From Ktedonobacteraceae bacterium (GTDB lineage: Bacteria > Chloroflexota > Ktedonobacteria > Ktedonobacterales > Ktedonobacteraceae), in assembly GCA_035653615.1 (NCBI GenBank), contig DASRBN010000019.1, forward strand, positions 62,001 to 126,000: a stretch of 64,000 bases of DNA. The letters run 5' to 3'. The translations under genes were made by a program, and so were the position numbers. This document shows positions 1 to 64,000 of the stretch, piece after piece; within the stretch, counting starts at the first letter, position 1; every line of letters begins with the position of its first letter. The notes beneath the pieces were generated by a model. The model saw only the letters and a program-made list of their open reading frames with translations. It did no database searches and had not been told where the DNA came from.

Positions 1-24
1 GGGGTGGGTACAACCAATCAGCTG

Positions 25-1272
25 CTACAGCTGTCGTAGCCCTCGAATCACAGGCGCTATAAGGCAAATCACTCCCATCAACAGGCAGAGCAGCACAGCC
101 GTCGCAAATGCGAACGGCACACCCAGCGTTCCCAGTAATACACCGCCAACCATCCCTCCGAGCGGATAGCCCGCGACATTCAATGCCCCACGAGCGCCGA
201 AGATCTGCCCGCGCACCCGTTCGGGAACCAGGCGCTGCGTGATCGATTGTTCCATCACGTAATAGGGCGCGGCTGCCAGTCCCGCCAGGCCCATTACAAT
301 CAGGGCAAGAGGAAGTGTATGTATAACGACCAGCGGAGCAAGTGTCAGGCCGCTGAGCAGCAGAATCGCGGCCAGCGTGATGCCCTGGCGGCGACTCTTC
401 GTCCAGCGCTGGCTGATCAAGGCCAGCGAGAGCAATGAGCCAGCGCTGAACGCGGTCATCAGCAGGCCATAGGCCGCTGAACCCGCACCGAGCGTCTTCT
501 GGCTATACACCGGAATGGCAACCTCGGTCAGTCCTTGCATGAAGAGGAAGAGCAGCGTCAATGTAGAGAGCAAGAAGACAGTTTGCATGCGGAAAAGCGT
601 GCCGAAGCCGAAGAGATTTCCAGCTCGTTTACCCGCCCCTACCCCTTCATCCTGAGTATGGGAACGCTGAATACGAGGAAGCGCCAGCACCATCGCGCCC
701 ATTAAGAGGAAGGACAGAGCATCAACAAGCAGAACGAGCGGCGCTCCCATGAAAATGATCAGGAAGCCCGCGATGGCCGGGCCGATGAGCGCCGAGAAGT
801 CCCAGCTGATCGCGGCAAGCGAATTGGCGCGCTCAAGCTCGCCATCAGGTACGATTTTAGGAACGATGATGTTCAGACCTACGCTTGAGGCAGGTGAAAG
901 CACGCCGGAACATAGGGCCAGTACATAGACCATCCAGAGGTGTAAAGCACCGGTCAGGTAGAGCAAAGGAATGGCGGCAATAATGCAGGCGCGGCCAAAA
1001 TTATCCACCGCCATAATGGTGCGCGGCTGGTAGCGATCCAGCAGGCTGCCCATCAACGGGCTGGCGACGACCGCGGGAAGCTGGAAGCAAAGCACGATCA
1101 GGCCGATAGCGATACCTGAACCCGTCAACTGCAAGACGAACCAGATCAGCGCCACCACGGTCAGTTGATCCCCCACGCGCGAAAACATCAGCCCCAGCCA
1201 TAAACGCAGGAACGCGGGACGATACAACGGCGAGCGGACACGCTCCTGTTGCGCGGAAAGTAACTTGCTCAT
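25..1272 (-). CDS. MFS drug/solute exporter
   Basis: Integral membrane transporter of the major facilitator superfamily, probably a proton-driven exporter; the substrate cannot be told. The 415-residue protein has about 12 hydrophobic segments. A motif-A-like loop, GSLLDRYQPRTIM, lies near residues 75-87 between the second and third segments, and a long hydrophilic central loop contains HTQDEG. I chose the ATG at 1272, not the in-frame ATG at 1320, because AAAGGAGGTC lies 6 bases upstream of 1272. It follows the regulator on the same strand (44-base gap), so the two probably form one operon in which the regulator controls the pump. Length and topology are normal for the family. Confidence 0.88.
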   Translation of the reverse strand: MSKLLSAQQERVRSPLYRPAFLRLWLGLMFSRVGDQLTVVALIWFVLQLTGSGIAIGLIVLCFQLPAVVASPLMGSLLDRYQPRTIMAVDNFGRACIIAAIPLLYLTGALHLWMVYVLALCSGVLSPASSVGLNIIVPKIVPDGELERANSLAAISWDFSALIGPAIAGFLIIFMGAPLVLLVDALSFLLMGAMVLALPRIQRSHTQDEGVGAGKRAGNLFGFGTLFRMQTVFLLSTLTLLFLFMQGLTEVAIPVYSQKTLGAGSAAYGLLMTAFSAGSLLSLALISQRWTKSRRQGITLAAILLLSGLTLAPLVVIHTLPLALIVMGLAGLAAAPYYVMEQSITQRLVPERVRGQIFGARGALNVAGYPLGGMVGGVLLGTLGVPFAFATAVLLCLLMGVICLIAPVIRGLRQL

Positions 1273-1316
1273 GAATGACCTCCTTTTCGTGATGTTATGT
1301 GCCAGGGGCCGATCAA

Positions 1317-2387
1317 TCATACTTTTTTGACATACTCGCTCAACAACCCACCTACGCTCTCCAGCACCTCGTTGCGCAGGCTGTAGCGGTGATCGCTCAT
1401 ACGCATGCGAACAAGGCCGGCCTGGCGTAGGGCTGTCAGGTGATGCTGCATAGTCGTTTTCGGGACACCAAACTCATCGGCGATTTCTTGCAACGTATAA
1501 CTGCCCGTCGCCAGCCGCTTTACCACGCGCAGGCGTCGTTCGTCGGCCAGCGCCTTGACAAGACGCACCAGCCGCGCCGGGGGCGTCTCACTATCGGCAG
1601 TAATACTCTCATCGGCGACGGGATAACAGAAGATGCGCGTGCCAGCTCGCTCACCGGAAGTGCTCCAGGGACGCAGGATATAGGAAGGAATGAGTACGAC
1701 GCGCCGGATGCCCGGCTCCGGGACGTATTCCCACCCGGTAGCCGCCTCGATCAATTGTTCCGCCGCCATACTCGCCTGCAAAGCACGTTTGGCCTCGGCA
1801 TCTCGCGCCAGGATAGGCAAGATTTGCGGCTCCTGCTTCTGAAAGACCTCGTCGTACCAGCGCCGCAGGATGTCTATCAGCAGGCGCTTCGTGGCCTCAA
1901 TGTCGAGCGCGAGCAGCCAGCGCAGCGTTCTTTGCCAGTCGGCATCGTTGGGGAACGACGTTTTGAGCAATTGCTTTTGCGCGCCAGCATCTCCCTGCGC
2001 CGCCTGGAAGATGATATCAGGCGGCGTGACGCGGCGATGCTCGCGTACATAATACCCCAGCAGGTGCAGGCGTATTTCGAGGGCATCGGTCTGCTCAAGG
2101 AAGCCAAGAAAGGTAGGAACGTCTCGCGGCTCCGGGCAATCGTATACGAGACTGAGTAGATGTTCCCACACCTGGTTGGTACGAAAATTGAACTGCTCGA
2201 TGGTTGCCAGCAGGTCGGGCGAAGCCAGCTGGCGCACGCTGTCGAACCAGCCGGGCCCTGCTTCATAGCTGGCCCGTCTCGCCTCATCGCTCAGCACATA
2301 CAGCGTCATCAGGCATTCATGGGCCGCGCTGACCTCGATTTCGGCGACCAGGGGAGCTTGCTGATCAGTTCTGCTCTGTCCGGGCAT
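1317..2387 (-). CDS. ArsR-like HTH transcriptional regulator (356 aa)
   Basis: DNA-binding one-component regulator. A winged-helix domain of ArsR type lies at the C-terminus (about residues 275-338; LVKALADERRLRVV, then EIADEFGVPKTTMQHHL and a wing ending in HRYSLR). About 270 residues upstream form a mostly helical domain that I do not recognise and that may sense a ligand. The start has GGAGAAA upstream. It is transcribed toward the MFS gene, and a perfect inverted repeat overlaps its own consensus promoter, so autoregulation and control of the exporter are likely (inference). The long N-terminal part is unusual beside plain ArsR proteins of about 100 residues. Confidence 0.8.
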   Translation of the reverse strand: MPGQSRTDQQAPLVAEIEVSAAHECLMTLYVLSDEARRASYEAGPGWFDSVRQLASPDLLATIEQFNFRTNQVWEHLLSLVYDCPEPRDVPTFLGFLEQTDALEIRLHLLGYYVREHRRVTPPDIIFQAAQGDAGAQKQLLKTSFPNDADWQRTLRWLLALDIEATKRLLIDILRRWYDEVFQKQEPQILPILARDAEAKRALQASMAAEQLIEAATGWEYVPEPGIRRVVLIPSYILRPWSTSGERAGTRIFCYPVADESITADSETPPARLVRLVKALADERRLRVVKRLATGSYTLQEIADEFGVPKTTMQHHLTALRQAGLVRMRMSDHRYSLRNEVLESVGGLLSEYVKKV

Positions 2388-2401
2388 ACCATTTCTCCAT
2401 A

Positions 2402-2461
2402 TCGAACGACTATACTCATATCAAACGAAGTTTTTCGTTTGATATGAGTATAGTCGTTCGA
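2402..2461. promoter_or_regulatory. 28-bp perfect inverted repeat, probable operator
   Basis: Arms 2402-2429 and 2434-2461 are exact reverse complements separated by GTTT. The right arm covers the -10 box and most of the spacer of the minus-strand promoter for the regulator/MFS operon; the left arm lies downstream of the expected transcription start. This placement suits a repressor operator with two facing binding sites. It could also act as a hairpin, but transcription should begin inside the right arm, so only part of the hairpin would be in the mRNA. Confidence 0.65.
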
Positions 2462-2475
2462 CAACTGTTTGTCAA
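2447..2475 (-). promoter_or_regulatory. Consensus sigma-70 promoter for the regulator/MFS operon
   Basis: On the minus strand TTGACA (2475-2470) and TATACT (2452-2447) are separated by exactly 17 bases. The predicted start is near 2440, about 50 bases before the ATG at 2387. Confidence 0.7.
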
Positions 2476-2527
2476 GAGGAAGGAATATTTCATGTTCCTT
2501 TCGCGAGAGGCTTATTTGGGGCGAGCA

Positions 2528-2581
2528 GACACCGACTCATATGATGGGTGACACATATTGAAAGTATCCATTGCGATAAAA
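2528..2581 (+). repeat. Left terminal inverted repeat
   Basis: 54 bases, exact reverse complement of 4501-4554. Identity stops sharply at both edges. Confidence 0.85.
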
Positions 2582-2608
2582 ATAGAAGTTCATCCGCAAG
2601 TTGGCTTG

Positions 2609-2652
2609 TGAGAATGAAAGGACCGGGATACAATGCGGTCCTTTCATTCTCA
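2609..2652 (-). terminator. Hairpin downstream of the APH gene
   Basis: A 16-bp perfect stem (2609-2624 with 2637-2652) and a 12-base loop, 17 bases beyond the stop codon of the minus-strand kinase gene. No T-run follows, so it may be an mRNA 3'-end stabiliser or an inefficient terminator. Confidence 0.45.
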
Positions 2653-2668
2653 AGAGCCAGTATCCCTC

Positions 2669-3691
2669 TCATACAGTGAAAACTTCAGAGCACCCGCAGG
2701 ACGTGAGAGCACGCCCCCATAGTAACTCAGCCAGTTCTTCAAGTGTGCTAGCCGAGGCCGCAGCAGGAATGTTCTTGAAAATGTGTGAGCACACGTTGAA
2801 CTCAAACAGTAACGTCATGCTCATGGCCTTCCGGACAAAGTCGCGTTGTAAGGCCGTATCAAACCCATAGGCATCCAAAAATGTCCAAAGTAATTGCCTG
2901 TTCGAGTCAAACAAACCCAGATGGAGCGCCACCAGCTCATACATGCGATCACCAACTTTGGCATCACCAAAATCAATAATGCCAGATGGTTGCCAGTGCC
3001 CAGTAATGCTCTCTCCTAGCACATGATCACTAGTGAGATCACAGTGAATCAAAGCAGGCGTTTCATCTGTGTCAATCAATTCTGTCAGATCTGGCAGATA
3101 CCTCTCGATCTGTGCGACGAGATGAGCGGGTAGCACGCCCCAACGAACATGGTTGTTGACCACCTCTGCCCGTTGTTCCGCGAGAAACTGCAGAAACGGC
3201 TCCCATCTTGGCAGTAATGGTCCAGCCTCCACCAGTGGAAGAGCGTGAAGACGACGTACCACCGGTCCCAGCCATGTAGCGATTGCTAAACGATCTGTAT
3301 CACTGAGTTCCGACTCACTCATACTCAGACCGGGGATAATCTGTGTGACAATGTAGGGCCAGGACCAGCCATCGTGTGCATCAAAGAGCTCCCCAGAGGC
3401 GACCAGAGATGGCGCTGGAAGGTCTGGCTGAGTGGCGATGAGGCGATAGACTTCGTGCTCAACGAGGAAACTCCGTTCTCCATCGAAGAGATCGGAATAG
3501 AGTTTGATAACATAGGTTTCATTAACGATAAAGACAGGATTCGTACCTGGAAACCCTGCGCGTACAGTGGTACACTCCCCCAATTCGTGACGTGTGCAAA
3601 TGGCAGCCACATACGCCTGCCAATAGGAAGGGTTCGTGAAACAGCGAGCGTACTCCTGACGAGTTGCAAAGGAGAGTCGTTCTACATTCAT
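2669..3691 (-). CDS. Aminoglycoside phosphotransferase (APH)/choline-kinase family enzyme
   Basis: Cytosolic small-molecule kinase with a protein-kinase-like fold; it would transfer phosphate from ATP to a hydroxyl of an antibiotic or metabolite. The sequence shows a nucleotide-binding lysine in VIKLY (K63), the catalytic loop HCDLTSDHV (H216, D218, H223) and the metal-binding DFGDAK (D240). The 340-residue length fits APH-like proteins. It lies inside the element with 54-bp repeats, so it could be a passenger resistance gene. The spacing from the catalytic loop to DFG and the IIDFGDAKVGDRMYELV stretch are closer to the APH family than to protein kinases. The substrate cannot be assigned and resistance is only a possibility. 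Confidence 0.75.
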   Translation of the reverse strand: MNVERLSFATRQEYARCFTNPSYWQAYVAAICTRHELGECTTVRAGFPGTNPVFIVNETYVIKLYSDLFDGERSFLVEHEVYRLIATQPDLPAPSLVASGELFDAHDGWSWPYIVTQIIPGLSMSESELSDTDRLAIATWLGPVVRRLHALPLVEAGPLLPRWEPFLQFLAEQRAEVVNNHVRWGVLPAHLVAQIERYLPDLTELIDTDETPALIHCDLTSDHVLGESITGHWQPSGIIDFGDAKVGDRMYELVALHLGLFDSNRQLLWTFLDAYGFDTALQRDFVRKAMSMTLLFEFNVCSHIFKNIPAAASASTLEELAELLWGRALTSCGCSEVFTV

Positions 3692-3947
3692 GGCAGTTCC
3701 AATCTATTCTGCATCAGAAATCATGGATAATTTGCGATTCTTGTCAACAACGCTTTTTTCAGGGAATGACAACGTATGGAGGGGCACGAGGAAAACGAGC
3801 ACTTGCACTCTTGCAAGCGTGGAGAGGAGCAAAACTGGTACAAATAGATAGCTCATCACTTCTTGTGATGAGACGGAGAAGCAGAGATATTCTTGGCAGC
3901 CTTAGAAGCAGTTAATGAGGGTGTTGGAGCCAAGCCATCTGTCTCTC

Positions 3948-4382
3948 TCACTTTCTTGTGTGGAAGTTCTTCTTATTCAGTATACAAGATTGCCTGGGCC
4001 GGGTCAAACCTGGAGAAAGTGGGGGGTATCCTTGTATGCCGTCGTGAAACAGCGGGATCTGCACAACCACAATGCGACTTCTGCGTTTCCGTTGGTGCAC
4101 AGGGGCCGACTCGCGAATGATCACAAACCACTCGACTTCGCCGGGTTGCCACAGCTCTAATTGTACAGACTGATAGCGGTGATCATAGAGACGAGGGGAA
4201 CCAACACGGCTAAAGTGGCGGTCGTCCGGTTGCCATTCCACAGAGTACCGTGAGAGCCGCTCCTGGTGGTAGTCAAGAGTAAGCACATCTTGAAAGATAT
4301 CGACCTGGACTGTTTCACCTGCCAGGTTCCTTGAGTAGTGGCTGGATCTGCTGCCAGTCATGGGTGGGTTCGCGGCGCTCAT
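3948..4382 (-). pseudogene. Possible transposase C-terminal remnant
   Basis: A 144-codon open frame beside the right repeat. Residues about 25-95 alternate hydrophobic and polar residues as a small beta-barrel would (VQVDIFQDVLTLDYHQ, LSRYSVEW, WQPGEVEWFVIIR), as in the C-terminal barrel of Mu-type and related DDE transposases. The catalytic core is missing and the last 35 residues look random, so this would be the decayed end of a transposase. The resemblance is from memory of the fold pattern and is not proven. It may instead be an unrelated small protein. Confidence 0.35.
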
Positions 4383-4500
4383 ATCGGCGTCTGGGCATGG
4401 AAGATCCCTCTCAGGTTGCAGAGATATGATGAACTCCCCCTGAAGAGTATATTACACGGTTTCTGTTGTACAGACAAGGAAAATTTGTCCGAAGTCACAA

Positions 4501-4554
4501 TTTTATCGCAATGGATACTTTCAATATGTGTCACCCATCATATGAGTCGGTGTC
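4501..4554 (-). repeat. Right terminal inverted repeat
   Basis: 54 bases, exact reverse complement of 2528-2581. Its outer edge is the point where the EamA transporter reading frame is cut. Confidence 0.85.
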
Positions 4555-5271
4555 AAAGAGGACATAGGCAAGAGCGGTGGGAACGCATCCCAGGTACAGC
4601 AATATCAACCATCCCCATGCTGAATACACAAGTACCAACCTGGTTGATGCAGCACAGACAAGCAACACCAGCGTTCCAGTTCCGAACGCGACAGCGCTTA
4701 TCTGCAACGGATGACACCTACCGGTGAGTAATCGTCCGCATAGGATGAATCCCGCATAGCCGCAGGCTGAGAGAAACGCGAGTCCCGTCCCAACGAGTGA
4801 GGCCATTCCTTCACCCGTGTGAGATCGCGTCCCAACAAGGAGCACTGTTCCACTCAGAGCGGCGACGAGGACAATGAGGGTTATCAATGTCAGGCGCTCC
4901 CGTGCGATGCAGGTAGTGAAGACAGTGATAATCACGGGAGCCACACAGATGGCAATCAGTGTTGAGACACCTACACCATCGGAAGCAAGAGCCGCAATAT
5001 AACAGGCCTGGGAGAATGCTATCATACTGCCCATGAGCATCATCACCCCCAGATCACGGCGCTTCATGCGAAAGAGGCGGCGACCAAGGCGCGTCCAACA
5101 CGCGAGAAAAAACAGGGGCGTTGCGATAGCCAGGCGTAAAAAACTCAACGATAGGGCATTGGTGACACCAGAGGTATACAGCGCCTGGTTCGCAATGCCG
5201 ACCGTGCCCCAGGAAATCGAGGCGCAAACAATGAGCAAGAAGTCACGACGAGATGTATCTTGAGAGAACAT
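4531..5271 (-). pseudogene. EamA/DMT-family transporter, C-terminus cut off by the element
   Basis: Drug/metabolite transporter superfamily membrane protein, normally about 290-310 residues with ten helices in two EamA repeats. Here 246 residues remain. The start has GAGGAAAGGA upstream and the N-terminus (ISWGTVGIANQAL) is intact. The genuine sequence ends at AYVLF; the last seven residues, DTDSYDG, and the stop codon are read from the terminal repeat at 4501-4554. About two helices of the second EamA repeat are therefore missing. I could not find the lost C-terminal codons on the far side of the element near 2490-2527. A non-functional gene is likely. Confidence 0.7.
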
Positions 5272-5715
5272 GAACGTATCCTTTCCTCAGATGCACATAG
5301 AGAAACGTTGAAACAATGCAAAGAGGGCAGGATAAGCACACACACAAACAACACACAAACTATTCTAGAGTGTGTTAGAAAGAGGATAAAATCATTCTCC
5401 CTGCCCTAGCGAAGAGCAACGGGAGGAGGAGAACAATGAAGAGGTGAACCGGAAAATACGAGACTAACCATCGTGAATCTATCCTTGTCTATGACAAACT
5501 GGAAGTATTGTACTTCTCCTCTTAAGTATAACAGCGAAGAGGGGAGAATTGTCAAGCCTGCTGGCAATTCAATCGTCATCAACCCGGCAGCGAGCGACAA
5601 CTTTAGCGAACAGGCGACCCAGGCCATGTGGATCGGATTTGCACATCGCATCTGTGATCTGTATTTTAGAGGCGAAATCGACACTTTTCAGGCCAATTTG
5701 TAGGTGATGATGAAC
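5272..5715. other. Intergenic stretch without a supported gene
   Basis: Short overlapping frames exist on both strands (5406-5684 minus, 5473-5703 plus), but neither has a good ribosome binding site or family features. The stretch serves as leader for the EamA gene at its left end. I see no RNA gene or operator. Confidence 0.5.
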
Positions 5716-6423
5716 TTATTCGCCCCCGGTTCCCGACTCATCGAGCCGCGCCGGATTATCCACCTGATTCAGGCGATTCCAGAGGACGTAATCGGTATGC
5801 TTCTTGGGCACGTAGTAATGGCCCTCGTCAGCAACCATACCACCCGTGGCGACGAACTCGCCCTGCTCCAGGTGCATTAGATCGATATATTTCGCGCCCT
5901 GCTCCAGGCGATCTCCCAGCGGAATGATCTCGATGTTGCGCAGTTCGTCGTCGGTCAGGTCGCCCAGCTTGCCGTACAGTTCTTTGATATCGCTGGCGCG
6001 CAGCCCGATATCGACCGGCTCGGAGCGCAGGCCGTAGTTCGCGCCCGCGAAATCGTCCGGCCTCAAGTCCTCTTCGAAATCATTGGTCTGGGTGGAATGG
6101 CCTTCTGGCTGGCGCTGTGCCTTCTCATGCATGCGAGAATTCTTGCGACCACCGGAAGCGTTCGAATCGCTTCCCGAGCGGCGCTCACCCTTTTCCATCA
6201 TGACCTCGGATTGCTCTCTATTCGTTGTCGCCTCCGGGTGCATCACGCGCTCAGGCGGAACTTTAGATTTCTGCGGCAACTTACCCGGGTTTTTGTGTTC
6301 TCGCGCCTGTTCTTCGTAAGTCTCTTGTTTCTTATAGGTGCCGGTCGTAATCGGCGTGCTTTTATCTGGATTATTGCGGCCACGGCGTTCTTCAGCGGGT
6401 CGTTGTTGATGTCTTTTGGGCAC
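5716..6423 (-). CDS. Hypothetical hydrophilic protein (235 aa)
   Basis: I do not recognise this protein. The N-terminal 120 residues are low-complexity, charged and rich in K, R, E, G and S, probably disordered. The C-terminal 110 residues look folded (SEPVDIGLRASDIKELYGKL, NIEIIPLGDRLEQGAKYIDL, FVATGGMVADEGHYYVPK). I chose the GTG at 6423, with AAAGGAGGG just upstream, over the in-frame ATG at 6480, which has no clear ribosome site and would add 19 unlikely residues. It stands alone, divergent from gcvT. No signal peptide or membrane segment. Confidence 0.65.
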   Translation of the reverse strand: MPKRHQQRPAEERRGRNNPDKSTPITTGTYKKQETYEEQAREHKNPGKLPQKSKVPPERVMHPEATTNREQSEVMMEKGERRSGSDSNASGGRKNSRMHEKAQRQPEGHSTQTNDFEEDLRPDDFAGANYGLRSEPVDIGLRASDIKELYGKLGDLTDDELRNIEIIPLGDRLEQGAKYIDLMHLEQGEFVATGGMVADEGHYYVPKKHTDYVLWNRLNQVDNPARLDESGTGGE

Positions 6424-6630
6424 AGTTTCCCTCCTTTTATGTATTTCACAGTCCTTGCCAGAATTCATGGTAGTATTCAATCTGATTTACCTGCACCTAA
6501 TAAATGGTACGTTCAACAGGAGAAAACGTGTCAGCAGGCTTTGCTCTCATTGTCGTTCACCCTAAAATCTGATATAGTAAAAAGGCATAAACGTACCTAC
6601 CTACCTACCATCACACCGGAGTGAACAACT

Positions 6631-7755
6631 ATGACAGCACACGACACAGCAGCGGCCTCGACCACCTTGAAACGCACCCCGCTCTATGATGAACACCGCG
6701 CGCTAGGCGCGCGCATCGTAGAGTTCAGCGGCTTCGAGATGCCCGTTCAATATACCAGCATCATCGAAGAACACCGCGCGGTACGCACGCATGCTGGCCT
6801 TTTCGATGTCAGTCACATGGGCGAATTCAAAGTCGAAGGCCCGGATGCGCTTGCGTTCTTGCAGCACCTCGTCCCCAACGATGTTTCCCGCCTCGCCATT
6901 CACCAGGCGCTCTACACGCAGCTCTGTCTTCCGAATGGCGGCACTGTCGACGACCTGATTATTTATCACCTTGCCGAAAACCACTACATGCTGGTCGTCA
7001 ACGCCGGCAACATCGACAAAGACTTCGCCTGGGTGCAGGAGCAGACGAAAAATTTCAATGTCCAGGTCATCAATCAATCGGACACCACCGCCCTGCTCGC
7101 CCTGCAAGGTCCCGACGCCCAATCCATCTTGCAGCCACTGACCAAAGTAGACCTTGCCGGCATTCGCTACTACCATTTCGAGCCGGGCGTCGTCGACGGC
7201 GTCGACTGCATCATCTCGCGCACCGGCTATACAGGCGAAGATGGCTTCGAACTCTACTGCGCTCCCATAGATGTCGTCAAATTGTGGCGAGATTTGCTGG
7301 CGGCCGGCAAAGACAAGGGCCTGCTGCCCGCCGGCCTGGGAGCGCGCGATACGCTGCGACTGGAAGCCGGCTACTGCCTGTACGACCACGAACTGAACGA
7401 GCAGACCAATCCGCTCGAGGCCGGCCTGGGCTGGACGGTCAAACTCAACAAGGGCGATTTCATCGGCCACGACGCGCTGCTGAAAGTCAAAGAAGAAGGC
7501 CTCAAACGCAAGCTCATCGGCATCGAGATGATCGAACGTGGCATCCCCCGCGGCGGCTACGCGATTTACGACAATGACCGCCAGATCGGCACGCTGACCA
7601 GCGGCGCGCCCAGCCCGACCCTGAACAAAAATATCGGCATGGGCTACGTCGACGCGGCAGACGCCGTCATTGGCAAACCCGTCCAGATCGACATCCGCGG
7701 AAAACGCACCGCGGCGCAGATCGTCGCGCTGCCATTTTATAAACGCAAAAAATAA
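6631..7755 (+). CDS. gcvT: Glycine cleavage system T protein (aminomethyltransferase)
   Basis: Transfers the methylene group from aminomethyl-lipoyl-GcvH to tetrahydrofolate and releases ammonia. The 374 residues are full length. Family features include TPLYDEHRALGARIVEFSGF, GLFDVSHMGEF (57-66) with its folate-site aspartate, GYTGEDGFELY and the C-terminal GAPSPTLNKNIGMGYV. The ATG follows GGAG. It heads the gcvT-gcvH-gcvPA-gcvPB run, all on the plus strand, so all three glycine-specific proteins of the system are here; the shared L protein (lipoamide dehydrogenase) is not in the window. I see no glycine riboswitch in the 150 bases upstream. Confidence 0.97.
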   Translation: MTAHDTAAASTTLKRTPLYDEHRALGARIVEFSGFEMPVQYTSIIEEHRAVRTHAGLFDVSHMGEFKVEGPDALAFLQHLVPNDVSRLAIHQALYTQLCLPNGGTVDDLIIYHLAENHYMLVVNAGNIDKDFAWVQEQTKNFNVQVINQSDTTALLALQGPDAQSILQPLTKVDLAGIRYYHFEPGVVDGVDCIISRTGYTGEDGFELYCAPIDVVKLWRDLLAAGKDKGLLPAGLGARDTLRLEAGYCLYDHELNEQTNPLEAGLGWTVKLNKGDFIGHDALLKVKEEGLKRKLIGIEMIERGIPRGGYAIYDNDRQIGTLTSGAPSPTLNKNIGMGYVDAADAVIGKPVQIDIRGKRTAAQIVALPFYKRKK

Positions 7756-7796
7756 GGAGCAGGGGGGATGAACACATGAATGAGGTATGAGCATGC

Positions 7797-7860
7797 CATC
7801 GCCACGGCTCTGCCGTAGGGGCCGATTGATCACGCCCACCGCCGATGTATCGGCCTGCCA
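7797..7860 (+). repeat. Dispersed palindromic repeat, copy A
   Basis: Lies between gcvT and gcvH. It shares the core GGGGCCGATTGATC-CGCCCACCGCCGAT and a preceding GCCGTA with copies at 27049, 61990 and 63168. Short self-complementary GATCAATC/ATCGGCC units make it fold on itself. Confidence 0.7.
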
Positions 7861-7917
7861 TTTATGTACCCTTCCCCTCATAACGTCTCTACAAACAAGG
7901 AAAGGACTTTCGTATTT

Positions 7918-8313
7918 ATGGCAAACCTGAACTACCCTTCCGACCTCAAGTACAGCAAGACCGACGAATGGGTGCGCGTCGAAGGCGACCAGGCCACCAT
8001 TGGCATCACAGACTATGCCCAGGATCAGCTGGGCGACATCGTCTACGTCGAATTACCCTGGGACGGATCTCAGAACATCCTCCATGAAGGAAAGTTCGGC
8101 GACATCGAATCGGTCAAGGCCACCTCAGAACTTATTTCACCGATCAGCGGCGAAGTCATCAAGGTCAATGAAGCCCTGAAGGACACGCCGGAGCTGATCA
8201 ACGACAAACCCTACGACGATGGCTGGATGGTCGTCATCAAGATGGCCAACCCCGCCGAGCTGGATAGCCTGATGAGCGCTGACGAGTACAAGGCATATTT
8301 ACAGGGGAGATAA
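7918..8313 (+). CDS. gcvH: Glycine cleavage system H protein
   Basis: Lipoylated shuttle that carries the aminomethyl group between P and T proteins. 131 residues, normal length. The lipoyl lysine is K67 in DIESVKATSEL, within the hammerhead fold (EWVRVEGDQATIGITDYAQDQLGDIVYV). An open frame extends 18 codons upstream, but the ATG at 7918 follows AAGGAAAGG and gives the usual N-terminus. It is 162 bases from gcvT, with a palindromic repeat in the gap, and 145 bases from gcvPA. Confidence 0.96.
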   Translation: MANLNYPSDLKYSKTDEWVRVEGDQATIGITDYAQDQLGDIVYVELPWDGSQNILHEGKFGDIESVKATSELISPISGEVIKVNEALKDTPELINDKPYDDGWMVVIKMANPAELDSLMSADEYKAYLQGR

Positions 8314-8458
8314 AGAGCCACCTGCATCCTATTTCTCATTGGCAATACCGCGCACAGAGGTGCTAAAATGTAGGGACGCGATGAATCGACATTTCATTGC
8401 GCCCCTATGTCTATCTACCGTTTACTGTCCCGCACGTAAACTCAAGGGAGAGTTTTAT

Positions 8459-9811
8459 ATGAGCTATATTCCAAATACACCTGAAGACCAGCAGGCGATG
8501 CTGGAGACGCTGGGGCTTTCTTCATGGGAAGCGCTGCTGGCACCGGTTCCCGAGAATGTGCGCCTGAGGCGTCCCCTCGATCTGCCGCCTGCCCTTCCTG
8601 AACCCGATCTCAAACGTCTTATCAGCGGTATGGCCGCTAAAAATAAAAATCTGGATACCGTCATATCTTTTCTAGGCGCCGGCACCTATGACCATGCTAT
8701 CCCAAGTGTCGTGCCTCATTTGCAGCGACGTTCGGAGTTTGTCACCTCCTACACGCCTTACCAGCCCGAAGTCAGCCAGGGCATGTTGCAGGCTATCTAC
8801 GAATTTCAAACCATGGTCTGCCAGATCACGGGACTGGACATCGCGAACGCCTCGCTTTATGATGGCGCCACAGCTATGGTTGAAGCCGTGCTGCTGGCCG
8901 TCGGTCCCGGCGGGCGCGGCGAGGTAGTCATCTCAGAAGGTGTTGATCCACAGTATCGCACCGTCCTGCGCACCTACGCGCACGCGCGCGGCTTCAGCGT
9001 CAAGGAAGTACCGACTCAGAACGGCGTCACCTCCATCGAGGCGCTGAACGAAGCCGTAACACCAACCACCTCCGCCGTCGTGATTCAGCAACCGAACTTC
9101 TTCGGCTGCATCGAAGACGTGAAGGCAATCGAACCAATCGCGCACAAAGGCAAAGCCGTCTTCGTCGCCACCATCACCGAACCGGCCTCGCTCGGCATCC
9201 TGACCCCTCCTGCCGGGTATGGAGCGGACATTGCCGTGGGCGAGCTGATGAGTTTCGGTAATCCCATGAGCTATGGCGGTCCCGCGCTGGGCTTCATGGC
9301 CTCGCGCAGCAAATATATGCGCCTGCTGCCGGGCAGGCTCGTCGGGCAGACGGTCGAAGAGGGCGGCGAGAAGCAGACCGGCTACGTACTGACGCTGCAA
9401 ACCCGCGAGCAGCACATCCGCCGCGAGCGTGCCACCTCCAATATCTGCACCAACCAATCGCTGCTGGCCGTGGGCGCGACGATTTACCTGGCGGCGCTCG
9501 GCAAGCAGGGCTTCCGCGAACTCGGCGAGCTCTGCCTGCAAAAAGCCCATTACGCATTCCGCCAGATCGCGGCCATTCCGGGCTTCAGCGCGAAATTCAG
9601 CAGTCCGTTCTTCGATGAATTCGTCATCACAGCCCCCGTTTCCGCACAGCGGCTCTCGCGGCATTTAGAGCAGGCAGACATTATCGGCGGCTATCCGCTG
9701 GGCGAGCATTACGCCGGTATGGAGAACGACATGCTGTTCTGCGTCACGGAGACGCGCGCGAAAGAAGACATTGATCGATTGGTAGAAGTTTTAAGGGAGG
9801 TGCAGGCATGA
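8459..9811 (+). CDS. gcvPA: Glycine dehydrogenase (decarboxylating) subunit 1
   Basis: Alpha subunit of the split P protein, which together with GcvPB decarboxylates glycine using PLP. 450 residues, the standard size of the N-terminal half. Features include [14 protein letters not shown] at the start, [29 protein letters not shown] and [10 protein letters not shown]. The upstream in-frame start is rejected because AAGGGAG precedes the ATG at 8459. The stop overlaps the gcvPB start by 4 bases (ATGA), which points to translational coupling. Two-subunit P proteins are typical of Chloroflexota, Firmicutes and archaea; proteobacteria usually have a single fused protein. Confidence 0.96.
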
Positions 9812-11292
9812 GCGTCGAGAAATTGATTTTTGAGAAGGGCGCGCCTGGTCGCAGGGCCGCCACCATGACAACCATGGATGTGCCGGCGGAATCGCTGGAG
9901 AGCATGATACCCGCAGGCATGATCCGCGAAGAGCCTGCGCCACTGCCGGAGGTCAGCGAAATAGAGATCGTGCGCCATTACACGCACCTGTCGCAGCGCA
10001 ACTTCGGCGTCGATACCGGCTTCTACCCGCTCGGCTCCTGCACTATGAAATACAATCCCAAGATCAACGAGGACATGGCCGCGCTGCCCGGTTTCGCCCA
10101 CATCCATCCCTTGCAGCCGGACAGCACCGTGCAGGGCGCGATCCAGCTCGTCTACGAGCTTGAGCAATATCTTGCCGAGATTTCAGGCATGACCCGCGTC
10201 ACCTTGCAGCCCTCCGCGGGCGCGCATGGAGAGCTGACCGGCCTGATGCTGATCAAGGCCTTTCACGAAAGCAACGGGCAGGGACATCGCAACCTGGTGC
10301 TGATTCCCGATAACGCGCACGGCACCAACCCCGCCAGCGCCACGCTTGCCGATTATAAAGCCGTCGAGGTCAAGACCGACCCCAGGACGGGCGGCATCGA
10401 GATGGAGCACCTGAAAGCCTTGCTGGACGCGAATGCTGCCAATATCGCCGCCATCATGATGACCAACCCCAATACATTGGGACTCTTCGACAGCAAGATC
10501 GTCGAGATCGCGACGCTGGTACACGAGGTAGGCGGGCAGCTCTACTATGACGGCGCTAACGCCAACGCCGTGCTCGGCATTACCCGCCCCGGCGATATGG
10601 GCTTCGACGTGGTGCATTTCAACCTGCACAAAACGTGCAGCACCCCGCATGGCGGCGGCGGCCCGGGAGCCGGTCCCATCGGCGTCAAAGAGCATCTCGT
10701 ACCGTTCCTGCCGGGGCCGCTGCCGGCAAAAGGCGAAAACGGCTACTACTGGGAAGATGCCGGGCCGCAGTCCATCGGCAAGGTGCGCGCTAACAAGGGC
10801 AACTTCGGCGTGCTGGTGCGAGCGTATACCTACATTCGCACCTATGGCCCGGATGGATTGCTGCATGTCTCGCAGAGCGCCATCCTCAATGCCAACTACC
10901 TGAAGCAGCAACTGGCAGCCGACTATGAGATTGCTTTCCCACAGATATGCCAGCACGAATTCGTCGCCACTGCCCGGCGGCAGAAAGAGGAATCGGGCGT
11001 TACCGCGCTCGATGTTGCCAAGCGCATCCTCGACTTTGGCATGTACGCGCCAACCGTCTACTTCCCGCTCATCGTTCACGAGGCGCTGATGATCGAACCA
11101 ACCGAAACGGAGACGCGGGAGACGCTGGACTACTTCGTGAGCGTCATGCACCAAATCGCGGAGGAGGCGCGCACCAACCCCGAAATCGTTAAAACCGCTC
11201 CCCATACCACCCCGGTTGGCAGGCTCGACCAGGCCCTCGCGGCCCGCAAGCCAAACCTCCGCTGGACGCCGGGGCAGGAGGTAACGCACTAA
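9808..11292 (+). CDS. gcvPB: Glycine dehydrogenase (decarboxylating) subunit 2
   Basis: Beta subunit of the split P protein; carries PLP on K275 in [20 protein letters not shown]. 494 residues, full length. Other family blocks are [36 protein letters not shown] and [11 protein letters not shown]. Start codon overlaps the gcvPA stop. The last gene of the gcv run; the transcript is probably ended by the 38-bp perfect hairpin that begins in its own stop codon. Confidence 0.96.
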
Positions 11293-11366
11293 GGCAGGAG
11301 ATCGCCAGGCACAACGAGAGCGCAGCCCGGGCTGCGCTCTCGTTGTGCCTGGCGATCTCCTGCCTT
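11291..11366 (+). terminator. 38-bp perfect palindrome after gcvPB
   Basis: Perfect palindrome without a loop, centred at CCC|GGG (11328/11329). It starts with the last two bases of the gcvPB stop codon. Only a short TTCTC follows, so termination by RNA folding is likely, but the usual long T-run is absent. Confidence 0.7.
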
Positions 11367-11472
11367 CTCAATATTAGTTCTTCCAAAACTCACCTACCAA
11401 AAAACAGATCATTGCGCGTCCAAAAACCTGAAAGATAACAATGAAAAATGTATCGTAGCGCTTCTTATTATA

Positions 11473-11501
11473 TTGAAAATTGTAGGGTTAACCTGTTACA
11501 C
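11473..11501 (+). promoter_or_regulatory. Putative promoter of the papain-like protease gene
   Basis: TTGAAA (11473-11478), 17-base spacer, TTACAC (11496-11501), about 70 bases before the start codon. The -35 box is good, the -10 box weak. Confidence 0.35.
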
Positions 11502-11569
11502 TGTCTTAGCGATTAGACACAGATTGAGAAACAGAGAAAAAATTCTTTCAAGTAGAAGGAGATTGGCAG

Positions 11570-12334
11570 ATGCCTTACCAGATTAAACATTACGGTTGGA
11601 TACCGGACCTACCCGACAGGCGTGACTTACTCTACGCCGCGCCTTTTGAGGTGGGGCAGCCCCTTCCCCCAGGCGTCGACCTGCGTCCGTATTGCCCCCC
11701 GATTTATGACCAGGGCCAGCTGGGAAGTTGTACAGCCAACGCCATCGCCGCTGCCCTCGAATTTGACCAGATCAAAGAAAACGAGAATCCGATTTTCGTT
11801 CCATCGCGCCTCTTCATTTATTACAATGAGCGTGTGATCGAAGGAACCGTCAACTCGGACAGCGGCGCGCAGATTCGCGATGGCATGAAAAGCGTAGGAA
11901 ATCTAGGGGCCTGTTCCGAAGACTGCTGGCCCTACGATATCACCAGATTCGAGGAGAAGCCGCCCGATACCTGCTACCAGCAGGCTCTCCAGCATCGTGC
12001 CATTGTTTACAAGCGAGTTGTGCAGGATATTGACCAGATGAAAGGCTGCCTGGCCTCGGGCCTTCCGTTCGTCTTTGGTTTCACCGTCTACCAGAGTTTC
12101 GAAAGCCCGGCGGTAGCCCAGACCGGTCACGCGCCCATGCCTGGGCCTGATGAGACGGTACTTGGCGGGCACGCGGTCATGGCGGTTGGTTATGACGACG
12201 CCAATAGCTGGTTCATTGTGCGCAATTCCTGGGGAACAAGCTGGGGCATGGCCGGCTACTTCACGCTCCCTTATGACTACGTGACGAATAGCAATCTGGC
12301 CAGCGACTTCTGGGTAGTCAACCTCGTACAGTAA
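11570..12334 (+). CDS. Papain-family (C1A) cysteine protease
   Basis: Cysteine endopeptidase. The catalytic set is present: oxyanion glutamine Q48 and nucleophile C54 in YDQGQLGSCTAN, H201 in GGHAVMAVGYDD and N219 in RNSWGTSWG. 254 residues; there is no signal peptide and only a short N-terminal segment, so it lacks the long inhibitory pro-region of eukaryotic papains and probably acts in the cytosol or leaves by an unknown route. AAGGAGA precedes the ATG. It converges on a gene for a chagasin-type inhibitor of exactly this protease class, which suggests a matched protease/inhibitor pair. Confidence 0.9.
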   Translation: MPYQIKHYGWIPDLPDRRDLLYAAPFEVGQPLPPGVDLRPYCPPIYDQGQLGSCTANAIAAALEFDQIKENENPIFVPSRLFIYYNERVIEGTVNSDSGAQIRDGMKSVGNLGACSEDCWPYDITRFEEKPPDTCYQQALQHRAIVYKRVVQDIDQMKGCLASGLPFVFGFTVYQSFESPAVAQTGHAPMPGPDETVLGGHAVMAVGYDDANSWFIVRNSWGTSWGMAGYFTLPYDYVTNSNLASDFWVVNLVQ

Positions 12335-12341
12335 AAAACAT

Positions 12342-12404
12342 GGGTAGGGTTCAGTAGGAGCGGGTGCAGGCAAGCGCGTGCTGCCATTTTCAAAAACCCT
12401 ACCC
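12342..12404. terminator. Possible bidirectional terminator between protease and inhibitor
   Basis: GGGTAGGGTT (12342-12351) is complementary to AACCCTACCC (12395-12404), with a 43-base interior that contains a small GCAG/CTGC stem. It lies between two convergent genes. The stem is imperfect. Confidence 0.4.
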
Positions 12405-12457
12405 GTGCAAGCTCTTGTGGTCTCCCTCTACGGGGTAAAGCACTCCTGGGCGCCCAC

Positions 12458-12778
12458 TCATTCCTTAACTCTGATCTCCAGCGTAAATCGCCGCGCCGCA
12501 TTTTCCGCGGGTTCCCATGATCGCCGGTACGCAAGTTCAATCTGCCCGTAACCAGCCTGCACCGCCTCGAAGCGCCAGTAATGCATACCCTCCTGCCCAT
12601 GTATACCAGGATCAGGCGGCTCATATACATCTTCTAGCGCTTCGCAGGCCGGCTCACCGCTGGAAACCAATTTCCAACGAAAACCGCTGGTAGGATTTTC
12701 AGGCAGGCGAACTTCAAATTTCTGGCCGGTTTGCAGGTCTAATTCCTGCCCGTTTGAGCTTTCATTGCATTGTTGCAT
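12458..12778 (-). CDS. Chagasin-family (I42) cysteine protease inhibitor
   Basis: Small reversible inhibitor of papain-like proteases with an immunoglobulin-like fold. The three inhibitory loops of the family can be matched: NPTSGF (28-33, family NPTTGF), a glycine-rich GIHGQEG (58-64) and RSWE (86-89, family RPW). 106 residues, normal length. No clear signal peptide, so it would share the compartment of the equally leaderless protease encoded convergently. It probably protects the cell from its own protease; that pairing is inferred from gene order and family specificity. Confidence 0.82.
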   Translation of the reverse strand: MQQCNESSNGQELDLQTGQKFEVRLPENPTSGFRWKLVSSGEPACEALEDVYEPPDPGIHGQEGMHYWRFEAVQAGYGQIELAYRRSWEPAENAARRFTLEIRVKE

Positions 12779-12843
12779 GTAGATGGCTCCTCCGGCTTTA
12801 TTATACCAGCTAAAGTACGTTCCTGCTCAACCTGTCTCACCCA

Positions 12844-14499
12844 TCAACTTCCTCCCTGGCCGCTAAACAGCGCGATGAAGAAGAGAAGAGAACCGGCAAT
12901 CAGCACCAGCGCGGTCAGACCCAGGAAGAAGTTGGTGAGCCAGCCAACCCTGTGCATACCCATAATCTTGCGCGTATTGGCGATGATCATGAGGTAGATG
13001 ACCAGGATTGGCGCGAGGACGGCTACAAGGATATTGGCGTAGAAGATGAGCTTGATGGGGTCGATACGCAGCAGCGCCAGCACCAGGCTGGCCAGCAGTG
13101 AAAAACTCAGCACCAGGTAAAAGCCTTCGGCCTGCCAGGGCTGGTCGGTCAGTCCGGCGGGCCAGCCAAAGGTATCGGCCACGGCATCGGCGGTGCTGGC
13201 AGCTATGACCGGAATAGCGATCAGGCCAGAGCCGATTAGTCCAATGGCAAAGAGATACCTGGCGAAAGGACCGACCAGCGGACCCAGGGCGTTGGCTGCA
13301 TCCGCCGCTGTCTGAATGGACTGGCGGTGAACGAAAAGGGTTGAGGCGGTGGTGATAATGACGAAATACGAGACCAGGTTGCCGCCGATAGTGCCGCTGG
13401 CAACGTCAGTCGTCGCGCTACGCAATTGTTGTGTAATCGTCCCTGTGCGTTTCTCCTCTGCCTCTGAACTCGTCTGCCAGTACATGCTATAGGGAGAAAT
13501 CGTCGCGCCCAGCAGGGCCAGCGCTGCGCTGATACCGTTGAAGTCAAAACTCAAATGCGGCACAAACGAGTTGATGAGCGCCGCTCTCCAGTCGGCTCCC
13601 GAAATGAAAGCCGTAATGATGTACGTCATAAAGGCCGCACTCATAACGATAAAGATTTTCTTGATCATATTGAAATTGCTAAAGACCGTAATGTACCACA
13701 GGATCACGGCTACCGGAATCACAAACCAGGCCCAGTTGACACCGGTAATCAGTTGCAGGCCGCTGCCGATAGCCACCAGGTTTCCGGCGATCAGCGCGAC
13801 ATTGGCGATAATGAGGACAACCGCTGCAAAGATAGCCGCCCAATGGCTATAATGCGTCCGCAGGACATCGTCCAGCCCCATTTTTGTCACGCGGCCAATT
13901 TTAGCGCAGGTATATTCGACCGCCTGGTACATAGGGGTGGTCAGCACCATGAGCCAGAGATGGCCAAAGCCAGTTGTCGCTCCATCGATGGCGTAAGTGG
14001 TGATGGCGGTAGCATCGTTGCCCGACATACCCATCAGAAAACCAGGGCCGATTGCGCGCAGCATCTGCAAAAAGCGCGGGCGAACCGTAATCTTTTCCGG
14101 CTCTTCCACTGCTCCGGTTCCGGTTTCAGCAGGTTGGGATGGCTCCGGTTCATTAGCAGGAATATCCAGGCCCTGCTCCGCGAGTACCTCTTCAGCCTGT
14201 GGAGTCATTTCAATCACGACTTCCCCCGGCTCTCTCCCCTGCTCCAATTTCTCTTCAACCTTCTCAATCTCGATAAGGTCAGCCGGTAACTCGACCTTTT
14301 TCTTGAAAATCAGCCCCTTACGAACGAGCAGGCTTTTAATGGGGCCTGTCCTATGGTGGATAACCTTTTCCACACGCGGTTTAGTAAGGTCGCTCTGGCC
14401 CAGCAAGTTTTTTGTATCTATCACTTCCATGCCGGGCTTGATTTCGTTTACATCTATTTCTTGCGCTCTTGTCCTGTCTTGATACTCTTCTTCAGGCAT
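12844..14499 (-). CDS. NRAMP-like metal transporter with N-terminal PRC-barrel-like domain
   Basis: Membrane transporter of the NRAMP superfamily, about 11 helices from residue 145 on. Residues 17-80 (KPGMEVIDTKNLLGQ, then VEKVIHHRTGPIKSLLVRKG) resemble a PRC-barrel domain, followed by an acidic linker (85-138). The first-helix motif is GMSGNDATAITTY (157-169) where canonical Mn/Fe NRAMPs have DPGN, and helix 6 reads LGATISPYSMYWQTSSE. Both are closer to the NRAMP-related clade whose members have GASDDDPSG, so the substrate need not be Mn2+. I chose the ATG at 14499, giving 551 residues; the frame is open to 14610. Alone on its strand. The domain fusion is unusual. Confidence 0.8.
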   Translation of the reverse strand: MPEEEYQDRTRAQEIDVNEIKPGMEVIDTKNLLGQSDLTKPRVEKVIHHRTGPIKSLLVRKGLIFKKKVELPADLIEIEKVEEKLEQGREPGEVVIEMTPQAEEVLAEQGLDIPANEPEPSQPAETGTGAVEEPEKITVRPRFLQMLRAIGPGFLMGMSGNDATAITTYAIDGATTGFGHLWLMVLTTPMYQAVEYTCAKIGRVTKMGLDDVLRTHYSHWAAIFAAVVLIIANVALIAGNLVAIGSGLQLITGVNWAWFVIPVAVILWYITVFSNFNMIKKIFIVMSAAFMTYIITAFISGADWRAALINSFVPHLSFDFNGISAALALLGATISPYSMYWQTSSEAEEKRTGTITQQLRSATTDVASGTIGGNLVSYFVIITTASTLFVHRQSIQTAADAANALGPLVGPFARYLFAIGLIGSGLIAIPVIAASTADAVADTFGWPAGLTDQPWQAEGFYLVLSFSLLASLVLALLRIDPIKLIFYANILVAVLAPILVIYLMIIANTRKIMGMHRVGWLTNFFLGLTALVLIAGSLLFFIALFSGQGGS

Positions 14500-14844
14500 G
14501 CTAAAAAAACTTTCCAGGATGTTTTGCGATCTGTGGTTTGCGCGGGTAGTTTCATTGCTGTCAAAAGTATCGCATTGAGCCAGAAGAGAATTTCCCCTCC
14601 TCTTCAACACAGCCCCTTATGCTGGCTATATATTGGTACAGGCAGCTTTCTGAAATTGCCAGGTGGTTCTATTTGGTGTACGAATGAAAGGTCAGGTGGG
14701 AGACAAGATAGGTTTTGGCTTATCGTCTTCTTAAGTATAAACTTAAAACAAGTCCAGGCCTTGCGGCAGAGAAACCTTGTAACTTTAATTACTATATGAT
14801 ATTGTTAAGCCCAGATTAGAAGGTTGAGGAGAAGGAAATTATTA

Positions 14845-15594
14845 ATGGGAAAAAAATATAAGAATCCTCCACTCATTGAAGCTCTGTGCGAGTTTTATTT
14901 TGCTCCGGTGGCCGAAGATTTTGATAGCCTGGTAAATCTTTTCTATGAGAAAATACAGGCTAACTTCCCTAAAAAATACCGGTTACAACTTCAGGCCTCC
15001 CAGATCAACGTTGATAATGCGGGCACTCCCCAGATTATCGAGCAGCTACTTCCCTTAGTGCGCTTTGAAAGCGCTACCGAACAATCGCTCGTTCAAATAG
15101 GTCAAAATCTGTTAACTATCAACCAATTAAGGCCATATACTTCATGGGAAGAGTTCTCTTCATTAATTGAAATGAGTTTTAATGCATATCAAGAAGTTGC
15201 AAAGCCGAAGGCCATTCATCGTATTGCCTTACGTTATATTAACCGCATTGAATTCGCCAGCAATCGCATTCGCTTAGAAGATTATTTTGAATTTCGGCCC
15301 TTTACAGGGCAAAAAATACTCCAGGATCTTTCCGCATTTACCCTAAATATTCAGTTACCACGTGAAGAGGCAAGAGATATTTTGAGTATCCAATTGGCAA
15401 GTATTGATAGTGGGTCTCCAAATAGCGTTGCTATGATGCTCGATCTCACCTACACCTGGACAAAGTTAGAAGATACTAAAGTTGATAGCTTCATTGAATG
15501 GTTGGCTACCGCGCATAATCATATTGAAAACGCTTTTGAAGCCTGTATTAGTGACCAACTGAGGAACCTGTTCGAGGAGGTAAAGAAATGCTAG
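14845..15594 (+). CDS. TIGR04255-like protein (cassette gene 1)
   Basis: 249 residues. The N-terminus KYKNPPLIEALCEFYF and the spacing to RIALRYINRIE match the sporadically distributed TIGR04255 family, whose function is unknown. GGAGAAGG precedes the ATG at 14845; a possible upstream start at 14824 lacks such a site. First of three tightly packed genes: its end overlaps the next start by 7 bases. The cassette is clearly richer in A+T than gcv before it or the oxidoreductase after it, which suggests transfer. Soluble, no signal peptide or membrane segment. Family call from memory of the motif, not a search. Confidence 0.65.
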   Translation: MGKKYKNPPLIEALCEFYFAPVAEDFDSLVNLFYEKIQANFPKKYRLQLQASQINVDNAGTPQIIEQLLPLVRFESATEQSLVQIGQNLLTINQLRPYTSWEEFSSLIEMSFNAYQEVAKPKAIHRIALRYINRIEFASNRIRLEDYFEFRPFTGQKILQDLSAFTLNIQLPREEARDILSIQLASIDSGSPNSVAMMLDLTYTWTKLEDTKVDSFIEWLATAHNHIENAFEACISDQLRNLFEEVKKC

Positions 15595-16202
15595 ATCACA
15601 CAACTCTCTCGGCTTCTCAAGGCCCATCGACCCATTCTCTTAATGAAGATAGACCCAGGGATACAGATAAAACACCGAGAGTTGTTTTAGACCTGGCAGC
15701 CTCTGTAGGAAACGTGCGCAAATATTCATCACACCTACAAGAAGCTGTACAGGATAGCATGGAGATAGCCTCCAGCATAGAATTGCCACGAATTTCTACA
15801 AGCACATACCCATGGCAGGAAAATAAAGCGAAAAAATTCTTTCTATTCACTCTGCAATTGCAGCTAATAGAGCAAAGATATAACCTGCGAGGACGAGATG
15901 AAATTGTACGGTTGCTCGAGAAATATACCACGCTTGGCACATTATTGTTAGATATACATAAACAAATTGTACCCTACTTTCCCAATGCTCAGTTTGTTCT
16001 GGCAGCTATTACTGATCCCGACATTGATGATTACCTGGAAGGAAACAGTGAGAGTAAAAGCCTGGTTATATCTATTGTGACACATTCGCGACCTCGTGAA
16101 GCTCTCGAGAGGCTGAAACAATTTTATAAAGATTGGTGGCTTACAACTCCAGTTCTTCCGAAACTTAAAGAAATTTTCAGCTTTAATTTGGAGTGTGTAT
16201 GA
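15588..16202 (+). CDS. Unknown protein of the TIGR04255/HEPN cassette (cassette gene 2)
   Basis: I do not recognise this 204-residue soluble protein. The first 60 residues are polar and probably flexible. The middle (YPWQENKAKKFFLFTLQLQLIEQRYNLRG region, about 65-95) is amphipathic helix, and a block IVTHSRPREALERLKQFYKDWW near residues 162-183 is helical. AGGAGG sits at 15576-15581, 6 bases before the ATG. It overlaps the TIGR04255-like gene by 7 bases upstream and the HEPN-like gene by 4 bases downstream (ATGA), so the three products are probably made in fixed ratio. By position it may be a partner or antitoxin of the HEPN protein; that is speculation. Confidence 0.7.
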   Translation: MLDHTTLSASQGPSTHSLNEDRPRDTDKTPRVVLDLAASVGNVRKYSSHLQEAVQDSMEIASSIELPRISTSTYPWQENKAKKFFLFTLQLQLIEQRYNLRGRDEIVRLLEKYTTLGTLLLDIHKQIVPYFPNAQFVLAAITDPDIDDYLEGNSESKSLVISIVTHSRPREALERLKQFYKDWWLTTPVLPKLKEIFSFNLECV

Positions 16203-16669
16203 GTTTTGATTGGTCAGAATACCTGTTAGTAGCACAAGAACTTGTAAGCCAGACAACTGCCTCCTCAAAAGCACAAAGACAAATCAACTTGGTATTAATC
16301 AAAGTTATTGAGCGAATATACAACATTTCTTTCAAAAAAGTACGTAAACGTTCTCTTGATGAGGCAAAATTACGGTGCGCAATTAGTCGGGCTTACTATG
16401 CTGCTTTTCGCATGGCGCGGAACCACTTACGTGATAAAGATGGCTTGCCTCTTAATGTTCTCTTGCAGGGAAATACACATCAGAATGTCATTAATCACTT
16501 CAATAGAAGCAGTGATTTAGATCGTCAAATGATAGCGCAATTTCTGCGCGATCTACGATCGGCGCGAAACAAAGCAGATTATGACGATACTGTCCCCAAT
16601 TTAGCCGGTCTTACAATGACTGTTTTGCTTCAATCTGAGCAAGTACTCGATTTACTGAAGACTTTATGA
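16199..16669 (+). CDS. HEPN-like domain protein (cassette gene 3)
   Basis: 156 residues, helical. LRCAISRAYYAAFRMARNHL (58-77) and RNKADYDD (123-130) match the two conserved helices of the HEPN superfamily, which includes many RNases in toxin-antitoxin and phage-defence systems. The usual R-x4-6-H catalytic motif appears here as RNKADY (R123, Y128), a known variant of uncertain activity. I chose the ATG at 16199, which overlaps the previous stop, over GTG at 16193. The gene ends where the FAD oxidoreductase frame begins, but base composition changes sharply there, so the cassette probably ends here. Confidence 0.65.
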   Translation: MSFDWSEYLLVAQELVSQTTASSKAQRQINLVLIKVIERIYNISFKKVRKRSLDEAKLRCAISRAYYAAFRMARNHLRDKDGLPLNVLLQGNTHQNVINHFNRSSDLDRQMIAQFLRDLRSARNKADYDDTVPNLAGLTMTVLLQSEQVLDLLKTL

Positions 16670-16698
16670 ATTTGACAAACGAACTCAGGAGCAATCAC

Positions 16699-17964
16699 AT
16701 GGAATATGCCATCCTTGGAGGAGGCGCGTTGGGCTTAGGGGCAGCGTATCGCTTGACTCAGGCCGGCCATTCGGTCATGGTCTTTGAACAGGAACCCATC
16801 GCGGGTGGCCTGGCCGCGGGCTTTCGCGTCGGCGACACCTGGCTGGAGAAATTTTATCATCACCTGTTTCGCACCGATACCACCATCATCAAACTGATCC
16901 AGGAACTCGGCCTCGGCGACCGCCTCGAATGGTCTCACCCACGCACCGTCTGCCTCATCGATGGCAAATTCCAACAACTGGATTCGCCAATGACGCTGCT
17001 CAAATTTTCCCCTCTCAGAATCGATGAGCGCGTCCGCGTGGCCGCCGTAGCCGCCTTTCTCAAATTGAGTGGCTCAGGTATATTCGAGGGCAAAACGGCG
17101 GAGCCATGGCTCGCACGCTGGATGGGCAAACGCCCCTATGAAATGGTCTTTCAGCCCCTCTTTCAGGCCAAGTTCGGCGCCATGCATGACCAGGTTGCGC
17201 TCCCCTGGTTCTGGGCGCGTTTCCACGACCGCACAACCTACCTGGGCTACCTGCGCGGCGGCTTCCAGTTGCTTTACGAACGACTCGTAGAGCGTATCGG
17301 CGAGGCCGGAGGAAAAGTGTTGCTCGGCACGCGCGTGGAAAAGGCCGCGCCGCGCGACGACGGGCGCTGGGAGATCACAACCGGCAAGGGAAGCTGGACG
17401 GTTGATCGCGTCATCTCCACGCTGCCAACGCGCCTGACCTGCCGCCTCATCCCGGCCCTGCCAGATGATTATCGCCAGCGTTATGACTGGGGCCAGGCCT
17501 ATGGCGCGCAATGCCTCATCCTCGCGCTCACTCACCAGCTGACGGATAGCTACTGGATCAATCCCTGCGATCCCGGCTCTCCTTTCACCAGCCTGGTCGA
17601 GCATACGAACTACCGCCCGCCCTCCGAATATGGAGGGCGCCACCTCATCTACCTGGGCAACTACCGCCCCATGGACGACCCACTCTTCAGCATGAGCAAG
17701 GAGCAGATCATCGACGAGTTCTTGCCCTACCTCAAACGCCTCAACCCGGCTTGTAGCAACGAATGGGTTTCGGAAAGCTGGCTCTTCCAGGCCCCATTCG
17801 CCCAGCCGATTGTGACGACTGATTACCGCGAGCACATCCCCCCGCTGCGCACGCCTTTGCAGGGCCTGTGGGTCGCCAATATGTTTCAGGTCTACCCACA
17901 TGATCGCGGCCAGAACTATTCCTTCGCGCTGGCGGACAGGCTCGTGCGGGAACTGGGAGGGTAA
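16699..17964 (+). CDS. FAD/NAD(P)-binding oxidoreductase (amine oxidase/protoporphyrinogen oxidase-like)
   Basis: Flavoenzyme of the large amine-oxidase/phytoene-desaturase/UDP-galactopyranose-mutase-like group. The N-terminal dinucleotide motif is AILGGGALGLGAAYRL followed by an acidic residue (VFEQE) for the adenosine ribose, then GGLAAGF. The C-terminus has a second FAD-contact block, GLWVANMFQVYPHDRGQNYSFALAD. 421 residues. I prefer the ATG at 16699 with CAGGAGC upstream over the ATG at 16666, which overlaps the HEPN stop. Substrate unknown; related genes act in polysaccharide or isoprenoid pathways. Confidence 0.8.
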   Translation: MEYAILGGGALGLGAAYRLTQAGHSVMVFEQEPIAGGLAAGFRVGDTWLEKFYHHLFRTDTTIIKLIQELGLGDRLEWSHPRTVCLIDGKFQQLDSPMTLLKFSPLRIDERVRVAAVAAFLKLSGSGIFEGKTAEPWLARWMGKRPYEMVFQPLFQAKFGAMHDQVALPWFWARFHDRTTYLGYLRGGFQLLYERLVERIGEAGGKVLLGTRVEKAAPRDDGRWEITTGKGSWTVDRVISTLPTRLTCRLIPALPDDYRQRYDWGQAYGAQCLILALTHQLTDSYWINPCDPGSPFTSLVEHTNYRPPSEYGGRHLIYLGNYRPMDDPLFSMSKEQIIDEFLPYLKRLNPACSNEWVSESWLFQAPFAQPIVTTDYREHIPPLRTPLQGLWVANMFQVYPHDRGQNYSFALADRLVRELGG

Positions 17965-18197
17965 TTCATCATCCCTTTCAGGGCGACCACAAGGCGTAGG
18001 CGCAACGGCTATGAGCCTTGTAGAAGATGCAGCGTTAATTCATCCCTCTCAGGGAGACTGTGCGAGCGCGCCCCCGCTAAGGCCTGCAAGGTAGTGCGTC
18101 CCCTGCTTGTCGCCTTTCAGAAAGGCCACTCGTCAAAATGTGAGAGGCCGTCTGCCCGCCGTCTTTCCCCACTCGCACCGCTCTCCAACCTGCCAAC

Positions 18198-19097
18198 TCA
18201 ATGCGAGAGCGGCAGGTTGAGGTTGGGATACAACCGGGACGGATTGGGCCGCGCCGGCGGCTGCACCCGATCCTGGAGCGGTAAGGTATAGGCATACAGC
18301 TTGCCGTCCTCGGAAGCGTCATACAGCATCCCATTGGCCACCGCCGGTGAGGAGAATATCTCATAGGTGGTCGGGGCAGTCCAATCGAGCAGCATGCTGG
18401 AGACGTTGGAGGGGTTGAGGACGTTCTCGTAAGGATTGGTGCCGCTGTGCTGGAGGTTGTAGCCGAACTCGTCCCAGTTGGTCTGCACCAGGAACGAGGC
18501 CTGGGCCGTGAGTCCCGTGTAGCGCTGCACCGCGCTCACCGTGTGCGTGCCGGGTACGGCATCAGCCGGCACGGTGATGGTGATGGAGAACGCCCCCTGG
18601 CCGTCGGTCCCCGCTAGCGCTTCGTCAGAGGTGTCGAAGTAGACATCGACCGCCTTATTCTTGCTGAAGCCACTACCGGTCACGGTGATCGAACTGGTCG
18701 GCGGCCCGGCGGTCGGCGAAAGCGTGATCGAGGCCGAGGTCTTGAGCACGATGAACTTGCCAGGACTCTTGACGGTCTTCGTTGGGGTGTAAACGGCGAT
18801 CACGCCGCTGGTGGCCCCAACGGGCACCATGGCCGTGATCTGGGTGTCCGAATTGACGACGAAACTGGCCACAACGCCGTGAAAGGTAACGCTGGTCGTG
18901 CCGGTCAAGCCACAACCGGTCAGCACGACGCTGGTTCCGGGCGCTCCACTGGTGGGGCTGAAGCTGGTAATCGAAGGGCAACTTGCCGCACGGTCGCTTT
19001 GAAAGCTGCTGGCGAGCGCGCTGGGAGCAGAGGCGAGCAGCAGCATGAGCAAGCACGCACTCAGCAGGACAACAGCACGCAGGCGGAGGTGATGCAT
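18198..19097 (-). CDS. Secreted TIG/PQQ-repeat protein, probably internally deleted
   Basis: Exported protein. A signal peptide (residues about 1-30, LLSACLLMLLLASAPSALA) is followed by two Ig-like TIG domains (SITSFSPTSGAPGTSVVLTG and ITLSPTAGPPTSSITVTGSG). One PQQ/beta-propeller blade follows (WDEFGYNLQHSGTNPYEN, SSPAVANGMLYDASEDGKLYAY), and the chain stops 30 residues later. Propellers usually need six to eight blades, so most blades are missing, either by deletion that kept the natural C-terminus or by early truncation. The start at 19097 follows AGAAAGGA; the upstream ATG (19115) lacks a site. 299 residues. Confidence 0.7.
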   Translation of the reverse strand: MHHLRLRAVVLLSACLLMLLLASAPSALASSFQSDRAASCPSITSFSPTSGAPGTSVVLTGCGLTGTTSVTFHGVVASFVVNSDTQITAMVPVGATSGVIAVYTPTKTVKSPGKFIVLKTSASITLSPTAGPPTSSITVTGSGFSKNKAVDVYFDTSDEALAGTDGQGAFSITITVPADAVPGTHTVSAVQRYTGLTAQASFLVQTNWDEFGYNLQHSGTNPYENVLNPSNVSSMLLDWTAPTTYEIFSSPAVANGMLYDASEDGKLYAYTLPLQDRVQPPARPNPSRLYPNLNLPLSH

Positions 19098-19115
19098 ACG
19101 ATTTTCCTTTCTCAT

Positions 19116-19406
19116 TTGTAGGTGAATCCTTGGTCTGATGTAATCGAGCCGTTTTAGACAGACAAACGCGAGCGAAGAGAGGCTGCTTGTCTTGTTGAGA
19201 CAACTATACCCGGCACCTGGGTGGGTTATGACCCATCAAAGGATGGGAAAAGAGGGTGGGATTGTGGGTAGTCGCGAAGCCATACCAGCGTCAGTTCTGG
19301 ATCAGCCGATCCCATCCCTCTAAGCATGCTGATCCCTAAAAAATTCCTATTGTCAAATCTTGCTTGCGTATGCTATACTAGGGATGAAACAGGGGAGGTG
19401 TCGCGG
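19116..19406 (+). promoter_or_regulatory. Intergenic region with a promoter for the 24-codon ORF
   Basis: Most of the stretch shows nothing. TTGTCA (19350-19355), 18-base spacer and TATACT (19374-19379) form a good promoter. It points at a short ORF with a strong Shine-Dalgarno site and, beyond it, tRNA-Pro. Confidence 0.45.
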
Positions 19407-19481
19407 ATGCGCTTAGAAACGCCTGACAACTACGCTCATAGGCGAACTGAGCAAAACTGGACACTTGACACATGTTTGTAA
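19407..19481 (+). CDS. Possible 24-aa leader peptide
   Basis: ATG to TAA, 24 residues (MRLETPDNYAHRRTEQNWTL and four more). GGGGAGG lies 10 bases upstream, and a promoter TTGTCA-N18-TATACT ends 27 bases before the ATG. The ORF stops 54 bases before tRNA-Pro. It is charged, has no signal peptide, and matches nothing I know. It could be a real small protein, a leader, or chance. Confidence 0.3.
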   Translation: MRLETPDNYAHRRTEQNWTLDTCL

Positions 19482-19535
19482 TGCGGTTCATTGTAGGATA
19501 GGGCGATAGAGTCCATTTGTACGGATCGTAAAAAC

Positions 19536-19612
19536 CGGGGTGTAGCGCAGTCGGCTAGCGCGCAGCGTTCGGGACGCTGAGGTCGGAGGTTCAAGTCCTC
19601 TCACCCCGACCA
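19536..19612 (+). tRNA. tRNA-Pro (CGG)
   Basis: A full cloverleaf can be drawn: acceptor CGGGGTG/CACCCCG, D stem GCGC/GCGC, anticodon stem CAGCG/CGCTG with loop TTCGGGA (anticodon CGG, proline), T arm GGAGG-TTCAAGT-CCTCT (one G-T pair), discriminator A and an encoded CCA end. It decodes CCG. A TTGACA at 19465-19470 may be part of its promoter. Confidence 0.95.
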
Positions 19613-19958
19613 GGATGGCACACGCACATACAGTATTCACAGGTAATTAGAGGAGACATTGATGCGGGCACTTCAGCTACAGGCATCCGGCTTAAACGGG
19701 TGCCGCAGTCTGACCACTCCCTGTCCAGATTCCCAATGGGAACAACCCGACCAATGGGCAGGCAGAGGACAACCCGCCGGGCCAAATCTACCTGGACGTG
19801 CAAGTCGCCTCCGTCCCTATCCGTCCAGTCGTCGTCGCAGGCGGCGGTAGAAGCTGAGGGATTGGGAGTTGCTCCCTTCCCCCTGTCCGCACCTCACGCT
19901 TCTTCCTCGCTGTCTGCTCTCGCTATCGGCTCTGACAGAGAGGAAGGGAAACCATTTC
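19613..19958. other. Gap between tRNA-Pro and the HNH gene
   Basis: G+C-rich stretch with short open frames that lack ribosome sites. The HNH frame is open from 19869 but its N-terminal family sequence begins only at 19959. I see nothing else. Confidence 0.5.
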
Positions 19959-20510
19959 ATGGCAGTTCTTGTATTGAATTCCTCACTCCAACCTCTATCG
20001 GTCATTCCTGAGCGCCGTTTGATCGTGCTGCTGTCCAAGCAGAAGGTCACGTTCGTCGATGATAGCGTGCGCCAGTTGATCGAGGAGAGCATTCAAGCCC
20101 GGCGCCTCGAGCTGGAACGACCCGTCATTGTGCAGTTGCTCGCCAATGTGCGCGTGCCCCGCGTGGCGCTGCAGCCTACACGCTCAAATATCCTGCTGCG
20201 CGATGACGAGACCTGCCAGTACTGTGGCAAGCGCAGCCGCGATCTGACGCTCGATCACATCATTCCGCGCTCGCGCGGCGGCACAACGAGTTGGGAGAAC
20301 CTGGTAGCCTGCTGCAAAGCCTGCAACGGAAAAAAGGGCAACCGCCTGCTCAAAGAAGTGAATATGCGCCTCCTGCGTCAACCTCGCCCGCTCACGCAGG
20401 AATATGCCGGCTTCTTCCTGCTGCGCTACCCCAAGCTGCGCGAAGCCTACGAGGAATTCCTGCTCAGTGCCCAGGTCGGCACAGGCACAAGGCAGGAATT
20501 GAGCGCGTAA
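19959..20510 (+). CDS. HNH endonuclease
   Basis: Probable DNA endonuclease of the stand-alone HNH family common near housekeeping genes. 183 residues. The nuclease core is CQYCG (C86, C89), LDHIIPRSRGG (D99, H100), N114 and CKAC (C119, C122), so the beta-beta-alpha metal site is held by a four-cysteine zinc site. The N-terminal 80 residues (MAVLVLNSSLQPLSVIPERR) are the family's usual leader domain. GGAAGGG precedes the ATG. Single gene; role unknown, perhaps repair. It is not beside a methylase, so it is not an obvious restriction enzyme. Confidence 0.88.
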   Translation: MAVLVLNSSLQPLSVIPERRLIVLLSKQKVTFVDDSVRQLIEESIQARRLELERPVIVQLLANVRVPRVALQPTRSNILLRDDETCQYCGKRSRDLTLDHIIPRSRGGTTSWENLVACCKACNGKKGNRLLKEVNMRLLRQPRPLTQEYAGFFLLRYPKLREAYEEFLLSAQVGTGTRQELSA

Positions 20511-20620
20511 TAGGTTCGAGTACCTTTCAACAGGCTGTTTCCAGCGCTGAACTCCCGAAAGGTCGCGACCCGTTGCAACTTGCTCAGGTCTCCATCTTGA
20601 TTGCTCCTGTGAATAAAAGG

Positions 20621-20885
20621 GGCGAGAGATGCTTCGTTCCACTCAGCATGACATGTTCCACCATGTCATGCTGAGTGGAACGAAGCATCTCTCGCCAGTT
20701 GAGTGGAACCGGTGCAGTAACGACGGCCAATAAGGCCTGTTATGCTGAGTGGAACGAAGCATCTCTCGCCCCCTTAGACGACGACCAATAGGGCCTGTCA
20801 TGCTGAGGGCCACGAAGCATCTCTCGCCCCTTAGACGGCCAATAGGGCCTGTCATGCTGAGTGGAACGAAGCATCTCTCGCCCCT
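20621..20885. repeat. Cluster of REP-like repeats ending in a 35-bp hairpin
   Basis: The unit TGCTGAGTGGAACGAAGCAT plus CTCTCGCC occurs once inverted (20621-20655) and four times direct. The first pair forms a perfect 35-bp hairpin (20621-20655 with 20662-20696, loop TTCCAC). The later copies (about 20741, 20800, 20852) are joined by GACC/GGCCAATAGGGCCTGTCA spacers with a period of about 52-59 bp. A variant (GAGGGCCACGAAG) shows decay. Confidence 0.8.
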
Positions 20886-21098
20886 TATAGGTAATCACCA
20901 GCAATAGGCGCTTTTAGCAAGTTCCACTCTGATGAGGTATAATAACTGTATGTCATTGTCGTGATTTATATTAGCTTGCGTTGGAACGGAATACTATGCT
21001 TAGACCGTTACAGTAAGTAGAGAGGAATTTGTGTGTCGTTCTGGTAGTGACAGTGCTGATTTTGCTGTTTGCTTTACCAGTAAAGGTGATTAGATTCT
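20886..21098 (+). promoter_or_regulatory. Leader of the GH57 gene with a consensus -10 box
   Basis: TATAAT at 20938-20943 is a perfect -10 box; the -35 position (TAGCAA, 17 bases upstream) is poor. The 150 bases that follow hold no ORF with a ribosome site apart from the AAGGTGA before the GH57 start. Confidence 0.35.
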
Positions 21099-22616
21099 AT
21101 GCTTGATCAAAAGAACACTGCCGATCCTGGCGAGGGATCAAAACTCGGCCCTGCATACCTGTGTCTGCATGGGCATTTTTATCAGCCTCCGCGCGAGGAC
21201 CCATTTACCGAATTGCTCCCCATTGAACCCGGAGCCACGCCTTATACCAACTTCAATGAGAAGATTACCGCCGAATGTTATCGTCCCAATGCCGAGGCCG
21301 GCAATTTTGATGAAATCAACTATGATCTTGGTCCGACGCTGGCCGCGTGGCTGGAAGACGCCCATCCCGACGTGTACCGCCGCATCATCGATGCCGACCG
21401 GCATCACATGGCCCGCTATGGCGTAGGCAATGCCATGGCGCAGGCCTACAACCACACCATATTACCGCTGGCCAATACGCGTGATAAACGCACCCAAATT
21501 GAATGGGGCTTAAGCGACTTTCGCCATCGCTACGGGCGCGACGCCACCGGCATGTGGCTGGCGGAAACGGCCGTAGACATCGAAACGCTCGACCTGCTGG
21601 CGCAATACGGCGTCCGCTATACCGTGCTGGCTCCCTGGCAGGCGGCCGCGCCTATCGATCCCAGCGAGCCTTATATCGTGCGCCTGAAGGATGGGCGCAG
21701 CATCACCGTCTTCTTCTACAATGCGCCCCTGTCCGGCGGCGTCTCTTTCGACTGGGACACCACCAGCAATGCCGACCTCTTCGCGGCCAGCTACCTGCCC
21801 GAAAATCTGGTACAGAGCAAACGCCAGAACGGAGAGGCGCAGTTGATCCTGATCGCCACGGATGGCGAGCTCTATGGACATCACAAACCCTGGCGCGATA
21901 AATTTCTGGAGCATCTCGTGCATACCGGCGCGCCATCCTACGGCTTCGAGGTCTGCACGCTGGAACGCTACATGCGTATGTACCCGGCGACAAAAGAGGT
22001 TGAGCTGCGCGTACCAAGCGCCTGGAGCTGCAGCCATGGCGTAGCGCGCTGGGATACTGGCTGCGAATGTACCGAGGGCGACAGCAGCTGGAAAGCGAAA
22101 CTGCGCTCGGCCTTGAATCGCCTGGCCGGACATATTGACCAGCTCTTCGAGCAATACGCCTCTAAAACGCTCGCCAACCCCTGGGCCGCTCGCAACGCTT
22201 ACCTGCCCGTTCGCAACGGCTGGGAAACGCCGGAGAGCTTCTGGGCGAACCAGGGCAGGCATTCCGGCCCGCCGGCCGATCCCTTGATGGAACAGCGCAC
22301 CCTGCTCTTGCTCGAGGCGCAATACTACACACAGTGTAGCTTCACCAGCTGCGGCTTCTTCTTTGAAGACCTGGACCGCATCGAGCCGCGCAACAACATC
22401 GCTTTTGCCCGCCGCGCCATCAGCCTCACCTGGCAGGCGCTGGGCATCGATCTGCAGCCGGATTTCGTCAACGACCTGAGCGCGGCCAGAAGCTGGCGCA
22501 GCTCGCTTACAGGCGCGGACATCTACCGGCAATTGCCCATCGTGCGCCCCGACCTGCTGCCGCCATTATCCTTGCCGCCAACGGAAGAGGCTGAAGAAGA
22601 AGAGAATATCGCGTAG
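21099..22616 (+). CDS. Glycoside hydrolase family 57/DUF3536 protein
   Basis: Retaining alpha-glucan-active enzyme (amylase, branching or transferase type) of family GH57. The N-terminal (beta/alpha)7 barrel starts with YLCLHGHFYQPPREDPF. The nucleophile is probably E156 in GMWLAETAVD and the acid/base D255 in IATDGELYGHH. The C-terminal block PSAWSCSHGVARWDTGCEC is DUF3536-like. 505 residues, AAGGTGA before the ATG. It may work with the glycogen debranching enzyme encoded 3.7 kb downstream. The exact reaction cannot be told from sequence alone. A perfect 39-bp palindrome includes its stop codon. Confidence 0.85.
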   Translation: MLDQKNTADPGEGSKLGPAYLCLHGHFYQPPREDPFTELLPIEPGATPYTNFNEKITAECYRPNAEAGNFDEINYDLGPTLAAWLEDAHPDVYRRIIDADRHHMARYGVGNAMAQAYNHTILPLANTRDKRTQIEWGLSDFRHRYGRDATGMWLAETAVDIETLDLLAQYGVRYTVLAPWQAAAPIDPSEPYIVRLKDGRSITVFFYNAPLSGGVSFDWDTTSNADLFAASYLPENLVQSKRQNGEAQLILIATDGELYGHHKPWRDKFLEHLVHTGAPSYGFEVCTLERYMRMYPATKEVELRVPSAWSCSHGVARWDTGCECTEGDSSWKAKLRSALNRLAGHIDQLFEQYASKTLANPWAARNAYLPVRNGWETPESFWANQGRHSGPPADPLMEQRTLLLLEAQYYTQCSFTSCGFFFEDLDRIEPRNNIAFARRAISLTWQALGIDLQPDFVNDLSAARSWRSSLTGADIYRQLPIVRPDLLPPLSLPPTEEAEEEENIA

Positions 22617-22687
22617 TTCAGGATTTTACGCAATGAAAAGCCCATCCATGGATGGGCTTTTCATTGCGTAAAATCCTGAACTACGCG
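22610..22687. terminator. 39-bp perfect palindrome between convergent genes
   Basis: Perfect palindrome centred at CCAT|GG (22648/22649). It includes the stop codon of the GH57 gene and ends 4 bases from the stop of the minus-strand L,D-transpeptidase. It contains GAAAAGCCCATCC/GGATGGGCTTTTC, a classic stem with T-runs on both strands, so it can end transcription from both sides. Confidence 0.85.
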
Positions 22688-22691
22688 GCCC

Positions 22692-24389
22692 CTAATACAC
22701 CGCGATCTGCGTGTTCCAATCTGTATGGGCGTATACCCATGCCGCCTGGTCTTCCTGCATATTGATGCAGCCGTGGCTGCCGTTGCCGGCAAAAGCCTCA
22801 TCGCCGCCAACATCATAGTGCGGGAACTGCGTGCCGGGACCGAAGTTCACGCGCCACCACGCGTCATGCACGAAGAAACCACCCCAGTGATAGAGAATGG
22901 CATAATTAATGTGCGTCGGCGGGTACCAGAAAGGCGAACCCGGCGGATCATCGGACTTGAATTCCGTCGGCGACTTGCGATCCTGTACCGTCCAGACACC
23001 GGGCAGCGCCGGACGCTCGACACGGCCTGTCGTCACCAGGAAAGCATTGATCAGCTTGCCGTTATCGTAGACGCGCATCGCCTGCTCGACGAATGAGACC
23101 ATCAACACCATACCCTGCTTCAAACTCGGATAATGCTGGAACATTTCCAGGTCGGTCTGATGCACCTTGTTGTAGGGGGTGTGATCGTAATAATCCTGCT
23201 CCAGCATCTGCAGGTTGAAGAACTCGTTGTTCTCCTCATCGACTACGGCCTGGAAGTCTGATGGAGCATAAGCCCAGCTCAGGTCGCGGCTGATCCAGTA
23301 GCCAATGCCATCCGAGGTGTAGCCGGCATCGAGAATGTAGTTATTGCCATCGAACGTATCGTGATACAGGTGCGCTTTGCCCCATGCTCGCGCCTCGCGG
23401 TCCAGTTCGCCGACCAGGTAGTTGGCCGCGCCCTGCACCAGGTCATCATGCATAGTGGCAATATCCGCGTCGATCTTCGCGGACACAGACAGGTATTCCG
23501 CGATGTTGGTCACCTTCTTCATCGCTGCCTGGTCAGCCGCATACAGCTTTTGATAAGCGCTCGCATCCATGCCATAGGTCTTCAACAGGCCGAGCTGCGT
23601 CTTGAACTCGCTGAGCTTGGCAGCGCCTGCATAAGGCAGGGCCAGCATCGAGTTTGCCACCGCCATCGAATACTGCGCGTCAACCAGGCTGCTGAGATTC
23701 TGGAAATCTGCCGGCCTCACCGCGTTGTTGAAAGTGACAAGGTCGCCCTGGTATTGAACCTGCATGGCGGACACATCGAGACGCGCCTTCTGCATCTGAT
23801 TGATAGTGTCCTTGAACGTCGTAAGCTGCGTATATGTCGTTGCCAGCAAGTGCAGAGCCTGGATCGCGCTTCCGGCGTCGCGACTGATGGCGATGTAATC
23901 CTTTGGCGTCACAGCAGCGGCCAAGAGCGCGTTATCCTTGTTATATTGCTCGAAAAAAGCCTGAATATTGCCGGCCTTTTTCGTAGCCTGGACCGCCAGC
24001 GTCTGCTGGAAATCCTGCATATCCATCTGCGCCTGTGTCGCATACTGATCGGTCACGGAACTGATGATACCTTGCAATTGAATATAGAGCTGGTGATATT
24101 GCCTGGCTTGACTTAGATAATAGTCCGTATCTGGTTGGTCATTGAAGAGGGTAAAGGGCGCGCTCGTGGAACTCAGCTGCTGTTCCTGCTTCACAATAGG
24201 TGCGAGTTGTGAAGCAGGAACACCGCTCGCCTCAGCATGTTGCAGCGCGGTATCCAGCTGCGATTTGTTCTGGCTGGCCTGCTGCTGCGATTGGCTGGAG
24301 CCTCCACAGCCGCTCGTCACCAGCATAAAGCCAACCAGCATCGCCGCCAGTAGGGAGTGAGCCAGGTGAATAGAACGCTTTGCGCGCAT
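22692..24389 (-). CDS. L,D-transpeptidase (YkuD) lipoprotein
   Basis: Cell-wall enzyme that cross-links peptidoglycan through 3-3 bonds, or a related transpeptidase. A lipoprotein signal ends at C28 (MLVTSGCGGSS). A long helical region (40-380, rich in Q, A, D and K) precedes the C-terminal YkuD domain, whose catalytic motif is SHGCINM (H539, C541), with a conserved upstream H in FFVHDAWW. 565 residues; the long helical spacer may place the domain away from the membrane. GGAGGTGA sits 6 bases before the ATG, inside a 35-bp duplication of the ffh 3' end. Confidence 0.88.
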   Translation of the reverse strand: MRAKRSIHLAHSLLAAMLVGFMLVTSGCGGSSQSQQQASQNKSQLDTALQHAEASGVPASQLAPIVKQEQQLSSTSAPFTLFNDQPDTDYYLSQARQYHQLYIQLQGIISSVTDQYATQAQMDMQDFQQTLAVQATKKAGNIQAFFEQYNKDNALLAAAVTPKDYIAISRDAGSAIQALHLLATTYTQLTTFKDTINQMQKARLDVSAMQVQYQGDLVTFNNAVRPADFQNLSSLVDAQYSMAVANSMLALPYAGAAKLSEFKTQLGLLKTYGMDASAYQKLYAADQAAMKKVTNIAEYLSVSAKIDADIATMHDDLVQGAANYLVGELDREARAWGKAHLYHDTFDGNNYILDAGYTSDGIGYWISRDLSWAYAPSDFQAVVDEENNEFFNLQMLEQDYYDHTPYNKVHQTDLEMFQHYPSLKQGMVLMVSFVEQAMRVYDNGKLINAFLVTTGRVERPALPGVWTVQDRKSPTEFKSDDPPGSPFWYPPTHINYAILYHWGGFFVHDAWWRVNFGPGTQFPHYDVGGDEAFAGNGSHGCINMQEDQAAWVYAHTDWNTQIAVY

Positions 24390-24395
24390 AGAGGG

Positions 24396-24496
24396 TCACC
24401 TCCGTCCAACTCGTGATTTCTGTTTTTGTCAGGTCAACGCCGTTGCCGGCAATGTCAACGATTACCTCCGGCCACCGCGTGATTTCTGTTTTTGCC
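24396..24496. repeat. 35-bp direct duplication of the ffh 3' end
   Basis: 24396-24430 and 24462-24496 are 30/35 identical, offset 66 bases. The second copy is the last ten codons and stop of ffh; the first copy supplies the GGAGGTGA ribosome site of the transpeptidase gene. Confidence 0.65.
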
Positions 24497-25976
24497 TGCG
24501 TTTCTCTTTACGTGCGGCCTTGCCCGTCTTCTTCCCACCTGACCCATTTGGCCTCGGCAAAGCCGGTACCCGCATGTCGGGCATATCCTCCATCCCCGGT
24601 AAGCCTCCGGGTAGAGCTCCACTTCCGGCGAATTGCCGCGCCATTCTCGCCCACGGGCCCTTGCCGGTGCTAACCTGGCGCATCATCGTGCGCATCTCAT
24701 TGAATTGAGAAAGCAGCTGGTTGACATCCTGCGGCGTCATGCCACTGCCACGAGCGATACGCTTCCGGCGACTGCCATTGATAATATCGGGATTACGCCG
24801 TTCCTCTTTCGTCATCGAGAGGATAATTGCCTCGATATGCTTCAGGTGATCGCCTTCCAGCGCCTCCTCCATCTCAGGCATACTGGTCAGCTTGTTGAAA
24901 CCCGGCAGCATCTCCATCACCGACCGCAACGGACCCATGCGTTTCAACTGGCGCATGGCGGTGAGAAAATCTTCCAGGTCGAACTTGCCCTGCTGCATCC
25001 TGGCCTGGGCCTTGAGCGCCTCTTCCTGGTCGATGGTCTCCTGGGCGCGCTCGATCAGCGAAAGCACATCGCCCATTCCCAATATACGCGAGGCCAGGCG
25101 ATCAGGATAAAACGGCTCCAGGGCATCCGTTTTTTCGCCCACACCCATGAATTTGATTGGCACGCCCGTCACCGAGCGAATAGAAAGCGCCGCGCCGCCG
25201 CGAGCATCGCCATCCATCTTGGTCAGGATCATGCCCGTCAATGAGACGGCCTTATTGAAGTCATCGGCCACGCGCACTGCTTCCTGGCCGGTCATGGCGT
25301 CCGCCACCAGCAGCACCTCGCGTGGGCGCACGCGGTTGCGAATATTGATGACCTCCTGCATCATGCGCTCGTCGATGTTCAGGCGACCAGCCGTGTCCAG
25401 GATCACCACCGTCGCGGCCTGCTCGCGCGCATAGTCAATCGCGTGTACGCAGATATCGACCGGGTTGGCGCCCGTCGGCTCGGAATAAACCGGTATCGAG
25501 AGCTGCTTGCCTAGCGTTTGCAGCTGGTGAACAGCAGCGGGACGGTACATATCGGCCGCGACCATCAGCGGGCGCTGCCCCTGCTGCTTGCGCAGGTAGT
25601 TCGCGAGCTTGGCTGCCGTCGTAGTTTTACCAGACCCTTGCAGGCCGACCAGCATAATCACGTTCGGGGGCGTTCCACCAAGGTCCAGCTTATTCTTGCC
25701 CTCGGTTCCACCCAGCATCTCTATCAGTTCGTCATTGACGATTTGAAGCACCTGTTGCGCCGGCGAGAAACTGCCCAGGACATCCGTGCCAACGGCTTTC
25801 GCCTTCACCCGTTCAACAAATTGACGCACAAGCTTCAGGCTGACATCCGCTTCTAGCAGCGCCAGTCGCACTTCGCGCATTGCCTCATCAACGTCTGCTT
25901 CGGTCAGCTTGCCCTTGCCACTAAGATTTGTGAAGACCCCTTCGAGACGATTTGATAAGCTTTCAAACATTGCCAT
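24462..25976 (-). CDS. ffh: Signal recognition particle protein Ffh
   Basis: SRP54 homologue, GTPase that delivers ribosomes making membrane proteins to the Sec machinery with FtsY and the SRP RNA. N domain (1-90, FESLSNRLEGVF), G domain with P-loop GLQGSGKTTTAAKLA (111-125), DTAGRLNID and TKMDGDARGG, then the methionine-rich M domain (MRQLKRMGPLRSVMEMLPG, GSRRKRIARGSG) and a basic glycine-rich tail. 504 residues, slightly long because of the tail. Start after GAGAGGA. Monocistronic or read into the transpeptidase gene 72 bases downstream. I did not find the 4.5S RNA gene in the window. Confidence 0.97.
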   Translation of the reverse strand: MAMFESLSNRLEGVFTNLSGKGKLTEADVDEAMREVRLALLEADVSLKLVRQFVERVKAKAVGTDVLGSFSPAQQVLQIVNDELIEMLGGTEGKNKLDLGGTPPNVIMLVGLQGSGKTTTAAKLANYLRKQQGQRPLMVAADMYRPAAVHQLQTLGKQLSIPVYSEPTGANPVDICVHAIDYAREQAATVVILDTAGRLNIDERMMQEVINIRNRVRPREVLLVADAMTGQEAVRVADDFNKAVSLTGMILTKMDGDARGGAALSIRSVTGVPIKFMGVGEKTDALEPFYPDRLASRILGMGDVLSLIERAQETIDQEEALKAQARMQQGKFDLEDFLTAMRQLKRMGPLRSVMEMLPGFNKLTSMPEMEEALEGDHLKHIEAIILSMTKEERRNPDIINGSRRKRIARGSGMTPQDVNQLLSQFNEMRTMMRQVSTGKGPWARMARQFAGSGALPGGLPGMEDMPDMRVPALPRPNGSGGKKTGKAARKEKRRQKQKSRGGRR

Positions 25977-26342
25977 AATTGCGTTTCCTCTCTCGCCAGA
26001 TAAAAAAATTTGCCCCCTATTATATCACGTCCGCTGGCCGAATTTGATCTCTTTATTATTTTGAACGATCTATCACAATCTGGTCACACTTCCTGACAAT
26101 TTATCGCAATTACGCACCGGTGTATAAAAATCCATAGAAAGAACTATATTTTTCCATTTGCATTATGATAAACTTGTGGGGGAGAGAAAATGACCTTTGA
26201 TAAATCAGGTTGCCTGGCAAGGGCAAGACCCTGTGACAGTCTTGTAATAAAGAGCGAAATTCGTCCGCGTAGCACGCTTAAAAAAGGGGTCCGGGATTCA
26301 TCGTGTCCCCTCCATTGATAATGAACAAGAGGGCGAGGAGCT

Positions 26343-28811
26343 ATGCCCATTATTTTAGATCGCAGTATTTGTTGCGATTTCAACGAAACAATTTCACGGG
26401 AATGGCTGATCACCAACGGCCTGGGAGGTTACGCTGCAGGCACGGTCGCCGGCACGCTGGCACGCATGCAACACGGCCTCCTGGTAGCGCCTCTCCATGA
26501 CGAAGCCATACCTCATGTGTTGCTCGCGAAGATCGACGAAGAGGTCGTCTTCGATCAGCGCACCTACTATCTTGGCACTAACGAGTACCAGGATGGAACG
26601 CTCAACCCCGCGGGTTTTGTCCATCTTGAAACATTCCATCTTGAAGAAGGCTTCCCTGTTTTCACCTACCGCGTGGGCGGGATTCATGGCATTACGCTGG
26701 AGAAACGTATCTGGATGCCACAAGGTTTGCATACGACCTATATCCAGTATCGCGTCCTGCGCGCAATGCCACAAGAGCGCGCCTACAATCATAGAACGCC
26801 CGGCAATGGGCGGATGCAGGGAAATAGCTTCTTACAAGATACGTCGTCGTATGGATATGGGCGCAATAACGGGCGCCCGCAAGAGTTCGCCGCCACGGAG
26901 CCGTCTGCCCTGACGCTGACGTTGCTGCCATTCACCTCCTACCGCCCTTATGATAAGCCGCAATATGGCAACCTCGATTGGCAATTTTCGCTTCAAATGC
27001 ACGCGCCGGAAGCAGGCGACGAAGTGGATAGCAGCGGTTTATCGCAAAGGGCCGGTGAATCGGCGGTGGGCGCGATCAATCGGCCCCTACAGCTTCCCCG
27101 TGGCGTGATCGGCTGTACTATTCGCGCCTGGGAAGGAGCTGTACCTTTCTCGATTTTTGTCGTTGGCCACCCGGAAAGCGAAACGACCTTTCTACCAACT
27201 GGAGTCTGGTACTGGCACTTCCTGCGCAGGCAGGAACAGGCGGCAGGCCTGACCGCGATAGACGACCTCTACCTTCCGGGAGTCATCAAGACTAAACTCT
27301 GGCCCGGCGAGGATGCCACACTGACGATTATTGCGACTACCGAAGAATTGTCGTCTTTGACGTTCGATACAGGCCAGATTGCACGCTCCCGCACTTCCGC
27401 CGTTGAGCGGGCACGCAGTTTTTTACAACCGCAGCGCTACTTTGGCGAGGGCGGTGAAACGGCGCAAACTCTCCCGGTGCTGCCGTTCGCCGCTTCCCGC
27501 GAAGCGCAGATTGATGGCGAAGAGTTCTTACGGCTGCTGCTCCAGGCCGGAGATCGTTTTATCGCGCAGCGCGCGTTGCCCCGCGACAACGAATTTGGCA
27601 ACAATTCCGCGTTCTTTAGTAATACAGAGCACGTTCCGGTTATTGTACCCGGCTATTATGACTTGCACGCTTCAACGCGAGAGGCATTGATTGCGCTTCC
27701 AGGATTGACCCTGGCTACCAGGCGTTATAGCGATGCCCGGCGTATCTTGCGCAGCCTGGCCCGCCATTTCCGGTATGGATTGTTGCCGGACCACCTGCCA
27801 ACACGCGCCGCGCCACTAACAGAGCAGGATTATGGCAGCGTAGATACCGCGCTGTGGTACTTCTACGCTCTTGACTCCTACCTGCGGCTGACGCGGGACC
27901 ATCAATTGCTGGATGATCTCTATACCCGGCTCGCCGATTGTATCTCGGCATACACGCGCGGTACTTCCAATGGTATCCGCGTCGATAGCGGGGACGGCCT
28001 GTTGCAGGCACACTCGACCGGAAAAGCCCTGACATGGATGAATGCCATGGACAATGGCGAACCGGTAACGCCACGCTACGGCAAACCCGTCGAAGTAAAT
28101 GCTTTGTGGTACAACGCGCTACGCCTGATGGATGAGTGGACACACTGGCTTTTCTCGCTGGGCCGCCTTAGCCATACTACTGACTTCTATATAGAGGAAA
28201 GTACGCGCTGTAAGCACAGCTTTAACCGGCGTTTCCAGTACGCGCTTGGTGGTTACCTGTATGATGTAATCGACGGACCGGAAGGTGATGATACGCGCTT
28301 CCGGCCAAATCAACTGCTGGCGCTCTCGCTGCGCTATCCGGTGCTGGATACATCGTTTGCGCGCCTGGTGATGGGACTGGTGACGGAGCGACTGCTAACG
28401 CCTTTCGGCCTGCGCACCCTGGCCCCGGATGAAGCCGGGTATGCAGCTCAGATTCCGGCGAACGCGCGCGAGCAACAGCAAGCGCTGCACCAGGGAAGTG
28501 TCTGGCCCTGGCTGGTCGGGCCATATGTGGACGCAATGCTTCATCTCGAACAATCGAGTGAGGACACGGGCTCCCGTAAGGAGCAGACCTGGCATAAAGG
28601 GCTGCACGCGCTCCAGTCTTTCCGCAGGCAACTTGACCACGGAATGTTAGGCATGATTGGAAATATCTATGATGGTGATGCGAAAGAGAACTCTGAAACT
28701 CATGGGACACAACTTGTGGCTTCGGCCTTGAGTACTGGCGAACTCCTGCGTGTCTATAAGTTGTTAGCGCAAACAGGAATGCGCCATCTCGATACCGCTT
28801 TCTCGGTTTGA
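26343..28811 (+). CDS. Glycogen debranching enzyme (amylo-alpha-1,6-glucosidase type)
   Basis: Hydrolyses or transfers branch residues of glycogen. N-terminal GDE domain (1-300; REWLITNGLGGYAAGTVAGT, RMQHGLLVAPL, DQRTYYLGTNEY), C-terminal (alpha/alpha)6 GH133-like domain (390-810; YGSVDTALWYFYALDSY, KPVEVNALWYNALRLM, HQGSVWPWLVGPYVDA). 822 residues, about 100-150 longer than many bacterial members, partly because residues about 236-258 (QRAGESAVGAINRPLQLPRG and on) are encoded by an in-frame copy of a dispersed palindromic repeat. GAGGAG precedes the ATG. It ends 46 bases before the DnaA-box region. Confidence 0.9.
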   Translation: MPIILDRSICCDFNETISREWLITNGLGGYAAGTVAGTLARMQHGLLVAPLHDEAIPHVLLAKIDEEVVFDQRTYYLGTNEYQDGTLNPAGFVHLETFHLEEGFPVFTYRVGGIHGITLEKRIWMPQGLHTTYIQYRVLRAMPQERAYNHRTPGNGRMQGNSFLQDTSSYGYGRNNGRPQEFAATEPSALTLTLLPFTSYRPYDKPQYGNLDWQFSLQMHAPEAGDEVDSSGLSQRAGESAVGAINRPLQLPRGVIGCTIRAWEGAVPFSIFVVGHPESETTFLPTGVWYWHFLRRQEQAAGLTAIDDLYLPGVIKTKLWPGEDATLTIIATTEELSSLTFDTGQIARSRTSAVERARSFLQPQRYFGEGGETAQTLPVLPFAASREAQIDGEEFLRLLLQAGDRFIAQRALPRDNEFGNNSAFFSNTEHVPVIVPGYYDLHASTREALIALPGLTLATRRYSDARRILRSLARHFRYGLLPDHLPTRAAPLTEQDYGSVDTALWYFYALDSYLRLTRDHQLLDDLYTRLADCISAYTRGTSNGIRVDSGDGLLQAHSTGKALTWMNAMDNGEPVTPRYGKPVEVNALWYNALRLMDEWTHWLFSLGRLSHTTDFYIEESTRCKHSFNRRFQYALGGYLYDVIDGPEGDDTRFRPNQLLALSLRYPVLDTSFARLVMGLVTERLLTPFGLRTLAPDEAGYAAQIPANAREQQQALHQGSVWPWLVGPYVDAMLHLEQSSEDTGSRKEQTWHKGLHALQSFRRQLDHGMLGMIGNIYDGDAKENSETHGTQLVASALSTGELLRVYKLLAQTGMRHLDTAFSV
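27049..27113 (-). repeat. Dispersed palindromic repeat, copy B, in frame inside a gene
   Basis: Reverse-complement orientation to copies A, C and D. It matches the inverted copy C over about 55 bases with few changes (GAATCGGCGGTGGGCGCGAT and on through CGGCCCCTAC-GCTTC-CCG). It adds about 22 codons without a stop between residues DEVDSSGLS and CTIRAW of the debranching enzyme. Confidence 0.75.
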
Positions 28812-28856
28812 GCCTTTGTGGTACCTCGAAGAGGTACTTCTGCACAATTTTCCACC

Positions 28857-28887
28857 GAGTTATCCACATTCATTGTGGATAACTCGC
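28857..28887. repeat. Hairpin of two facing perfect DnaA boxes
   Basis: CGAGTTATCCACA (28857-28869) and TGTGGATAACTCG (28875-28887) with a 5-base loop. Each arm holds the E. coli-consensus DnaA box TTATCCACA. It lies 46 bases after the debranching-enzyme gene and opens the DnaA-box region. Confidence 0.85.
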
Positions 28888-29014
28888 TATTTTTGGCTGC
28901 CGGAACCCCCTGAAAAGATGAACGCAATCACGCTTCTCTTCACATGAAGAGGGGAATGAAAGCGAGCATATATTGATGAATCCCGCAATTTATGAGCGCT
29001 ACCCCGTAAACGAG

Positions 29015-29370
29015 TTTTCCACATTTGTGGTGGATAAGTTTTCCACACTATCCACACAGCAAGCGACTAGATAAGCAGTTTTCCACAAAAATTGTGGACG
29101 AGTTTTCCACACTATCCACATCATAGCCCTGCCATACTGGTTTTCCACATTTGTGGTGGATAAGTTTTCCACACTATCCACATCGTAATCACAGGTGCTT
29201 CTGGTTTTCCACATTTGTGGTGGATAAGTTTTCCACACTATCCACACACCAGGCGGCCAGGTAAGCGGTTTTCCACAAAAATTGTGGACGAGTTTTCCAC
29301 ACTATCCACACAGCAAACATCCAGGCGCGCCACTTTCCCATTTCTTGCGGGCGAGTTTTCCACACACATA
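29015..29370 (+). repeat. Tandem array of DnaA-box units (period 62-64 bp)
   Basis: Five full units begin at 29015, 29079, 29141, 29205 and 29269 (lengths 64, 62, 64, 64, 62), with a degenerate sixth from 29331. Units of 64 read TTTTCCACA-TTTGTGG-TGGATAAG; units of 62 read TTTTCCACA-AAAATTGTGGACGAG. All continue TTTTCCACACTATCCACA followed by a variable 20-base spacer. Confidence 0.9.
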
Positions 29371-30188
29371 GAAGAGATAGATACTATGGAACTCATTTAT
29401 ATTCTAGGGTTAATCACGCCGGAGTACGGAAAAAGTGGATAAGTGGGCCGAAATTGTGGACAACTTCACGAAATTGTGTAAAAGTGCCTGCTTTACCTTT
29501 TGCTTGTTCTACCTGTCCAAAGGGATGAGTTATTGTCCACAATTTTTGTGGACAAGTTATCCCCAGGCCGGGGCAGCGGTGGATAACCACAAATTACTAT
29601 CCACAGCAGTTGGGGATAACTTATCCCCATAGCATGGCGCAGGTGGATAAACAGGTACCGGTTATCCCCAATGAACAGGTTTTTATCCACCCGCCAACTG
29701 CATTTATCCCCATAGAATACACCGCGCTATTCCCGGTGGATAAGTTATCCACGTGTGTTCGAGTGGCTCTCCAGGCTCCTGCGCAGGCAATCCAGATCAG
29801 AGTAAAACGGCGTTACGAGGCACTTATCCACTTTTCCACGCTCCCTACTACTGCTACGAGATTATATTTTGTAATAAAAAGAAAAAAGAATCATAGTAAT
29901 TAGGGGAAGTGGATATGTGGATAAGTGCCTTATAGGAGATTTTTCCAGATGGCCTATGGCAATACTATTGGGGCTTATCGTTCGTATTTAGTAACGAGTA
30001 GTACATTTGGCGTAATATTACTTGTAACCATGTAGAATTATGTAGAATAGCGCGACTTTCTGAGATATGGTTCGTTATATGTGTTGTAAGATAAACAGAG
30101 CAACCCTGTAGCACCACATTTTACCATTCGGCGCCGGTCGTGTTGTCGGCTCTATGGCCGATTCCCCGATTGGAGGATTGAAACAGTA

Positions 30189-32360
30189 ATGGCATCTTTA
30201 ATCGAGGAGATCAAAGCGAAAGTAGATGTGGTGGACGAGGTAGGGCTGGTTGTAGGCCTGCAGAAATCAGGGAAATCCTTGAAAGGGCTGTGTCCCTTTC
30301 ACAACGAGCGCACACCGTCATTTTATGTGTTCCCAGAATCACAGACCTGGCATTGTTTTGGATGTAACGAAGGCGGCGATATCTTTTCGTTCGTCGAGAA
30401 GCAGCAGGGGCTGGAGTTCCGCGATGCCTTGCTCTACCTCGCGGAAAAAGCCGGTATCGCGGTCGAGGGATATGAAGGTGACAGGGACCCGGAGCAGGAA
30501 CGCGAGACACACGCCGCGAAGGAGCGATTGCGCAAGCTCAATGAGGATGCGCAGTTGTGGTTTCACCAGTTGCTATTGCGTTCAAAGGAGGCAGCGGAGG
30601 CACGCGCTTATATAAGGAAGCGCGGCATTTCGACCGAATCGGTGATCGCCTTCGGCCTCGGTTACGCGCCCGACCGCTGGGATGGCTTATGCAACTATCT
30701 GCTGGGCCTTGGCTACAGCGAACGGGAGCTGGTGAATGGTGGGTTGGCGCGGGTGCGCGGCAATACGAGTGTGTGGGAGCCGATGGATGGGCATAACGAG
30801 AGAGCCGGTGAGACTGAAGAAAATGAAGCGGAGCAGGGCGGCAGTAGGAAAAGTGGTGGGGTCTATGATTACTTTCGCAATCGTATCATCTTTCCAATCC
30901 GTGATATACGGGGAAGAGTGATTGGCTTTGGTGGCCGTGCCCTGGGTGACGAGCCGCCGAAGTATCTCAATTCGCCCCAGACGGCGCTCTTTGAAAAAAA
31001 TACGGTGTTGTATGCCCTGGATCTGGCAAGGGAGGCCATCAAGCTTGAGAAGCAGGTGATTATCGTCGAGGGCTATGTCGACGCGATAATCGCCCACCAG
31101 TATGGCACGAAACAGACAGTAGCCTGTATCGGCAGCGCTATAACTGAGAAGCATATCCAGCAGTTGAAGAAGCTGACGAAGCAGGTAACGCTGGCGCTCG
31201 ACCCGGATGCCGCCGGAGCAGCAGCTACCGAGCATGGCATACAGGAGGCTTTGAAAGGCTTTGATCGCAAGGTTGTGCCTGTGCCGCTGGCGGAGGAGGG
31301 TTCCGGGGCGCCACGATGGCGCCGGCGCGCTGAGCCGCGTGGGATGATTCGGCTGGAAGAGCAGGTAGACGCGGAGATCAATGTGCTGCAACTGCCGGCG
31401 GGAGAAGACCCGGATGAGGTGATCCAGCGTGACTTCGTGGCCTGGTCCTACGCGGTAGCGCATCCACTGCCATTGGTCGATTACTACTTTGTAGTGAAGA
31501 CGGCGGACCTGAATTTACGCGAACCGGCTGGCAAAAGTGAGGCCGCGAAACGTCTATTACCAGTAATAGGTATGATTTCTGACCGCATCAAGCGAGACGC
31601 ATATCTGAGAAAACTGGCGGGAATGATCAGTATCGACGAGCGCAGCCTCAACGATGAGTTGCAGCGTCTCCTGAGCAGGCAGAGATCACCCGGGGTGCGG
31701 GCGGAGTTTAAAGAGCGCGGTGGTCAGCACCTGGGAAGTGAGAACGGACGAGCGCAGCCGGCAGAGCATGGAGCGGGCGATGAAGACGAGTTGGCGGCGG
31801 GGCAAAAGGAGCAGGGAGGCCAGGCGAAGGGGCAAGCAAGGGGAGAGGAGCGAGAGCGAGAAAAAACAAGAACATTTGGACTTGACAGGTATAGTCGTAA
31901 TAGGTTACAATGGGAGGACTACCTGATTGGGCTACTCTTGAAGAATCCTGGGCTAAGTAAACATATTTGTGGTATAATAACAGATGGTGACTTTGCCGGG
32001 ACAGACACGCGAGAGTTGTACCGCATAATCAACACGGTGTATCAACGTGGTTCTTCCCCCTTATATCAACCCTTTGAAGAATATGTGCCTTCTGTGTTGC
32101 TGGGAACGCTGGCGCGAGCACGGAAGAACATTGAAGCAGGATCGCCTTTAGATGGTGAGGGGTTGATTAGAGATGCGGAACAATGCGCTTTTCGCCTCAA
32201 ACGCGCATCTCTGAGAAAAAAGATTACAGAACTTGGGAACATTCTAAGAGAGGCGGAAAGCGCGCGCGATATTGCTACGACTCGGCAGTATCAAGAGCAA
32301 TTGCAGGAATGCTACCGGCAGTTGCGCACGATTGACTCGGCAACACATTTACAGGGATGA
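30189..32360 (+). CDS. dnaG: DNA primase
   Basis: Makes RNA primers at the fork. N-terminal zinc-binding domain CPFHNERTPSF...CFGC (C35, H38, C56, C59), catalytic core with YFRNRIIFPIRD, TOPRIM centre IIVEGYVDAI (E294) and LDPDAAG (D338, D340), and a C-terminal helicase-binding domain (QWEDYLIGLLLKNPG to the end). 723 residues, about 120 longer than usual because of three extra hydrophilic stretches: about 188-223, 369-392 (arginine-rich) and a charged linker of about 500-565. Starts after GGAGG. Lies next to the candidate origin and upstream of the primary sigma factor, as in the classic dnaG-rpoD arrangement. Confidence 0.96.
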   Translation: MASLIEEIKAKVDVVDEVGLVVGLQKSGKSLKGLCPFHNERTPSFYVFPESQTWHCFGCNEGGDIFSFVEKQQGLEFRDALLYLAEKAGIAVEGYEGDRDPEQERETHAAKERLRKLNEDAQLWFHQLLLRSKEAAEARAYIRKRGISTESVIAFGLGYAPDRWDGLCNYLLGLGYSERELVNGGLARVRGNTSVWEPMDGHNERAGETEENEAEQGGSRKSGGVYDYFRNRIIFPIRDIRGRVIGFGGRALGDEPPKYLNSPQTALFEKNTVLYALDLAREAIKLEKQVIIVEGYVDAIIAHQYGTKQTVACIGSAITEKHIQQLKKLTKQVTLALDPDAAGAAATEHGIQEALKGFDRKVVPVPLAEEGSGAPRWRRRAEPRGMIRLEEQVDAEINVLQLPAGEDPDEVIQRDFVAWSYAVAHPLPLVDYYFVVKTADLNLREPAGKSEAAKRLLPVIGMISDRIKRDAYLRKLAGMISIDERSLNDELQRLLSRQRSPGVRAEFKERGGQHLGSENGRAQPAEHGAGDEDELAAGQKEQGGQAKGQARGEEREREKTRTFGLDRYSRNRLQWEDYLIGLLLKNPGLSKHICGIITDGDFAGTDTRELYRIINTVYQRGSSPLYQPFEEYVPSVLLGTLARARKNIEAGSPLDGEGLIRDAEQCAFRLKRASLRKKITELGNILREAESARDIATTRQYQEQLQECYRQLRTIDSATHLQG

Positions 32361-32681
32361 GGACGAGTAGGGAAGCAGATAATCGCAGCGGTGCTGGATG
32401 AATCCGCGCTCTACATGGTAGCTAATAGTGGGGATGCGAGGCTTTGCGACCTGGGATGGGTCGGTCGAAGAGAATAGTGAGCGGTATCATTTTTTCTGTT
32501 AATGAAATGATCAGGAGCGGGCGAGCCATTACGTTTATTTGGAAATATCGTCAGGGTGTCTGGCGTTCTTCCAAGTGAGGAGGAAGTAGTCACACTTTGC
32601 TCGTCTGGATGATCTGGACGAGAGGAAATTACTGGAATTATCGTTATTATTATCGCCTGTTTTCTGAAGGGGGATGCCAGA
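32361..32681. other. Gap between dnaG and the sigma factor gene
   Basis: 321 bases, no ORF with a ribosome site. GAAGGGGG near the right end serves the sigma gene. I see no clear terminator, so read-through from dnaG is possible; no consensus promoter stands out. Confidence 0.45.
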
Positions 32682-34103
32682 ATGGTGAATATGGAAGCCA
32701 ATAAGAACGGCGCCGGTGCGGCGACGCTGCGTACCCGGCGCCACAACAAAATCTCAGAAATGCAAGATCTGATTGAGAATGTGCAGCGTCCACAAACGGA
32801 GCCTTTGAGAAATATGTATGCAAATGAGGTTGACGCCTATGCAGCGCGCAGTGTGCGACAGAACGAGTTTGAAGCGCCATTCGAGGAATCTCTATTAGGC
32901 AAGGATGATAGCTTTATCGGCATTGGCGACATCGGGGATATGGGTGATATGCGGGAGACAGGCAATTTAGGCGATCTGGGTCATGATGTTCACGCGACAA
33001 CGGGCGGGAGTCTGGTGACGCCTGTCGATACGCCTGAGTCATTTGACCTGTTTGCGAAGCTACAGGATGATGAAGGTATGGATGCGCTGGATCCAAGCAA
33101 GGAGCCACCGGCTGACTGGGAGCCCGGCCCAGAAGATGAGGTCGATGTGGAGCAAATGGGGCACTCACGGTGGGATGACTTGCACGATGGTATGGGTATT
33201 ATTGTTGCCGACCTGGAGAGCAGCCTGGACGATCCCGTCCGCATGTACCTGCGTGAGATCGGGCGCGTTCCCCTGCTTTCTGCGGAGGAGGAGGTTCGCC
33301 TGGCGCAACGGATGGAGCGCGGGCGCGCTGAGCTGCTGAAGCCGGTGACGAGCCGGAACTATCGCCTGATCGATGACGGCGAGGAGGCGCAGCGGCGCCT
33401 GACAGAAGCGAATTTGCGCCTCGTGGTGAGCGTTGCCAAAAAGTATATCGGGCGCGGCATGAGCCTGCTGGACCTGATCCAGGAGGGTAATATCGGCCTT
33501 ATCCGGGCCGTGGAGAAGTTCGACTATACAAAAGGCTATAAATTCAGCACGTATGCGACGTGGTGGATTCGCCAGGCAATCACGCGCGCCATCGCGGACC
33601 AGGCGCGCACGATTCGCATTCCGGTGCATATGGTGGAAACCATCAACCGCCTGATTCGTATCAGCCGCCGCCTGCTGCAAGACCTGGGGCGCGAGCCTAC
33701 ATCCGAGGAAATCGCCGCTCAGATGGAGATCAGCCCGGAGAAGGTGCGTGAGATCATCAAGGTCAGCCAGGAACCGGTCAGCCTGGAGACGCCGATTGGC
33801 GAAGAGGAAGACAGCCACCTGGGTGACTTCATCGAGGATCACACCGCCCTGGCGCCTGCCGATGCAGCCAGCCACCAGCTCCTCAAGGAGCAGGTGGAGG
33901 ATGTCCTCGACAGCCTGACGGAGCGCGAGCGTAAGGTATTGCAACTGCGCTTCGGCCTGGACGATGGACGCAGCCGCACGCTTGAGGAAGTCGGCAAGGA
34001 GTTCCACGTCACGCGCGAGCGTATCCGGCAAATCGAGGCCAAGGCCCTGCGCAAGCTGCGCCACCCCAGCCGCAGCCGCAAGCTGAAAGATTACCTGGAT
34101 TAA
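32682..34103 (+). CDS. rpoD: RNA polymerase primary (RpoD/SigA-type) sigma factor
   Basis: Directs RNA polymerase to housekeeping promoters. Region 1.2 [21 protein letters not shown], region 2 [20 protein letters not shown] and [14 protein letters not shown], region 3 [13 protein letters not shown], region 4 LTEREQ-like [15 protein letters not shown] and the helix-turn-helix [20 protein letters not shown]. 473 residues; the acidic N-terminal 170 residues are poorly conserved and include short GD-repeats ([20 protein letters not shown]). GAAGGGGG precedes the ATG. A strong terminator follows. The consensus promoters seen in this window suit this factor. Confidence 0.95.
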
Positions 34104-34123
34104 GCGTTAACGTAGTAAAGAGA

Positions 34124-34158
34124 GGGACGCGATAGTCGATATCGCGTCCCTTATTTTT
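34124..34158 (+). terminator. Rho-independent terminator of the sigma factor gene
   Basis: 11-bp perfect stem GGGACGCGATA (34124-34134) with TATCGCGTCCC (34140-34150), 5-base loop, then TTATTTTTGG. Confidence 0.9.
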
Positions 34159-34227
34159 GGCCCTCATTGCCTACTCGCTATACTGGACATAGGAAATTAT
34201 TCGAACATTCATAGTCCATAAAGCGAG

Positions 34228-35901
34228 ATGTCTATGCAAGTTGATCAACTGAATGCTGAAGTTTCAGCTTCTTCCATACCATTCAATACACCGCGCGCGC
34301 GAACAGGTATGCGCACTGCTCTACGTATCGATAACCGGAGTACCATGCCGCCTCTTGCTCGCAATGCAGAAGATAAGAGCATTCTTCTTCAGCAGAGAGA
34401 AGAGGAGAAGGCTTCACCTGAGGATATAGATACCCTTCCCACCTTGATACAGGAGTCACGGCGCTCAGAGCCTGGTGAGGAAGATGCGTGGCTTAACGAT
34501 GTAATGCCACCGCTCTCCGCATTGAAGCGCCCCCAGCATGAAGCAGAACCGGCAGAACCTGAGATGCCCCCGGATACCTCAATCTCTCACCAGCAATCTC
34601 CGCAAGTGCGCGAGCCTGAAGATAGTCCCGAACCAGGAACCGGTATTTGCCCCGGGCACCGCCTCTGGCCCGTAGTGCTGCAACTCAGCACGCGTATCTG
34701 GGAGGAAATCATGCACGTGCAGGGCAAGGTGCCGGGCCAGAGGCGCGGTATGGTAGATTTTGTGCGCAGGCGCGCGCTCGCGCTTTTGCGTAATGAACCA
34801 CCTCTGGCCGGCCACATGCACAATCTCGATGAGGTAGAACAGGTTTTACGTGGCATAGTGGACGAGGTGCTGGGATATGGGCCGCTGGAGGGATTGCTGC
34901 GCGATGACGAGGTAACAGAGATTATGGTTGTGGGACCTCGCCTGGCATTTGTTGAGCGTTCAGGGCAGATTCGAGAGGTACATTGCCATTTTGAAGATGA
35001 ACAGCATATGATGCGCATTATTGGAAACATGTTGCGACACGCGGGCCGTTCTATGGAACCTGGTCGCCCTGCGCTGGATGTGCGCCTGCCCGGTGGTACG
35101 CTGGTGAACATCGTGATGCCACCACCCGCTATCAAAGGACCCGCGATCACGATGCGCAAACCATCCCGTGTGCGGCATGGGCTGAACGAACTGGCGCAGC
35201 TCGGCTCGATGTCTCAGGAGATGGCGGACTTTCTTGCCACTTGCGTAAGAGCGCGGCTGAACATTATCATTTGTGGCGAAAGACGTTCCGGGCGGACGAC
35301 GCTATTGAATGCCCTGGCGACGTGCATCCCGGCAAACGAACGTATTGTGACGGTTGAGGAACTGGCGGAACTGCGCCTGAACCAGAAACACGTCGTGACA
35401 TTGGAGGCCCATTCAATTGAGGAAGAGAACTCTCGCAAGTCCGCGATGCGAGACCTGGTAGCGAATGCCTTGCGCATGCAGCCGGGGCGAATAATAGTTG
35501 GCGAGTGCCGCGGCGCTGAAACAGCGGTGCTGCTTTCTGCCATGCATTCCGGCTACGATGGTTCTATGACAACCATCTTCGCCAGGCACGCACAGGATTG
35601 CGCCGGCAGGCTAGAAATGCTATGGCTCATGGAGGAGTCGCACCTGCCATTCGCGACGATACGAAAACAGGTTGCCCGGTGCCTGAACCTGATCATCCAC
35701 ACAGGATTTGCCAGCGACAGATCGCGTAAAGTGCTTGAAATTGTGGCCGTACAGGGAGATGATGGAGACAGGGTGAAGCTCCAGAGCATCTATCACTATG
35801 TTGATATGGGAATTGATGAAAAGACGGGCAAGCTCCGGGGCAGCTTTGAGCCGCAAGGCGTTCACCCCGCCTGCTTCACGGTAGCGGCATCGGCAAGGTA
35901 G
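34228..35901 (+). CDS. CpaF/TadA-like secretion ATPase with altered P-loop
   Basis: Member of the type II/IV secretion ATPase family (CpaF/TadA group), which normally powers pilus or Flp secretion. N-terminal 140 residues are polar and unlike the family. Domain follows: LGYGPLEGLLRDDEVTEIMV, RPALDVRLPGGTLVNIVMPP, ITMRKPS. The P-loop reads GERRSGRTT (350-358) with R356 where a lysine is expected. The Asp box is VEELAEL (not IEDAAEL), Walker B region RIIVGECRGAE, and the His box is TTIFAR (not TTVHAN). No TadB/TadC/pilin gene is near. It may have lost normal ATP hydrolysis or do another job. Confidence 0.8.
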   Translation: MSMQVDQLNAEVSASSIPFNTPRARTGMRTALRIDNRSTMPPLARNAEDKSILLQQREEEKASPEDIDTLPTLIQESRRSEPGEEDAWLNDVMPPLSALKRPQHEAEPAEPEMPPDTSISHQQSPQVREPEDSPEPGTGICPGHRLWPVVLQLSTRIWEEIMHVQGKVPGQRRGMVDFVRRRALALLRNEPPLAGHMHNLDEVEQVLRGIVDEVLGYGPLEGLLRDDEVTEIMVVGPRLAFVERSGQIREVHCHFEDEQHMMRIIGNMLRHAGRSMEPGRPALDVRLPGGTLVNIVMPPPAIKGPAITMRKPSRVRHGLNELAQLGSMSQEMADFLATCVRARLNIIICGERRSGRTTLLNALATCIPANERIVTVEELAELRLNQKHVVTLEAHSIEEENSRKSAMRDLVANALRMQPGRIIVGECRGAETAVLLSAMHSGYDGSMTTIFARHAQDCAGRLEMLWLMEESHLPFATIRKQVARCLNLIIHTGFASDRSRKVLEIVAVQGDDGDRVKLQSIYHYVDMGIDEKTGKLRGSFEPQGVHPACFTVAASAR

Positions 35902-35910
35902 AGGGAGTGC

Positions 35911-35958
35911 CATCAAAAATCGGGACCAGGGCAATCACCCTGGTCCCGATTTTTGATG
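35911..35958. terminator. 21-bp perfect hairpin after the CpaF-like gene
   Basis: Arms 35911-35931 and 35938-35958, loop CAATCA. The stem contains AAAAATCGGGACC/GGTCCCGATTTTT, so the + strand transcript ends in a T-run within the stem. Nine bases after the stop codon. Confidence 0.85.
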
Positions 35959-36025
35959 ATAACCATAGATGGTGTTATACTACCCCTATGGCTCACGTAA
36001 ATAGTATTGAAGAAGAAGCTTCTTA

Positions 36026-37240
36026 ATGTACAACTCCTGGCTTGAAGATTATATGCTGCTCGCCCTGCGCATCGATAAGCTGCTGCGTGGGTTGAGCGAT
36101 ATGCCCTATATCGATTACTATTACGGTCCTGCCGGATTGAAACAGAGGGTTGAGGCAGAGACGGAAGTTCCTGCCGGTGAGCTTGTGGAGAACGCTCTTG
36201 CTCTGGCCGCTGCATTGCCTGAACAGGGATTTGAGGCTCGACGAAGCCGGTATCTTCATAAACACATAAGAGCGATGGAGACGATGAGCCGCAAGCTGAA
36301 TGGAGAACGCTTCTCCCTGGAAGATGAGGTGGAGCGCTGTTTCGATATTCGGCCATCCTGGATACTGGAAGAGCAGTTTGAGGAGGCGCTGGCGCTGTAT
36401 AATGAGGCGCTTCCCGGCAAGGGTACGCTAGCGCGGCGCTTATTCGAATGGCGCAGGCAGTATCAACTTCCCTGGCAAAAATTGGACATGCTGCCGCAAC
36501 TGGTAGAGCGCGTATTTGCCGGGGTGCGCAATCGCACGAAGCGCCTGGTGGAGCTTCCGCCCGAAGAGACAATAGAAGTCCGGGTGAATGTGGAGACGGA
36601 TATGGGTGCGGCGTGCTGGTACAAGGGCGGCTATCGCTCAGAGATCGAGATTAGCAATGCCTTCAGCAATTTGCGTTCGTTGCCGGACCTGTTGTGTCAC
36701 GAAGGATATCCGGGGCATCACACAGAGTATGTATTGAAAGAGCGGCACCTGTACCGGCAGCGTGGATATATGGAGCAGGCAATTGGGATGATTATCAGTC
36801 CTCAAGCAATGATCAGCGAGGGGATTGCGAACAACGCCGGCGAGATGATTTTTGCGCCCGGCGAGATGGACCAGTGGCTTGCCGAATACATTTACCCGGC
36901 AGTGGGCATCGAGGTGAATAAAATCACGCAAGTCGATACAATCAAGCTGAACAGGGCACGAGACTTACTGGAGGGCGTGCGCTGCAATGCCCTGTTTATG
37001 ATGCGCGAGGGACGGCCAGAAGATGAGATCATGGATTACATGGCAAAGTATTTGCAGGGGACCAATCTAGGACTTTTAGATGATTCCTGGCACGAGTGCT
37101 ATGTTTTTACCTACTACTATGGCAGGCAACTGGTGCGATCATGGCTGCAAAAGGAGGATCGCGAAGCCATATTCCGCCGCTTCCTGGTAGAAGAAATGTC
37201 TCCCTCGGACCTGTTGCAGCCCGAATTGCCGGAGGATTGA
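36026..37240 (+). CDS. DUF885-like putative metallocarboxypeptidase
   Basis: 404-residue soluble protein. CHEGYPGHHTEYVLKERHLY (224-243) matches the HExxx(x)HH zinc-binding motif of DUF885-type peptidases (H225, E226, H231, H232), and a glutamate further on (SEGIANNAGEMIF) may be the third ligand. Shorter than typical DUF885 proteins (about 550-600). No signal peptide, so cytosolic. An ABC-ATPase fragment follows after 24 bases. Enzyme activity is inferred from the motif only; the substrate is unknown. Confidence 0.68.
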   Translation: MYNSWLEDYMLLALRIDKLLRGLSDMPYIDYYYGPAGLKQRVEAETEVPAGELVENALALAAALPEQGFEARRSRYLHKHIRAMETMSRKLNGERFSLEDEVERCFDIRPSWILEEQFEEALALYNEALPGKGTLARRLFEWRRQYQLPWQKLDMLPQLVERVFAGVRNRTKRLVELPPEETIEVRVNVETDMGAACWYKGGYRSEIEISNAFSNLRSLPDLLCHEGYPGHHTEYVLKERHLYRQRGYMEQAIGMIISPQAMISEGIANNAGEMIFAPGEMDQWLAEYIYPAVGIEVNKITQVDTIKLNRARDLLEGVRCNALFMMREGRPEDEIMDYMAKYLQGTNLGLLDDSWHECYVFTYYYGRQLVRSWLQKEDREAIFRRFLVEEMSPSDLLQPELPED

Positions 37241-37264
37241 TTGCGGCATGAAAGAGGCGAATGT

Positions 37265-37576
37265 ATGACCGAAAAAATTGATACAACGGCGGCAATTGCA
37301 TGCCTTGATCTGACTAAAGTCTATGAAACGGGCGCAGCTGCGCTTCAGGACTTGACGCTGACGATTGAGCGCGGCATGAGCTTTGGCCTGCTGGGCGAGA
37401 ACGGTGCCGGCAAATCGACGCTGGTGCGATTGATAATGGACTTTCTCTTTCCTACAAGTGGTACGCTGTTATCCTCGCGCGCCTCGTATAGTCGCGGACT
37501 GATGCTGGCCACCGCCCTCTTGCGTATACCGCTGCTCGTACTCATGCTGCTGCTGAAGCTCCAGAAGCGACCTTGA
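37265..37576 (+). pseudogene. Truncated ABC transporter ATP-binding protein
   Basis: The first 67 codons are a normal ABC ATPase N-terminus ([20 protein letters not shown], Walker [11 protein letters not shown]). After [11 protein letters not shown] the frame runs into an unrelated hydrophobic tail ([20 protein letters not shown]) and stops at 37576. The Q-loop, signature motif and Walker B are absent, so the product cannot hydrolyse ATP. The hydrophobic tail may be the end of a lost permease gene, which would mean that a deletion joined two neighbouring genes. Confidence 0.75.
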
Positions 37577-37644
37577 AGCTTCAGCGACCGCATCATTTCA
37601 ACATGTCCACTCATGAGACAGGCAAACTGAAGATGTTCCTGTTC

Positions 37645-38241
37645 TTAATCCAACTCGACTACTGGCAGGCCGTAGACACCGAGAGTGGTGGAGATTTCGC
37701 TACCGTGATGGATGTCATGTTCGAGTACATGCCAGATGATCCACTGGCGCGAACGTGTCGGTTTCACTTCTCCTGCTAGCCGCTCCCTCTCCAACCACAT
37801 CCGGGCGTATGGCTGGAGCGCAGGCTCGACCTGTTTCGCGTGACGCACCCGCTCCGCCTCATCTAGAGGCGGGTAGACCTGCTCAAGATCAGCAGGGATC
37901 AAACGGGCAAGTGCCTGCTGGATCATCTGCCAGGTCTTCTCCAGTCCGGCAACCAGTTCTGCCGCCGGGTGGCATGGATCTACGTCCGCCTCACAGACTC
38001 CCAAAGCCCATAATTCAAGGGAAGTCAGATCGTCGCCCCCCTCGCCCATCCGCGCGTGGAACCACCATGCGCGATTGGCGACAATATGCGTCACATACAT
38101 ACCAATCGACCAGTGTTGTGGCGTGAGGCGCAAGGCGAGCTGCTCTCCGGTAAGAGGCGCGATGGCCGCGACGAGACGCTGTTGGTAGATACCCCATCCG
38201 CTGTAGAAAGGGAAAAGTGAAAGCTGATGTTCTTCTGTCAT
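37645..38241 (-). CDS. DinB-family protein
   Basis: Member of the DinB/YfiT-like four-helix-bundle superfamily, many of which bind a metal and some act as thiol-dependent transferases. 198 residues from the ATG at 38241 (GCAAGGAAT upstream). Likely metal histidines lie in SIGMYVTHIV and in WHVLEHDIHHGSEI near the C-terminus. Converges on the broken ABC gene. The frame is open to 38484, but the upstream part shows no family sequence. Confidence 0.72.
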   Translation of the reverse strand: MTEEHQLSLFPFYSGWGIYQQRLVAAIAPLTGEQLALRLTPQHWSIGMYVTHIVANRAWWFHARMGEGGDDLTSLELWALGVCEADVDPCHPAAELVAGLEKTWQMIQQALARLIPADLEQVYPPLDEAERVRHAKQVEPALQPYARMWLERERLAGEVKPTRSRQWIIWHVLEHDIHHGSEISTTLGVYGLPVVELD

Positions 38242-38717
38242 GATAGGTATTCCTTGCTTTCTTCTGAGAGAAAAAACAACACAATCGTATCGACAAGCGC
38301 AAGGACACGATGGGGCACAAAGAGGGAGCGGAGAGAAAAGGCTCATCGCTTGCATCATGATCGGATATGCCATGCCACTTTCGCACCATCCTGTTGCTTG
38401 CGCTATTACTATCCACCGTCTCGCGCAGGCTTTGTCAGAAAGGTTGTCGAGCAAGAAGCAGGCCCTACAGCATTCCCGGCACAAAACAACTCAGCGCCCA
38501 TGCCTGATGAGAGACACGCGAGAGATGGAAGCAAGAATGGTTATATCTGTTTCACTGTTTGAACAGGAACCAGGATGGAGTTAGCAGCACACCGGCATAG
38601 ATCTCAAAACCTCCTCAAAAAACGAGTGAATACTTTACTACTATACGGGGAGAAAGATGAACCTGTCAAGGATGGCTGGCGAACTGGCAAAAGGAGCCTG
38701 TCATTGTCGCTCAGGCC
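38242..38717. other. Intergenic stretch without a supported gene
   Basis: Between the DinB gene and a REP-like hairpin. Two overlapping plus-strand frames of about 110 codons lack ribosome sites and family features. Nothing else is evident. Confidence 0.5.
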
Positions 38718-38783
38718 TGTCATTCTGAGCGCAGCGAAGAATCGGTGCCCCGGCAGAGATTCTTCGCTGCGCTCAGAATGACA
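38718..38783. repeat. REP-like 26-bp hairpin
   Basis: TGTCATTCTGAGCGCAGCG and on (38718-38743) and its exact complement (38758-38783), loop 14 bases. It belongs to the same broad family of GTCAT-CTGAG-GAAG repeats as the cluster at 20621-20885. Confidence 0.8.
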
Positions 38784-38830
38784 CGTCCCTGGAGCGTCGC
38801 AAACCCTCTTCCCCAATAAAGAAAGATGCT

Positions 38831-38873
38831 TCTACAAAAAAACGCAATTATGTTACGGTAAAAACGTAACATA
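38831..38873 (-). terminator. Terminator of the gap-pgk-tpi operon
   Basis: On the minus strand TATGTTACG (38873-38865) pairs with CGTAACATA (38857-38849), loop 7 bases, followed 6 bases later by a run of seven T (38842-38836). It lies 16 bases after the tpiA stop. Confidence 0.75.
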
Positions 38874-38888
38874 GCTAGTGTTACACTT

Positions 38889-39686
38889 TTACTGTTGCAT
38901 CACCTCAATTGTCTTACGCACAATCTCCACGAAATCAGGTTTGATGCTCGCCCCCCCAACGAGCGCTCCATCGATATCGGGGTGAGCCATAAACTCTGCG
39001 ATGTTTTCCGAAGTAACGCTACCACCGTAGAGGATGCGTATGGCGGAGGCAACCTCTACACCATACATGTTACCGTAGAGCTGTCGAATAAGTTGGATTA
39101 CTTTTCCCGCGCCTTCGGGAGTGGCTGCTTTGCCGGTGCCGATGGCCCAGATTGGTTCGTAGGCAATCACGACCTCTTTCGTGTGCTGCTGCGGAAAATT
39201 CGCCAGGCTATGCTGCACCTGGTAGTGAATAACCTCTTCTGTTTTTCCGGCATCGTGTTCATCTTCGCGCTCGCCGATACAAATGATGGGACGCAGGCGA
39301 TGATCGAAAGCCGCGAGGGCCTTCTTATTCACGGACTCGTCGGTTTCGCAGAAGTAGGTACGGCGCTCCGAGTGACCGAGGATGACGGTGCTGCATAGTT
39401 GGCGTACCATGCTTGGAGAGGTTTCGCCGGTGAATGCTCCTTTCTCCTCATAATACATATTCTGAGCGCCCAGTTCCAGGCGTTCGAAGAGATGAGCATC
39501 CAGCACCTCTCGCACTGAAATGAGCGAGATGGTGGGCGGGCAGAGAATAGAAAGGATGTTGGGGTACTGCCGTAGCAGCATCCCCAATTGCGGCACAATC
39601 TCGGACGCGAAACTGGAAGCCTGCCGCGGGCCGTAGTGCATTTTCCAGTTTCCGGCAATGATTGCGGTACGCGTTGGAGTAGTCAT
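38889..39686 (-). CDS. tpiA: Triosephosphate isomerase
   Basis: Interconverts dihydroxyacetone phosphate and glyceraldehyde 3-phosphate. 265 residues with a slightly extended C-terminus. Family blocks: IAGNWKMH (lysine K17), [11 protein letters not shown] (catalytic histidine), [17 protein letters not shown] (catalytic glutamate and loop 6), YGGSVTSEN and GALVGGASI. The ATG overlaps the pgk stop by 4 bases, so it is coupled to pgk. Last gene of a three-gene glycolytic operon. Confidence 0.97.
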
Positions 39687-40882
39687 GGCGTTTTATCCTG
39701 TAAGGCTGCAACTCCGGGAAGGACGCGGCCCTCAAGAAATTCAAGTGACGCGCCTCCACCGGTCGAGACGTGGGTCATTTTTTCCGCTGCGTGTGCCTGT
39801 TCAACCGCCGCGGCTGAGTCACCGCCGCCGATAATGGTGGTAGCCCCCGCTGCCGTTCGCTGCGCGAGCATGTCGATGATGGCATCAGTACCTTTGGCGA
39901 AGGCCGACATTTCCGCTACACCAAGCGTCCCGTTCCACACGATAGTTTGCGCGTCCGCCAGGGCCTGGTCGAAAGCCGAAATGGTTTCGGGGCCGATGTC
40001 GAGGATGCGCCAGCCGGTGGGAACATCCTTGATAGAAACCACCCTGGAATTGGCATCGGCGGCAAAGCGGTCCGCTATCACCACGTCTACAGGCAGCATA
40101 AATTTCAGGTCGCGCTGGCGAGCCTTAGCCATCAAATCGCGTGCCACGTCGAGCTTACCCTCTTCAAAGAGCGAGTCGCCGATTTCATACCCCTCGGCTT
40201 TGAGGAAGGTATTCGCCATACCCCCGCCGATGAGCAGCGTATCGACCATGCTGATGAGGCGCTCCAAAACGGCGATTTTGTCGGAGACTTTGGCGCCACC
40301 GATAATGGCGGCGAAAGGTCGCTTTGGATGTTCGAGCGCTGATCCAAGGAAGTTGATCTCCTTCTCCATCAGGAAGCCTGCCACGCCGGGCAAGTAATGA
40401 GTAACACCCTCGGTTGAGGCATGCGCGCGGTGTGCTGTACCAAAGGCATCGTTGACGTAGACTTCGCCTAACGACGCAAGCTGGCGCGCGAATTCTGGAT
40501 CGTTCTTTTCCTCTTCTTTATGGAAGCGCAGGTTTTCGAGCAGCAGTACCTGGCCGGGCCGCAAAGTTCTGGCCTGCGCCTCGATCTCAGGCCCGGTGCA
40601 GTCGGTTGCCAGCAATACTGGTTTGCCCAATAACTGGCTCAAGCGATAGCCCGCCGGTTTGAGGCTCATTTTGGGAACGACTTTGCCATCCGGCCTGCCC
40701 AGGTGCGACATGAGGATGACAGCCGCGCCAAGGTCGAGCAGGTATTGAATACTGGGTAGGGCTGCGCGAATGCGCGTATCATCCGTGATGTGTTGCTCGG
40801 CGTCCAACGGCACATTGAAATCGACGCGCATCAGTACGCGCTTGCCCTTAACATCGATGTCACGAATAGTCTTCTTATTCAT
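39683..40882 (-). CDS. pgk: Phosphoglycerate kinase
   Basis: Forms ATP and 3-phosphoglycerate from 1,3-bisphosphoglycerate. 399 residues from the ATG at 40882, which has GAAGGA upstream; the frame is open for another 31 codons, which lack family sequence and overlap the gap gene. Blocks: [67 protein letters not shown] and, near the end, [10 protein letters not shown] and [16 protein letters not shown]. 13 bases after gap and coupled to tpiA. Confidence 0.97.
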
Positions 40883-40895
40883 GGCTATTCCTTCA

Positions 40896-41930
<1,035 letters not shown>

Positions 41931-41968
41931 CTAAGATGAAATTGACCGTATGAGGCGAAAAATATATA

Positions 41969-41984
41969 TGTTTCACGTGAAACA
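41969..41984. promoter_or_regulatory. parS site 1 (ParB-binding centromere)
   Basis: TGTTTCACGTGAAACA, a 16/16 match to the bacterial chromosomal parS consensus. The palindrome extends further through ATATATA/TATATAT flanks. Upstream of gap. Confidence 0.92.
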
Positions 41985-42175
41985 TATATAGGACTCTGTC
42001 ATCCATCTGTAGGGACAGCGGCTCGTCGCTGTCCTGGTCGCCCGCCTTTCACTTGCTTCCAACCTTTTTCTTCCCTCCCAGGGTAGCATTGTGAAGTCAC
42101 AAAACGATCACAGAAATGAGAAGGAAGATCACAATGGGTTTACAAAGAAAGAGTATCACCGCAGTTGTGGGACGG

Positions 42176-43651
42176 TCAAGGTCGATTATCGATAACCGGA
42201 ACAGGTATGACGCCAATTGAGAAACGTACGTAGTCATCGGTATAGCCAAACCCGCTGCCGGGAACTCCTGCGATACCCGTTTTTTCGAAAGCGGAGAATG
42301 CATCCTCTCCTGGCCGCAACTGGCTCCAATTATAAACGGTCGCATCGTCGCCAACATGTATCTGGTTGAAAATCTGAAATTCTTCGTCCAGGCGCTGCAG
42401 CTGTGCAATCAGCCGGTTGCGTCGCAGGCGATAGAAAGCTCGCAACTTTTCAAGCAACCAGGGACGCGCCTGTATCAAACGAGTATATGCCATGTAGCGT
42501 AGTTGCCATTCGGCGGGTAGCGATGCCATGCTATTCGCCCAACAAACAATCACTTTCGATGCGACCTGCGGACTGCCAATCGTAACCCAGCCGAAACGCT
42601 CGCCTGTCAGCGTATACGATTTGGAAAAACTGCTGATAAAAAAGGTATGCGCATAGACATCGGGAACGTTGAAGGTAGCCATGCGGGCCTGGTCCTCTTC
42701 CTGTATGCCGGTGCCGATATAGGCGAGGTCCGCCAGGATATAAATTTCACGGCCTGATTCCCAGTACTTTCTCAGCACAGCGAAGATCCGGTTGAGTTCA
42801 TCCGGTGTATAGGCAAAGGTGGTCGGATTGTTTGTAACGGTAAGGTAAAATGCGCGAATATCCGGCGTCTGCGCGAGTATGTCATCGAGTTGCTGCGCCG
42901 TAAGTTTGAAGTAATTGGCGGCATCTGTATGAAATTTGTGCAGGCGATAGCCATACGATTGTGCCTGCCACTCCGGTACATTAAAGCCTGGAGTAGGGAA
43001 CAGCACGGCGATATCGCTATGCCGTTGATCTTTGAAGAGTACGGCCAGCCCGCGCAAAACTTTGTCGATGATGTCCATCGCGCCTAACCCCAGGTATAGC
43101 TGTTCTGCTGTAGCAGCAATGCCCCATTTTCGCGTTTCCCCGGCGAGCCAGCCACGCAGGACGATATTGCCGTTGCCATATATATCGTAAATCCGCAGAT
43201 CGATGCCTTGTTGTAGCAGTTCTCTTTCACATACCTGCATCTGTTCGCGCAGCCAGAGGTAGGTTTCGCCGCTGGCCACGTAGCCATGCAGTGGTTCGCC
43301 CGGCAGAGCGACTCCCAGCTCGTCGGCGAGGAGTCGATAATCGCGCGGGCCTCCTGGCTCTCCTTCGTATTCCGTAATGTTGCGCAGGTTCACGTCGCCT
43401 ATCGTGCGGTTGACAATTTCAGACTGGATAACTTCCTCCGAGAGGTGAAGTTCGCGACAATGCTGTTCCAATTCATGCACCATGCGAGCCATTACGCGGA
43501 TGGGACTCGAGCCTTCCTGGACAAGGGGGCGATAGTGAGGAACTGCCTGCTGGCGGAGCTGCCGGATGATAGCAGCTTGTTCTTGAAACGAGGGTGACGA
43601 TACATCAAGTGAGTCGGGCGAATCCACAGGTGGTTGATCGTGGGTAATCAC
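42176..43651 (-). CDS. PLP-dependent class I/II aminotransferase
   Basis: Fold-type I aminotransferase, 491 residues, longer than the usual 390-430 because of an extra N-terminal 90 residues (LSEEVIQSEIVNRTIGDVNL). The PLP lysine is in SSFSKSYTLTGERFGW; other cofactor contacts are TVTNNPTTFAYTP and ILADLAYIGTG, and the C-terminal arginine lies in YVRFSIGVIP. The general layout recalls aspartate aminotransferase/decarboxylase relatives, but the substrate is not evident. Flanked by parS sites on both sides, and divergent to nothing: all neighbours are on the minus strand. Confidence 0.82.
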   Translation of the reverse strand: MITHDQPPVDSPDSLDVSSPSFQEQAAIIRQLRQQAVPHYRPLVQEGSSPIRVMARMVHELEQHCRELHLSEEVIQSEIVNRTIGDVNLRNITEYEGEPGGPRDYRLLADELGVALPGEPLHGYVASGETYLWLREQMQVCERELLQQGIDLRIYDIYGNGNIVLRGWLAGETRKWGIAATAEQLYLGLGAMDIIDKVLRGLAVLFKDQRHSDIAVLFPTPGFNVPEWQAQSYGYRLHKFHTDAANYFKLTAQQLDDILAQTPDIRAFYLTVTNNPTTFAYTPDELNRIFAVLRKYWESGREIYILADLAYIGTGIQEEDQARMATFNVPDVYAHTFFISSFSKSYTLTGERFGWVTIGSPQVASKVIVCWANSMASLPAEWQLRYMAYTRLIQARPWLLEKLRAFYRLRRNRLIAQLQRLDEEFQIFNQIHVGDDATVYNWSQLRPGEDAFSAFEKTGIAGVPGSGFGYTDDYVRFSIGVIPVPVIDNRP

Positions 43652-43773
43652 CAGTTTTACTCCCTTCGGTTACGCAACACCGGCGTAGCTTGCTAGATGC
43701 CGGTCTCCATTGACCGGCGACTACTACAGAGTGTAGCATATTGGGAAGGGTAAAACAAGCTGAGGTAATACCA

Positions 43774-43789
43774 TGTTTCACGTGAAACA
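43774..43789. promoter_or_regulatory. parS site 2
   Basis: TGTTTCACGTGAAACA, perfect. In the short gap between the hutH stop (43808) and the aminotransferase start (43651). A 7-bp hairpin GCCGGTC/GACCGGC lies 55 bases away at about 43700-43719. Confidence 0.92.
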
Positions 43790-43807
43790 TATTTGTGGAA
43801 CCAATTC

Positions 43808-45349
43808 TTACCCTATACTCTCAAATGCTCCCACCTTAACTGCTTCGACTAAGACAGCAATATCTGGCGCCAGCGTGCGATCATGTTCCAGTTTTGGCAC
43901 GTATGAGCGCACAATCTCAAATGCCTGCTGTACGCCCTGGCCGGGTTTGAGCGGTTTGCGAAATTCCAGCATCTGGGCGGCGCACATCAATTCGATGGCG
44001 ACAACCTGGCGCGCCTGTTCAATGAGGCGCTGAACCTTATGCGCTGCCGTTGCTCCCATGCTATTGAAGTCCTCCATACCGGCAGAGGTCGGTATCGAAT
44101 CAATGCTGGCAGGATGCGCCAGTATTTTGATCTCATTGACCAGCGCCGCCGCGACATATTGCGCGATCATGAAGCCGGAGTTCAGACCGGGATTCGGCGT
44201 CAAAAAGAGCGGCGCGCCACCCTCGTCCCAATCGTGTGGGCCTAATAGATTGAAGATGCGGCGCTCGGAAAAACTTGCCAGTTGGGCGAGCGAGATAGCC
44301 AGTACGTCGAGCGCCATCGCCAGTGGTTGCCCGTGAAAATTGCCCCCACTCAACACAACGCCATCCTCTGGGAAAACGAGCGGATTATCGGTCACGGCGT
44401 CCAGTTCGCGCTCAAAAATGTTGGAGCAATACTCTATAGCGTCGCGTATCGCTCCGAAGACTTGCGGCGCGCAGCGCATCGTGTAAGGGTCTTGCACGCG
44501 CGGGCAATCGCGATGGCTAAGATTGATTTCGCTTTCGCGCAACAAATGGCGCAAACGTGCGGCGCTCTCCTGCTGTCCCAGTTGACCACGGCGCTTTGAG
44601 ATGCGGGCATCAAAAGGCACGTGGCTGCCCATCAAACCCTCGATGCTCATGGCAGCTGCAACTTCCGCCGCTCGCAGCAGCACCTGCGCATCGGCAAGCG
44701 CCAGCACGGCAATCGCCTCCATCAGGTGCGTTCCATTGATCAGCGCGAGACCTTCTTTAGCATGCAGTTGCAGCGGTTCGAGATCAGCATGCCGCAAAGC
44801 TTCCATTCCCGTAACAATGTGGCCGTCATAAAATGCCTCACCTTCTCCTATAATGATCAAGCCAAGATGCGCAAGCGGGGCAAGATCACCGCTCGCACCT
44901 ACCGATCCACGCGAGGGAATGCGAGGATAAATTCTGGTATTGAGCATGCTTATGAGCAGCTGCACAACTTCCGGGCGGACGCCGGAATTGCCGCGTGCCA
45001 GGCTTGCCGCCAGCAGCAGCATGATGGCTCGCGCGACCTCCTCGCTCAGAGGCTCTCCAACCCCTGACGCGTGACTGCGCAAAAGATTGTGCTGCAGATC
45101 TACCAGTTGCTCATGGGGAATGCGCACCCGGCTCAAGTGACCAAATCCGGTGGTTACGCCATATACTTTTTGATCCTCGTCCGCCAGTTTATCGATTACC
45201 GCCCTGGCTGCAAGAATGCTATCGAGAGATTCTGCGCCTAAAACAACCGGCGCGTAGTGGCGGGCGACGGCCAGCACTTCTGGAACCGTCAAGGTCTGCC
45301 CATTAAGAGTCACGCCGGCAGGTAATGTAACGTGTGTGTCTATCTTCAT
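43808..45349 (-). CDS. hutH: Histidine ammonia-lyase
   Basis: Deaminates histidine to urocanate, first step of histidine breakdown. 513 residues. The self-forming MIO cofactor triad Ala-Ser-Gly lies in RGSVGASGDLAPLAHLGL. Other blocks: YGVTTGFGHLSR, NLLRSHASGVGEPL, QDPYTMRCAPQVFGAIRD, DNPLVF and GNFHGQPLAMALD. Same strand as hutI, but a broken glycosyltransferase gene and two parS sites lie between them. hutU is not in the window. Confidence 0.96.
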   Translation of the reverse strand: MKIDTHVTLPAGVTLNGQTLTVPEVLAVARHYAPVVLGAESLDSILAARAVIDKLADEDQKVYGVTTGFGHLSRVRIPHEQLVDLQHNLLRSHASGVGEPLSEEVARAIMLLLAASLARGNSGVRPEVVQLLISMLNTRIYPRIPSRGSVGASGDLAPLAHLGLIIIGEGEAFYDGHIVTGMEALRHADLEPLQLHAKEGLALINGTHLMEAIAVLALADAQVLLRAAEVAAAMSIEGLMGSHVPFDARISKRRGQLGQQESAARLRHLLRESEINLSHRDCPRVQDPYTMRCAPQVFGAIRDAIEYCSNIFERELDAVTDNPLVFPEDGVVLSGGNFHGQPLAMALDVLAISLAQLASFSERRIFNLLGPHDWDEGGAPLFLTPNPGLNSGFMIAQYVAAALVNEIKILAHPASIDSIPTSAGMEDFNSMGATAAHKVQRLIEQARQVVAIELMCAAQMLEFRKPLKPGQGVQQAFEIVRSYVPKLEHDRTLAPDIAVLVEAVKVGAFESIG

Positions 45350-45465
45350 CGGAGAAGTCGTCCTTTCTGGCTACGATGCCTGTATATGCATTGTAACAGA
45401 TAGACGAGCGTCATGTAAAAGCATCTGAGACCCAATAATAAGTTTTCAAAAATACCCGGCAACAG

Positions 45466-45493
45466 GTCGATTGATTGTGCCCACCGCCGATAA
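45466..45493 (+). repeat. Partial copy of the dispersed palindromic repeat
   Basis: GTCGATTGATTGTGCCCACC and GCCGATA match the right half of copies A, C and D. Confidence 0.5.
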
Positions 45494-45519
45494 TGAAATT
45501 TCACCAGCATAACACGAAT

Positions 45520-46358
45520 TTATTCTTGTCTTTTATCTCGCAAGATTTGCTCAATCGCCACGCGCAATGTTGCCACTCCATCTTCCTGCATGATTCTGGC
45601 CTGTACCTTACGGGCTTGCTCTTGATAGGTCGGGGTATATAGAAGTGCATTCAAGGCTTGCCTGGCGCGCCTGGCTGTATAGTGCTTGCGCGATATCCAT
45701 ATCCCGGCTTTGCGCAGCGCAACCTGCGCCGCATTGAAAGGTTGATCCATGCCTCCTGGCACTACCAGGGATGGAACCCCGGCTCGCAAACATTGCCCAA
45801 TTGTTCCAATACCCCCATGATGAATCACTGCCGCGCACGATGGAAAAATCTGAGAAAAGGGCGCGAAGGAGATATTGAGAACATCGTCATTATCCTCAAT
45901 GGAACCGGGCATTTCGGGTTCATTGAGCAATAACGCCCGTGCGCCACACGCGAGAATGCTTTCTGCACTGGTACGGTAGTAAGGAGCGAATAGTGTGCGC
46001 TCGCCAGGTGCAACGGTACCGGAAGTAACCGTCACCACAGGCTTTCTCCCATTCAGAAATGCTTTGAGCTTTGCAGGAAACTGCCAGTCTACCGACCCAT
46101 CCCAGAAGCAAAAGCCTGTCACTCGAATATACTCCGGCCAGTCGTCCTGGCGAGGCATAAACGCGGGAGAAACCGCCAGGGCCGTGAATGTGGGTGATAG
46201 ATTGCCGGTCCACATCAGATTGGCGCCTGGTTGCACGTGGAACTTGCGCCGGACCTGGTTCACCGGTTTGTCGACGATGCGGCGCAGGACTATCCCACCA
46301 AGAAACAAGGATTGAGATCACCGCTTGAGCCAAAAGTAGTGATTACAATACGAGCCAT
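45520..46358 (-). pseudogene. MGT-type glycosyltransferase with internal deletion
   Basis: UDP-glycosyltransferase/MGT family, normally about 400-430 residues. A true N-terminus starts at 46358 (MARIVITTFGSSGDLNP, with a ribosome site GAGGAAGAG), but after 17 residues it runs into CFLVG and a stop. From 46308 another frame gives 262 residues of the C-terminal half (GGIVLRRIVDKPVN, TVTSGTVAPGE, HHGGIGTIGQCLRAGVPSLVVPGGMDQPFNA), including the nucleotide-sugar motif. About 150 codons of the acceptor-binding domain are deleted near 46300-46310, with a frame change. Not functional. Confidence 0.8.
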
Positions 46359-46447
46359 CTCTTCCTCTTTCGGAGATTCATTTCTGTAAGATCAGGTCAA
46401 TTTCTTCGACGCTGTTTTAGCCAGGCAAATTGCAGTAGAAAATGAAA

Positions 46448-46463
46448 TGTTTCACGTGAAACA
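46448..46463. promoter_or_regulatory. parS site 3
   Basis: TGTTTCACGTGAAACA, perfect. Between the glycosyltransferase pseudogene and hutI, 37 bases from site 4. Confidence 0.92.
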
Positions 46464-46484
46464 TCGCTTCTGTAAAACGACGGA

Positions 46485-46500
46485 TGTTTCACGTGAAACA
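46485..46500. promoter_or_regulatory. parS site 4
   Basis: TGTTTCACGTGAAACA, perfect. It lies 14 bases beyond the stop codon of hutI; with site 3 it forms a close tandem pair. Confidence 0.92.
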
Positions 46501-46513
46501 TGCTCATGAATGA

Positions 46514-47803
46514 TCACGCCGATACGAGCACAGATTGTACCAGGTTGACGCCGAAGTGATAGCCGATTTCATGATAGTCGCGAATCGACCAGAAAGCCAG
46601 TTCGCAGCGCTTGCCCGGTTCGATGCTACCAATCGCATCTTGCAATGCCAGCGCGCGCGCCCCATTGATGGTCGCGGCCATCAGCGCCTCTTCCAGTGAC
46701 ATGCCCATGGCCGACATAGCCAGCCCCAGCATCATCTGCATATTCTCACAGTACGATGTACCCGGATTAAAATCGGTTGCCAGCGCTACATGCAATCCTC
46801 GATCAATGAAACGGCGCGCCTCAGGATAGGGGCTTCTCAAAGTATAGGAACAACCGGGCAAGAGCGTTGCCACCACACCGGCTTCACGCATCGCATCCAG
46901 GGCTGCATCGTCGGCGAAGTCAAGATGATCGGCGGAAGTGGCCCCTAATTCCGCCGCCAGTTGCGCGCCGCCGGATGGGCTCAGTTGATCGGCATGGATT
47001 TTCAGTCCGTAGCCCAGTTCTTTAGCGCGTGTGAGGATGCGACGGCTCTCTTCTAACGTGAAGGCATCGCGCTCGCAAAATACATCACAGAAGCGGGCAA
47101 GGCCGACAAATGACGGCAGCATCTCTTCAATAATCAGGTTCACGTAAGCATCTCTCTTATCTCTATATTCGGGTGGAATGCTGTGCGCGCCCAGAAATGT
47201 TGGCACAACCCGTACACGGTCGTGCTGGTGAGCCGGGTTGGTCTCAAACGCGTTGAGATTATTGATGATGCGCAGGCAGGTCTCCTCAGTGATTTTATCC
47301 AATCCGTAGCCCGTCTTTACCTCGACCGTAGTGGTGCCGTATGCTCGCATGGTATTCAAACGCGCCTGCGCCAGTTGTGTCAATGTTTCCGCGTCCGCTC
47401 CTCGCGTAGCCTTCATCGTGGAGAGGATACCGCGACCCTGCGCCAGTAATTCGCCATAACTGGTTCCGGCATGGCGCAAATGAAATTCTTCGGCGCGATC
47501 TCCGGCAAATACAAGATGGGTGTGCGAATCAACAAGGCCAGGGGTAATAACGGCTCCTTGCGCATCTATAATAGTGATGCCATCCTTGTAGGCGCCCGTA
47601 CTCTGTTGGAACAAAGGTTCTGCTCCATGATCAGGGCCTACCCAGCTGATCATTCCCTTATAAACGGCAAGCGCCGCATCCGGGATGACCTGCAATGGGC
47701 CGGATGCCCCGGCTATGGGTTGCTGGGCAACGGTCACAAGTTGCCCTATATTGCGAATAACGGTACTGGCTTTGACTTGAGATAGAGATGGGTCCGGCAT
47801 CAT
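46514..47803 (-). CDS. hutI: Imidazolonepropionase
   Basis: Opens the ring of imidazolonepropionate in histidine degradation. Amidohydrolase fold, 429 residues. Metal site VDSHTHLVFAGDR; further blocks FHLRHAGTSYGELLAQGRGI, VEVKTGYGLD, FLGAHSIPPEYRD, GLKIHADQLSPSGGAQLAAE, HLDFADDAAL and ATDFNPGTSYCENM. Located 1.2 kb upstream of hutH on the same strand. Start chosen at the first ATG pair (MMPDPS); GAAGGAGAA lies upstream. Confidence 0.95.
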   Translation of the reverse strand: MMPDPSLSQVKASTVIRNIGQLVTVAQQPIAGASGPLQVIPDAALAVYKGMISWVGPDHGAEPLFQQSTGAYKDGITIIDAQGAVITPGLVDSHTHLVFAGDRAEEFHLRHAGTSYGELLAQGRGILSTMKATRGADAETLTQLAQARLNTMRAYGTTTVEVKTGYGLDKITEETCLRIINNLNAFETNPAHQHDRVRVVPTFLGAHSIPPEYRDKRDAYVNLIIEEMLPSFVGLARFCDVFCERDAFTLEESRRILTRAKELGYGLKIHADQLSPSGGAQLAAELGATSADHLDFADDAALDAMREAGVVATLLPGCSYTLRSPYPEARRFIDRGLHVALATDFNPGTSYCENMQMMLGLAMSAMGMSLEEALMAATINGARALALQDAIGSIEPGKRCELAFWSIRDYHEIGYHFGVNLVQSVLVSA

Positions 47804-47995
47804 AACAAAAGTTCTCCTTCAACAAAAGGTTTCATCACCCACTTTATAGCACAGGAAAGCCCTATCGTCGAGTACCAGATTTGTACCATTGTTATAGACT
47901 ACGGGCTGCACATCGCCGGGATTCGTGGTAGAATGCGGTACAACACAATATTTCTTTCGTTGCCCCATGTCGAGAAGTGAAGAGGAAGGATACAG

Positions 47996-48247
47996 ATGCG
48001 AGCAATTGATGACAGCAGTCCCAAATATGCTGCTGTTTTGCGTACCCTCCTGATCTGGAAGCAGTTGCCGGAGAGTGATCTGTCACGCCTGGTACACGAC
48101 TTCTTCTTGATTACAGATGACTTTCGCGAGATGGAGGACCAGGGTTATCTCACCATGACGTTTGTCGGCGATGAGTACGTCATCACGCCGACATTAGTGG
48201 GCCGGCTCTGGCTGGAGCAATACGACGCAGAAAAGAAGGAGCGATAA
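47996..48247 (+). CDS. Small hypothetical protein (83 aa)
   Basis: Not recognised. Charged, helical, with a C-terminal stretch DQGYLTMTFVGDEYVITPTLVGRLWLEQ that could be the wing of a small winged-helix fold. GAGGAAGGA precedes the ATG. It ends 2 bases before the rhodanese gene, so the two are one operon. Confidence 0.7.
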   Translation: MRAIDDSSPKYAAVLRTLLIWKQLPESDLSRLVHDFFLITDDFREMEDQGYLTMTFVGDEYVITPTLVGRLWLEQYDAEKKER

Positions 48248-48249
48248 AT

Positions 48250-48603
48250 ATGGCATATGACGACCAGGAAGAGGCATTTCCATACACGACCATTGGCACC
48301 GATGAAGCCAAACGTATGATCGATGCCGGCGTTACCGTAATCGATGTCCGCCAGCAGGATGAATGGGATCGCGGCCACATTCCCCAGGCCGTTCTGGTTC
48401 CCCTGAACGGCATTTATTCATTCGCGAAGGCATTGAAAGATTTAAACCTGCCGGAAGATCAGGAGATCATCTTCACCTGCGCCATGGGACAGCGCAGCGC
48501 GTCCGCCTCTGAAATCGCCATGGTCGCCGGTTTCAAAAAGGTCTATAACCTGGCAAACGGCATGAACGGCTGGGTTGGCCGCCGTTATCCGGTCGAACGT
48601 TGA
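48250..48603 (+). CDS. Single-domain rhodanese-like protein
   Basis: Sulfur-transfer or thiol-handling protein with one rhodanese fold, 117 residues. IDVRQQDEWDRGHIPQAVLVPL (31-52) is the conserved entry block and C77 in IIFTCAMGQRSASAS is the active-site cysteine. Coupled to the small upstream gene; fabI follows after 48 bases, so all three may be cotranscribed. Cytosolic. The partner thiol or acceptor is unknown. Confidence 0.88.
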   Translation: MAYDDQEEAFPYTTIGTDEAKRMIDAGVTVIDVRQQDEWDRGHIPQAVLVPLNGIYSFAKALKDLNLPEDQEIIFTCAMGQRSASASEIAMVAGFKKVYNLANGMNGWVGRRYPVER

Positions 48604-48651
48604 GATGAGAAGAAATCAAATTTGTGAACCCAGGCAGAGAGGAGTACAGAT

Positions 48652-49425
48652 ATGGCTCTATTAGAAGGAAAAAAGGCCCTTATTTTTGGCATTGCCAACC
48701 ATCGTTCTATTGGCTGGGCGATTGCCCAGGCCCTTTCCAATGAAGGCGCAAAACTGGCATTTACCTACCAGGATCGCATGGAAAAATACGTACGCGACCT
48801 GGCGGCGAAAATTCCAGATACCCCCGTCATTCCATGCGACGTACAGAGCGATGAGCAGCTTGATACCGCTTTTGCGCAGGCGAGCGAAATCTTCGGCGGC
48901 GAGCTTGACATACTCATCCATTCGGTTGCGTTCGCTCCCCCACGCGAATTGGAAAATCCATTTTACGAGACGACCCGCGAAGGCTTCAAGACCGCCCTTG
49001 ATATCAGCGCCTACTCGTTAATCGCCATGGCAAATCGCGCCAGGCCGCTCATGCAGGCGCGAGGAGGCGGCTCAATCCTCACCATGACATATATGGCCAG
49101 CGAACGTGTGATGCCCAAATATAATGTGATGGCCGTCGCCAAAGCCGCCCTGGAGTGCAGCGTGCGCTACCTGGCCTTCGAACTTGGAGAATGGAATATT
49201 CGCGTCAACGCTATTTCTGCCGGGCCGCTCAACACGCTGGCCGCGCGCGGCATCTCCGGCTTTACCAGTTTCCGCGAACATATGGGAGTCGCGGCACCCC
49301 TGCGCCGCAATATCGAACAAAGCGACGTCGGCGACGCAGCCCTGTTCCTTTGCAGCCCACACGCCCGCTCCATCACCGGCGAAATCCTCTTCGTCGACGC
49401 CGGCTACAACATTATGGGAGCGTAA
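48652..49425 (+). CDS. fabI: Enoyl-[acyl-carrier-protein] reductase (FabI type)
   Basis: NADH-dependent last step of each fatty-acid elongation round. Short-chain dehydrogenase fold, 257 residues: MALLEGKKALIFGIANHRSIGWAIAQAL (nucleotide site), SVAFAPPRELENPFYETTR, and the FabI-specific Tyr-x6-Lys pattern in YNVMAVAKAALE, followed by RVNAISAGPLNTLAARGI. GAGAGGAG precedes the ATG. Other fab genes are not in the window. Converges on the serine protease gene with 6 bases between stop codons. Confidence 0.96.
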   Translation: MALLEGKKALIFGIANHRSIGWAIAQALSNEGAKLAFTYQDRMEKYVRDLAAKIPDTPVIPCDVQSDEQLDTAFAQASEIFGGELDILIHSVAFAPPRELENPFYETTREGFKTALDISAYSLIAMANRARPLMQARGGGSILTMTYMASERVMPKYNVMAVAKAALECSVRYLAFELGEWNIRVNAISAGPLNTLAARGISGFTSFREHMGVAAPLRRNIEQSDVGDAALFLCSPHARSITGEILFVDAGYNIMGA

Positions 49426-49431
49426 AGAAAT

Positions 49432-51384
49432 TTACTGCTCGTACTGGCGCATGATCGGACGTGCGGGAGCCGGTTCACCGCAGACGCTACAGAAGCGCGC
49501 AATGGGACGATTCATGTGGCCGCAAGGCCATGCAACCAGCGGGCCGGAGACATTGCCGTTAGCCGCATTACTGGGAGCAAATGAGTTACCCGGCAGGTTT
49601 GGCTGGCTGGCCGCTTGTGGCGACATCCAGGACTGATTGCCCGGCAAACCTTGAGACACCGGAGGTGACGCGGGAGCAGGCGAGGGCGGCGCCGGATTCT
49701 GCCACGATGGCCCTGATGGCGCTCCAAAGGGCGATAGAGTACCCGGCGGCGGAGCTACATATCCTCCCTGTGCAGGAGCCTGTGGATTAACAGGTCTCGC
49801 AGTAGGGGCGGGAGTTGGGTTGTAGAGGGAGGGGGTGCTTGCCCCGCCCTGCGCCGGAGTATAGGGGGAAGGTATACTTGCCCCGCCCTGCGCCGGAGTT
49901 GAGCTATAGGGAGTGAATATATTTGCCCCACCTTGCGCCGGCAAACCTGTACCGCCCGCGGGCAAAGACCCATTGGCCGTGTTTCCCCAACTTCCGGGAA
50001 TTGTCGCTTGTGATGGAGCAGAGCTTCCACGGCGGCGCTGCATAACTACCACTACGATCAGTATCACCACGAGCAGTACAACAACTATACCGCCAATGAT
50101 TATCCACCTCGTCAGCGATGTTGTACCCTGCCTGGAGCCCGTTGTAGTAGTAGGTGTCGAAGAAGTTTTTTCATTCTTTGCCTGCTGCGTGGCATATGCC
50201 AGGTAGGGCGCGATAGCCTTGAAATTGGGGTACCGGTTAGCAATCTGCTGGAATTCTTGCTGCGACTTGTGCCAGTGACCTGCCGCAGTGGATGCGTAAT
50301 CGTTGAAGGCCTGTACCCAGGCTTTTTCAAACGGCCCGGGCGTTGTATTCACGCCTGCCTGTTGCACCAGCATCAACGCGCTGGCGCTGGCCTGCAAGAA
50401 ACTGGTGCTGCCATCAGTGCCCGTACCAAAACTAACAATGCCGACAATCTGGCCGCTGCTGTTCAAAGCCGGGCCGCCGCTATCGCCATGCTCCACATTA
50501 CCACTGACCTGAATAACCGGCGCTCCGGTATCCGTCGTCTTGATTGAACTGACAAAAATCTGATTGATCGACGAGGTGAGCAACTGCGAAATGTTGTTCA
50601 TATTCACGTCGCCATTGCCGGGGAAACCAATGATGCGCAGTTGATCCTGTTCCTGAACCGTCGTTGAATCGCCAATCGCAACCAGCGGCATATCGTTCAT
50701 GTTGCTGACATGAATGATCGCCGTATCCCTATCATTGAAGTTGCTTTGCGCCTCGATACGATCCACCGGCGCGTGAGCATAAGCTGGCAGGTCCTGCGCG
50801 CTGGTAGCATTCAATGGACCCGTATAATCAGTACTCAGGAAGACCTGGCTGCTGGGCGTGCCATAACTTGTTGTGGATTGCAGCTGGCCATCGGCCAGGT
50901 CCGTAGCGACCTGGTCAGGCGAAAGAGGTGCGCCAGGATTGACGCTTGTATCGTAGTAGTTTGCTACATCCGGGGCTGCTGTCTGCTGCAGGTATTGATC
51001 CAGGCTGGCATCATGTGGTGGATTCACGACATGATCCGCCGTCAAGATATCGCCATGCGCCGAAATGAATGTACCGGTGCCCGATAAACCTAATTGATAA
51101 CCATTGGGATCATTTTGTGGGAACGTCACCGCCTTGCCATTCGGAAAATCAACGGTGAGATGACCGTTTATAACAGTAATGATGCGTACAACAGCCGGTT
51201 TCGCAATATCGACGAGCCTTACAAAAGGATCGGTTACATCACCCCCTGGCGCATCGGCACGTGCAACGGGCGCGGCTCCCAGCGCACCCATGAACATGAG
51301 AGAGAGAATCCCTGCCACGAACACAAGCCGGAATAACCAGGATGTATAAAATTTGCTCTTTGATGTGGCTCTAGCTCTAATCAT
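49432..51384 (-). CDS. Secreted/membrane trypsin-like serine protease with C-terminal zinc ribbon
   Basis: Chymotrypsin-fold protease with a signal peptide or anchor at 15-43. The catalytic triad is H118 (LTADHVV), D220 (NDRDTAIIHV) and S302 (EHGDSGGPAL). Residues 427-448 form a membrane helix (WIIIGGIVVVLLVVILIVVV). A Pro/Gly-rich region with three GGA repeats (TPAQGGASIPSPYTPAQGGA) follows, then a zinc-ribbon-like end (PCGHMNRPIARFCSVCGEP). So the protease domain lies outside and the tail inside, which is an unusual architecture. 650 residues. No PDZ domain, unlike HtrA/DegP. Confidence 0.85.
   Translation of the reverse strand: MIRARATSKSKFYTSWLFRLVFVAGILSLMFMGALGAAPVARADAPGGDVTDPFVRLVDIAKPAVVRIITVINGHLTVDFPNGKAVTFPQNDPNGYQLGLSGTGTFISAHGDILTADHVVNPPHDASLDQYLQQTAAPDVANYYDTSVNPGAPLSPDQVATDLADGQLQSTTSYGTPSSQVFLSTDYTGPLNATSAQDLPAYAHAPVDRIEAQSNFNDRDTAIIHVSNMNDMPLVAIGDSTTVQEQDQLRIIGFPGNGDVNMNNISQLLTSSINQIFVSSIKTTDTGAPVIQVSGNVEHGDSGGPALNSSGQIVGIVSFGTGTDGSTSFLQASASALMLVQQAGVNTTPGPFEKAWVQAFNDYASTAAGHWHKSQQEFQQIANRYPNFKAIAPYLAYATQQAKNEKTSSTPTTTTGSRQGTTSLTRWIIIGGIVVVLLVVILIVVVVMQRRRGSSAPSQATIPGSWGNTANGSLPAGGTGLPAQGGANIFTPYSSTPAQGGASIPSPYTPAQGGASTPSLYNPTPAPTARPVNPQAPAQGGYVAPPPGTLSPFGAPSGPSWQNPAPPSPAPASPPVSQGLPGNQSWMSPQAASQPNLPGNSFAPSNAANGNVSGPLVAWPCGHMNRPIARFCSVCGEPAPARPIMRQYEQ
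49838..49943 (-). repeat. Three in-frame tandem repeats in the protease tail
   Basis: The plus-strand unit TTGCCCCGCCCTGCGCCGG occurs at about 49839, 49878 and 49923 (offset 39 and 45 bases, third copy with two changes). It encodes the recurring PAQGGA(S/N) in the cytoplasmic linker. Confidence 0.75.
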
Positions 51385-51969
51385 CTATCTTTTCCTATCC
51401 TGCTACAGAATAGCAACCCTCTAATCACTGCATTATACATCATATGGTCTAAGAAGAGTAGACGATGTAACTACCAGTTTTTTGCCCTACCCGTGCCAAT
51501 CCCTCGCCAGCATCCCATAGACTGCCAGGTCAACATAGTAATCGTACAGCCATTCCCCATCGTGTAAAACTCCCTATCTACCCATGGCAGCAAGGCTCGT
51601 AAATGCGCCCGGTTGCCATCGACCAGTTCGAAAAGTTTCTCCGCGCCTCTCCTCTAAGATGCACAGACTCGTATCGTCATCAACCGTTATTCATAATTTC
51701 GGCGTCCTAGCCGGCATCATTTAACCCTCAACTCCATACATTTCCGGCAAGAGTAATCTCACCTATCGCTAAAACGAGTATATTCTATCATGGGTTGCAA
51801 AATGTGCGACCCTGCAACTCTAGTAATTACCGGTAAACTCAAGACTACATAAAGTCTGGTTCGCGCAGCGAAGAATCTCACACACTTATGGGAATCACCT
51901 GTTCCTCTCCACTCTCCTCTGAAAACGTCGTTTTCATAATGGGTGGTCTAGCGCCCCTACATGAAGGTC
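51385..51969. other. Intergenic stretch without a supported gene
   Basis: 585 bases. No ORF with a ribosome site and no stem-loop that I can support. The right end leads into the consensus promoter of the MBL/TetR operon. Confidence 0.5.
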
Positions 51970-51998
51970 TTGACAAACTAAAGGCATTAGTATATTAT
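51970..51998 (+). promoter_or_regulatory. Consensus promoter of the MBL/TetR operon
   Basis: TTGACA (51970-51975), exactly 17 bases, TATTAT (51993-51998). Predicted start near 52005, within the operator. Confidence 0.75.
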
Positions 51999-51999
51999 G

Positions 52000-52033
52000 C
52001 TAATATATTTAGTTTGCTTGCTAAATATATTAG
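52000..52033. promoter_or_regulatory. TetR-type operator
   Basis: CTAATATATTTAG (52000-52012) and its exact complement CTAAATATATTAG (52021-52033), 8-base centre. It begins one base after the -10 box, so a bound dimer would block transcription. The likely ligand is the TetR protein encoded downstream. Confidence 0.72.
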
Positions 52034-52053
52034 TAGAAAGGACATATCAAACC

Positions 52054-52782
52054 ATGAAAGTACTGGCTTTTAGCAACAATCTTTTCCAATTAACCCGTTT
52101 AGTTGCCTTCAATTGCTACCTCGTGCGCGAGGATGACGGCTTCACGTTGATTGATACGAATATGAGTGGCCAGGCGCAGGCCATTATAAGGGAGGCGGCG
52201 AAGTTGGGTCTCCCCATTACACGCATTCTGCTGACTCATGCTCACATCGATCATGTTGGTTCGCTCGACGCCTTACATAATGCACTACCCGATATCCCGG
52301 TAATGATAAGCGAGCGTGATGCACGTTTTCTGACCGGCGATAAGAGCCTGGATGCTTCCGAGCCCCAGGTACCCTTGAAAGGTGGCTATCCTGTGGTCTC
52401 GACGAAGCCGACACGCCTTTTACATGAAGGAGACCGTGTTGGCTCGCTCGAGGTGATTGCAACGCCAGGACATACTCCTGGCCATATTGCCTTTCTCGAT
52501 AGTCGAGACCGGGCGCTGATCGCTGGCGATGCCTTTCAGACCCAGGGCGGCGTAGCGGTTTCCGGTACCGTAGAACTGCTCTTCCCCTTGCCAGCGATGG
52601 CTACCTGGCATAAAGGGCTGGCCCTGGAAAGCGCACGCAAATTGCTGGCGCTCTCACCTTCCGTGCTGGCTGTCGGACACGGGCGGATGCTCAAGCAGCC
52701 TCAGGCGGAGATGGAGCGTGCGATTCGCGTCATGGAGCAATCCCTGGTGAAAGCGGAAAGGAAACAGTCGCGTGTCGCATAG
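52054..52782 (+). CDS. MBL-fold metallo-hydrolase
   Basis: Metallo-beta-lactamase-fold hydrolase with a dinuclear metal site THAHIDH (H62, H64, D66, H67), a GHTPGH block (TPGHTPGHIAF) and GDAFQTQGG. 242 residues. Best explained as a hydrolase of lactones, thioesters or small esters (lactonase-like); the substrate is unknown. I chose ATG 52054 (GAAAGGAC upstream) over the earlier in-frame start at 51997, which lies inside promoter and operator. Overlaps the TetR gene by 11 bases, so regulator and enzyme are coupled. Confidence 0.88.
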   Translation: MKVLAFSNNLFQLTRLVAFNCYLVREDDGFTLIDTNMSGQAQAIIREAAKLGLPITRILLTHAHIDHVGSLDALHNALPDIPVMISERDARFLTGDKSLDASEPQVPLKGGYPVVSTKPTRLLHEGDRVGSLEVIATPGHTPGHIAFLDSRDRALIAGDAFQTQGGVAVSGTVELLFPLPAMATWHKGLALESARKLLALSPSVLAVGHGRMLKQPQAEMERAIRVMEQSLVKAERKQSRVA

Positions 52783-53374
52783 AATAGGACTGGATCACGA
52801 AAGCGTCGTAGAGGCAGCTGCCAGGCTAGTAGACGAGGAGGGCATTGAACGGCTCACGCTAGGCCATCTGGCTGAGCGCCTGGGCATTCGCACACCTTCC
52901 CTCTACAATCATGTCGCGGGGCTATCCGGCCTTAAACATGATCTGATGCTCTATTGTATGCGAGATTTGCTTGACCGTGTTCGCCTGGCAACCATCGGAA
53001 AATCAGGCGCAGAAGCTATTATTGCGCTTGCCGGTGCCTATCGTACCTATGCGAAGCAGACACCAGGGCGCTATGCGCTTACATTGCAAGCGCCCCCTCC
53101 CGGCGACCAGGAAGCGCAGGCGGCAGCACAACAGGTTGTGGAAGTTGTGCTGGCCGTTCTCGCAGCCTACAAACTCCGAGACGAAGACGCTATCCATGCT
53201 ATTCGCGGCCTGCGCAGCATTGTACAGGGATTTATCACGTTGGAGATGGCGGGCGGTTTCGGCATACCGGTAGATACGGAGGCAAGTTTTTACTGGCTTA
53301 TCCAACTTTTCGTTGACGGCTTGAGTCGATCGGTAATTACCGGAGAAAAGAGTCATAACGGTGATTACTTATAA
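52772..53374 (+). CDS. TetR/AcrR-family regulator
   Basis: 200 residues. N-terminal helix-turn-helix HESVVEAAARLVDEEGIERLTLGHLAERLGIRTPSLYNHV (8-48), C-terminal ligand domain of TetR_C WHG type. GTG start overlapping the MBL gene; GGAAAGGAAA precedes it. Likely represses its own operon through the 13-bp inverted repeat at 52000-52033, with relief by a substrate of the MBL hydrolase. That link is inferred from gene order. Confidence 0.87.
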   Translation: MSHRIGLDHESVVEAAARLVDEEGIERLTLGHLAERLGIRTPSLYNHVAGLSGLKHDLMLYCMRDLLDRVRLATIGKSGAEAIIALAGAYRTYAKQTPGRYALTLQAPPPGDQEAQAAAQQVVEVVLAVLAAYKLRDEDAIHAIRGLRSIVQGFITLEMAGGFGIPVDTEASFYWLIQLFVDGLSRSVITGEKSHNGDYL

Positions 53375-53439
53375 GGCTCGTCATCCATGCTATAATGCTA
53401 CCAGGCGCGGCAACAAAGTAAGCAAAAGAGTCCGAAATC

Positions 53440-54912
53440 ATGCCAGATCAAACATCACTTTTTGGGTCAGACGATAATTCAACCTCACAGAGGCAGCTAC
53501 GAACAGCATCTCCAGCAACCGCTACCTCGGCAGCTGCGGAACCTCTGGCCTCGCGTATGCGCCCCCGCACGCTCGACGAGATCATTGGCCAGGAACACCT
53601 GCTGGCGCCCGGGCGCGCGCTGCGCCGCAGCATCGAAGAGGACCGTATCCCCTCCATGATCCTGTGGGGACCGCCGGGCAGCGGAAAAACCACCCTCGCC
53701 GAAGTAATTGCCCGCCAGACACATGCTCACTTTGTCTCCCTCAGCGCCGTCTCAGCAGGTGTCGCCGACCTGCGCAAGGTAGTAGAGGATGCTCGCAAGC
53801 TGCGCCAGTTCTCAAAGCAGCGCACCATCCTGTTCATCGACGAAATTCACCGCTTCAACAAAGCGCAGCAGGACGCCGTTTTACCGCATGTCGAGCGCGG
53901 CGTTGTCACACTCATCGGCGCCACCACCGAAAATCCCAGCTTCGAGGTCAACGCCGCCCTTTTATCGCGCTGCCGCGTCTTCACGCTCAAAGCCCTGACC
54001 GAAGAACAAATTCTCATCATCCTGGAACGTGCCCTGCAAGATAAAGAGCTCGGCCTCGGCCAGCTTCACATCACCATCGACGAAGACGCCTTCCAGCAGA
54101 TCGCCATCTTCGCCAACGGGGACGCTCGCACCGCCCTCAACGTCCTCGAACTGGCCGCATCCAGTAGGGGCGCGGGCAGCGGTGGTGGAAGAGGGGCGGA
54201 GCTGCCTCCACCGCCCGGTCGCACGAGTAGCAATGCAGATCAGGATAGCGAGCGCATCCATATCACGCTCGCCATCGTCGAAGACATCATGCAGCACCGC
54301 GCGCTCCTCTACGACAAAGCCGGAGACCAGCACTACGACACCATCTCCGCCCTGCACAAATCCCTGCGCGGCTCCGACCCCGACGCCGCGCTCTACTGGC
54401 TCGCGCGCATGCTCGAAGCCGGAGAAGACCCTCTTTATATTGTGCGCCGCCTCATCCGCTTCGCCTCGGAAGACGTGGGTATGGCCGACCCCCAGGCGTT
54501 GCTTGTATGCGTCGCCGCGCAGCAGGCCGTGCATTTCGTCGGCCTGCCCGAAGCAAATCTGGCCCTCGCCCAGGCCGTCGTTCACCTCGCGACCGCGCCC
54601 AAAAGCAATGCCTTATACGAAGCCTACAGTCGCGTGCAGGAAGACGTGCAAAAAACCCGCAACGACCCCGTACCCCTACAGATACGCAACGCCCCCACGC
54701 AGCTGATGAAAGACCTCGATTACGGCAAAGACTACAAATACGCCCATGACTATTACAAGGATATGCAGATCGAGGACCCTGAGCGCCCACCGGCCACCAG
54801 AGTGCAAGAATACCTGCCGGAGAGCCTGAAAGGGAAACGCTACTACGAGCCGGGCCATCAGGGAAAAGAGGCCAGCATTAAGAAGTGGTTGGAAAAGCGG
54901 CGAGGTGAGTAG
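53440..54912 (+). CDS. rarA: Replication-associated recombination protein A (MgsA/RarA)
   Basis: AAA+ ATPase related to clamp loaders and RuvB, acting at stalled forks. 490 residues. ASRMRPRTLDEIIGQEHLL, Walker A GPPGSGKTT (77-85), Walker B FIDEIHRFNKAQQD, sensor region LIGATTENPSFEVN, and the C-terminal MgsA domain (HRALLYDKAGDQHYDTISAL, SDPDAALYWLARML). Residues 240-268 (ASSRGAGSGGGRGAELPPPP and on) are an extra Gly/Pro-rich insert encoded by a palindrome-rich sequence. A 24-bp hairpin follows the stop. Role in replication restart is known for the family. Confidence 0.94.
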   Translation: MPDQTSLFGSDDNSTSQRQLRTASPATATSAAAEPLASRMRPRTLDEIIGQEHLLAPGRALRRSIEEDRIPSMILWGPPGSGKTTLAEVIARQTHAHFVSLSAVSAGVADLRKVVEDARKLRQFSKQRTILFIDEIHRFNKAQQDAVLPHVERGVVTLIGATTENPSFEVNAALLSRCRVFTLKALTEEQILIILERALQDKELGLGQLHITIDEDAFQQIAIFANGDARTALNVLELAASSRGAGSGGGRGAELPPPPGRTSSNADQDSERIHITLAIVEDIMQHRALLYDKAGDQHYDTISALHKSLRGSDPDAALYWLARMLEAGEDPLYIVRRLIRFASEDVGMADPQALLVCVAAQQAVHFVGLPEANLALAQAVVHLATAPKSNALYEAYSRVQEDVQKTRNDPVPLQIRNAPTQLMKDLDYGKDYKYAHDYYKDMQIEDPERPPATRVQEYLPESLKGKRYYEPGHQGKEASIKKWLEKRRGE

Positions 54913-54968
54913 TATCACATGGCAATGCCCAGTTTATCTTAGACAAACTGGGCATTGCCATGTGATAC
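54912..54968. terminator. 24-bp perfect hairpin after rarA
   Basis: Arms 54912-54935 and 54945-54968, loop of 9 bases, directly at the rarA stop. It lies between convergent genes (rarA and the small minus-strand gene) and can serve both. Confidence 0.82.
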
Positions 54969-54990
54969 ACCGCTGCTACGAGTCCAACTT

Positions 54991-55287
54991 TCAGGTGGTC
55001 TGCATCGCTACTTGCCGCATCTGCTCGATCTGCTGGTTGTAGTCAAGGGGATAAATTGCCCGCACATCCCAACTCATCAGATCCATATACGGTTGCAGCA
55101 TCGCCGTCAAGGATTGGGGATCATCAGTCTCGACCAGTAAAAAGCCGGAACCCCCACCTGCCAGGTTATACCAGCCCCGAATCTGCTCGCTACGATGCAA
55201 ACCAGCCTCGTGCTGTTGCAGAATCCGCTTGGCAACCTCCTGGCGAGTCGTATCAGGATACCACGAGAAAGCGCAGTACCATAACAT
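54991..55287 (-). CDS. DUF3303-like small protein (98 aa)
   Basis: Small soluble protein with the pattern MLWYCAFSWYPDTTRQEVAKRI, GGGSGFLLVETDDPQSL and MSWDVRAIYPLDYNQQIEQ, typical of ferredoxin-like-fold DUF3303 or related domains. Function unknown. AAGGAGG lies 9 bases before the ATG at 55287; the open frame upstream lacks a site. Confidence 0.7.
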   Translation of the reverse strand: MLWYCAFSWYPDTTRQEVAKRILQQHEAGLHRSEQIRGWYNLAGGGSGFLLVETDDPQSLTAMLQPYMDLMSWDVRAIYPLDYNQQIEQMRQVAMQTT

Positions 55288-55385
55288 AGTGTTGCCTCCT
55301 TGTCGAACTATGTACTCAGCAAAACATGCTACGAACGTAGCCAGCAATTGTCACACGTTCGACTCACTGAAAAGGTGACAACACT

Positions 55386-58300
55386 TCATCCATTCACCCC
55401 CAACCTCCCAAATGTCTCCCTTGCCCTCTGTATAAGCTCCTGTCCGCGCTCCATATCTCCCTCCAGATTGCGCTCCAGATAAAACAGCCCGTAGGCCTCC
55501 TCCGTGCGCGCGTGCTCCACCACGTCATCGATTGCCAGCAGACCGGTCAGCGATTGCTCGAAATATGGCTGCGCCTCCTCGAATCGGCCCTGTGCCTGCA
55601 AAATGCGGCCCTGCAGGCGCTGGCCGATACTGATAAGCTGCCGGTAATCGCGCTGCGCCGCCAGTTGCATGCCCTCATCCAGGTAGGCCTGCGCCTGTTC
55701 GGGCTTATTTGCGTAGAGATATGCTTTGGCGGCCTGCACCAGCAGGTGTGGATACACCATCGAGGTTTCACCCTCCTCTTTTGCGACCTCCAGGGCTTTC
55801 AACGCGTCGGCGATGGCCTGTTCCCAATCGCCCTGCCAGCCCGCGCACACGCTATAGCTCCATAGCACGCGCGATTGCAGATCGGCGTCGTGGATCATCG
55901 TGGCTATAGCGCTGGCTTTCTCTCCCATTTGCCGCGCATCACCCCAGGCTCCGGCCTGGATGGCGAGGAAATCCAGCACGAGGTCGGCCCAGCCCGCCGC
56001 GCCATAGACACCATGCCGCTGTGCCTTCTCAAGGGCATCGCGAGCCGTTTGTTCGCCCGCGGGAATTTGCCCCAGCTGCATATAAGCCCATGCCGCTGAA
56101 TAGGTCATCATTGGCTCCCAGTCCGGTTTGTTGTACTTGTGGCACATTTCCGCGCCCTGCATAGCATAACTCAGCATCTGCCGCGGTGTTTCTGCAAGGT
56201 ACGCGCACCATGCCTTTGACCACAACGACACCACGGCAATAAATGCAAAGTGTTCCCTACGTTCTGCCGCGCTGAAAGTAGAGGTATTAGCTACGTTCTC
56301 CGGCGCATCATCGATCTTTGCCAGCAGTTCATCTGCCTGCCGCAGCATCTTCAACGCCTGGGGAACATCGCCCATCACCGTAGCCGCCAGCCCCCACTGG
56401 GTATAGGCTTTAACGAGCAGGGTCGTCTCTTCCGGCCTGCTTGCCAGGCATTCCAGCGCGGTTGAAATATGCTTGAGCGCTTCCAGTTCGCGTCCCTGCC
56501 AATGACTGAAGAATGCCACGTCCAGGTAGGCCGCGGCCTGTCGCGCCGGGTTGCCAAGGTCGCGCCATAGCGCGCTTGAGGCCAGCCCTGCCGAAATAGC
56601 ATCATCGGTGCGGCCCAGGTACAGGTAGATATTGGCTAACTGGTGCAGCACACCTGCGCGGCGCACGCGTTCTTCCTCGCCTACCAGCAAATCAAGCGCC
56701 TTCTCCATAGCCGACGCCGCGTCCGCGAAGGCATACACACTTACTGCCTGGTAGCTGGCTTTCAGCAGGTAATCCACCGCTCGCGTAGCGTCCTCCGCCA
56801 TCGAATAATGGTAAGCGAGCGTGCTGTAATAGGGCTGCAAGTGCGCCGCGTGGCCGGATTCGATAGCCTGCGCCACCTGCCGGTGCAGCGAGCGCCGACG
56901 CAAGGGATTGAGCCACTGGTAAAGCACCTCGCGAATTTTATCATGCGTAAAGGTAAGGTCGGCTTCTTGCCCGTTTGGAGAACCGCCCTTGCGCTCATTG
57001 TAAAAGTCGGCCAACGATGCGATTATCTGTAGCTGGATGGCAGTATCAATATGCTCTGCGACAACATCCTCAGCTAAGTTGCGCGCCTGGCACAGCAATG
57101 CCGAACTGAACTGCCGGCCTATAACAGCGGCAACGGTGAGCGTTGTGCGGCAATCAGCCGGGAGATGCACCAGGCGGCGTTCAATCAGCATGCGAACACT
57201 ATGCGGTATCTCCAGTTCGCTGACCTCCACGGTACTTTGCCAGCGGTCTCCTACCCATTTAATCTTGCCTTCAAGCACCAGCGAGCGAATCGCCTCTCCA
57301 ACAAAGAAAGGATTGCCCTCGGTCTGGCGAAACACCTCGCTCGCAAAGCTCAGGCCAACAGGATGCCCTGCCATATTGACCAGGAGTTGATGCACCTCCT
57401 CTTCTGAGAGACGCTGCAGGCGCAATTCTTCGCCTATGCCTGCGCGCAGGAGTGTGGCGATCAAAGCGCGCAGCGGGTGCGCCTCATGCACCTCGTCTGG
57501 CCGGTAAAGCAACGCATAAAGCGGAAGGCCAGGAGCCTTTCCTGGACTGCTCGTACTCTCCTGCTGCCCGCGCTCAAGATGCTGTAAGGTTAAGAAGTTG
57601 AGCAGGTGTAGGGTCGCGGCATCGGCCCACTGCAAATCATCCAGGATCAAAATAAAGGGGCCTTCGGCGGCAAGCGCATTGAAGTAGCGAGCGACGGCGT
57701 TGTAGAGATTGCGCCGGTCAGCCTCGGCACCCATTGGCTCCGGTTGTGGCAGGTCCGGCAGCTTGTAGCCAATTTCCGGCGCGATCTTCGCCAGGTCGGC
57801 AGCGCTGTTGCCCAGCATAGCGCGCAGCTTTTCCGGGTTGCAGGTGCGGACATGTGAAGTGATAGCATCCGCAATGGGTTGATAAGGGAGCGCCCCACTC
57901 ATTTCGTAGCAGTAGCCCCACAATACGGTGGCCTGTTGCGCCTGTTCGCTCCATGCAGTAAAATCGCGTGCCAGGCGTGATTTGCCTATCCCCGGCTCGC
58001 CGGAGACGAAGATGACCTTGCACTGCCCATTGCGTGCCTGTTGAAATGCGCGCTGCATGCGACCCAGTTCCTCTTCGCGCCCAACCAGTTCAGCCTTCAA
58101 AATGCGCTCCGGGTCGAGTTGACGCGCGCTCTCCACCTCCGCTTCCGCTCCCACCTCTAAGGGTGTCGTGATGGGATTCGCGCCCGATATAATGTGGGAA
58201 TCGACGGCGGGCGGCGACAAGGGCCCGCTCTCGACCTTCCCGGCCTCCCCTGCCTCTGCAGGAGTGATGACGGAATCGGGGGGTGTGGCGGCTGTTGTCG

Positions 58301-59153
58301 TGGTATCTGGCGTTGGTTTATCATCGAGCCATGACTCGTGGAGATCAACAGGAACCTGGCCCATCTGGATATGCCGGAAGAGTTCGTTGGTTTCAGGCAA
58401 GGGCGCGGCGCGTAATTCTTCCTTCAAGGTCCGGCGCAAGAGCAGGTACTGGTTAAGCGCCTCACTGCGCCTTCCCATACGGGCATAGACGAGCATCAAT
58501 TGACGATGAGTCTGCTCGTCCGCAGAATTTCTTTCGAGGAGTTCCAGCAGGTATTCAGAGGCACGCAAGCCTTTTCCGCTCGCCAGCGCCACTTCTGCCG
58601 CGCGCTCCAGCAGCGAACTATGAATGCGGCGCAGTCGATCGCGTCGCCGCTGCGTCCAATCTTCGTACAGGTCCTCCGGCAAGAAATCACCTTGATAGAG
58701 GCCCAGTACGCTGTCAAAATCCTCTAAATGCCGCGAGCTTGCATCAGAAAGGGCGAAGCTACGTATTCGGGACTGCAATTGTTTAGCGGAAGATTCAAAA
58801 ATATCGGCGTCGATCTCCATGCTATTGGGAACAAGCATGAGCGTATCGTGATCGAGGAGAACATAAATAGAAGAACTGCCCTTGCCAGCAGCCAGGTCTG
58901 GCTCGAGCGCGCGGCGCAATAAATAAAGCGTCTTGCCGAAAGAGTTCGTGGCCTGTTCAGCCGGAGAATTTGGCCATAGAATCTCCTGCACCTGCTCGCG
59001 ATGCAGGCGGTGTTGCTCTGCCGCAAGCAACAATTTGAAAAGCTCGACGACTTTACGACGATTCCAATTCCCACCCGCCAGTTGCTCGCCATTGCGGCGT
59101 ATCTCAAATCGGCCAAGGGTTGAGACTGAAAGAGAAGTGGTAACTCCTATCAT
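55386..59153 (-). CDS. BTAD-AAA-TPR transcriptional regulator (SARP/LAL-like, 1255 aa)
   Basis: Large one-component activator. Residues 1-100 are an OmpR-like winged helix (LSVSTLGRFEIRRNGEQL, REQVQEILWP), 100-250 the bacterial transcriptional activation domain BTAD, 265-345 a Pro/Thr-rich linker, then an AAA/STAND ATPase (Walker A SGEPGIGKSRLA near 383-394; LILDDLQWADAATLHLLNFL) and a long C-terminal region of TPR-like helices (800-1250). Such proteins bind direct DNA repeats and respond to ATP or a metabolite. It is divergent from the ECF sigma gene across a 463-base region that holds phased direct repeats, so it may regulate that gene. Confidence 0.9.
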   Translation of the reverse strand: MIGVTTSLSVSTLGRFEIRRNGEQLAGGNWNRRKVVELFKLLLAAEQHRLHREQVQEILWPNSPAEQATNSFGKTLYLLRRALEPDLAAGKGSSSIYVLLDHDTLMLVPNSMEIDADIFESSAKQLQSRIRSFALSDASSRHLEDFDSVLGLYQGDFLPEDLYEDWTQRRRDRLRRIHSSLLERAAEVALASGKGLRASEYLLELLERNSADEQTHRQLMLVYARMGRRSEALNQYLLLRRTLKEELRAAPLPETNELFRHIQMGQVPVDLHESWLDDKPTPDTTTTAATPPDSVITPAEAGEAGKVESGPLSPPAVDSHIISGANPITTPLEVGAEAEVESARQLDPERILKAELVGREEELGRMQRAFQQARNGQCKVIFVSGEPGIGKSRLARDFTAWSEQAQQATVLWGYCYEMSGALPYQPIADAITSHVRTCNPEKLRAMLGNSAADLAKIAPEIGYKLPDLPQPEPMGAEADRRNLYNAVARYFNALAAEGPFILILDDLQWADAATLHLLNFLTLQHLERGQQESTSSPGKAPGLPLYALLYRPDEVHEAHPLRALIATLLRAGIGEELRLQRLSEEEVHQLLVNMAGHPVGLSFASEVFRQTEGNPFFVGEAIRSLVLEGKIKWVGDRWQSTVEVSELEIPHSVRMLIERRLVHLPADCRTTLTVAAVIGRQFSSALLCQARNLAEDVVAEHIDTAIQLQIIASLADFYNERKGGSPNGQEADLTFTHDKIREVLYQWLNPLRRRSLHRQVAQAIESGHAAHLQPYYSTLAYHYSMAEDATRAVDYLLKASYQAVSVYAFADAASAMEKALDLLVGEEERVRRAGVLHQLANIYLYLGRTDDAISAGLASSALWRDLGNPARQAAAYLDVAFFSHWQGRELEALKHISTALECLASRPEETTLLVKAYTQWGLAATVMGDVPQALKMLRQADELLAKIDDAPENVANTSTFSAAERREHFAFIAVVSLWSKAWCAYLAETPRQMLSYAMQGAEMCHKYNKPDWEPMMTYSAAWAYMQLGQIPAGEQTARDALEKAQRHGVYGAAGWADLVLDFLAIQAGAWGDARQMGEKASAIATMIHDADLQSRVLWSYSVCAGWQGDWEQAIADALKALEVAKEEGETSMVYPHLLVQAAKAYLYANKPEQAQAYLDEGMQLAAQRDYRQLISIGQRLQGRILQAQGRFEEAQPYFEQSLTGLLAIDDVVEHARTEEAYGLFYLERNLEGDMERGQELIQRARETFGRLGVNG

Positions 59154-59437
59154 CTCTCTACCTCCTTCTTCCCATCGCCCTGCCCATCAAAGCATCAATG
59201 GTCAGGCGGAAGGTGTTCATAGCCTCGCGGGCGCTGAGGATCACACGTTGTCGTCAAAACTTATCGACAAGGCAACCACGATAGAGCAGTTCGGGTTGCC
59301 CAGAAATTATAACCTGCTTCGCAAGCTACGCTGAAAGAAGCAATATCTACTAAAAGAAGTAATATCCACTAAAAAAATAGAGCTCAACTGCTTTCATCAA
59401 AGATTTTTGCAGGTTGAACCTTATTATCATCGGTGTG
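59154..59437. other. Left part of the divergent intergenic region with a 19-bp tandem repeat
   Basis: Contains AGAAGCAATATCTACTAAA (59336-59354) followed directly by AGAAGTAATATCCACTAAA (59355-59373), two mismatches. No ORF. It may carry the promoter of the BTAD regulator, but I cannot place -10/-35 boxes with confidence. Confidence 0.5.
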
Positions 59438-59509
59438 GGTAATCAAGTCAATAGCCTAAGCATAATTGCGGTAATCCCCGGGTAATCCGCTGGCAAAGGG
59501 TGGGTAATA
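59438..59509 (+). promoter_or_regulatory. Four phased GGTAAT repeats, putative SARP-type operator
   Basis: GGTAATC/A heptamers start at 59438, 59470, 59481 and 59503: spacing 32, 11 and 22 bp, that is 3, 1 and 2 helical turns, all in the same orientation. SARP/BTAD activators are known to bind heptameric direct repeats 11 or 22 bp apart. The sites lie 108-179 bases upstream of the ECF sigma gene and next to a BTAD regulator gene. Confidence 0.55.
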
Positions 59510-59616
59510 CCCCGCCGGTACACTTACTTCCAATGAATAGATAAGGTGAAAATTCAAAAGCACCGGCAGGATGGGCGCACGGAATTGTGCCCCTGGAAAA
59601 GTAAATGAGGTGAGCC

Positions 59617-60324
59617 ATGACCACAGTAGCACTGGAAGCGCCAACAACCACAGCCAGCATCAATCAGCTTGTTTTCCTCCCAATCGTAGCGAAAACTCCG
59701 GTACCGGCCAGAATCAGAGCCACCAGGCCGGAGACGACGGTGCAGGCCCCGGCACAACTCGCCGACCAGGCCCTTATTTCAGCGATGTGCAATCGCGAAG
59801 AATGGGCCTTAGAGCTACTTTACGATCGCTATCATCGCTATGCCTACTCCCTGGCCTATCGTGTCGTCCAGGATGCGAACATCGCCGAAGATATCGTGCA
59901 GGAGGCCTTCCTTGCCATCTGGCGCAAAGCCGGCTCCTATGAGGCCCAGCAAGGCAATGTGCGCAGCTGGCTGCAGGCCATCGTGCATCACCGCGCCATC
60001 GATAAAGTTCGCGAGGCTCGTCACCGCAGCCAGCAGTGGGTGCCGCTGCAAACCGAAAACGAGCAGGACCCTCCAGGCGAGCAACCGGATGTGTGGGAAG
60101 AGGCCTGGCAAGATGAACAACATCGCATAATTCGCACCGTACTGGATCAGATTCCACCTGAACAGCGCCAGGTGATCGAACTCGCCTACTTCGGCGGCTA
60201 TACCCATGCCGAGATCGCCGAGCAGTGGAATATTCCGCTTGGCACGGTCAAAGGCCGCATGCGCCTGGGCCTGCAAAAGATGAAGTGCCTGCTGCAAGAA
60301 TATGGGTTGGAAACAGAAAAATAA
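59617..60324 (+). CDS. ECF-type RNA polymerase sigma factor
   Basis: Alternative sigma-70 factor, group IV. 235 residues: a 50-residue N-terminal extension, region 2 ([34 protein letters not shown]) and region 4 ([20 protein letters not shown], then [20 protein letters not shown]). GAGGTGA precedes the ATG. No anti-sigma factor gene with a zinc-binding (ZAS) domain follows; a thioredoxin-like membrane protein does, 40 bases on. Expression may instead be set by the BTAD regulator encoded divergently. Target promoters are unknown. Confidence 0.9.
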
Positions 60325-60364
60325 AACCGTTGACAAAACTGCCTTTTGGCTAGAAAATAGAGCC

Positions 60365-61384
60365 ATGGCAAAGAAATCATCGGGGAAGCAGAATAAACAG
60401 GGGCAAGCATCCGCTGCACAGAGGCGCGAGAATATCCGCCAGCAACGCCAGGAAAACTTGCAACGCACCCAGCAACAACAGCGCAATCGACGCAAAGCCC
60501 AATCGGGTTCGAATCGTACATTGTGGATTGTGCTGGGAACTGCGGTCGTCGCCATCGCGGTCATCATTGGCGTTTTCGTCTATATCTCGTCACAATCCTC
60601 TACCGGCAACACGTACCCCACAACGCCTGCCGACCCGGCAGTTGTGCAGGAAGTCACATCCGTCAGTCAATCCACACTGGCAGCAGTAGGTACAGGCTCA
60701 GGTAAAGTCGCCAATCTTCCTAAGCCAATCAGCGGCTCCCCCCCGCCTCTCACCGGCTCCGATGGCAAGCCCGAGATATTCTATTATGGCGGCGAATACT
60801 GCCCATTCTGCGCCGCGCAACGCTGGGGCCTGGTCGTAGCCCTCAGCCGCTTCGGCACATTCTCAAACCTGAAACAGACTTCATCCTCGTCAACCGACGT
60901 GTATCCAAACACACCCACGTTCAGCTTCTACGGCAGTTCGTACACCAGCCAGTATATCGATTTTGTCCCCGTCGAAGGGCAAAGTTACCAGGGCGTCACC
61001 CTACAACAGCCCACCGCCGCCCAGCAGCAATTGCTCAATACCTATAACTCTGGCGGCTCCATTCCTTTTATTGATATCGCCAATAAATACACGCTGACAG
61101 GCGCGAGCTACGACCCACAGGTCTTAAGCGGCCAGAGCCACCAGGCTATCGCCGCGGCGCTCTCGAACCCGCAGTCGCCCATCGCGCAGAGCATACTGGG
61201 CACAGCCAATTATTTCACTGCCGCCATCTGCCAGGCTACCAACCAGCAGCCTGCCAGCGTGTGTAAGGCTGCGCCTGTGCCCCAGGTAGAACAGTCCCTG
61301 AACAGCTCATCGGGCTACAATGGCATGCCGCAGAATTCCCCGCTATCATTCGAAGCTGATACACGCCGGCCCATTCGAGGATAA
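60365..61384 (+). CDS. DUF929-like thioredoxin-fold membrane protein
   Basis: 339 residues from the ATG at 60365. Basic, Gln/Arg-rich cytoplasmic start (1-50), one membrane helix (52-75), then an extracellular thioredoxin-like domain with [21 protein letters not shown] (C146-P-F-C149), the DUF929 signature. It may oxidise or isomerise thiols of exported proteins. The longer frame from 60302 overlaps the sigma gene; the internal ATG has no strong ribosome site, so coupling to the sigma gene is possible. Sharing a transcript with the ECF sigma gene suggests a cell-envelope or redox stress role (inference). Confidence 0.78.
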
Positions 61385-61404
61385 AAACCGATTATGCCCA
61401 GCAA

Positions 61405-61426
61405 CCGCGCGATGAATCGGCCCCCA
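61405..61426 (+). repeat. Partial copy of the dispersed palindromic repeat
   Basis: ACCGCGCGATGAATCGGCCC matches the outer end of copies C and D. It lies 21 bases after the DUF929-like gene. Confidence 0.45.
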
Positions 61427-61548
61427 TCCATCTCTAAACTATTTTGTCAAAACTCATCATCACCCCTCATCCCTCACAAGACAAGCTTGATATACTGTGA
61501 TATACTTGTGCCCAGAACAAATGGCGGAGTGGGAAGGAAAGGAAATCA

Positions 61549-61947
61549 ATGAGCAGCGCACCAGATCCAAATGTCGTCGCCATCATCAACTCCAACGAAG
61601 ATATCGTCGAGGCCATTCGGCTCATCTTAGGTGATGCCGGCTTCGTAACAGTTGGCGCCCACCTCGTCGACTTTAAGAAAGGCAGGCAGGATTTCGTAGC
61701 CTTTTTGCGCGAGCATAACCCCAGGGTCCTTGTAATCGATATTGCGCCTCCCTACGAAGAAAACTGGAATTTTTTCCAGTTGTTGAAAAATTCTGAGGCC
61801 ACAAAAGGCCGCCAGTTCGTTCTCACCACGACCAACAGAAAGGTCCTTGAGGAACTCGTAGGCAAAACCGTGAGCATTGAACTGGTGGGAAAACCTTTTG
61901 ACCTCGACGAAATTGTCAAAGCCGTGGAGAAGATGATGAAGGCGTGA
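61549..61947 (+). CDS. Stand-alone receiver-like protein with altered acidic site
   Basis: 132 residues with a CheY-like fold. Phospho-acceptor aspartate is probably D64 (LVIDIAPP) and the conserved lysine K115 (LVGKPFDLDEIV). The acidic pair that usually binds Mg2+ at positions 12-14 is replaced by Asn-Ser (IINSNEDIVEAI), so phosphorylation may be weak or absent. No output domain and no histidine kinase nearby. GGAAGGAAAGG precedes the ATG. Confidence 0.75.
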   Translation: MSSAPDPNVVAIINSNEDIVEAIRLILGDAGFVTVGAHLVDFKKGRQDFVAFLREHNPRVLVIDIAPPYEENWNFFQLLKNSEATKGRQFVLTTTNRKVLEELVGKTVSIELVGKPFDLDEIVKAVEKMMKA

Positions 61948-61989
61948 GGGCCATATAGAATGAGTTTCCACAAAATAGTCTGGCAATAA

Positions 61990-62059
61990 GGCGATCAATC
62001 GGTTCCCCGGCGAAGCCGTAGGGGCCGATTGATCGCGCCCATCGCCGATTCATCGCCCG
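61990..62059 (+). repeat. Dispersed palindromic repeat, copy C
   Basis: Full copy: GGCGATCAATCGG, a GCGAAGCCGTAGGGGCCGAT centre, GCGCCCATCGCCGATTCATC. It matches copy B (in the debranching gene) in the inverted orientation and copy D directly. Confidence 0.75.
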
Positions 62060-62267
62060 TCCGTCGCCATAGGTAATTTGTCAAAGCTCATTAGATAAAA
62101 TTGGCCTCCAGACTATTTTGCATAAAAAACTTAATGGTGAACGTATTGACACGCCCTGAGACATCGGACATAATTAATTTCAAGCGACATAGCGAGCGCG
62201 GATTATACTAATTTCGCTGTTCTCATCGTTCAGTTTATTTAGTGACCACAGCAGAAAGGCAGAGCTA
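62060..62267 (+). promoter_or_regulatory. Gap holding a consensus promoter for the downstream membrane protein
   Basis: TTGACA (62146-62151), 17-base spacer, CATAAT (62169-62174); predicted start near 62182, about 85 bases before the ATG. The rest of the gap shows nothing else. Confidence 0.6.
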
Positions 62268-63116
62268 ATGCCGGGCGAAAGAAGCGATAACAGGCAGTCT
62301 CAGCAGAAGCAGCCCACGGGACCAACAAGAAGAACTCAGATCAACCCATCTCCCTATACCACGGGTATGGTGCGGCGTGGAAAAGATACACAATGGGAAG
62401 ATGAGGATGACTTATTTCACGAAGAGGACTCCATTCCCTCCAATCCTCCTCGCCCTACCACCAGTACCATACGCTGGAGTGGTCAGGTTCCCGCCAGGCG
62501 TGCTACCCGTGAGATGGATACGGAAATGACCGGGCAACACTATCCGGTTCCACCTCGTCGCACCGCCTCGCCATATGCGCAAGCCCCTGGCTCACAGCGC
62601 GCACGCAACGTGCGCAGCACTACCATTCAGCAGGCTCCCGTCTACGCTAACAAAGAGTCGCATGATGGCAGAACTATGCACTGGATGCTGTATGTAGGTG
62701 TTGGCATGATCGCAGCCCTGGCATTGTGGGTACTTGGTTCATCGCTGCTTGCCTGGGGAACCGCGAAATACGATGACATCGTCTATGGCTATCCACGTAC
62801 CTTCCAGACGGACGCTGTTGTTGGACATGGCGGAGACAGCGCAGCCCAGCCCAGCCACTTCGTCGCTATGAACCTGCACGGCCAGGTCATCATCATCGAG
62901 CTAATGGCCGGCAACCCGGCGAAATCAATCAACTACACAGGCCCTGACCTTTTCGAATCCGGCGGAGACCGCATACCCGTAACATTGGAGTTTCGTGATG
63001 TCACGGGCGACGGCAAGCCTGATATGCTGGTTCATATCCAGGACAAAGTATTCGTCTTTGTCAATGACGGCACGAAATTCCGGCCCGCCAACGCCAACGA
63101 TAAGATACATTTATGA
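62268..63116 (+). CDS. Single-pass membrane protein with FG-GAP-like repeat
   Basis: 282 residues. Polar, proline-rich cytoplasmic region (1-135), one membrane helix (139-162, MLYVGVGMIAALALWVLGSS), then an extracellular domain with a metal-binding-like loop DVTGDGKPDMLVHI, as in FG-GAP/VCBS repeats. Function unknown; perhaps a sensor or scaffold. The ATG has CAGAAAGG upstream and follows a strong promoter. Confidence 0.7.
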   Translation: MPGERSDNRQSQQKQPTGPTRRTQINPSPYTTGMVRRGKDTQWEDEDDLFHEEDSIPSNPPRPTTSTIRWSGQVPARRATREMDTEMTGQHYPVPPRRTASPYAQAPGSQRARNVRSTTIQQAPVYANKESHDGRTMHWMLYVGVGMIAALALWVLGSSLLAWGTAKYDDIVYGYPRTFQTDAVVGHGGDSAAQPSHFVAMNLHGQVIIIELMAGNPAKSINYTGPDLFESGGDRIPVTLEFRDVTGDGKPDMLVHIQDKVFVFVNDGTKFRPANANDKIHL

Positions 63117-63167
63117 AGCCAACCAGGCTTCATATACTGCCTTTTAACAAAAAACTCTGACAACAGG

Positions 63168-63238
63168 ACGATGAATCGGCCCGCCGCCGAAGCCGTAGGG
63201 GCCGATTCATCGCGCCCACTGCCGATTTATCGGCCCGC
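63168..63238 (+). repeat. Dispersed palindromic repeat, copy D
   Basis: GACGATGAATCGGCCC, GCCGAAGCCGTAGGGGCCGA, TTCATCGCGCCCACTGCCGA, TTTATCGGCCC. The closest relative is copy C. A further fragment, TGATCGGCCCCGGCATAGCC, follows at about 63270. Confidence 0.75.
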
Positions 63239-63334
63239 GCCCGTTGCCTGGCGGGTTGGTGAAAATTCATGATCGGCCCCGGCATAGCCGTAATAATCTG
63301 TTAAAACGCATTTTGTTTTATGAAGGAATAGTAT

Positions 63335-63481
63335 TCAAACCGGCAGGCCGCCCTCAATGTATTTGCGCTGCTCGCTCATCTGGATATTAAACAGTTCAAA
63401 GCGATACGCGTAAGCGGTGACGGCAACACACTCCTCCATCGTGAGGAATGGACTATTTAATGCAAGCTTCGTTTTTGTCAT
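63335..63481 (-). CDS. Possible 48-aa small protein
   Basis: 48 codons from the ATG at 63481 (MTKTKLALNSPFLTMEECVA and on), 4 bases after the stop of the membrane protein gene upstream on the same strand. No strong ribosome site, so it would rely on coupling. Not recognised; the length and position are the only support. Confidence 0.35.
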   Translation of the reverse strand: MTKTKLALNSPFLTMEECVAVTAYAYRFELFNIQMSEQRKYIEGGLPV

Positions 63482-63485
63482 AAAG

Positions 63486-63923
63486 TTAATGCGCGAATAT
63501 CTGCCTGTAATGCTCCGCAACCAGCTCAGCCGGGAAGAATCGCAGCAGACTCACGACCACCAGCGCGAATCCGACCCAGTCGATTCCGGCGTCGAGTGGC
63601 ACACCAAAAGCGGTTCCTACCAGCGGCAAGACCGTCGTCAGCACAAACTCGTTGATCAAATCGGGGAAAAGCAGGATAACCAGCAGGCCGATAATAGAAC
63701 CAAAAAAGAAGACCTTGCGCCATAAAGCAATGCGGCGGTCGACCAGTAACGACCCGATCAGTTTGAAGGTTTTGATGGCGTGTAAAAAGACATCGATACG
63801 CCTGGGGCGAGTGCGGCCTGTAGGCGGTGTTGGCGGCATTGTCTGGAATGATCTGCCCCTCACGCTATCCGCGGGATAAGTGTACCCGGTACTATGCTGC
63901 TGAAATGAACTGGACGATTTCAT
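63486..63923 (-). CDS. Small membrane protein (145 aa)
   Basis: Polar N-terminal 60 residues, then two hydrophobic segments (KVFFFGSIIGLLVILLFPDL, about 71-90, and GIDWVGFALVVVSLLRFFP). Resembles small DUF1232/YkvA-like membrane proteins only in general pattern, so the family is not assigned. A purine-rich GGAGGAAAA precedes the ATG. No partner gene of known function. Confidence 0.65.
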   Translation of the reverse strand: MKSSSSFQQHSTGYTYPADSVRGRSFQTMPPTPPTGRTRPRRIDVFLHAIKTFKLIGSLLVDRRIALWRKVFFFGSIIGLLVILLFPDLINEFVLTTVLPLVGTAFGVPLDAGIDWVGFALVVVSLLRFFPAELVAEHYRQIFAH

Positions 63924-64000
63924 GTTTTTTCCTCCTCTACTCTACATAACCTATTACGCAACGCATCGCGGTCAGGTTGCATTTATTTATGTATCAGTGC

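Follow-up and report, generated by a model that had tools for sequence, protein, structure and literature searches.

The box, spacer and trio parts that make up the basal unwinding system (BUS) of Bacillus subtilis and many other bacteria are defined as one or more DnaA boxes, a spacer of up to 16 bp and at least three consecutive trios with a central A (PMC8287927). The means by which a bacterial origin loads its two helicases in opposite directions has been described as unclear (PMC10201434). In the 245-bp oriC of E. coli, separate DnaA sub-complexes have been proposed to load the two helicases (PMC13220808). The origin of Synechococcus lividus PCC 6715 is distant from both dnaA and dnaN (DoriC 10, PMC6323995). 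For the Ktedonobacteria, a 2026 paper describes a cumulative skew that is V-shaped, the origin called by Ori-Finder lying at the V (PMC13289182), and its main text makes no mention of dnaG or DnaA boxes. Our survey, confined to open-access papers, found no report of a Ktedonobacter oriC, a box array, polar triplets or a mirrored or inverted BUS.

The locus considered here, a DnaA-box array upstream of dnaG, shares with the B. subtilis BUS a box doublet, a C-rich spacer, CTA-type trios and A+T-rich DNA, and DnaD- and DnaI-like genes are present; unlike that system, its core is not beside dnaA and has an inverted partner across the A+T stretch. It further differs from B. subtilis oriC in its polar box triplets, in the 26-68 boxes that the arrays of its relatives hold where not cut by a contig end, and in the company of two dnaA paralogues. 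As in E. coli, the origin would lie away from dnaA with its box array beside a DNA unwinding element (DUE), although the E. coli boxes lie on one side of the DUE, unlike those here, and are far fewer. A cluster of TTTTCCACA-type boxes remote from both of these genes, dnaA and dnaN, recalls S. lividus PCC 6715, a single strain from another phylum for which no mirrored core has been described. Dense DnaA boxes away from dnaA also characterize datA and the Streptomyces titration clusters; these hold about five boxes and, unlike the array, lie away from a strand switch and lack a trio core. To our knowledge, the array has far more boxes than any described origin.

Placement and architecture of the array

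The window, i.e., the whole 64,000-nucleotide stretch that was analysed, comprises bases 62001-126000 of contig C19 from the 6.59-Mb, 44-contig draft genome of a soil bacterium (the query). The best matches of its dnaG (57-67% identical) are in Ktedonobacteria and place the query in that class of Chloroflexota. The features are as follows, in window coordinates:

26343..28811, + strand: glycogen debranching enzyme gene, upstream neighbour (Pfam)
28812..30188, no strand: intergenic region with the whole putative oriC (ORFs, Pfam, DnaA-box cluster)
28860..28882, no strand: perfect facing pair TTATCCACA N5 TGTGGATAA at the distal array end (box search)
29015..29310, + strand: tandem array of polar box triplets, about five units (box steps across 20 species)
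29356..29753, no strand: dispersed DnaA boxes in both orientations, many of the TTATCCCCA or TTATCCACC type (box search)
29824..29840, + strand: DnaA-box doublet TTATCCACTTTTCCACG of the main core (alignment; doublet kept in 16/16 aligned species)
29841..29856, + strand: C-rich spacer and DnaA-trios (alignment, trio count)
29854..29903, no strand: A+T-rich putative DUE (stability scan; second least stable separate 50-mer of the window)
29893..29908, - strand: inverted trio-like repeat and G-rich spacer, about ATCATAGTAATTAGGGG (alignment; degenerate in the query)
29909..29924, - strand: inverted DnaA-box doublet GTGGATATGTGGATAA facing the main core (box search, alignment)
30189..32360, + strand: dnaG (primase), downstream neighbour (Pfam)
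32682..34103, + strand: rpoD-type primary sigma factor gene, beyond dnaG (Pfam)
41969, 43774, 46448 and 46485 (41969..46500), no strand: four perfect parS sites (parS search)

The first-pass annotation had proposed a candidate origin in a gene-free region bounded by a debranching gene and by dnaG and the primary sigma factor gene, citing about 40 DnaA boxes, a perfect facing pair, a tandem array and an A+T-rich stretch at 29862-29905. ORF and Pfam analysis confirms these neighbours and delimits a gap of 1,377 bases between the debranching gene and dnaG. Within 28860-29924 the box count is 38 (at most one mismatch to TTATCCACA), the facing pair is recovered at 28860+ and 28874-, the tandem array is seen at 29015..29310, and the A+T-rich stretch corresponds closely to the 50-mer at 29854-29903. 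About 0.16 boxes would be expected in the array stretch, because shuffles of the window average 9.9 +/- 3.1 sites at this threshold as against the 53 actually present. Only three of the array boxes are perfect matches (28860+, 28874- and 29916-). Of the 97 copies of TTWTCCACA in the genome, 14 or 15 fall inside the array, and no other 1.1-kb stretch checked in the genome has more than three (Poisson P ~1e-37 for the array). The cluster thus stands well above background and is by far the densest of the query draft genome.

The internal order of the boxes is polar. Across 20 species, the dominant steps between neighbours are + to - at 14 bases (facing, 151 cases) and - to + at 10 bases (back-to-back, 150 cases). 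The unit of the tandem array in the query reads box> N5 <box N1 box> box>, with the middle box degraded in some units. Allowing a spacer of 2-5, the triplet box> N5 <box N1 box> occurs in 126 copies pointing at dnaG and the core and in no mirror-image copy; the array is built of polar triplets, all aimed at the unwinding core. In K. rubrisoli, K. racemifer and Ts. hazakensis, too, the array begins with a facing pair like that of the query.

The array is found immediately 5' of dnaG-rpoD in every one of the 19 Ktedonobacteria relatives of the family for which upstream sequence could be read, and the debranching enzyme gene is the next gene upstream in ten of them. Its absence from related genomes, which the first-pass annotation had named as counting against an origin, is therefore not what the family loci display. 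Among ten deeper Ktedonobacterales loci, a few with less than 1.5 kb of upstream DNA, no array was found at dnaG. In brp13 (C1:5636325-5636373) and Dictyobacter aurantiacus (C1:2649015-2649263) a smaller second box cluster lies ~4-5 kb past the array in the direction of dnaG; no such cluster is present at that place in the query. In another Chloroflexota family (loci L254, L255 and L256) the core is single-sided, comprising a box doublet, a C-rich spacer and CTACTACTATTACGA; it is soon followed by a small gene whose product begins MD(I/V)IKVSANSR and looks SpoVS-like.

Smaller groups of boxes are found elsewhere in the query. Three perfect TTATCCACA boxes occur at C44:42507-42559, where a MutL-like gene and a phosphoglycerate mutase gene converge; this site is accordingly not in a promoter, and it is possible that it is a small titration site. 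Two similar pairs, TTTTCCACA...TTATCCACA, at C19:49441-49481 and C19:280757-280797 share a 32-base spacing and the middle TTAGAACATTTGTC, and are perhaps copies of one small element.

The putative unwinding core and its inverted partner

The dnaG-proximal end of the array, judged from its sequence, is a conserved unwinding core, a feature that, like its inverted partner and the polar triplets, is absent from the first-pass annotation. Common to the query and all 19 relatives' loci are a box doublet, a four-base C-rich spacer, CTACTACT-type repeats and ~40 bases of A+T-rich DNA, and in each of those relatives no other 50-mer of the locus is as unstable as the core. In the query, the boxes at 29824-29840 are followed on the top strand by CTCC CTA CTA CTG CTA, i.e., the spacer CTCC and 3'-GAT GAT GAC GAT-5' on the bottom strand, which conforms to the definition of the BUS, with the predicted DUE (29854-29903) beside the boxes. 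By analogy with B. subtilis (PMC10201434, PMC13220808), we infer the following steps of initiation. DnaA supplied by the distant dnaA genes would bind the polar triplets and form an oligomer directed towards dnaG; it would then pass from the doublet over the C-rich spacer onto the bottom-strand trios and, bound there, melt 29854-29903 as the basal unwinding system does. A DnaD/DnaI-type loader, for which genes are present, could then load the helicase, and forks would leave both ways. The large number of boxes probably also titrates DnaA at the origin itself.

Across the A+T-rich stretch lies a second set of elements in the opposite orientation: TAGTAGT-type repeats, a G-rich spacer and inverted boxes are found in 18 of the 19 relatives. 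Dictyobacter has one inverted box, and none was found at the core of Ts. hazakensis. Consecutive inverted trios number two in the query and 3-4 in K. rubrisoli, brp13, K. racemifer and the MAG clean17. On the inverted side of the query, where boxes and spacer are present, the strict trio count falls short of what would be needed to assign a full BUS. In five Thermogemmatispora genomes the exact box-spacer-trio pattern occurs on each strand, at a separation of 60 bases.

The inverted boxes and trio-like repeats probably provide a second, opposite-strand DnaA docking site that aids loading of the second helicase or stabilizes the bubble. A stronger version, which we put forward tentatively and rate somewhat short of an even chance, is a mirrored core, in which opposed box, spacer and trio elements share the A+T stretch and a DnaA filament on each strand guides one helicase; here the tasks may be shared out between the two ancient DnaA paralogues. 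If true, bidirectional loading would be encoded symmetrically in the DNA, as opposed to DnaA acting on one strand and DnaD on the other. Close to evenly balanced is the proposal that the inverted half has no role in unwinding and is an ordinary box pair with inherited or cruciform-forming sequence, the origin otherwise being as stated; the second helicase could in that case be loaded via DnaD on the strand that does not carry the trios, the scheme put forward for B. subtilis (PMC10201434). The DnaD-like gene, the runs of three inverted trios in only some relatives as against two in the query, and the reduced or missing inverted boxes of Dictyobacter and Ts. hazakensis fit this proposal, whereas it does not lead one to expect an inverted motif kept in nearly all relatives at a near-fixed 62-67 bp from box to box while the alignment reveals no conservation in the flanking DNA, or the exact two-stranded pattern of Thermogemmatispora.

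Strand asymmetry, partition sites and alternative readings

The first-pass annotation suggested cumulative GC skew as a check, and the minimum of the window does fall at ~29 kb, as a local minimum. Over the 300-kb contig, the skew is negative throughout to the left of the array, positive for 15 kb to the right, negative from 105 to 150 kb and mostly positive thereafter, with the lowest cumulative point near 150 kb and not at 90 kb; we regard this profile as suggestive, not decisive, for an origin at the array. The ~45 kb of negative skew at C19:105000-150000 (window 43000-64000 and beyond) resemble an inverted or acquired segment. Genome-wide skew was taken from two finished relatives, brp13 (AP024096) and K. 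rubrisoli (CP035758), in 40 samples of 20 kb round the circle and not from the full sequence, and in both the strand switch coincides with the array. The brp13 array (5.63 Mb) lies inside the interval of the cumulative minimum, 5.53-5.73 Mb. The cumulative minimum of K. rubrisoli is at its array (7.353-7.355 Mb), and 20 further samples narrow the change of sign to 7.342-7.367 Mb (9 of 10 fine samples negative to the left of the array, 10 of 10 positive to its right). A two-segment fit to the coarse K. rubrisoli samples puts the break ~0.7-1 Mb left of the array; we gave the cumulative minimum and the fine sampling more weight than this fit. The finished deeper relative CP126532 shows erratic skew and a six-box cluster near parS, in which no recognizable trio core was found.

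The query genome has no exact parS sites other than the four at 12-17 kb from the array, a distance that the first-pass annotation had also given. In the relatives exact parS sites mostly lie 7-35 kb from the array, and nearly all are within tens of kb. Unlike the parS sites, which remain near the array, the parB gene (C19:157924-158322) is at a distance of 66 kb in the query and of 325 kb in K. rubrisoli. The remoteness of the array from any dnaA, another early claim, holds as well: the query dnaA genes are on contigs C22 and C16 and dnaN is on C26, none of them next to the array. In the two finished genomes the dnaA genes are at 5.79/6.87 Mb and 4.75/6.32 Mb, i.e., 0.5-1.6 Mb from the array, and are therefore not at the skew switch.

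Taken with the conserved position, the predicted core, the skew minimum and the parS sites, which support the originally proposed candidate origin, 28860-29924 is very probably the chromosomal replication origin (oriC) of the query. That it is instead a DnaA-titration site of the datA or Streptomyces kind, delaying re-initiation at a true origin elsewhere, might be argued from a number of boxes far above the need of unwinding and from the location of the dnaA genes elsewhere, and origin and titration roles are in any case compatible. As the sole function, however, we consider titration very unlikely, because it leaves unexplained the strand switch, where such a site is not expected and where the array lies in two relatives, as well as the conserved box-spacer-trio-A+T core and the clustering of parS, for which it has no need; nor was any rival cluster of more than three exact boxes seen in the genome. 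The position directly upstream of dnaG in all family members could also be taken to mean that the array is a DnaA-regulated promoter region coupling primase and sigma-factor expression to the DnaA level, with no origin role. To this we attach almost no credence, since the array, which stops some 150-710 bp short of dnaG, greatly exceeds any operator in size, and the skew switch and trio core would again go unexplained; a side role in dnaG control may nonetheless exist.

Many bacterial origins adjoin dnaA, and the 2026 paper calls dnaA/dnaN and parA/parB contiguous on the Ktedonobacteria chromosome (PMC13289182), so that the origin could be sought at a dnaA gene, with the dnaG array as a relic or secondary site. 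A single dnaA/dnaN-parA/parB locus is, however, not what we find in the six genomes searched, where dnaN, parB and dnaA are far apart; moreover, no DnaA-box cluster was found at either query dnaA and neither dnaA is at the skew minimum in K. rubrisoli or brp13, which makes an origin there scarcely plausible.

DnaA paralogues, loaders and the meaning of the locus

Two full-length dnaA genes are present in all 16 Ktedonobacteria genomes examined, one D. vulcani copy being cut short. In a tree, the copies from the 16 genomes separate into two clades, each with full support. The ATP-binding motif and the RDHT/ST DNA-binding motif are retained in each clade, and the recognition-helix motif reads RDHTTIMHG in one and RDHSTVLHA in the other. 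By this sequence evidence, the two genes are products of an ancient duplication in Ktedonobacteria. A DnaD-like gene (PF07261) and a DnaI/IstB-type AAA+ gene occur together at C1:39076-42525 of the query. A PF00308 match on the same contig raised a third dnaA as a candidate, which was rejected as the gene is a DnaI/IstB-type loader. Near these loader genes the query has DnaA boxes at C1:44569 and C1:44581, and box pairs or clusters likewise occur 4-5 kb from the gene's counterpart in K. rubrisoli (8.061 Mb), brp13 (5.049 Mb) and D. aurantiacus (3.223 Mb); DnaA possibly controls the loader operon.

What is new here is the conserved unwinding core predicted for this locus, its inverted partner, the polar triplets and the two apparently ancient dnaA paralogues. 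Origin finders that use dnaA as an indicator may misplace Ktedonobacteria origins. A whole family would have its origin unlinked to dnaA, dnaN and parB, alongside two conserved dnaA genes, and an origin family with a naturally mirrored core would offer a direct test of helicase loading in opposite directions.
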